Source of the DNA: a virus
Virus record (IMG/VR): IMGVR_UViG_3300017779_000144
Span: 1-24,409 of that record
Reading direction: 5' to 3' (one strand)
DNA length: 24,409 nucleotides
The notes under the pieces were generated by a model. It was not told the DNA's origin. It did no database searches and was given only the letters and a program-made list of their open reading frames with translations. A program made the translations under genes and the position numbers. Each line of letters starts with the position of its first letter. The stretch's first letter is position 1. Shown here one piece after another: positions 1-24,409 of this stretch.

Positions 1-1653
1 GTATCAACAGGAAATGTTCAGACAGGTGGTAGTTCAAACTATAGTTATTTAGGCGACCATACAATGGTGGTTATAAACGAAACAGGAACTCATACAATAA
101 AGTTTAATATAGACTTTCGACATCACAGAGACAGTAACGATGTAAGTAGTTGGCAAAATGAAAAAGTCAAATACAAGCTAAGGGGAGAGCTTTGGGAGGT
201 TGATGATGACCTAGACCAAGATATAAACTCTTTTTATCAGGCAGTAGAAGATAGCAACAATGGAAACAATACAAATACAAACATAACAAGAAGATGGGAT
301 AGTGGAACTATATCTTACACTAAAGACGGTAATCACGATTCTACTGAGAACTTTGTCGGAGAATATACAGATTCTTCAACAGAAGTTGGTAGAAAATTTA
401 TATTTACAGTTTCCGTTAGAATGGTGGATTATGCAAACAATAATAGTGGACGCCTTAAATTTGGTTATCAAAGTGGCACTATGGAGGTTATGGGTAATGA
501 CACTATTAATGTGGGAGAGGACTACTCTCCTGTTCAGTTCCTTTTACCAAAGGGTAAGCAGTCTGATTTTGTATCAGGAATATCTCAAATGTTTAATCTT
601 CAATTCTTTACCGATTCTAAATCAAAGATAGTAAAGGTTGAGCCTTACGATTATTTTTATCAAGACTACACACAAGCTAGAGATTGGACTTCTAAAATAG
701 ACTATTCAAAGCCTATTGAAGATGAGTTTATAAACGACATAAAATCAGAGCTAATAGTAAAATATAAAGATGCTTCAGGAGATGCTTTTTTAGAAAGATT
801 TAACAAGAAAAATGATACTGAATGGGGTTCTTACAGAGAGCTAAATTCCGATGGAGTTTTTACAGAAGGAACATACAAGGTTGAGAATAAATACTTTTCT
901 CCTTCTTTTAATTGGTATGAGGGGGATTATATTGACCAAGATGTTGGTCATTCATTTACAAGACGACCTTTTATTCCTGTTTATCATACAAAGTTTACAA
1001 ACATAGACTCTGAACGTAGCGTAGAAAGAGCTGAGAAAGAATTTAACATAGGTGCTAGGGTATTAATAACGCTTCCTGTTTATGCAGGTGCTAATCAATA
1101 TTTGAGCAGTCAGTCAGGTGTAAGAACAGGGTACTCCTACAACAATAATGGAGAAGCTGTTGCTTCTAACGCTTTTCAGACTGATTTTTGTAGAGCTAAC
1201 TTTTTTCACTTGGATAGTGCTAAAAATAGTGCAGACAACAACGATACATTTGGTTCTTTTGTGCAGTTAGATGCAGGAACTTACAATGGCTCTACATTGT
1301 CGTTAGACCCTAACCTGTCTTTTAATAATATCACTTACGATTTTTCAGGTCAAGGAAGTCAAACGCATATTGGTTTATATCAGTCTTTTTACTCTAAAAT
1401 GGTTGAGCAGCTAAAACAAAAACCTAGAATAAAAACAATATATCTTAATTTAAGTAATACAGATATGGCTATTCTTGACTTTACAAGACTTGTTTTTATA
1501 GACGGTAATTATTACAGGATAAACAAGATAATTGATTTTAAACCACACCTAAAGCAAAGCACAAAGGTTGAGCTTGTGGAGTATGTTGATTTAGGCAAAA
1601 AAGAGGTTAGCTCTACTTTAGTTATGAACATTTCAGATTCGTTAAATTTATAA
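1..1653 (+). CDS. Tail tip / baseplate-hub-like protein, 5' truncated
   Basis: The reading frame is already open at base 1, so the gene begins upstream and about 550 C-terminal codons are visible; the first in-frame ATG (64) is probably internal. The visible part is beta-rich, polar and rich in Asn, Tyr and Ser. The final ~90 residues (around DFTRLVFIDGNYYRINKI and VELVEY) resemble the C-terminal part of large tail proteins in Bacteroidota phages and prophages. The position next to a lectin-fold protein, a tail-completion protein and the tape measure supports a tail-tip or hub role in the virion. The stop overlaps the next start in a TAATG junction, so the two are probably translationally coupled. 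The tail assignment is fairly secure; the exact part of the tail is inference. Confidence 0.6.
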   Translation, partial: VSTGNVQTGGSSNYSYLGDHTMVVINETGTHTIKFNIDFRHHRDSNDVSSWQNEKVKYKLRGELWEVDDDLDQDINSFYQAVEDSNNGNNTNTNITRRWDSGTISYTKDGNHDSTENFVGEYTDSSTEVGRKFIFTVSVRMVDYANNNSGRLKFGYQSGTMEVMGNDTINVGEDYSPVQFLLPKGKQSDFVSGISQMFNLQFFTDSKSKIVKVEPYDYFYQDYTQARDWTSKIDYSKPIEDEFINDIKSELIVKYKDASGDAFLERFNKKNDTEWGSYRELNSDGVFTEGTYKVENKYFSPSFNWYEGDYIDQDVGHSFTRRPFIPVYHTKFTNIDSERSVERAEKEFNIGARVLITLPVYAGANQYLSSQSGVRTGYSYNNNGEAVASNAFQTDFCRANFFHLDSAKNSADNNDTFGSFVQLDAGTYNGSTLSLDPNLSFNNITYDFSGQGSQTHIGLYQSFYSKMVEQLKQKPRIKTIYLNLSNTDMAILDFTRLVFIDGNYYRINKIIDFKPHLKQSTKVELVEYVDLGKKEVSSTLVMNISDSLNL

Positions 1654-2615
1654 TGTCAAAAATATATAAAAAACAAAGAGAAGATTCTTTATCAAGGTAT
1701 GTTTATTGTACTGTTGATGGTGCGTTGGTAAAGGTTGTTTACAAGTCAGGAGAGGGGTATAATGATAGTGGAAGCACATACTCAAATTATTCTGACTTAA
1801 AAATAACAAATAGTTATAGGGTTGGAATACAAGATTCGCTTAAATCAACATCTAAAACACAAACCGTATTTACGGAAGAAGAAGAAGTTACAACAACAAC
1901 TCCACAGTCAGGAACAGTAACAACAAAGACAACAACAAATATAAACCCTGTTTGCATATTCAACTACAACCATAAGGTTTATTCAAGTAGTGGCTCTGTT
2001 TCTAAATGGGCAAGTAGCTATGATTCATTTGCTTTTTCTCAATCCACATCTGCTAATATGCCTAGTTTAGGAAGATATGGTAAAGGTGTTAGCAATCAAT
2101 CTCCCATTTATTTTAGCTTATACAATAGTAGTTTTATGTCATTAAACTCTGCTATTACGCTTTCAGGAAATTTTACAATGTTTTTTTATGTAGGCTTAAT
2201 AGGAAGCCCTGTAAATAAGTATATGAGGTTCTTGGGTAAGTCTGATGATAACGATATGTTTTTTTCAGCAGGAGATGCGAGTAACAAGAGCTACATAATG
2301 AAGTTTGATTCCTCTAACACCGTTCAGTTTGATTCATCTACATATTATTACACCCCATCATCAAATCCATTGCTAATATCTGTTGTAAGAAAAAAAGACC
2401 AATTAACAATAAGAGAAAATGGTGTTGAGGTAGGAACACAAACTTGCCCTACAAGTGATTTTGTTTTCGACCAATTTGGAAGAACAGGAAATATAGATTT
2501 ATCATTCAATGGTGGGGTATGGCACTTTTCTGCTTATGACGGTGCTATGAATAAAAGCCTAACTAAAGTAGAAGATTCAATTATTAAATTAGCATTACAA
2601 TCTAAATCGGTATAA
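1653..2615 (+). CDS. Lectin-fold (LamG/ConA-like) tail-associated protein
   Basis: A 320-residue protein. The N-terminal ~100 residues are low-complexity and Thr/Ser-rich (a run of Glu then many Thr around residues 70-95). Residues ~120-315 read as a concanavalin-like jelly roll: a SAITLSGNFTMFFYVG strand, a central strand with a conserved-looking DQLTIRENGVEVG turn, and a final GGVWHFSAYDGAMNKSLT strand followed by a helix, the usual ending of LamG domains. In phages such domains are often on the virion surface and bind host glycans. It sits between the tail-tip protein and the tail-completion protein with TAATG junctions on both sides. Role in host binding is inferred from fold and position. 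Confidence 0.55.
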   Translation: MSKIYKKQREDSLSRYVYCTVDGALVKVVYKSGEGYNDSGSTYSNYSDLKITNSYRVGIQDSLKSTSKTQTVFTEEEEVTTTTPQSGTVTTKTTTNINPVCIFNYNHKVYSSSGSVSKWASSYDSFAFSQSTSANMPSLGRYGKGVSNQSPIYFSLYNSSFMSLNSAITLSGNFTMFFYVGLIGSPVNKYMRFLGKSDDNDMFFSAGDASNKSYIMKFDSSNTVQFDSSTYYYTPSSNPLLISVVRKKDQLTIRENGVEVGTQTCPTSDFVFDQFGRTGNIDLSFNGGVWHFSAYDGAMNKSLTKVEDSIIKLALQSKSV

Positions 2616-3109
2616 TGAAAATACAAGAACAAATAGGCAGAGAGCTAGATGAAATAGGAAGAACTCTTGTTAAAAGATTTCGTAAGGAGTTGGTAAATCA
2701 AGGGCATATTGCAACAGGTAAGCTACACGACACAACAAAACATAAGGTCGTTTTTAAAGGTGGAGAAGCAAGTATTAATATAACATCAAAGACAAACTAT
2801 TCAAAGGCTGTAAACGATGGTACAAAACCTCATACACCCAACCTAGATGCTATACTTGATTGGATAGATGATAAAAAGATTTCATACTCAAACGAAAATG
2901 AAAAGCATCAGATAGCAGCAGCTATTATTGCTCGTATTGAAATAGAAGGTACTCCTACAAAAGGTAGCAACCAATACTCTAACAACGGATATAGAAAAGG
3001 ATATATAAATCGTGTTGTAGGATTTAGTAAGAAGGGAATAAAGAATCAACTTCAGAAGAAGTTTGGAGATATAATAAAAACAGAATTTAGAAAAGCAACT
3101 AAGAAATAA
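2615..3109 (+). CDS. HK97 gp10-like tail completion protein
   Basis: 164 residues, basic. The pattern ATGKLHDTT (near residue 37) followed by YSKAVNDGTKPHTPNLDAIL and a charged helical C-terminus is typical of the HK97 gp10/tail-completion family, which caps the tail tube at the neck and joins it to the head. It directly precedes the tape measure, sharing a TAATG junction with it. In most siphophages this gene sits between the head connectors and the tube gene; here it is separated from both head connector and tube genes by several kilobases. The family call is made from motif pattern and length. Confidence 0.65.
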   Translation: MKIQEQIGRELDEIGRTLVKRFRKELVNQGHIATGKLHDTTKHKVVFKGGEASINITSKTNYSKAVNDGTKPHTPNLDAILDWIDDKKISYSNENEKHQIAAAIIARIEIEGTPTKGSNQYSNNGYRKGYINRVVGFSKKGIKNQLQKKFGDIIKTEFRKATKK

Positions 3110-6100
3110 TGGCAGGAGAAAATTTAGATTTTAAAGTACGAGTATTAGGTATTAAAGAGCTTGTTGAATTAAACAATCAAATACAAGCCACCTCTAAGGA
3201 GTTAAAGGAAAAGAAGAAAGCTCTAAAGACAGACAAAGAAGGTCAACAGGAAAATATGAAGTCCGTTCTTCAGCTTACAGACACTTTAAAAAAGCAAAGA
3301 AAAGAGTTTAGAGAAGGAACTAAACAGCAGCAAAAAGTTCAACAAGAAACCAAAAAGACCACTAGCTTTACTATGAAGATGGCTACTGCTTTTGGGGTTG
3401 CTCAACTAGCTGTTAATGGTTTTCAAAAAGTTGTAGGCTTCCTTGCTAATCAAATGAAAGACGGTATAAATGTCTTTAAGGAGTTTGACTTTCAAATGCA
3501 GAAGGTTAGAGCTATTAGTGGTGCAACTGACTTGGAGTTTAAAAGACTAAAAGAATCTGCTGAAGCATTAGGTAGAACAACATTCTTTACTGCAACACAG
3601 GTAGCCGAGCTGCAAACAAACCTGTCTAAACTAGGTTTTACTGCCGAAGAAATACTACAAGCACAGGGTGCAACATTAGCAACTGCTACTGCAACAGGAG
3701 AGAACCTAGCAAGAACAGCAACGGTAATGGGTTCTGCTATACGAGGTTTTGGTCTTGATGCAAGTGAAGCAACAAGGGTTGCAGATGTTATGGCATCTGC
3801 CTTTACAAGTTCTGCACTAGATATTGAGAAGTTTCAAACATCAATGACAAAGGTTGCACCTATTGCAAAGATGGCAGGTTTTGAAATTGAAGGTACAACA
3901 GCGATATTAGCTTCCCTTACAGATGCAGGTATCGAAGCATCTATTGCAGGTACTTCTTTAAGAAACATATTATTAAGACTAGCAGACCCAACATCAAAAC
4001 TTTCTAAAAGATTAGGTGGCTCTGTAAAGTCTATTGATGAGCTTTTACCAAGACTAAAAGCTATGAAAGATGAGGGTATTGCTCTTTCTGATGTTTTAGG
4101 TATTACGGATAGAAGAACTGCTGCTGCTTTTGGTAGAATGTTAGATAGTGCAGACAATGTAGCTATCCTAACAGAGCAGCTAAGAAACTCTGAGGGTGCA
4201 GCAGAAGCTATGGCTGAAATTGTAGGAGATAGCTTACAAGGTGCTATGCTTCGTTTTAAGTCAGCGACAGACGGACTGAAGATTGCTTTAGTTGATTTGT
4301 TTGGAGAAAACTTACAAAAAAGATTTGATTCTTTTGCTAAGTTCTTTAATAATTTAGCTAGTGAAAAAAGCATAAAAAGAATATCAAAGTTTGCTAAGGC
4401 AATAGGCAACATAATAAAGGTTTTAGTTGTTTACACAATAGGAGTTAAGGCTACTGCTCTTGCTACTAATGTTCTTGCAGCAGCTACGCTTAGAGCAGGT
4501 GCAACACTATCAGGAACTTTTACAGCAGGTTTAGCTGTTGCAAAAAGTGGTTTATTAGCCTTCAGAGCAGCTATGATTTCAACAGGAGTCGGTGCTTTAG
4601 TTGTTGGTTTAGGTTTTCTTATTGCAAAACTATTTGAAACTAAAGAGGTAATAGGAGAATTGTTTAATGAGCAAGAGTTTTTAAATCAATCTCAAAAAAA
4701 TAGCAAGGAAAATATAGAGGGTGTATCTCAATCAACAACAGCTCTTATTAATCATAAAAAAGAATTAAACAAATTAACAGACGAAGAAGGAAATCTGTTA
4801 AACAAAAGTCAGCAGGGTCAAGCTATATATAATAAAAGATTACAGCTTTACAGAAAAGAGTTGGCTTCTGTAAACAAAGTTAATAAACAATACAATCAAA
4901 CGCTTTTAACTGAGAAAAGTAGTCTTGAAGATATTGCTGACGCAACAGATATTCTAATATCTAAAATGAAAGACAGAATGTTGCAGGAGAGCTTTGCATC
5001 TTTATCTAAAGAATATCTTGACCAAGCAGTAAGTGCTAATTTAATTTTAAGCGAGTTTGGAGAGGGTTTTAGCTTTACTGATAATGTTGAAAACGACCTT
5101 GAGATGGCTATTGCATTTATTAGAGAGTTTGATTACACTAAAGGCATTGAAGATGTAAGTCCACAGGTTTTAAGATTTGACCCTGAACAACTAGCTGCTG
5201 CAACATTAAATGATTTACTAAGGTCAAATGATATGGCTTTAGATGACTTTGAAGAAGCTGTTAAAGATGGTTTTTACGAAGAAAAAACAGGAAAGATTGC
5301 TGATGAGCTACAAAAGCAAATGAGTAGTGGCTCAAGTATATTTGGATTGCCAAAAAAAGAAGATAAAGACGACCCTAAAACAGAAGCTATTACTGCTAAA
5401 ATAGAAACAGAAGCTCAAAGACACTCTAAAGCATTGCTTGATATAGGCAATAAATCATACAAGTTTGAAAGTGATAGAAACATACTTCAGTTGGAAGAAG
5501 AAATAAAACATCTTGAAACTATGAAACTCCTTAATATGAAGATGGGAGAAGATGGTCTTAAAGAAGATTTAAAAATACAGAAAAAGCGTGATAAACTTTT
5601 AAAAGAAACTAACAAGCTAAAACTAGATGCTTTAAATCAAGAGAAGATAGATAGGAAACTTCAAATTGACGAGGACTTTGCTAATGAGCTTATGACAGAA
5701 CTTCAACACAAACAAGCATTGCTTGATTTAGAAGCGTGGTTCTTAGGTCAGAAGGGAGAGTTGATTGCACAAGATTTCCAAGCGTATTTAGAAAATCAAA
5801 ATGCTCAAAGGCAATTAGATATAGATGCAATAGAATTAGAAAAACAAGCAAATCAAGAAAGAATACAAGCTGTTGATGATTTAGGTTCTTCTATGTCTGA
5901 GCTTGGTAATATTATGGGAGAAAACCACGCACTTACAAAGATAGGTACTAAGTTATCACAAGCTGCTGCTGTTGCTAAAAATATAGAAAGATTACAGACT
6001 ATACTAAATAGCAAAGCAAATGAAGCAGATACCGTAACATCTTTAACTAAGGCAGGTGCAAATGCAGCAGAGGGTGCTACTGCACAAGCTAAACTTCCTT

Positions 6101-6582
6101 TCCCTGCCAATATAGCTGCTATGGCTGCAACCTTAGCTGTTGTAGTTTCTATACTATCTATGTTTGGTGCAAGTGGTGGTGGAGATTCTAGGACTGTAAC
6201 AGAGGGTGGTCAATTTGCTAAAGGTGGTCTTACTAATGGTGGAATGTTTAGAGGGAACTCACACGCTAACGGTGGTGTAAAGTTTGCAGTAGGTGGTAGA
6301 ATACACGAAGCAGAAGGTGGAGAAGCTATTATAAACAAGCGTTCAACATCTATGTTCAAACCTGTTCTTTCTGCCATAAACTCCTACAACGGTAATGGAG
6401 TAAAGTTTGCTGACGGTGGACTTCTCAATAGTGGAGAAAAGTTTGCTAGAGGTGGTCAGTTGGCTGATATTCAAGGTATGATTTCTCAACAGCAAACATC
6501 TCAAAGAGTTATAATGGTTGAGAGTGATGTAACAAAAACACAAGGTAAAGTATCTGCTATTGAAAGTCAGGCTACTTTTTAG
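3109..6582 (+). CDS. Tape measure protein
   Basis: 1157 residues, by far the longest gene in the window. Order of parts: charged coiled coil (~20-80); amphipathic segment (~85-120); a TP901/PhageMin-type tape-measure core (~120-390) with KLGFTAEEILQAQGATLATA, GLDASEATRVADVMASAF and GIEASIAGTSLRNILLRL; a strongly hydrophobic stretch (~430-510); long coiled coils (~740-900); a second hydrophobic segment (~995-1025); and a Gly-rich tail with four FAxGG repeats and GGEAIINKRS, a C-terminal pattern common in Bacteroidota tape measures. At about 1.5 angstrom per residue the length suggests a tail near 170 nm; this is an estimate. No sheath gene is seen, which favours a siphovirus but does not prove it. 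Confidence 0.93.
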   Translation: MAGENLDFKVRVLGIKELVELNNQIQATSKELKEKKKALKTDKEGQQENMKSVLQLTDTLKKQRKEFREGTKQQQKVQQETKKTTSFTMKMATAFGVAQLAVNGFQKVVGFLANQMKDGINVFKEFDFQMQKVRAISGATDLEFKRLKESAEALGRTTFFTATQVAELQTNLSKLGFTAEEILQAQGATLATATATGENLARTATVMGSAIRGFGLDASEATRVADVMASAFTSSALDIEKFQTSMTKVAPIAKMAGFEIEGTTAILASLTDAGIEASIAGTSLRNILLRLADPTSKLSKRLGGSVKSIDELLPRLKAMKDEGIALSDVLGITDRRTAAAFGRMLDSADNVAILTEQLRNSEGAAEAMAEIVGDSLQGAMLRFKSATDGLKIALVDLFGENLQKRFDSFAKFFNNLASEKSIKRISKFAKAIGNIIKVLVVYTIGVKATALATNVLAAATLRAGATLSGTFTAGLAVAKSGLLAFRAAMISTGVGALVVGLGFLIAKLFETKEVIGELFNEQEFLNQSQKNSKENIEGVSQSTTALINHKKELNKLTDEEGNLLNKSQQGQAIYNKRLQLYRKELASVNKVNKQYNQTLLTEKSSLEDIADATDILISKMKDRMLQESFASLSKEYLDQAVSANLILSEFGEGFSFTDNVENDLEMAIAFIREFDYTKGIEDVSPQVLRFDPEQLAAATLNDLLRSNDMALDDFEEAVKDGFYEEKTGKIADELQKQMSSGSSIFGLPKKEDKDDPKTEAITAKIETEAQRHSKALLDIGNKSYKFESDRNILQLEEEIKHLETMKLLNMKMGEDGLKEDLKIQKKRDKLLKETNKLKLDALNQEKIDRKLQIDEDFANELMTELQHKQALLDLEAWFLGQKGELIAQDFQAYLENQNAQRQLDIDAIELEKQANQERIQAVDDLGSSMSELGNIMGENHALTKIGTKLSQAAAVAKNIERLQTILNSKANEADTVTSLTKAGANAAEGATAQAKLPFPANIAAMAATLAVVVSILSMFGASGGGDSRTVTEGGQFAKGGLTNGGMFRGNSHANGGVKFAVGGRIHEAEGGEAIINKRSTSMFKPVLSAINSYNGNGVKFADGGLLNSGEKFARGGQLADIQGMISQQQTSQRVIMVESDVTKTQGKVSAIESQATF

Positions 6583-6590
6583 TATATTTG
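6560..6590 (+). promoter_or_regulatory. Bacteroidota-type promoter, leaderless position
   Basis: TTG at 6560-6562, a 20-nt spacer, and TATATTTG at 6583-6590, an exact fit to the TTG / TAnnTTTG consensus. It overlaps the end of the tape measure gene. Only four bases separate the -7 box from the ATG at 6595, so the predicted transcript starts at or within a base or two of the start codon. Confidence 0.7.
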
Positions 6591-6594
6591 AACT

Positions 6595-6915
6595 ATGGCT
6601 ATAAGACAAAATAAACAAGAGGTGGTTGATGAATTTTTAGAATTAATGTATAAAGAGATTAAGTCTAAGTATTCTGCTCACGCAGGTATAAAGAATGTTG
6701 TGTTTCACTTAATTGAAAAAGGTCTTGTAGAACCTAAAAGGTTAAGAAACTATATGATTATATCTGACTTTCACAAAATACTAAAAGAAAACTCAGGACA
6801 CAGCACACATACATTTATGGACTTGTCTATTAAGTATGATGTTTCAGATAGGACTTGTCAGAATGTAGTATATAAAGAAAGCAAGAAAAGCAAAAGAACA
6901 AACAATATAAGATAA
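6595..6915 (+). CDS. Small HTH-like protein, possible late regulator
   Basis: 106 residues, basic and mostly helical. The C-terminal part, TFMDLSIKYDVSDRTCQNVVYK (~80-101), has the spacing of a helix-turn-helix (helix, turn at YDVS, recognition helix RTCQNVVY) and is followed by a Lys/Arg/Ser tail. This arrangement is similar in style to small phage transcription activators such as the Mor/C group, but I cannot assign a family. It has its own promoter, ends just before a perfect palindrome (6929-6945) and precedes the protease-capsid unit, so control of that unit is a reasonable guess. ATG 6595 lies almost on the predicted transcription start. Confidence 0.5.
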   Translation: MAIRQNKQEVVDEFLELMYKEIKSKYSAHAGIKNVVFHLIEKGLVEPKRLRNYMIISDFHKILKENSGHSTHTFMDLSIKYDVSDRTCQNVVYKESKKSKRTNNIR

Positions 6916-6928
6916 GTATTGTAAACTT

Positions 6929-6945
6929 TTTCGCATATAGCGAAA
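6929..6945. promoter_or_regulatory. 17-bp palindrome, candidate operator
   Basis: TTTCGC at 6929-6934 and GCGAAA at 6940-6945 form a perfect inverted repeat around ATATA. It lies where the -33 box of the downstream promoter should be, and no TTG is present there. This is the geometry of an activator or repressor site. A short terminator hairpin is the alternative, but no T-run follows. Confidence 0.45.
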
Positions 6946-6955
6946 TAACTAATAA

Positions 6956-6963
6956 TATATTTG
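6956..6963 (+). promoter_or_regulatory. Promoter -7 box for protease-capsid genes
   Basis: TATATTTG matches TAnnTTTG exactly. No TTG occurs 17-23 bases upstream; a palindrome occupies that interval. Five bases separate the box from the ATG at 6969, again predicting a leaderless or near-leaderless mRNA. Confidence 0.6.
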
Positions 6964-6968
6964 TGGTT

Positions 6969-7970
6969 ATGAACAAATGGTACTCAATAGAAAACAAAGC
7001 AGACGGTAATCCTGTTGAAATATCCATCTATGATGAGATAGGAGATTACGGAACTTCTGCTAAAAACTTTATAGAGGAAGTAAAGAATGTAAGCGAGAGA
7101 GATATTACACTAAGAATCAACTCTGTTGGTGGTAGTGTTTTTGACGGTCTTGCTATTTACAACACTTTGCGTTCCCACAGGGGTTTTGTAAATATTAAGA
7201 TTGAAGGTTTGGCAGCATCAATTTCTACTGTTATTGCGATGGCAGGAGATAATGTTGAAATGTCAGAGAACGGATTTTTTATGATACACAACCCATTCGG
7301 ACAATCGGCAGGAGAAGCAGTTGATATGCGTAAGACTGCTGATTTACTTGACAAAATAAAAAGTGAAATTATCGAGATATATCAAAAAAAGACCGACTTA
7401 ACTTATGAGGAACTTTCTGATATGATGGATAAAGAAACTTGGCTATCAAGTCAAGAAGCTATTGAATTTGGATTTGTAAACAATGTAACAGAGCCAATGA
7501 AGATAGCAGCAACATTTGACCTTTCTAAATTTACTAATGTAAATGAAAAAGAGGTTAATGATAAATTAAGTTTAATTAATAATAAAACAAAAATGACTGA
7601 AGAATTAAAAACTTGGTTCAATGGTGTTAAAGAGGAAATCTTAAACGCTGTTAAAGGAGAAGAAGTTTCATCTCCTGCTGAAGAAGTTTCCGTTATTCTT
7701 TCTGACAATGAAGCTGTGGTAAACAAGTTCGAGGAACTTGAAGAAAATGCTATATCTTTAAGAGAAGAAAAAGAAGAATTAGCAGGTCTTGTTGGAGAAA
7801 AAGAAAGTACAATTACTGACTTAACGAACAAGATTTCTGAGATGGAAGCTAAATTAGCTAAATTAGAAGCTACTGAAACAAGCGTAGAAGCTGACACAGA
7901 CCCTGCAATCAACGAAAGTGATGTTGTAGTTAATGAGTGGGACTCTTTCGCTAAATCAATATTAAAATAA
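6969..7970 (+). CDS. ClpP-type prohead protease with C-terminal scaffold-like domain
   Basis: 333 residues from ATG 6969; a GTG at 6963 is in frame but overlaps the promoter box. Residues ~1-180 are a ClpP/S14-like serine protease: RINSVGGSVFDGLAIYN (oxyanion-loop region), nucleophile Ser84 in GLAAS, His107 in MIHNPFG, and ETWLSSQEAIEFGFVN, where the third catalytic residue normally lies and which I cannot fix with certainty. Residues ~205-333 are acidic, Glu/Lys-rich coiled coil, as in scaffolding proteins. The product should cleave and assemble the procapsid. The major capsid gene follows 24 bases downstream in the same transcript. Family call is strong. Confidence 0.88.
   Translation: MNKWYSIENKADGNPVEISIYDEIGDYGTSAKNFIEEVKNVSERDITLRINSVGGSVFDGLAIYNTLRSHRGFVNIKIEGLAASISTVIAMAGDNVEMSENGFFMIHNPFGQSAGEAVDMRKTADLLDKIKSEIIEIYQKKTDLTYEELSDMMDKETWLSSQEAIEFGFVNNVTEPMKIAATFDLSKFTNVNEKEVNDKLSLINNKTKMTEELKTWFNGVKEEILNAVKGEEVSSPAEEVSVILSDNEAVVNKFEELEENAISLREEKEELAGLVGEKESTITDLTNKISEMEAKLAKLEATETSVEADTDPAINESDVVVNEWDSFAKSILK
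7593..7970 (+). CDS. Possible nested scaffold protein (internal in-frame start)
   Basis: An in-frame ATG at 7593 sits exactly where the protease domain gives way to the acidic coiled-coil region. It is preceded by AATAATAAAACAAAA, an A-rich leader much like those before genuine starts here, for example the capsid gene at 7995. Initiation here would yield a 125-residue free scaffold beginning MTEELKTWFNGV. Lambda makes Nu3 from within gene C in just this way. The start context is visible; use of the start is inference. Confidence 0.4.
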   Translation: MTEELKTWFNGVKEEILNAVKGEEVSSPAEEVSVILSDNEAVVNKFEELEENAISLREEKEELAGLVGEKESTITDLTNKISEMEAKLAKLEATETSVEADTDPAINESDVVVNEWDSFAKSILK

Positions 7971-7994
7971 TAATTAAATAAAAATTAAAAAATT

Positions 7995-9008
7995 ATGCCA
8001 ACTTATACAAGTGCAAGTTTACCTACTGTAAAGTCTTATGATGTCAGTAAGTATGTTTTAGAGCCATTATTTATGGGTCAAGATTATATGTCCTATATGG
8101 ACGTAATGCCTAATGTATCAGGAACAATCGTTGTTGATAAATTCAAGGCTATTGGTGGAATTACTAACGCTTTCGCTTCAGGTGCTTTCTCAGGAGAGTC
8201 AGGAGAGATAGGCGATACTATAACAATTACTCCTGTTCGTAGAGAAGCAGAGATTGCTTTTGCAGGAGATTCTTTATACAACAAAATCAAAGGTCAGCTT
8301 ATGAGAGGTGGACACGACTTTGACAATGTTGAAGGAACTGTTGTTAAGAACATTTTATTAGAAATGATTGGTCAAGGCGTTAAGTCTGACTTTAACAAGC
8401 ACCTTTGGTTATCTGATGCTTCAGGTTCAGGTGCTTTTGGAGATTTCGATGGTTTGTTTGATGCAGCTTTCGCTGTTTCTGCAAACAAATTAAATCGTGG
8501 AACTTTAGCTACTGAACAACCAACTGATGCAGCTTTAGTTGCAGGTAGAGGTTTAGATATTCTTAAAGGTCTTTATGATGCTGCTTCTCCTGAATTGTTG
8601 GAAGCAGGAAATCACGTTTACATTGTTTCAGGCGATGTTGCTGATGATTATATGGCTACAAACTTAGAATCTTCTAGCTTTGCTGCTGCAGGTTATGGTG
8701 CTATGGTTAATGGTGTTCAACAATTAACTTACAGAGGTATTCCTATCATTGTTCGTAGAGATTGGGACGTAGCTGTTGCTGCTAACGTTGCGAACATCAA
8801 CGGTGCTTCTAACGCTGCTGAAACTCACAGAGCTATGCTAACAACTAAAGATGCTTTCGTTGTTGCAACAGACTTTAGCGAGAACTCAGTAGAGCAATGG
8901 TACTCTAACGATAACAAAGAATATCGTTTCCGTGTAGCTTACTCAATCGGTTGTGCATTGAAAGATGCTAAATTGGCTGTGTACTACACACCTGATAATA
9001 TGGCTTAA
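7995..9008 (+). CDS. Major capsid protein
   Basis: 337 residues, length and position right for an HK97-fold capsid protein following its protease. The sequence has a flexible N-terminus, a region rich in Gly, Ala and Ser (GAFSGESGEIGDTITITPV), a long helix near 110-135, and a C-terminal DAFVVATDFSENSVEQWYSN ... YRFRVAYSIGCALKDAKLAVYY typical of capsid proteins in Bacteroidota phages. Codon choice has more C-ending codons (GAC, AAC, ATC) than its neighbours, as expected for a highly expressed gene. An A/T-only leader precedes the ATG. The HK97 fold itself is inferred. Confidence 0.85.
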   Translation: MPTYTSASLPTVKSYDVSKYVLEPLFMGQDYMSYMDVMPNVSGTIVVDKFKAIGGITNAFASGAFSGESGEIGDTITITPVRREAEIAFAGDSLYNKIKGQLMRGGHDFDNVEGTVVKNILLEMIGQGVKSDFNKHLWLSDASGSGAFGDFDGLFDAAFAVSANKLNRGTLATEQPTDAALVAGRGLDILKGLYDAASPELLEAGNHVYIVSGDVADDYMATNLESSSFAAAGYGAMVNGVQQLTYRGIPIIVRRDWDVAVAANVANINGASNAAETHRAMLTTKDAFVVATDFSENSVEQWYSNDNKEYRFRVAYSIGCALKDAKLAVYYTPDNMA

Positions 9009-9016
9009 TTAATATA

Positions 9017-9046
9017 ATATGGGGGGTTGCAATACACCCCCTTATA
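9017..9046 (+). terminator. GC hairpin after capsid gene
   Basis: GGGGG (9021-9025) can pair with CCCCC (9037-9041), with A/T pairs continuing outside after one mismatch, and the hairpin is followed by the T-rich TTATATTTT. It probably acts as a partial terminator or stabilises the 3' end of the capsid message; no promoter is seen before the next gene, so some read-through is likely. Confidence 0.5.
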
Positions 9047-9071
9047 TTTTAACTTTTAAAAAAATAATAAA

Positions 9072-9644
9072 ATGGCAATAGAAAATTTAGCCTTAGCGAC
9101 TACTGACTTTGAAAAAAGAGGTGGTTTAAGGCACATAGGTCTTTGTTCGGTAGCAAATTTAACACCAACATTTACTGCTCTTAATGCAGCAAACACTCAC
9201 GCTGTGGGTTTAGTTGATGGTTCTCCACTACCTTTGTTTGACTTAAAACAAGGTACAGGTTCTCTAACAACAAGTGGCTCTAAAGAGAATGGTGTTATGA
9301 TATTTGAACATACTCTTTCATTCTACATTCCTAATTGTTCAGATGAACACTTTGGAAACCTGCAAAACTTACTACAAGAACGCATTGCTGCTGTTGTTGT
9401 TGACCATAACGGTCAAGCCTTCTGTATAGGTATGTCTGCTGCTTTTCAGCACACAACAGGCTCAGGCTCTTTCAACGACCAAATGTACGCTACAATGACA
9501 TCTCTTGAAGGTGGTACAGGTTCTGCTTTAGGCGATGAAAACGGTGTTACTGTTACTATTACTTGTTCTTCAGGAGAGCTTCCTAGAACTGTATCAAGTA
9601 CGGTTACTGTTGACCACGCAGCAGGTACAATGGCACTATCTTAA
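9072..9644 (+). CDS. Probable major tail tube protein
   Basis: 190 residues, beta-rich. The pattern FEHTLSFYIPNCSDEH, then LLQERIAAVVVDHNGQAFCIGM, then GDENGVTVTITCSSGELPR matches the strand order and the conserved G-D-x-N-G segment near the C-terminus that I associate with tail tube proteins of Bacteroidota phages. The short tail after SGELPR (TVSSTVTVDHAAGTMALS) may be a surface extension. The gene follows the capsid gene and is closed by its own hairpin terminator, consistent with a high-copy virion protein. A head decoration protein is the main alternative. Confidence 0.6.
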   Translation: MAIENLALATTDFEKRGGLRHIGLCSVANLTPTFTALNAANTHAVGLVDGSPLPLFDLKQGTGSLTTSGSKENGVMIFEHTLSFYIPNCSDEHFGNLQNLLQERIAAVVVDHNGQAFCIGMSAAFQHTTGSGSFNDQMYATMTSLEGGTGSALGDENGVTVTITCSSGELPRTVSSTVTVDHAAGTMALS

Positions 9645-9658
9645 TATTTAACTAAAAA

Positions 9659-9700
9659 GGAATGGGTTTGGCAAAGAAATTTGTCATTCCCCTTCTTTTT
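9659..9700 (+). terminator. Hairpin terminator after tail tube gene
   Basis: GGAATG (9659-9664) pairs with CATTCC (9685-9690) around a 20-nt loop, followed by CCTTCTTTTT. The next promoter's TTG box lies inside the loop, so the two signals overlap. Confidence 0.5.
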
Positions 9701-9710
9701 ATTATATTTG
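9681..9710 (+). promoter_or_regulatory. Bacteroidota-type promoter, leaderless position
   Basis: TTG at 9681-9683, a 19-nt spacer and TATATTTG at 9703-9710. Four bases (TACT) separate the box from ATG 9715, the same geometry as at 6583. It probably drives the portal-to-holin genes up to the terminator at 16245. Confidence 0.7.
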
Positions 9711-9714
9711 TACT

Positions 9715-9921
9715 ATGTATATATCAAAAAACAAAGAGGGCAGAACTTTCTTTAAAGAAGGTGTTGCTGTTATGTGGGCAGATGCTACACAAGAAGAACT
9801 CAAAGTGATTTATGATTTGGGTTATACTAATTTTGTAACAAAACAAGAAGATGCAGCACCAAAAAAGAACAAGTCAAAAGCAAAAAAAGTCGAAGGTTCA
9901 GAAATCTCCGATAACGAGTAG
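9715..9921 (+). CDS. Small protein preceding the portal
   Basis: 68 residues with a short alpha/beta-looking core (FFKEGVAVMWADATQEELKVIYDLGYTNFVTK) and a Lys-rich, disordered C-terminus. I do not recognise a family. It is the first gene after a strong promoter and its last 71 bases overlap the start of the portal gene in another frame. The ATG is supported by the promoter only four bases upstream. The role is unknown; small genes in this position are common in related phages. Confidence 0.6.
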   Translation: MYISKNKEGRTFFKEGVAVMWADATQEELKVIYDLGYTNFVTKQEDAAPKKNKSKAKKVEGSEISDNE

Positions 9922-11143
9922 TTTTAATACTAAGTACGCTTTTGTAAACTTATCTACACCTCAAGTAAATACTGAGGTAAAAGACTTAGATAGATTAAGA
10001 GATGATTGGATTCCATTTGGTGCAGACAATCTCTTTCCACAGTATTTAGCAGAGCTAAAAAGACAATCTTCAACACATCGTTCTGTATTAGCACAGAAAA
10101 CAACTTTCACAACAGGTGGAGGTTTTTTGACTGATAATGAGCAATTAACGGATTTTATATCTGATGTAAATGCAAACGGAGAAAGTTTAAAGGATTGTTT
10201 TAAGAAATTAGCTGATGATTATTTTACTTATGGAAATGCTTATCTTGAGGGAGTTATATATGATGGTGGTGTTAATTTTTATCACAAAGATGCTTCGACT
10301 GCGAGATTAAGCAAAAATAAAAAGCACGTTTATTTCCACCCTGATTGGGCAAATCAAAGAAAGTTTAAGGAAAAAACACAAAGAATACCAATTTATCCTA
10401 ATGTAGCTAACAGCAGATTTATAATACATTACAAGGATTATGAAAGCACATTTAGCTTTTATGGTTTACCTGACTATGTAGCTGCTTTAGAGCATATAGC
10501 GATAGATTTTGAAATAGGAAAATTTAACCATACAGCATTTAAAAATGGATTCAGTCCTTCTGCTATTGTTACTGTTAATGGCGATTTTGGAGAAGCAGAA
10601 GCAGAGAAATTTGTAGAAACTGCCAAAGATACGCTAACAGGAAGTGGTAACAATTCAAAAATATTATTCCTTGTAAAGAATGGAGATGACAGTAGAGGTA
10701 CTGATGTTCAGATTATAAACAACAAGGAAGATGGCGACTTCTTAGATTTACAGAAGCTAACAGACCAAAACATAATTACTGCTCACAGATGGCAACCTGC
10801 ATTAAGTGGTATTGTTTCTTCAGGAAAAATGAACAATACAGGTAGTGAGATTAGAATAGCTTACGACCTTGCTATGAGTACGGTAATTAGAGATACAACA
10901 AACATACTGCTAGACCCTATAAAGAGAGTTATAGCAAATGAGATAGGAATAGATACGGAAGATTTAACGGTTGCTTACGAGCCACCTATTTCGTTCCTTT
11001 CTGACATAGACCCTAAACAGGTTCTTACTATTAATGAGCAGAGAGCAATGCTTAATAAAGACCTTCCTGATATTGAAGATGGAGAGTTGTTGCTTTCTGA
11101 TAGACAAACAATTAGAGTTGAACGACAAAACACAGAGGTATAA
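9851..11143 (+). CDS. Portal protein
   Basis: 430 residues. Portal features in order: WIPFGADNLFPQYLAELKRQSSTHRSVLAQK (N-terminal helices), DYFTYGNAYLEGVIYDGG (wing/stem strand), IIHYKDYESTFSFYGLPDYVAAL, GKFNHTAFKNGFSPSAIVTV, and a long C-terminal helix region with SDIDPKQVLTINEQRAMLN. This matches portal proteins of Bacteroidota siphophages and the PBSX/HK97 type in general. It forms the dodecameric DNA gate at one capsid vertex. ATG 9851 is the only plausible start in frame; the Lys-rich first 20 residues come from the overlap with the preceding gene. It ends in TAATG with the connector gene. Confidence 0.85.
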   Translation: MQHQKRTSQKQKKSKVQKSPITSSFNTKYAFVNLSTPQVNTEVKDLDRLRDDWIPFGADNLFPQYLAELKRQSSTHRSVLAQKTTFTTGGGFLTDNEQLTDFISDVNANGESLKDCFKKLADDYFTYGNAYLEGVIYDGGVNFYHKDASTARLSKNKKHVYFHPDWANQRKFKEKTQRIPIYPNVANSRFIIHYKDYESTFSFYGLPDYVAALEHIAIDFEIGKFNHTAFKNGFSPSAIVTVNGDFGEAEAEKFVETAKDTLTGSGNNSKILFLVKNGDDSRGTDVQIINNKEDGDFLDLQKLTDQNIITAHRWQPALSGIVSSGKMNNTGSEIRIAYDLAMSTVIRDTTNILLDPIKRVIANEIGIDTEDLTVAYEPPISFLSDIDPKQVLTINEQRAMLNKDLPDIEDGELLLSDRQTIRVERQNTEV

Positions 11144-11676
11144 TGGCAAACGTAAGACAATATGATAATCTAATAACAGCTTCAGAGGTTGTATCAAAAT
11201 CATTTACAAATCAAGCTACTGATTTAGCTTTAATAAGTAATGAGTTGATTACTATTGCAGAACTTGCTCACGTTAAACCTATGTTGGGTTTGGATATGTA
11301 TGAGGAACTTAAAACTCAAAACCACAACAGCACATTAACTGCTGTTAATACGACCCTTTTAACGCATTATCTTAAAGATGCACTAGCTTGGTATGTTAGG
11401 TTTGAGGTTATGAATGAAATGCAATACAACACTACATCGGCAGGGTTGGTTGTTAATGTTTCCGAGTTTAGTAATCCTGCAAATGTAGAGCAATTCAATC
11501 AAATGAAGTCTGATACTTTTAGAAAGGCACAGGTTTTAAGTGATGATATGTTGGCATATATAATGCACGATGACCAAAACAATGACTATCCTTTATTTGG
11601 TCAAGACGGAGATACATCTATGCCTGTTTTAGATGGGGATATGGCTAAAAAAATGAACGGAATAATTTTTTACTAA
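11143..11676 (+). CDS. Head-tail connector-like protein (DUF6712-type)
   Basis: 177 residues, largely helical. ITIAELAHVKPMLGLDMYEELK followed by LLTHYLKDALAWYVRFEVMNEMQY resembles the adaptor/connector proteins that follow the portal in Bacteroidota phages (the DUF6712 type as I recall it). The C-terminal HDDQNNDYPLFGQDGD segment is likely flexible. Placed directly after the portal with TAATG junctions on both sides, it probably docks on the portal ring. The family name is from memory of the pattern; the positional argument is stronger. Confidence 0.6.
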   Translation: MANVRQYDNLITASEVVSKSFTNQATDLALISNELITIAELAHVKPMLGLDMYEELKTQNHNSTLTAVNTTLLTHYLKDALAWYVRFEVMNEMQYNTTSAGLVVNVSEFSNPANVEQFNQMKSDTFRKAQVLSDDMLAYIMHDDQNNDYPLFGQDGDTSMPVLDGDMAKKMNGIIFY

Positions 11677-12500
11677 TGGAAAACGCAGTAACAGAGGTAG
11701 TAAAAAAAGGTCTTGAGAAAAAAGTAAAAGACCACAACGAAGAAATCAAAGACTTAAATCTTGATTGGAACGCAAAAGTTACATTGAAGAAGTTGGAGAA
11801 GGTCTTTGAAAGAGGTTTGGGTGCTTATGAAACAAATCCTGAATCGGTTAGACCAAATATGACACCTCAACAATGGGCATACGCTAGAGTAAATTCTTTT
11901 CTTCACGCTATGAAAAAGGGTAAGTACAGAAGTGGCAAACACGATACTGATTTACTTCCTAAAGACCACCCTGTAAAAGAGTCTATGCAAGATGTAGAAA
12001 ATGCTAAGGTTAGAAAGAATGATAAGTGTCCTGACGGATATGAACATCAAATGCCTGATGGCTCTTATATGTGTGGTAGAGAACACGGTGGAGATGGATA
12101 TAATTCATCTGAAGAATTAATTGACTTTATGAATGAGTTTTTAAACGACTTCATTAATGATTTAAAAATTAAAAACGCTTTTTCTCAAGAAGAAATAGAC
12201 GAAACATATACAGAATACAAAGCATCTGTTAATATGAGCTACTCTGAATTAAAGAGATGGTCTGAAACAGATTGTAGTAAAAAGGCTAGTATAGGAAGAA
12301 CTGCTATAAACAGAAACCTAACACTACTTTCTAAGAAGAAAGCTGATTGGACTTCTGCAAACGCAACTGAAGCTAGAAAAGCTATTGCTTATATTGCAAG
12401 AGCAAAAAAACAACCACAAGGCAAGAATGTGAGTAAAGATTGCCCTTACTCCAAGAACTATATTGCTTTAAAGAATTGGGCATACGATAGAAACAAATAA
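11676..12500 (+). CDS. Phage structural-region protein, DUF5824-like N-terminal part
   Basis: 274 residues. Residues ~40-95 carry VFERGLGAYETNPESVRP, then QQWAYARVNSFLHAM and a DTDLLP segment, the pattern of DUF5824, a small domain of unknown role found in phage head-region proteins. After an acidic, Cys-containing linker (CPDGYEHQMPDGSYMCG) the C-terminal ~90 residues repeat a related theme (MSYSELKRWSETDCSKKASIGR, then TEARKAIAYIARAK and NYIALKNWAYD), suggesting an internal duplication or a second related helical domain. It shares a TAATG junction with the connector gene. Function is not known. Confidence 0.5.
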   Translation: MENAVTEVVKKGLEKKVKDHNEEIKDLNLDWNAKVTLKKLEKVFERGLGAYETNPESVRPNMTPQQWAYARVNSFLHAMKKGKYRSGKHDTDLLPKDHPVKESMQDVENAKVRKNDKCPDGYEHQMPDGSYMCGREHGGDGYNSSEELIDFMNEFLNDFINDLKIKNAFSQEEIDETYTEYKASVNMSYSELKRWSETDCSKKASIGRTAINRNLTLLSKKKADWTSANATEARKAIAYIARAKKQPQGKNVSKDCPYSKNYIALKNWAYDRNK

Positions 12501-12512
12501 AAAATATATAAA

Positions 12513-12788
12513 ATGGCTTACGAATTTTTAGACGACAATATTGCTTTAATGAGAATGTTGGGAGAGTGTCAAAGTATTCAGGTTATTAGCGATACAGCAG
12601 CTCATACAAGCAAAGACTTTTACTGCCTTTACTGTGTTACTGAAACTGTTATTGCTTCTATAACTTGCGATAGTGAGGTTACAAACGCAGCAGGTTTACA
12701 AACAACGCTTCCTGCAGGAACAATGTTGATGCTTAACATTACAGCAGTAACGCTTACAAGTGGAGTAGTAATAGGATATAACAGATAA
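12513..12788 (+). CDS. Small beta-rich virion protein
   Basis: 91 residues. The C-terminal half (LQTTLPAGTMLMLNITAVTLTSGVVIGYNR) is a string of short beta strands with the PAGT turn often seen in small virion proteins of this phage group. It begins a run of three beta-rich genes between connector and second lectin-fold protein. ATG 12513 follows the A/T leader AAAAAATATATAAA. Head decoration or neck protein are possible; neither is shown. Confidence 0.5.
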   Translation: MAYEFLDDNIALMRMLGECQSIQVISDTAAHTSKDFYCLYCVTETVIASITCDSEVTNAAGLQTTLPAGTMLMLNITAVTLTSGVVIGYNR

Positions 12789-12792
12789 TAAT

Positions 12793-13257
12793 ATGGCAAG
12801 TACAGTAACAAATGCAACGCTAGAGGTTTCTATTACAGAAGCATTGACATTAAGTGGAACTCAGTATGGTGGAACAAAAACATTATCTATTGCAGATATA
12901 AATGAGGTTTTCAAAAGAATAGTAAAGTGTGTAAATAATCAAACTACTACTATTGCTACATTTAACGGTAATGCTTTTGCATCTGCAAACGCTATTGATG
13001 TAGAAGATGCTAAGTATATGAGGATTACAAATCTTGATGACACTAACCCTATTGAGGTGGCTGTTGTTGGTGCTGCAACTCTTTATCAAGTTAGGTTAGC
13101 TGCAGGAGAATCTCATATATTAGGCTCTCCTGATGACTTAATGTTGTCGGAAGCAGACACAAGTCCTAGCTTTGGAACAATGGCAGACATTGCAAGTATT
13201 CAAGTAAACCCTGCATCAAATGATGTAGATGTAGAAATATTTATAGCTTCAGCATAA
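12793..13257 (+). CDS. Beta-rich virion protein
   Basis: 154 residues. The N-terminal part has a helix (SIADINEVFKRIVKCVNNQ); the remainder is beta-rich (KYMRITNLDDTNPIEVAVVG, then YQVRLAAGESHILGSPDD and a closing DVDVEIFIASA strand). The 'RITNLD...G...Y.V.LAAGES' layout looks like a small jelly-roll or decoration domain. It lies four bases after the preceding gene and two before the next one, within one transcript. No family recognised. Confidence 0.5.
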   Translation: MASTVTNATLEVSITEALTLSGTQYGGTKTLSIADINEVFKRIVKCVNNQTTTIATFNGNAFASANAIDVEDAKYMRITNLDDTNPIEVAVVGAATLYQVRLAAGESHILGSPDDLMLSEADTSPSFGTMADIASIQVNPASNDVDVEIFIASA

Positions 13258-13258
13258 T

Positions 13259-13864
13259 ATGGCAAGTAACGAACATAGTGGATTAGATAACAGTCAGCTT
13301 CACGTTCCAAAGGACTTTAGCACAGCTTCTGCAAATACTGTATTAACAAAAGACGGTAGCAACAACTTAACTTGGGCAGACGACAATCTTAGAAGAACTC
13401 AACAGTTTAGAGTTACAGGATATTTTAGTAAGTCTGACACTAATGAGTATGCACCGACTTATGCAGCAAACGCAACACACGTTTGGGATACAGCAGTTAC
13501 TAATCCTACTAATGATGCTCAAGAAGCTGTTGCACAGGCTCAGTTATACTGCAATAGAGCAGGTTTTATAGGTGGATTTGGTGGTGTTGTAGCAGCTACA
13601 AGTGGAAAGACTGTAAATTTTAAAGTTTACAAAGGTACACCTGCTGATGCTAGTTCGACAGGATTTGCATTAACTCAACTAGGAGATACTGCATCTGAAG
13701 TTGGTGGTGGTGGAACTAATGTTGATGTTTTTGAAGCAGGTTCTTTGGGTTCTTCTGCTACATTCTCAGCAGGAGATGTTATTATAATTACTATATCGGC
13801 AGGGGCAGCAGCATCTACTGTCGCAAGGTTTAACGCTACATTAGAAGTAGTATATACAGAATAA
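13259..13864 (+). CDS. Virion protein with NEHSGLDNSQLHVPKDF motif
   Basis: 201 residues. The first ~40 residues (NEHSGLDNSQLHVPKDF, then TVLTKDGSNNLTW) form a motif I recognise as recurrent at the N-terminus of virion-associated proteins in Bacteroidota phages, perhaps a docking segment. The C-terminal ~140 residues look like a beta sandwich (GGFGGVVAATSGKTVNFKVYKG, GDVIIITISAGAAAS, FNATLEVVYTE). It starts two bases after the preceding stop. A surface or fibre-associated role is likely but not shown. Confidence 0.5.
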   Translation: MASNEHSGLDNSQLHVPKDFSTASANTVLTKDGSNNLTWADDNLRRTQQFRVTGYFSKSDTNEYAPTYAANATHVWDTAVTNPTNDAQEAVAQAQLYCNRAGFIGGFGGVVAATSGKTVNFKVYKGTPADASSTGFALTQLGDTASEVGGGGTNVDVFEAGSLGSSATFSAGDVIIITISAGAAASTVARFNATLEVVYTE

Positions 13865-13865
13865 T

Positions 13866-14567
13866 ATGTTAGGACTTAGTTATGGATTAGGATTAAAACC
13901 AAACGCATCAGGTGTTTTTCAATGTACCGATATTGCAGGACTTCAACTTTGGTTTAGAAGGCAATCTTTTATCACTCACGATACAGATGGAATTTCAAAA
14001 TGGGAGGATATTAGTGGTAATAACAATGATGCAACACAATCAACTGCTGCAAACAAGCCTATTATTGGTAGTGGCTCTACTGTTTATTTTGACGGTAACG
14101 ACACTTTAGATTTAGGCACTCAGCTTAATTTAGGTGCTTTTACTATAATTATAGCAATAGACCCTGATGAATCACAATCCTTATCTAATGAAGCACCGTT
14201 AGGAAAAGGTGGTAATGACCAAATAAAAATGTATCGAGGTGGTGCTAATAATAGAATAGCCTTAAAATCAAACGGTGTTCAAAAGGACATAAATCCTATG
14301 AGTACAACATTTCCTACATCACAGTTTTTGCTTACTTGTGTTAGAGAAGCAGGTGGAAGATTTAGAGTAAGAATAAATAAATCAGAAGTAGGTGCTGTTG
14401 TAACAGACGCAACAGACCTTTTTGATATAACACAAATTGGTAGTGGTGCTATAAGTACAACAGAGTTTAATGGTTCAATAAATGAAATTGCCATTTGGAA
14501 TGTAGAACTTACAGGAACAAATCTAAGTAATGCAGAAAATAATATAAGCGATAGAAACGGAATATAA
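13866..14567 (+). CDS. Lectin-fold (LamG/ConA-like) virion protein
   Basis: 233 residues. Residues ~20-225 form a recognisable LamG-type domain: DIAGLQLWFRRQS, DGISKWEDISGNNNDATQ, YFDGNDTLDLGTQLNLGAFT, the central RFRVRINKSEVG strand and the closing FNGSINEIAIWNVELTGTNL. The 'W-x-D-x-S-G-x-x-N-D-A' segment is the usual N-terminal signature. Such domains bind carbohydrates on virions or in secreted enzymes. It is the last structural gene before the lysis cassette and the second lectin-fold protein in the window. It ends in TAATG with the next gene. Confidence 0.65.
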   Translation: MLGLSYGLGLKPNASGVFQCTDIAGLQLWFRRQSFITHDTDGISKWEDISGNNNDATQSTAANKPIIGSGSTVYFDGNDTLDLGTQLNLGAFTIIIAIDPDESQSLSNEAPLGKGGNDQIKMYRGGANNRIALKSNGVQKDINPMSTTFPTSQFLLTCVREAGGRFRVRINKSEVGAVVTDATDLFDITQIGSGAISTTEFNGSINEIAIWNVELTGTNLSNAENNISDRNGI

Positions 14568-14812
14568 TGGCAAGAGCAACAGCAGCACAAGAGATAGCAC
14601 TTATGAAACAAAGAATGGACTCTATGGAAGATAAGTTAGATAATATGGACGAGAAGTTAGATAATCTTACGAAAAAACTTCTTGACCCTGACTTCGGTGT
14701 TGTTTCTAGGGTAAATCAAAACACTCAAGCTAGAAGGGTTATAAGCAGAGCTATGTGGTCTTTATATGTAATTGTTTTAACTGCATTAGCAAGTTTATTT
14801 TTCGGAAAATAA
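14567..14812 (+). CDS. Coiled-coil protein with C-terminal membrane anchor
   Basis: 81 residues. A heptad coiled coil (~8-42, with repeated MEDKLDNMDEKLDNL) is followed by a linker and a C-terminal membrane helix (SLYVIVLTALASLFFG). This layout matches XhlA-like/hemolysin-type phage membrane proteins that accompany holins. It opens the lysis cassette. A holin accessory role is inferred. Confidence 0.6.
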   Translation: MARATAAQEIALMKQRMDSMEDKLDNMDEKLDNLTKKLLDPDFGVVSRVNQNTQARRVISRAMWSLYVIVLTALASLFFGK

Positions 14813-15040
14813 ATGATACAAAAAGACTTTACACTCAGTATAGGTAACATTATATGGGTTATAGGTATTATATTCACTATGGGTATAGCTTATTCTCAGA
14901 TAGGTCAATTAGGAGAGGATATAATTGTTCTTGAAAAAAGGCTTGAAAAGAAGATAAAGGTTATAAATGAGTGTGAAGATAAGATAAACGATTTAGAAAT
15001 AGAATTAGCAAAAATTAACTCTTGTAAACATAGAAAATAA
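14813..15040 (+). CDS. Membrane-anchored coiled-coil protein, possible inner spanin
   Basis: 75 residues. One N-terminal membrane helix (IGNIIWVIGIIFTMGIAYS, ~10-28) precedes a periplasmic-type coiled coil (~32-68: VLEKRLEKKIKVINECEDKINDLEIEL). This is the layout of Rz-like inner-membrane spanins, and the gene sits in the lysis cassette. No lipoprotein partner with a clear lipobox is seen. It begins one base after the previous stop and ends in TAATG. Confidence 0.5.
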   Translation: MIQKDFTLSIGNIIWVIGIIFTMGIAYSQIGQLGEDIIVLEKRLEKKIKVINECEDKINDLEIELAKINSCKHRK

Positions 15041-15189
15041 TGAACTGTAATTGCGAAGAAAAAAAAGATAGTTGCGACTGCAAAGGAACTGCAAACGGTT
15101 TTGATGCTTGGTTAGATGTATTAGAGCAGGAAGAACAACCTACTTGTAACACAGAAAATCAAGAGGATTGCGAGAATTGTGGTAGCTAA
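15040..15189 (+). CDS. 49-residue Cys-rich acidic microprotein
   Basis: ATG 15040 shares a TAATG with the preceding gene, and its stop shares a TAATG with the next one, so it fits exactly between them. The product has seven Cys (3, 5, 12, 14, 36, 44, 47) in CxC, CxC and CxxC arrangements and many Glu/Asp. It could bind metal or be disulphide-bonded. It has no signal peptide or lipobox. Both junctions being perfect makes it very likely real; function unknown. Confidence 0.6.
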   Translation: MNCNCEEKKDSCDCKGTANGFDAWLDVLEQEEQPTCNTENQEDCENCGS

Positions 15190-15671
15190 TGGAGTTAGTA
15201 GTCGTTAGATATAATCTTAGTAATGATAGCACAAATGGTATGCTATTGGAAAAAACTTGGATAGGACACGATTTTTTATGTTACACCCTAGAAGATGAGT
15301 TTAGAGAAACTAAGGTTAAGGGAGAAACAATGATACCTTACGGAAGGTATGAGATTAAATTAAGGAGAGAAGGTGGATTTCATAACAAATACAATAAAAG
15401 ATTTCCTGATATACACGATGGTATGCTTCATATCACTAATGTTCCTAACTTTGAGTATATTCTTATACATTGTGGAAATACTGATGAACATACTTCAGGC
15501 TGTTTACTCGTTGGCGACTCGCAAGAAAACAACGGATTAATTACTGATGGTTTTATAGGAAAATCTACACAGGCTTACAAAAGAATTTACAAACCTATTT
15601 GCGAAGCATTGCAAAAAGGAGAAGAAGTTTTTATAGAGTATAAGCACATAAACGACTATATGGATATTTAA
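15189..15671 (+). CDS. DUF5675 family protein, candidate peptidoglycan-acting enzyme
   Basis: 160 residues. The pattern GETMIPYGRYEIKLR, then DGMLHITNVPNFEYILIHCG and TSGCLLVGD is that of DUF5675, a family common in phages and prophages of Bacteroidota. His94 (ILIHCG) and Cys105 (TSGCLLVG) recall the H...(S/T)xGC arrangement of L,D-transpeptidases, which act on peptidoglycan. It is flanked by membrane coiled-coil proteins and a holin and no other lysin is visible nearby, so it may be the lysis enzyme. The family call is good; the activity is inference. Confidence 0.65.
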   Translation: MELVVVRYNLSNDSTNGMLLEKTWIGHDFLCYTLEDEFRETKVKGETMIPYGRYEIKLRREGGFHNKYNKRFPDIHDGMLHITNVPNFEYILIHCGNTDEHTSGCLLVGDSQENNGLITDGFIGKSTQAYKRIYKPICEALQKGEEVFIEYKHINDYMDI

Positions 15672-15764
15672 CCCTTGCTAAAGGGTTCACATAGGGTTAT
15701 TTATACCCTATATAATAAAGCTAAAGATAAAGATAAGGTTAAAGATAAAGATAAAGATAAAGAT
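15670..15764. repeat. Hairpin pair plus eight hexamer repeats, copy of the replication-gene element
   Basis: Two perfect hairpins follow the DUF5675 stop: AACCCTT (15670-15676) with AAGGGTT (15681-15687), and ATAGGGT (15691-15697) with ACCCTAT (15705-15711). Then come eight hexamers at 15717-15764, six of them AAAGAT and the other two AAAGCT and AAGGTT, ending at the holin ATG. The segment aligns with 20319-20369 inside the replication gene at 39 of 51 bases by my count, apart from one 12-base gap. Alternative pairings among the four arms are possible. Confidence 0.7.
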
Positions 15765-16154
15765 ATGAGTATTTTAGGTAAAATTTTTAGTGGTGGTGCA
15801 AGTGATTTAGTAGAAAGCGTAGGAACTGCTATTGATAAGATACACACCTCAGCAGAAGAAAAAGAACTTGTAAAGGCTGAGGTAAAGAAAGTAATACTAG
15901 ACTACGAACAAAAGATGCAGATTGAGGTAACAAAGCGTTGGGAAGCAGATATGAATGGTAATTGGCTTACTAAGTCTATACGACCTCTTACTCTAGCTTT
16001 CTTGATGGTTGTACTAACAATATTTACTTTGGTTGATTTTGGATATGTAGAGATGGATATTAAAGATTCTTGGATTGACCTGTGGCAAATACTAGCTATT
16101 ACTTGCTTTGGTGCATACTTTGGAGGAAGGTCGTTTGAAAAAATTAAAAAATAG
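15765..16154 (+). CDS. Holin, GTA/3TM-holin-like
   Basis: 129 residues from ATG 15765. The frame is open back to 15675 through the hexamer repeats, but only with a TTG start and a KDKDKD extension, so ATG 15765 is preferred. A helical N-terminal half ends in RWEADMNGNWLTKSIRPLTLAFLMVV, the hallmark of the GTA_holin_3TM family, followed by membrane helices at ~73-91 and ~105-120 and a basic tail (GGRSFEKIKK). It should form the membrane lesion that triggers lysis. It is the last gene before a strong terminator. Confidence 0.8.
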   Translation: MSILGKIFSGGASDLVESVGTAIDKIHTSAEEKELVKAEVKKVILDYEQKMQIEVTKRWEADMNGNWLTKSIRPLTLAFLMVVLTIFTLVDFGYVEMDIKDSWIDLWQILAITCFGAYFGGRSFEKIKK

Positions 16155-16158
16155 TTTG

Positions 16159-16182
16159 GTAGGTAAGGGTTTCTTTACTTAC
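16159..16182 (+). other. Stable 3'-UTR hairpin
   Basis: GTAGGTAAGG (16159-16168) pairs with CTTTACTTAC (16173-16182) over ten pairs with two G-U wobbles around a GTTT loop. It starts five bases after the holin stop and lacks a T-run, so it looks like an mRNA 3'-end stabiliser or processing site, not a terminator. Confidence 0.4.
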
Positions 16183-16244
16183 ATTTGTAATTCACTTATG
16201 TTTCTTAATTGACGTAATTGTAAATATTTTGGGGAAAATGTTTG

Positions 16245-16278
16245 AATAGGGTTCATTAATTTGTTCCCTATTTTTTTT
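16245..16278 (+). terminator. Intrinsic terminator of the late operon
   Basis: AATAGGG (16245-16251) pairs with CCCTATT (16266-16272) around a 14-nt loop and runs straight into eight T. This closes the structural/lysis transcript. Confidence 0.75.
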
Positions 16279-16309
16279 ATTAAGTTTTTTTTATTAACTT
16301 GCGAACATT

Positions 16310-17071
16310 ATGAAACAGTTTCGACCAAGATTAACTCAAAAAGAATACGAATTAATACAACAACATCGTGGTAATAGTGGTGTAGGTATCATAGGAGATA
16401 CTCACGAACCATTCTGCCACCCTGATTATAGGGACTTTTGCTATGAAGTATTCGATAGGTTTGGTGTTTCAGATATAGTACACATTGGAGATGAGGTAGA
16501 TAACGCAGCACTCTCTTATCACGAGAAGCTAACAGATATGCCTAACGCAGAAAGCGAAGCAGAACAAGCACAAAGAGCTATGGAGAAGTGGTACGCAACC
16601 TTTCCTGATGTTAAGGTGTGTGTGGGTAATCACTCGGCACTACCATTTAGACAAGCTACAACAGCAGGTATTCCTAAAAGATTCTTAAAGTCTTATGAAG
16701 AAATATGGAACGCACCTAAAGGTTGGAAGTGGGAACTTAATTGGGAGATTGACAATGTTATGTATGAACACGGAACAGGCTCATCAGGTGCAAGAGCTGC
16801 TGTAAACAGAGCAACTGCTAATAGACAATCTACTGTTATAGGTCATTGTCATTCTTTTGGTGGAGTAAACTATATGGCTTCTCGTAATGATTTAATCTTC
16901 GGAATGAATGTTGGTTGTGGTATAGATGTAGATGCTATGGCATTTTCTTATGGTAAAAACTTTCCTAAAAAGCCTACTCTTGGCTGTGGTGTCGTTCTTG
17001 ACGGTGGAAAGACTGCATTGTTTATTCCTATGGACTTAGGTTCAAAAATAATTCACAAAAATACACTCTAG
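16310..17071 (+). CDS. Calcineurin-like metallophosphoesterase
   Basis: 253 residues. The dinuclear-metal motifs are all present in order: GDTH (Asp30, His32), GDEVDN (Asp61), GNHS (Asn107, His108), EHGTGSSG (His154) and GHCHS (His179, His181). GNHS replaces the more usual GNHD/E. The protein should hydrolyse a phosphoester (phosphodiester or phosphomonoester); the substrate cannot be told from sequence. It has no signal peptide. The gene stands alone between the late terminator and the early promoter, which suggests independent expression. A DNA-processing or nucleotide-clearing role would be guesswork. Confidence 0.85.
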   Translation: MKQFRPRLTQKEYELIQQHRGNSGVGIIGDTHEPFCHPDYRDFCYEVFDRFGVSDIVHIGDEVDNAALSYHEKLTDMPNAESEAEQAQRAMEKWYATFPDVKVCVGNHSALPFRQATTAGIPKRFLKSYEEIWNAPKGWKWELNWEIDNVMYEHGTGSSGARAAVNRATANRQSTVIGHCHSFGGVNYMASRNDLIFGMNVGCGIDVDAMAFSYGKNFPKKPTLGCGVVLDGGKTALFIPMDLGSKIIHKNTL

Positions 17072-17130
17072 TAAAACAAACTTTTTTTACTCTTTTCTTA
17101 ATTTATGCTAGGTTTTTAAATTAATTGTTG

Positions 17131-17138
17131 TATATTTG
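17131..17138 (+). promoter_or_regulatory. Early promoter -7 box
   Basis: TATATTTG matches TAnnTTTG exactly. No clean TTG is present at the expected upstream distance. About 30 bases lie between box and ATG 17170, including AAACCCCAATTAT, a leader element also seen before 19968. Confidence 0.6.
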
Positions 17139-17169
17139 CATCAGTTATTAACATTTAAACCCCAATTAT

Positions 17170-17397
17170 ATGGAACAGATTAAGGTAGAAACTGTAAAGA
17201 AAGGCGATGTCCTTTTTCAATTAGACAAAAAAATAGAGTTGTTAAATACGTTCATTGCTGATGACGAGAAGTCAGAGGTTGAGTGGGCGAATAAAAACAA
17301 TGAAGCTCTAAGAGAGTGGTTTAACGGAAGATTGTCGGCAAGACTTTTCGAGTTAGAAAGCCTTGAGTCTTTAAGAAGTATAATAAATAACCTTTAA
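17170..17397 (+). CDS. Small early protein, unknown
   Basis: 75 residues, mainly helical and charged (KKGDVLFQLDKKIELLNTFI, then NEALREWFNGRLSARLFELESL). It is the first gene after the early promoter and is followed 11 bases later by the recombination-like gene. No family recognised. Confidence 0.6.
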   Translation: MEQIKVETVKKGDVLFQLDKKIELLNTFIADDEKSEVEWANKNNEALREWFNGRLSARLFELESLESLRSIINNL

Positions 17398-17408
17398 TAA
17401 ATATTATT

Positions 17409-17816
17409 ATGTCAGAAATTAAAACAGAAACTAAGAAAGAAACCCTAAGAAGATTATTTACAGAGAATGGTCTAGTTCAAGAAGATGTTTATAAGGACAA
17501 GCGTGGATTTGTTATCATCACTAGAACAGGTATAGATAAGATTATCAGTAATCGTAATATCAATGTAGCATACGAACCAATAGTTATGGAAAAAGATTGG
17601 GTGGTTATGCGTTGTATTGCAGAGATGGTAAAAGGAAAGCAGATAGGTCAGACAAGAGTAGAATCTTTTGGCGAAAGCAGTAAAGAGAATACTATGGGTA
17701 TGGCAGGTAAGTTTCCTGTTGCTATGGCAGAGAAACGAGCTAAGTCAAGAGCAGTTCTAATGCTTACAGGATTTTATGAGCAAGGTGTTTACGGTCAAGA
17801 TGAAATGGCTGACTAA
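17409..17816 (+). CDS. Possible DNA recombination/annealing protein
   Basis: 135 residues. A beta-rich region (FVIITRTGIDKIISNRNINVAYEP, VMRCIAEMVKGKQIGQTRVESFG) is followed by FPVAMAEKRAKSRAVLMLTG and a short acidic tail. The 'P-x-x-M-A-E-K-R-A-x-x-R-A' helix is found in several phage single-strand-annealing-type proteins (Rad52/ERF-like), which suggests a role in ssDNA annealing. The similarity is only by motif, so this is tentative. It shares TAATG with the next gene, whose helical product may be a partner. Confidence 0.4.
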   Translation: MSEIKTETKKETLRRLFTENGLVQEDVYKDKRGFVIITRTGIDKIISNRNINVAYEPIVMEKDWVVMRCIAEMVKGKQIGQTRVESFGESSKENTMGMAGKFPVAMAEKRAKSRAVLMLTGFYEQGVYGQDEMAD

Positions 17817-18052
17817 TGGATTGGATAGATGATATACTTGCAAGTGAGCCTATCAGTAATGGTCAGATAGCCATTATTGAGGGTTTACTCACAGGTGTTC
17901 CCTACGAACAAAATGACATTAGAGATATAGAAAGTGGTCTTTTACATTTAACCTATCAGGAAGCATACGAGTTAATCGGTAAGCTAAAAGAAGATTATAT
18001 ATCAAAAGACCCAAGAGAACAGTTTAATAAAATGTTTAAGTATGGCAATTAG
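17816..18052 (+). CDS. Small helical early protein
   Basis: 78 residues. SNGQIAIIEGLLTGVPYEQ ... LTYQEAYELIGKLKEDY resembles the short C-terminal helical domain found after some phage DNA-recombination proteins, here as a separate gene right behind the recombination-like gene. It ends FKYGN; its last 11 bases overlap the next gene in a junction sequence repeated at 18857. Function unknown. Confidence 0.55.
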   Translation: MDWIDDILASEPISNGQIAIIEGLLTGVPYEQNDIRDIESGLLHLTYQEAYELIGKLKEDYISKDPREQFNKMFKYGN

Positions 18053-18260
18053 AAAACACGCAATGACAAAACAGGGTGCTATTGTTGCAATCACTAGAAA
18101 GCAGTTAAGAGATATGGGAAAAGAAAGTACCATACAAAAAAAGTTTGTAGAACTTTATATGTTAGAGAGTGATGAAAGAATAGCAGAAACCTATAAATTA
18201 GAATTTGGAATAGAATTAGTAATAGTTAAAAATAGAAAAGATGAAAAAAGCAAGAAATAG
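18042..18260 (+). CDS. Small basic early protein, unknown
   Basis: 72 residues, Lys/Arg-rich, with helix-forming segments (TRKQLRDMGKEST, KKFVELYMLESDERIAETY) and a strongly basic C-terminus (KNRKDEKSKK). It may bind nucleic acid but shows no known domain. Its start overlaps the previous gene by 11 bases, and its end overlaps the HTH gene by 20. Confidence 0.5.
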   Translation: MAIRKHAMTKQGAIVAITRKQLRDMGKESTIQKKFVELYMLESDERIAETYKLEFGIELVIVKNRKDEKSKK

Positions 18261-18462
18261 TTTTGAGGTTCTTATGAGAACACAAGGAGTAACAAAAAGA
18301 AAGTTCGGTCAGATAACAGGAGTTAGTGGAACTACAATAGACAAGTATTTGGAAAACCCTACTATGTTAAGACTAAAACACTTATCTTTATTGGCTGAAA
18401 GTCAAGAGATGAAGGAAGAAGAATTGTTAAACTTAATAAACGGAGAGAAGAATGAACTTTAG
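18241..18462 (+). CDS. Xre-type helix-turn-helix protein
   Basis: 73 residues. SFEVLMRTQGVTKRKFGQITGVSGTTIDKYLENP is a classical Cro/C1-type HTH (scaffold helix, turn at GVS, recognition helix TTIDKYL). The basic N-terminus and acidic C-terminus (KEEELLNLI) are typical of small phage regulators. It lies inside the early operon, directly before the DnaA-like gene, which suggests control of replication genes, though no operator was identified. Confidence 0.65.
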   Translation: MKKARNSFEVLMRTQGVTKRKFGQITGVSGTTIDKYLENPTMLRLKHLSLLAESQEMKEEELLNLINGEKNEL

Positions 18463-18874
18463 AATGGAGGTGCTTCAGTCTGCTGTTTGTAAACACTACA
18501 ACGTTTCCCCAACGGAATTACACAGTAAGTCAAGGAAGATGGAGATTGTAGGTGCTAGGAGAATGTTTTTCTTCTTTGCTAGAAAGCATTTCAATAAAAC
18601 ATACACAAGTATTGCTAATATGTTTGGTGCAAATCACGCAACGGTTATGCACCACGAGAAGAAGATGATTGGCTATCTTGAGTTTGACAAACTAGAAATG
18701 TTGAGATACATTAAAATCAGGGATATGGTTTTTGAGGAGAAAACATTTATAAATATTCGTGATGAATATGACTGCCTTAATAGAGAGAAAATAATTATTG
18801 AGGATAGAATGAAAGAAATACAAGATGAAATTAATTTAATAAATAACAAAAACGAATTTAAGTATGGAAATTAA
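18452..18874 (+). CDS. Free-standing DnaA domain IV (DnaA-box-binding) protein
   Basis: 140 residues. Residues ~8-75 match DnaA domain IV: VCKHYNVSPTELHSKSRKMEIVGARRMFFFFARK and the signature MFGANHATVMHHEKK, in which bacterial DnaA has a D-H-(T/S)-T-V motif in its DNA-contacting helix. The AAA+ ATPase domain is absent; a coiled-coil tail follows. It could recognise an origin on phage DNA or mask host DnaA boxes. Its end overlaps the DUF3127 gene by 11 bases in a junction nearly identical to 18035-18052. Domain call is strong; role is inference. Confidence 0.8.
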   Translation: MNFRMEVLQSAVCKHYNVSPTELHSKSRKMEIVGARRMFFFFARKHFNKTYTSIANMFGANHATVMHHEKKMIGYLEFDKLEMLRYIKIRDMVFEEKTFINIRDEYDCLNREKIIIEDRMKEIQDEINLINNKNEFKYGN

Positions 18875-19178
18875 CGGAAAGTTAGAAGCTAAGTTTGAAA
18901 CAAAAGAGTTTTCAAGTGGATTTAGAAAAAGAGAGTTTGTAGTAAACACAGGTGGAGAATACCCACAGGCTATCAAAATGGAAGTTGTAAAAGACAACAT
19001 AGAAAAGTTAGATGCTATTCCTGTTGGAACAGATATTACCTGCAAGATAGACATTAGAGGTCGCCTGTATGAAGGAAACTACTACAATAACATTTTAGCT
19101 TGGGCAGTAAATGTAGGTGCTGCTACAAAGTCTGAGCCTAAAGAAACTGCAAAAGCAGATGATGGCTTACCCTTTTAA
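18864..19178 (+). CDS. DUF3127 OB-fold protein, probable phage SSB
   Basis: 104 residues. MEINGKLEAKFETKEFSSGFRKREFVV and YPQAIKMEVVKDNIEKLDAI, then GTDITCKIDIRGRLYEG match DUF3127, an OB-fold family in Bacteroidota. The extreme C-terminus, AKADDGLPF, is an acidic SSB-type tail ending in Pro-Phe, the docking peptide by which SSBs recruit partner proteins. Lying between a DnaA-like gene and a nuclease candidate, it is probably the phage's single-stranded-DNA-binding protein. Confidence 0.75.
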   Translation: MEINGKLEAKFETKEFSSGFRKREFVVNTGGEYPQAIKMEVVKDNIEKLDAIPVGTDITCKIDIRGRLYEGNYYNNILAWAVNVGAATKSEPKETAKADDGLPF

Positions 19179-19207
19179 GGTAAGTTATTTAATAAAAGTA
19201 TTTGATT

Positions 19208-19423
19208 GTGAAATCGAAAACTAGAAGAAAGAATGTAAAGAGGGTGGATAGCTTGTTAGCCAAGAACGCTGCCCTCAATGCTTCTCTTGGAATGGACAGC
19301 AACAAGACTGAGATAGAAGCAGTTAGAAAAGAAATAAGAGTCAATATAAAAAAGATTAAAGATATGTGTGAACATACATATAACATTATTAATGTTGATG
19401 ACAACCATAAAACAGTACACTAA
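19208..19423 (+). CDS. Small basic helical protein, start uncertain
   Basis: About 71 residues. There is no ATG at the 5' end; GTG 19208 (VKSKTRRKNVKRVD) is chosen, with TTG 19202 as alternative. The N-terminus is strongly basic, then two helices (SLLAKNAALNASLG, EIEAVRKEIRVNIKKIKDMCEH). It could bind nucleic acid. It is followed, one base before the next ATG, by a membrane microprotein. No family recognised. Confidence 0.45.
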   Translation: MKSKTRRKNVKRVDSLLAKNAALNASLGMDSNKTEIEAVRKEIRVNIKKIKDMCEHTYNIINVDDNHKTVH

Positions 19424-19504
19424 ATGATAAGTATAATATCAGCATTAGCAATAGTATCTGCTGCTTTTGTTTTAGCATTAATAGATTATAACGATGAAAT
19501 TTGA
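19424..19504 (+). CDS. 26-residue membrane microprotein
   Basis: ATG 19424 directly follows the previous stop and the ORF overlaps the next start by 11 bases. The product is a single hydrophobic helix (IISALAIVSAAFVLALI) with a short DYNDEI tail. The tight packing and clear membrane character support it; alternatively it is a chance ORF in a short gap. Function unknown. Confidence 0.4.
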   Translation: MISIISALAIVSAAFVLALIDYNDEI

Positions 19505-19919
19505 AACCCCAAAAGATTTTGCAAGACAAGAGAGGGCAGCTAAGTGTTTTTCAGACAAATACGCTTACTGTTACTCTAGTCAAGGCGACTTTAGCTCTGT
19601 TGATTATGAGATGAAGAACGAGAGATTTGACAGAATATGTGGCTTTGAGGTAAAAGGTTGTCCTAATCAAAATATGGATAGCCACAGATACTGCATAGTA
19701 TCAATGAAGAAGATTGTTGATTGTCAGGAGGAACAGATAAAGTATGGTAAGCCTGTTGTTATATGTTGGGCATTTGATGATGGCATATTGTTTAACAAGA
19801 TAGATAACCTAACAGGAACTTTCAAAAAAGGTGGCAGAAAACCACGCAAAGGTTCAGTACACGACCTAGAGATGATTGTGTATGTGGAACGAGAAACATT
19901 GCAAAAAATTTGTTTTTAA
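19494..19919 (+). CDS. PD-(D/E)XK-like nuclease candidate
   Basis: 141 residues. Asp37 (VDYEM) and Glu52/Lys54 in CGFEVKG have the spacing of a PD-(D/E)XK active site (D-x14-E-x-K), followed by a helix and KPVVICWAFDDGILF strand as in that fold. The C-terminus is basic (KKGGRKPRKGS). It could be a resolvase or exonuclease in replication. The ATG overlaps the membrane microprotein. The fold is suggested by motif only. Confidence 0.45.
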   Translation: MKFETPKDFARQERAAKCFSDKYAYCYSSQGDFSSVDYEMKNERFDRICGFEVKGCPNQNMDSHRYCIVSMKKIVDCQEEQIKYGKPVVICWAFDDGILFNKIDNLTGTFKKGGRKPRKGSVHDLEMIVYVERETLQKICF

Positions 19920-19939
19920 TCAAAAAAAGTTTACCTTTG
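19910..19939 (+). promoter_or_regulatory. Promoter before replication gene
   Basis: TTG at 19910-19912, a 19-nt spacer and TACCTTTG at 19932-19939, matching the Bacteroidota consensus. The leader (TTAACCCCAAAATTATAT) shares its C-run with that before 17170. The replication gene starts at 19968. Confidence 0.65.
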
Positions 19940-19967
19940 CAAAGTATTAACCCCAAAATTATATATT

Positions 19968-20651
19968 ATGGCAAAAAGAATGACAGATACGGACAAGTGG
20001 AAGAAACGCTTTGTTCGTGAATTACAACCTGAATACAAGCTACTATGGTTCTACATATTAGATGACTGCAATCACGCAGGTATATGGGAGGTAGATTTAG
20101 AGGTGGCTTCATTAAGAATTGGAGAAAGCCTTGAATGTGATATACCTGCTGAAGATATGCTTCCCAAATCTTTTTTAGAAAAGATTATTGTTTTCGACAA
20201 TGGCGATAAGTGGTTTATTCCTGAATTTATTGACTTTCAATATGGCGAACTAAATCCAAACTCTAATGTTCATAAATCAGTTATTGCACTTCTTGATAAA
20301 TATAACCTTGAAGGGTATGTAAAGGGTTCGCAAGGGGTACAAAGTACCCTTAAAGATAAAGATAAGGATATAGTTATAGTTAAAGAAAAAGCTAAAGCTA
20401 AAAGGTTTGCTAAACCAACAGTTGATGATATTGTAGATTACTGCAATGAAAGAAACAATATTGTAGATGCACAGAAGTTCTACGACTACTATTCTTCTAA
20501 TGGTTGGAAAGTAGGAAAGAACCCTATGAAGGATTGGAAGGCTGCTGTAAGAACTTGGGAGAAGAACACAACAGCAACACAGACCAAAGGCAAAGTACAA
20601 CAATCACTAGACACTTGGCAAGAAGCTAGACAAATGATAAACAATGGATAA
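19968..20651 (+). CDS. Replication initiator-like protein, lambda O type arrangement
   Basis: 227 residues. The N-terminal ~110 residues (WKKRFVRELQPEYKLLWFYILDDCNHAGIWEVD) form a winged-helix domain of the kind found in phage replication proteins (DUF4373/Lin1244-like). A repetitive linker follows (residues 118-146, KDKDKD), then a C-terminal domain with PTVDDIVDYCNERN, FYDYYSSNGWKVG and MKDWKAAVRTW, typical of prophage replication proteins. The linker DNA is a set of hexamer repeats, as in lambda, whose origin lies inside gene O. It has its own promoter and an 8-base overlap with the next gene. Confidence 0.7.
   Translation: MAKRMTDTDKWKKRFVRELQPEYKLLWFYILDDCNHAGIWEVDLEVASLRIGESLECDIPAEDMLPKSFLEKIIVFDNGDKWFIPEFIDFQYGELNPNSNVHKSVIALLDKYNLEGYVKGSQGVQSTLKDKDKDIVIVKEKAKAKRFAKPTVDDIVDYCNERNNIVDAQKFYDYYSSNGWKVGKNPMKDWKAAVRTWEKNTTATQTKGKVQQSLDTWQEARQMINNG
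20302..20405. other. Candidate replication origin inside the initiator gene
   Basis: GC-containing inverted repeats (AAGG then GTAC at 20332-20340, pairing with GTACCCTT at 20344-20351) are followed by nine hexamers at 20352-20405, with AAAGAT, ATAGTT and AAAGCT each occurring twice. Repeats plus an A-rich strand asymmetry within an initiator gene is the lambda-type origin layout. A diverged copy occurs at 15670-15764. Confidence 0.5.
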
Positions 20652-21039
20652 GAGCAGACAGATATGGTATAGATTTAGCAACGACCTTGAGCAGCTAAAT
20701 GTTGATTGCGTGGACTTGTTGAGCAAGTGCTATATGATGTTGGGTCAAAGACCTGATACGCAACAGGTGGTAATGATGGCTAAGTTTCTTGTAGATGACT
20801 TATCTAGGTTTTATGGTTCTATGGAGATGGAAGAAGTTGCTTTTGCTTTTGAGCAAGGAGTTAGAAACTCTGACAATGGTGGCTTCGTAAATGTTCGTAA
20901 TTGGAATATATGGCTCAAAGAACATAAAGCAAAGGCACAACTTCAAAGACAACAAAAATTAGTAACAGATTTTCAAAAGCATCAGCAAGGTCAAAAGATG
21001 ATTGATGCAACTATTAACAAAGCAAAAAGATTAAAATAA
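20644..21039 (+). CDS. Replication-associated protein, possible helicase-loader-like
   Basis: 131 residues, helical. GQRPDTQQVVMMAKFLVDDLSRFYGSM and EEVAFAFEQGVRNSDNG, then VRNWNIWLKEHK resemble the second replication gene seen behind the initiator in many Bacteroidota phages. The position immediately after an O-like gene (8-base overlap) suggests a lambda P-like helper. No Walker motif is visible, so it is not a DnaC-type ATPase. A basic helical tail ends it. Role is inferred from position. Confidence 0.45.
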   Translation: MDKSRQIWYRFSNDLEQLNVDCVDLLSKCYMMLGQRPDTQQVVMMAKFLVDDLSRFYGSMEMEEVAFAFEQGVRNSDNGGFVNVRNWNIWLKEHKAKAQLQRQQKLVTDFQKHQQGQKMIDATINKAKRLK

Positions 21040-21239
21040 TGGGAACATATAAACACATTCAAAATATTTGTAAAGATGATAAAGACGGAATAAGCTATGT
21101 AGTTGTTCCAAAGATAATTAACTCTGATGTAGGTTTTCAGCTTATGTTTGGAAGAATGTTATCTAAAGAACCTGTCAATAACAAGCCTGTACGAGATACA
21201 GAAAATATAAAGGTTGCTGACTACTATCAAAATTATTAA
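21039..21239 (+). CDS. Small early protein, unknown
   Basis: 66 residues (MGTYKHIQNICKDDKDG ... VADYYQNY), with a short beta-rich middle (ISYVVVPKIINSDVGFQLMFG). It shares TAATG with the preceding gene and ends one base before the ATG of the next. No domain recognised. Confidence 0.55.
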   Translation: MGTYKHIQNICKDDKDGISYVVVPKIINSDVGFQLMFGRMLSKEPVNNKPVRDTENIKVADYYQNY

Positions 21240-21240
21240 T

Positions 21241-21696
21241 ATGGAAACTATATTACTTACATTGTTGCTGCTTTCAGTTTTATATCTTATATTTGCACAA
21301 AGACATACTGAATCAGATGTATCAGACATACTGCATCGTATAGACTTTTTAAACAAAACCTGTCAAGAACAGGAGAAAAGAATTAACGAACTAGAAAGAA
21401 ATCTTGCAACGGTCAAAACCAACATTAAGCGAAGAAAAAGTACAAATCGCTATCGTAGATTACTTGAGATTACAATATCCAAATGCGTTGTTTACTGCAA
21501 CAATGGGTGGTCAGTTTCAAAAACACTACTCACAAAGGCTCAAAGCAAAGCGTACAGGGTATTTGAAAGGGGTATCAGACCTTCTTATATTCGAGCCAAA
21601 CGAAAAGTACACAGCTTTGTTTATAGAGTTAAAGAAAGACAAGAAGTGTTATCCTTCAAAAGAACAAAAGCTATTCATACAGAACGCTTTAGATAG
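21241..21696 (+). CDS. Membrane-anchored coiled-coil protein overlapping VRR-NUC
   Basis: ATG 21241 gives 151 residues: an N-terminal membrane helix (ILLTLLLLSVLYLIFAQ), a coiled coil (~30-60) and a Lys/Arg-rich remainder (from NIKRRKSTNRYRR on). The last 293 bases overlap the VRR-NUC gene in a different frame, and the Arg/Lys/Ser-rich composition there looks like a by-product of that frame. The first ~55 residues are convincing; the rest may be overprinted or not made as written. A +1 frameshift would join the coiled coil to the nuclease. Confidence 0.5.
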   Translation: METILLTLLLLSVLYLIFAQRHTESDVSDILHRIDFLNKTCQEQEKRINELERNLATVKTNIKRRKSTNRYRRLLEITISKCVVYCNNGWSVSKTLLTKAQSKAYRVFERGIRPSYIRAKRKVHSFVYRVKERQEVLSFKRTKAIHTERFR

Positions 21697-21775
21697 GGGG
21701 TATTATGGAATATGTTGTAAGGGGTTTGACCATTGCAAAGAAATAATAGACAAATATTTTAAAAACGAATTATGA
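21404..21775 (+). CDS. VRR-NUC domain nuclease
   Basis: About 123 residues. VRR-NUC motifs: Glu11 with SEEKVQIAIVDYLRLQYP, the strand and loop NALFTATMGGQ, GVSD (Asp59) with LLIFEP, ELK (Glu75, Lys77) and Gln88 in KEQKLFIQNALDRGYYG. In phages such proteins act as structure-specific nucleases or resolvases. A TAG at 21392 and the lack of ATG before the domain leave TTG 21404 (or ATC 21401) as start, unless the protein is made by frameshift from the upstream gene. The domain call is strong; the start is weak. Confidence 0.75.
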   Translation: MQRSKPTLSEEKVQIAIVDYLRLQYPNALFTATMGGQFQKHYSQRLKAKRTGYLKGVSDLLIFEPNEKYTALFIELKKDKKCYPSKEQKLFIQNALDRGYYGICCKGFDHCKEIIDKYFKNEL

Positions 21776-22092
21776 CAGACAAGAGTAAATACTATTATGA
21801 CTATACACGAAACTGCCATTGTGGTGGTGCTTGTTTATGCAGGAGGGTAGAAGAACAAAAAGAAGATATTTCTGTTCCTAGTTACTACATAGGTAACAAT
21901 GGATATGAAGCAAGGAAAGTTATAAGTGGATTTGATTTGTCGTACAACGTTGGAACTGCCACGACATACCTCTTGCGTTGTGGAAAGAAAACCGAACAAG
22001 GTATGACTGACAAAGAGAAGCATATCGAGGACATTGAGAAAGCTATGAATCATTTAAGGTTTGAACTAGAAAAGTTAAAAGATGAGTGTTAA
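21772..22092 (+). CDS. DUF3310 protein (T7 gp1.7-related family)
   Basis: 106 residues. An N-terminal Cys cluster (C15-x-C17-x3-C21-x-C23) precedes the DUF3310 core: GYEARKVISGFDLSYNVGTATTYLLRCGKK, then KHIEDIEKAMNHLRFEL. DUF3310 includes T7 gp1.7, a phage nucleotide kinase, so a role in nucleotide metabolism is possible. The Cys cluster could bind zinc and is not part of the core. It overlaps the VRR-NUC end by four bases and the HTH gene by 11. Confidence 0.7.
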   Translation: MTDKSKYYYDYTRNCHCGGACLCRRVEEQKEDISVPSYYIGNNGYEARKVISGFDLSYNVGTATTYLLRCGKKTEQGMTDKEKHIEDIEKAMNHLRFELEKLKDEC

Positions 22093-22279
22093 TCCATTTG
22101 AAAGAAAAGACCGTAGGGGTGGTGGCTATGCCAAGCGTAAGTTTACAATAGAAGAAGCAGATGCAATTCGTGAAGAATATAAAGCAGGAGGTGTAAGTCA
22201 AAATCAGTTGGCAGCTAGATATAATGTAAGTCAGCCTATAATAAATATGCTACTGAAAGGAAAAACTTATACGAAATAA
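22082..22279 (+). CDS. Small HTH DNA-binding protein
   Basis: 65 residues. RKFTIEEADAIREEYKAGG, then SQNQLAARYNVSQPIINMLLKG is a homeodomain-like/resolvase-type HTH (HTH_7 style) with a basic N-terminus (NPFERKDRRGGGYAKR). It is the last gene before a non-coding break and a new promoter, so it may regulate the next unit. No terminator is seen behind it. Confidence 0.6.
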   Translation: MSVNPFERKDRRGGGYAKRKFTIEEADAIREEYKAGGVSQNQLAARYNVSQPIINMLLKGKTYTK

Positions 22280-22280
22280 T

Positions 22281-22311
22281 TTGGAATTGTAATAAATTAT
22301 TTATATGTTTG
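22281..22311 (+). promoter_or_regulatory. Bacteroidota-type promoter upstream of G-rich leader
   Basis: TTG at 22281-22283, a 20-nt spacer and TATGTTTG at 22304-22311. The predicted transcription start (~22316-22318) lies just upstream of the four-tract G element, so that element would be in the 5' UTR of the 22417 gene. Confidence 0.7.
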
Positions 22312-22322
22312 CCTTGCAAATA

Positions 22323-22366
22323 GGGGGGAACTCAGGGGGTACACTAGGGGGTACACTAGGGGGGGG
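22323..22366 (+). promoter_or_regulatory. Potential G-quadruplex in 5' UTR
   Basis: Four G-runs of 6, 5, 5 and 8 (22323-22328, 22335-22339, 22347-22351, 22359-22366) are separated by loops of 6, 7 and 7 bases (AACTCA, TACACTA, TACACTA). It is the only such cluster I see in this AT-rich window. The repeated GGGGGTACACTA unit suggests recent tandem duplication. Confidence 0.65.
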
Positions 22367-22416
22367 TCTTATTGCAGAAACAACAAACATAAATAACCCA
22401 AAAAAAATATTACATT

Positions 22417-22743
22417 ATGAATTACGATAGTTGGAAATTAATGTCAGATAGAGATGAGATGAGTTATGCACCTGATGGATTAGATAAGTCAGATGTTGTT
22501 AGCTTCCTAAAGCAAGAGGGTGCTGATAATATAGATGTGATGGAAGGAGAAACAACCTGTGATGTTACCTTTGATTACGATGGTGCTTGGTATGTGTTAG
22601 AGGACTTATCGTTAGAAGATTTTGAAGTTATGTCAAACATAAAGGATATGATAGATATGTATGATGATACAGGTACTGCTTGTTGTGGTGCAGCTTATGA
22701 TAGCGACCACAGGAGATGTCATCATTGTAAAGAAGCGTTTTAA
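22417..22743 (+). CDS. Acidic protein with C-terminal zinc-knuckle-like motif
   Basis: 108 residues, very acidic (many Asp/Glu in SDVVSFLKQEGADNIDVMEGE and LEDLSLEDFEVM). The C-terminus has Cys89, Cys90, His98, Cys101 and Cys104 (TACCGAAYDSDHRRCHHCKEAF), a likely zinc-ribbon or knuckle. The ATG follows a leader with AATAACCC and a long A-run. It is alone in its transcript, with its own promoter and terminator and a G-quadruplex-capable leader. An acidic DNA mimic or an adaptor is conceivable; no family recognised. Confidence 0.65.
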   Translation: MNYDSWKLMSDRDEMSYAPDGLDKSDVVSFLKQEGADNIDVMEGETTCDVTFDYDGAWYVLEDLSLEDFEVMSNIKDMIDMYDDTGTACCGAAYDSDHRRCHHCKEAF

Positions 22744-22781
22744 TAGTACACACTTTGTTTTGTGTAATTGTGTTTTGTGTT

Positions 22782-22832
22782 AGATGAAGGGTGGGGGTTT
22801 TTTAGTTTGCCTCACTTTTCATCTTTTTTTTT
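22782..22832 (+). terminator. Intrinsic terminator after the acidic gene
   Basis: A 15-bp stem (22782-22796 with 22810-22824; outer AGATGAA with TTCATCT, inner pairs including three G-U wobbles) around a 13-nt loop is followed at once by T9. This is the strongest terminator in the window. Confidence 0.85.
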
Positions 22833-22885
22833 ATTTCTTTTCTTTTGTTTTTCAAATTGTATTTTTTCTGCTTTTTTAAACTTGT

Positions 22886-22951
22886 CAAGTAACTGCGAAG
22901 TAACTGCCAAGAAACTGTCAAGTAACTGCTAAGGAACTGCCAAATAACTGC
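22886..22951. repeat. Six contiguous 11-bp tandem repeats (iterons)
   Basis: Six adjoining units with consensus CAAGTAACTGC: 22886, 22897, 22908, 22919, 22930 and 22941. Units 1 and 4 are identical; the others differ from the consensus at one or two positions. The period is one helical turn and not a multiple of three, so this is not a coding repeat. Each unit would present the same face to a DNA-binding protein. Confidence 0.85.
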
Positions 22952-23003
22952 TGATGGTAGGGGTAGGGGTGTCCTGATGAGCCAAATTCTGTGTTGATAT
23001 TTT

Positions 23004-23126
23004 TTTTAAAAAAACATTATAAAATATTAGGATATTAAATTTATTTTATTATTTGCGTGTACTTATATAGCAAAACAAGTATCAAACTTTTTTACAATTA
23101 TTTTAAAAAAACATTAGGATATTAAA
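23004..23126. repeat. Direct repeat of AT-rich promoter-like segment
   Basis: TTTTAAAAAAACATTA plus GGATATTAAA occurs at 23101-23126 without a gap and at 23004-23039 with ten extra bases (23020-23029). Each is followed by a TTTG-type sequence; only the second has a full TAnnTTTG box. Confidence 0.65.
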
Positions 23127-23144
23127 AAAATAGTATTATGTTTG
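23114..23144 (+). promoter_or_regulatory. Promoter for right-end accessory genes
   Basis: TATGTTTG at 23137-23144 with TTAGG at 23114-23118, 20 bases between TTA and the -7 box. The TTA replaces the usual TTG, as it also seems to at 23814. ATG 23169 lies 24 bases downstream. Confidence 0.55.
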
Positions 23145-23168
23145 CAGTGAATTTAAAACTAAAACATT

Positions 23169-23465
23169 ATGAATACAACAGAAAACAACAAACTAATAGC
23201 AGAATTTATGGATTGGAAACAATGCGACCCTAACGACAACACTATCTATGCTAACCCTACAAATGGTGCGTTGCACTCAAGCGATAGCGATATGAGATTT
23301 CACACCTCTTGGGATTGGCTAATGCCTGTGATAAACAAGTGCCTTAACATCTATCACATAGAGCAAATGAATGATGATTTAAACTTTACTTTTTATGATG
23401 CAATGGGCAATATCGAAGAAACTTACCAAGCAGTAGTAGAATTTATCAATGAATATAACAAATAA
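23169..23465 (+). CDS. Conserved small phage/element protein (SWDWLMPV motif)
   Basis: 98 residues. NNKLIAEFMDWKQC, then FHTSWDWLMPVINKC and YQAVVEFINEYNK are the three conserved blocks of a small protein I recall as frequent in Bacteroidota phages and mobile elements; its function is unknown. It is acidic and has no membrane segment. The leader AAAACTAAAACATT resembles a shortened form of the leader repeated before the next three genes. Confidence 0.7.
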   Translation: MNTTENNKLIAEFMDWKQCDPNDNTIYANPTNGALHSSDSDMRFHTSWDWLMPVINKCLNIYHIEQMNDDLNFTFYDAMGNIEETYQAVVEFINEYNK

Positions 23466-23467
23466 AA

Positions 23468-23490
23468 AACAACAACTAAAACACAAGACA
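23468..23490 (+). promoter_or_regulatory. Repeated leader, copy 1
   Basis: A 23-nt A/C-rich segment ending directly at ATG 23491, containing ACAACTAAAACACAAGACA. It differs from copy 2 (23862) at one base. There is no Shine-Dalgarno site. It determines the start choice: ATG 23491 over the in-frame ATG 23449, which lies in the previous gene. Confidence 0.7.
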
Positions 23491-23817
23491 ATGACAACAG
23501 AAATTAGAAACTACTCGTGGGAATACAAAGGAAATAATGATATAGTAATTTACGAACAATGCAAAGAAGATGAAAATACTTATAATTGTATATCACATAT
23601 AATAGAACAATTAAAACAAGAAAATAAAAACTTTATATTTCACTTAAAAAAAACAACAGAACAAAGAGGTGGGGGGTATATAAACGAGGTTTCGGTAGCT
23701 AAATCAAGAGCAATTAAAACACCTTTGCACCTATATTCTGAATGGAATATTAAAGTAAACAAATGTAATTCACTAGAGGAGATACAAACTTTATTAAAAA
23801 AAGATAAAAATAATTAG
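23491..23817 (+). CDS. Small accessory protein, unknown
   Basis: 108 residues from ATG 23491 (MTTEIRNYSWEYKGNN). A beta-looking N-terminus, a helix (CISHIIEQLKQENKNF), a GGGYINEVSVAKSRAI segment and a basic C-terminus (LLKKDKNN). No family recognised. The codons are the most A-rich of the window. It probably shares the transcript from 23137. Confidence 0.6.
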   Translation: MTTEIRNYSWEYKGNNDIVIYEQCKEDENTYNCISHIIEQLKQENKNFIFHLKKTTEQRGGGYINEVSVAKSRAIKTPLHLYSEWNIKVNKCNSLEEIQTLLKKDKNN

Positions 23818-23846
23818 GTTTATATTAAAAAAGTTTATTATATTTG
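23814..23846 (+). promoter_or_regulatory. Promoter before 23885 gene
   Basis: TATATTTG at 23839-23846 matches the consensus; TTAGG at 23814-23818 is a possible -33 element 22 bases upstream. About 38 bases lie between box and ATG and contain leader copy 2. Confidence 0.6.
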
Positions 23847-23861
23847 CCTAACAAAACAATT

Positions 23862-23884
23862 AACAACAACTAAAACACAAAACA
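23862..23884 (+). promoter_or_regulatory. Repeated leader, copy 2
   Basis: A 23-nt segment containing ACAACTAAAACACAAAACA that ends at ATG 23885; 22 of 23 bases match copy 1 and 22 of 23 match copy 3. Confidence 0.7.
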
Positions 23885-24172
23885 ATGAAAGTAAAAATTA
23901 TGCAAAGACAAGTATTCTACAAGTATGCTGAAGTAGAAATTGAACTACCTAACGATTGGAACAATAAAGATGGTGTAGAAAATTATTATGATGAACACCT
24001 TAACGATTATTTACACGATAACGAAAATTTGTGGTGTGGTAAATTACATTTGAATTTAGATAGAGCATATTATGAGCAGGGTTTTGGTATGCACGAAGGA
24101 AATTTTACAGACCATACTGAAGAATCTGAATGGAGATATGAACTTGAGAACGGAAACGGAGGACACTTATAA
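23885..24172 (+). CDS. Small acidic accessory protein, unknown
   Basis: 95 residues. MKVKIMQRQVFYKYAEVEIELP forms an N-terminal beta hairpin, followed by an acidic helix/loop region (VENYYDEHLNDYLHDNENLW) and a Glu/Asp/Gly-rich C-terminus. Small proteins with this opening occur in flavobacterial mobile elements, but I know no function. It has its own promoter and leader copy 2. Confidence 0.6.
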   Translation: MKVKIMQRQVFYKYAEVEIELPNDWNNKDGVENYYDEHLNDYLHDNENLWCGKLHLNLDRAYYEQGFGMHEGNFTDHTEESEWRYELENGNGGHL

Positions 24173-24193
24173 TAACAACTAAAACACAAAACA
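24171..24193 (+). promoter_or_regulatory. Repeated leader, copy 3
   Basis: A 23-nt segment containing ACAACTAAAACACAAAACA, starting at the previous stop codon and ending at ATG 24194. No separate promoter is visible, so the leader belongs to translation and not to transcription of this gene. Confidence 0.7.
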
Positions 24194-24409
24194 ATGAAAG
24201 ATTTAATAGCAAATAATATTTTAAGGGAGAAGTATTCATCTAGGGGAGGGGGTATAGAAATTGACCTAACAGACTTTGGATATAATGGAGAAAAAATGAC
24301 TACATATCAAAACTATCTAGGTGGTGGTATGTTAGGTAGTGTAAACAACGATTGCACTATATCAGGATATTGGCAACACGACAACGACCTACAAGAAATA
24401 CAAAGAAAC
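24194..24409 (+). CDS. Accessory protein, unknown, 3' truncated by the window
   Basis: 72 codons without a stop (MKDLIANNILREKYSSRGGG ... DLQEIQRN). N-terminal helix, a Gly-rich turn, then beta-looking segments (IEIDLTDFGYNG, YLGGGMLGSVNNDCTISGYW). The start is supported by leader copy 3. No family recognised; the gene continues beyond the window. Confidence 0.6.
   Translation, partial: MKDLIANNILREKYSSRGGGIEIDLTDFGYNGEKMTTYQNYLGGGMLGSVNNDCTISGYWQHDNDLQEIQRN

Follow-up and report, generated by a model that had tools for sequence, protein, structure and literature searches.

A recurrent, G-quadruplex-prone G-tract array ahead of the last gene before a putative replication origin in uncultured marine phages

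What keeps a cluster of long G tracts in place at the predicted start of a transcript in an otherwise A/T-rich phage genome, and does it act on the gene that follows, on the DNA around it, or on nothing at all? The window (the whole 24,409-nt stretch of viral DNA analysed here) is an IMG/VR contig of a tailed phage, with genes for a ClpP-like head maturation protease, a portal protein, a DnaA-domain-IV protein and a VRR-NUC nuclease. The closest cultured matches of its large terminase are mainly marine Flavobacteriia phages (Croceibacter, Cellulophaga), and relatives of the phage have genomes of ~30-36 kb, mostly of positive GC skew; all main genes of G001 point in one direction. Gene order around the G tracts is VRR-NUC, a small gene with matches to phage 'nucleotide kinase' families, an HTH gene, a promoter or other small genes, the array, one of two genes (A or B), a terminator, 11-bp AACTG iterons and an A/T-rich region. 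The features of the window are collected in Table 1.

Table 1. Features in and around the G-tract array of the window
Feature	Position	Strand	Details
Bacteroidetes-type promoter	22280-22311	+	TTTG (22280, -33-like), N20, TATGTTTG as -7 box (22304-22311)
G-tract array	22323-22366	+	G6 22323-22328, G5 22335-22339, G5 22347-22351, G8 22359-22366; spacers 6, 7 and 7 nt; G-rich strand is RNA-like
Leader	22367-22416	+	A/T-rich, 50 nt, last G tract to start codon
Class A gene	22417-22743	+	acidic protein of 108 aa with a zinc-ribbon-like motif at its C terminus; no Pfam family
Likely intrinsic terminator	22783-22832	+	GATGAAGGGTGGGG / CCTCACTTTTCATC hairpin then T9, read from sequence
Six 11-bp direct repeats	22886-22951	+	CAAGTAACTGC; putative iterons / origin, neighbour of array

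The array reads G6-AACTCA-G5-TACACTA-G5-TACACTA-G8, with a period of 12 bp (TRF), so the four tracts and 6-7-base loops that an earlier note on this DNA had described are present exactly as claimed, and four tracts of at least three Gs with loops of 1-12 nt make the window allele G-quadruplex-capable. The A/T-rich surroundings that it had reported are equally evident: the window is ~34% GC, with a skew that is G-rich on the + strand, and its largest cluster of runs of five or more Gs (gaps ≤12) holds four runs, against a mean of 1.0 and a maximum of 2 when the whole window was shuffled 300 times with dinucleotides preserved; none of the shuffles matched the array. Searches for known counterparts gave nothing near threshold in Rfam across 21900-23300 and zero DNA matches for the region against 50,697 phage records.

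The first G tract starts 11 nt past the -7 box of a sequence with the form of a Bacteroidetes promoter, and the pattern TTTG-N17-21-TAnnTTTG occurs four times in the window against 0.67 expected. Mapping in Flavobacterium johnsoniae assigns position -5 to the final G of the -7 box (PMC6847099), from which +1 is predicted at 22316, the first tract at +8 and the whole array at +8 to +51 of the leader on the RNA-like strand. The F. johnsoniae promoter set has the consensus TAHHTTTG, with G at -9 almost absent (PMC6847099), and TATGTTTG carries exactly this disfavoured G, so the 5' end is a prediction only. Of the consensus promoter that had been claimed ahead of the tracts, the TTTG-N20-TATGTTTG arrangement thus stands, with an atypical G at -9 and a -33 box that is a weak criterion for calling a promoter. 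As for the claimed acidic zinc-knuckle gene behind the array, the reading frame is D/E-rich, ends in a zinc-ribbon-like CC..C..C motif, and is taken as real because it is conserved. Its AlphaFold model is of moderate confidence (pLDDT 68) and gave no match with E below 0.001 in the PDB.

Beyond this gene, terminator-like hairpins occur at the equivalent place in L044 and L067. The direct repeats, lying between terminator and A/T-rich region, are likely an iteron origin or a regulatory site of this phage group; relatives carrying gene B have the iteron unit GAAACTGCCCT in place of CAAGTAACTGC. A second tract array follows just past the iterons, as G tracts (GGTAGGGGTAGGGGTG) at 22957-22972 in the window and as C tracts (CCCCCTCCCCTCCCCTCCCCTCC) in class B (L044, 6676-6698), and several small genes near the putative origin (window 23664-23680, 24240-24256 and 22116-22130) share an RGGGY/RGGGI peptide in G-rich coding sequence.

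The array is a real, recurrent and conserved element of a group of uncultured marine phages. Among 55 VRR-NUC-anchored loci with enough downstream sequence from related ~34-kb phages, 45 carry it at the matching site, always with the G-rich strand RNA-like. Loci reaching the region yield 35 distinct arrays of two to five tracts of at least four Gs (up to G10), counts that are not independent because the phages are related. Four GGG with spacers of 1-12 nt are available in 31 of the 35 and cannot be drawn from the other four, 9 of 12 three-tract arrays include one tract of at least seven Gs, and the spacers have turned over into many different sequences. Two families supply the next gene, one the acidic zinc-ribbon proteins (class A, down to 33% identity), the other unrelated to it (class B, down to 28% identity), the WYL_2 Sm-like SH3 proteins (PF10902), and in every class seen the last G lies 48-75 nt from the core start codon. 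Four loci (L125-L128) have gene B and no G tracts, and in L027 the last gene is neither A nor B. A-family homologues located elsewhere (L155-L157, L171-L181) have neither the array nor an AACTG iteron cluster, three of the nearest cultured phages by TerL (Croceibacter phages P2559Y and P2559S, Cellulophaga phage phi17:1) are without such arrays, and gene B found no relative in the host genomes searched. The G4-capable element that the earlier note proposed at the start of an mRNA is predicted for the window, but such a position is unsupported as a general rule, since many class B relatives have their tracts within an operon, as codons.

The arrays also change between close relatives. L145 is 399/400 identical to the window downstream and has one 12-bp unit and one G fewer, and in three further pairs (L146/L151, L149/L150 and L138/L139) one G run differs by one base. 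The suggestion that tract number can change is therefore upheld in that whole GGGGGTACACTA units and single Gs differ, as seen between close lineages only, which falls short of true phase variation. Homopolymer-tract contingency loci likewise differ in run length and unit number among close relatives, and the array departs from them in that its differences are seen between lineages only.

Predicted folds differ among the alleles. With the quadruplex energies of ViennaRNA, which are crude for tracts of G5-G8, the window leader folds at -46.7 kcal/mol with a G-quadruplex and at -17.5 kcal/mol without, a gain of 29 kcal/mol. Gains are similar or large in L152, L111, L129, L134, L136 and L160, and in seven other alleles (L146, L082, L112, L115, L122, L053 and L143) the quadruplex term adds nothing over hairpins. 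An intramolecular G-quadruplex as a universal fold is not supported, given these hairpin predictions and the four arrays without four GGG; what the models safely allow is that G-rich segments with strong structure are common and that most alleles, not all, are likely to form a four-tract G-quadruplex.

On what the array does, the balance is about even for a transcribed, G-quadruplex- and R-loop-prone cis element that tunes expression of the next gene. Such a cis-acting element would lie where the last gene before the terminator and putative replication origin begins. As the polymerase leaves the promoter, or crosses the operon, the non-template strand that it displaces would fold, together with the nascent RNA, into a G-quadruplex, replaced in short alleles by a G-rich hairpin or hybrid structure. 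With the core start codon 48-75 nt further on, the structure would set the output of the small gene, tract number and length acting as a drifting dial whose effect might be either enhancing or repressing; in class B the tracts flank an upstream in-frame AUG and could restrict its use. We favour action on the gene because the array travels with whichever gene start, A or B, it precedes, keeps its spacing and is oriented on the non-template strand, and its occurrence ahead of two unrelated families supports the same view. In known systems, a non-template PQS 43 bp upstream of an RBS raises translation and an R-loop-coupled G4 raises transcription (PMC11087576), and initiation in Flavobacterium is tuned by how the mRNA is structured around the start codon (PMC6847099). 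Engineered 5'UTR G4 enhancers and R-loop-coupled G4s (Lee et al. 2024, PMC11087576; Lee et al. 2020, cited therein) resemble the array in having a non-template PQS past the promoter and tens of nucleotides upstream of the start region, the class A geometry being close to the E. coli versions. The engineered leaders are T7/E. coli constructs with a ribosome binding site, whereas the array is natural, belongs to Bacteroidetes-type phages without SD, has tracts of 4-10 Gs and in class A starts at about +8. Counting against a G4 leader are the tract-free gene B loci L125-L128, the seven alleles without a quadruplex gain, the four arrays short of four GGG and the disfavoured G at -9 in the window's predicted promoter.

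The array also often coincides with mosaic boundaries, so its position alone is no proof of gene regulation. It might instead be a recombination seam, in which fragile, microhomology-rich tracts, broken at DNA G4s or R-loops and annealed by phage recombination proteins, allow small gene cassettes to be swapped upstream of a conserved gene-terminator-iteron block, any effect on expression being incidental. We regard this as unlikely. In its favour, class B pairs sharing 94-98% identity from the element onwards can be unrelated over the ~200 bp that precede it, with similarity resuming in the HTH gene; class B is attached at the tracts to a number of distinct upstream contexts, tract number varies among near-identical genomes, and the phage encodes a VRR-NUC nuclease. 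However, whole-gene exchange would put a junction at the gene start anyway, the left edge of the swapped cassette showed no G tracts, and the four-GGG capacity of class A leaders joined to a promoter would be left unexplained. The pilE G4 of Neisseria gonorrhoeae, which acts in the antigenic variation of a single gene, is a counterpart as a genomic G4 tied to local recombination (PMC10094033), a tie that is putative for the array, and no donor repertoire is known here.

An origin-linked role, as an R-loop primer or a polar G4 block to forks at the adjacent iteron origin, is more doubtful still. AACTG iterons lie downstream in all 45 array loci, usually about 410-545 bp beyond the array, a fork moving leftward would meet the G tracts on its leading-strand template, and the skew of the whole genomes is compatible with one-way replication. 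Mitochondrial CSB II and ColE1 RNA II are G-rich R-loop primers, and the array shares with them clustered Gs, RNA-like in strand, close to a candidate origin; unlike in those systems, a terminator stands between the array, or its transcript, and the iterons, and the array is missing from some relatives whose iterons are in place (five of the 55 anchored loci, and also L027, with its different last gene, and L126). An array that served only the origin would accompany it always, and such relatives disfavour a role of this kind; a reading of the array as part of the iteron origin is countered by L027 and L125-L128.

Slightly less probable again is a protein-binding G-box array, with a phage or host DNA- or RNA-binding protein recognising repeated TAGGGGGTA-like units. 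Short, A/T-rich spacers in which TA often flanks the tracts (ATAA, TACACTA, TACTA) would suit this, as would the gene for a small HTH protein immediately upstream, but the tracts are 1 to 12 nt apart, follow no helical phase and are separated by unconserved sequence.

The class B arrays, where the tracts are written in codons, bear on whether a peptide or the nucleic acid is kept. Members of the main class B clade have an uninterrupted frame that runs across the tracts and into WYL_2 (for example ATG GGG GAT ATA GGG GGT ATA GGG GGG TAC TTC GAT), and in the 57 nt past the last tract the variable columns take in 15 of the 19 third positions against 7 and 7 at the other two, both as would suit tracts that encode a glycine-rich N-terminus (MGDIGGIGGYFDTP.. 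and similar) or, in class A, a leader peptide. Codon choice within the tracts is nevertheless far from genome usage: GGG makes up 55 of 78 glycine codons compared with 5% genome-wide, all 23 Lys/Arg codons preceding GGN are AAG or AGG, and 258 Gs stand in runs of at least four, against a mean of 20.8 and a maximum of 65 in 5000 simulations that recoded the stretch synonymously at the codon frequencies of these phages. No conserved frame runs through the arrays of class A or of distant class B, and single-G length changes among close relatives break any frame, which makes the peptide explanation very improbable. A class A leader ORF (ATGGGGG...) was rejected on the same ground, the window having lost its ATG, and a hairpin past the last class B tract that looked covariant by eye was dropped because the stretch is coding and about half of its variants break the pairing.

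Since the G-run property is held in both non-coding and coding settings, the peptide is not the thing kept, and the codon comparison points to selection, or a mutational process, acting on the G tracts themselves; a local process that makes G runs could stand in for selection in this test. To judge from the sequences, the array is most likely kept at the nucleic-acid level, as a folded, G-quadruplex-prone control element. That the array is an artefact of sequencing or assembly, or has drifted neutrally as a homopolymer, is scarcely credible, as independent contigs from many samples carry the array at the same place with different spacers and the codon usage is far from neutral expectation, even though several contigs (L070, L088 and L158) end at the array. 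These ends fit hard-to-assemble sequence and make exact run lengths uncertain. In one contig, L159, the array position is taken up by GC-rich, junk-like sequence at the very start (1-60), and two loci fetched from a single contig (L080/L165) end on either side of the array, ~10 bp apart, which suggests a stretch that the assembly did not resolve.

To our knowledge, evidence for selected G-quadruplex motifs in phages has usually been statistical only. Here non-coding leaders retain one motif that relatives also retain within codons, despite a strong A+T bias, and the natural tract-number variants and natural losses are ready-made controls, so that a promoter-proximal G4 role in SD-less Bacteroidetes becomes directly testable. 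G4 leaders are known in kind; what is new is the setting and the strength of the evolutionary evidence. A fuller reading of the gene-acting element, tentative and well short of an even chance, is that of a natural phage-encoded expression dial, in which a co-transcriptional R-loop/G-quadruplex in the first nucleotides of the transcript would be maintained by selection overriding codon usage, its strength reset by gain or loss of G-tract units as the phages diverge.

Similar tract clusters were also seen elsewhere. A scan of all viral contigs for a promoter with two G tracts found similar leaders in at least three unrelated AT-rich contigs, L232, L223 and L233 being among the matches listed, too few for a wider class to be claimed. 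At the start of the VRR-NUC gene, one lineage (L107, reverse strand, about 2620-2660; also L138) has a G-tract array, GGGGGGTACAAAGGGGGGTACTCCACAGGGGGG, lying within two overlapping ORFs and read as GGY.. and GGT.. repeats in both frames. In L204, an unrelated AT-rich phage contig, positions 3235-3330 hold six G tracts (G5-G9) as Gly/Arg/Lys codons of a small ORF, followed by GTGAAACTGCC.
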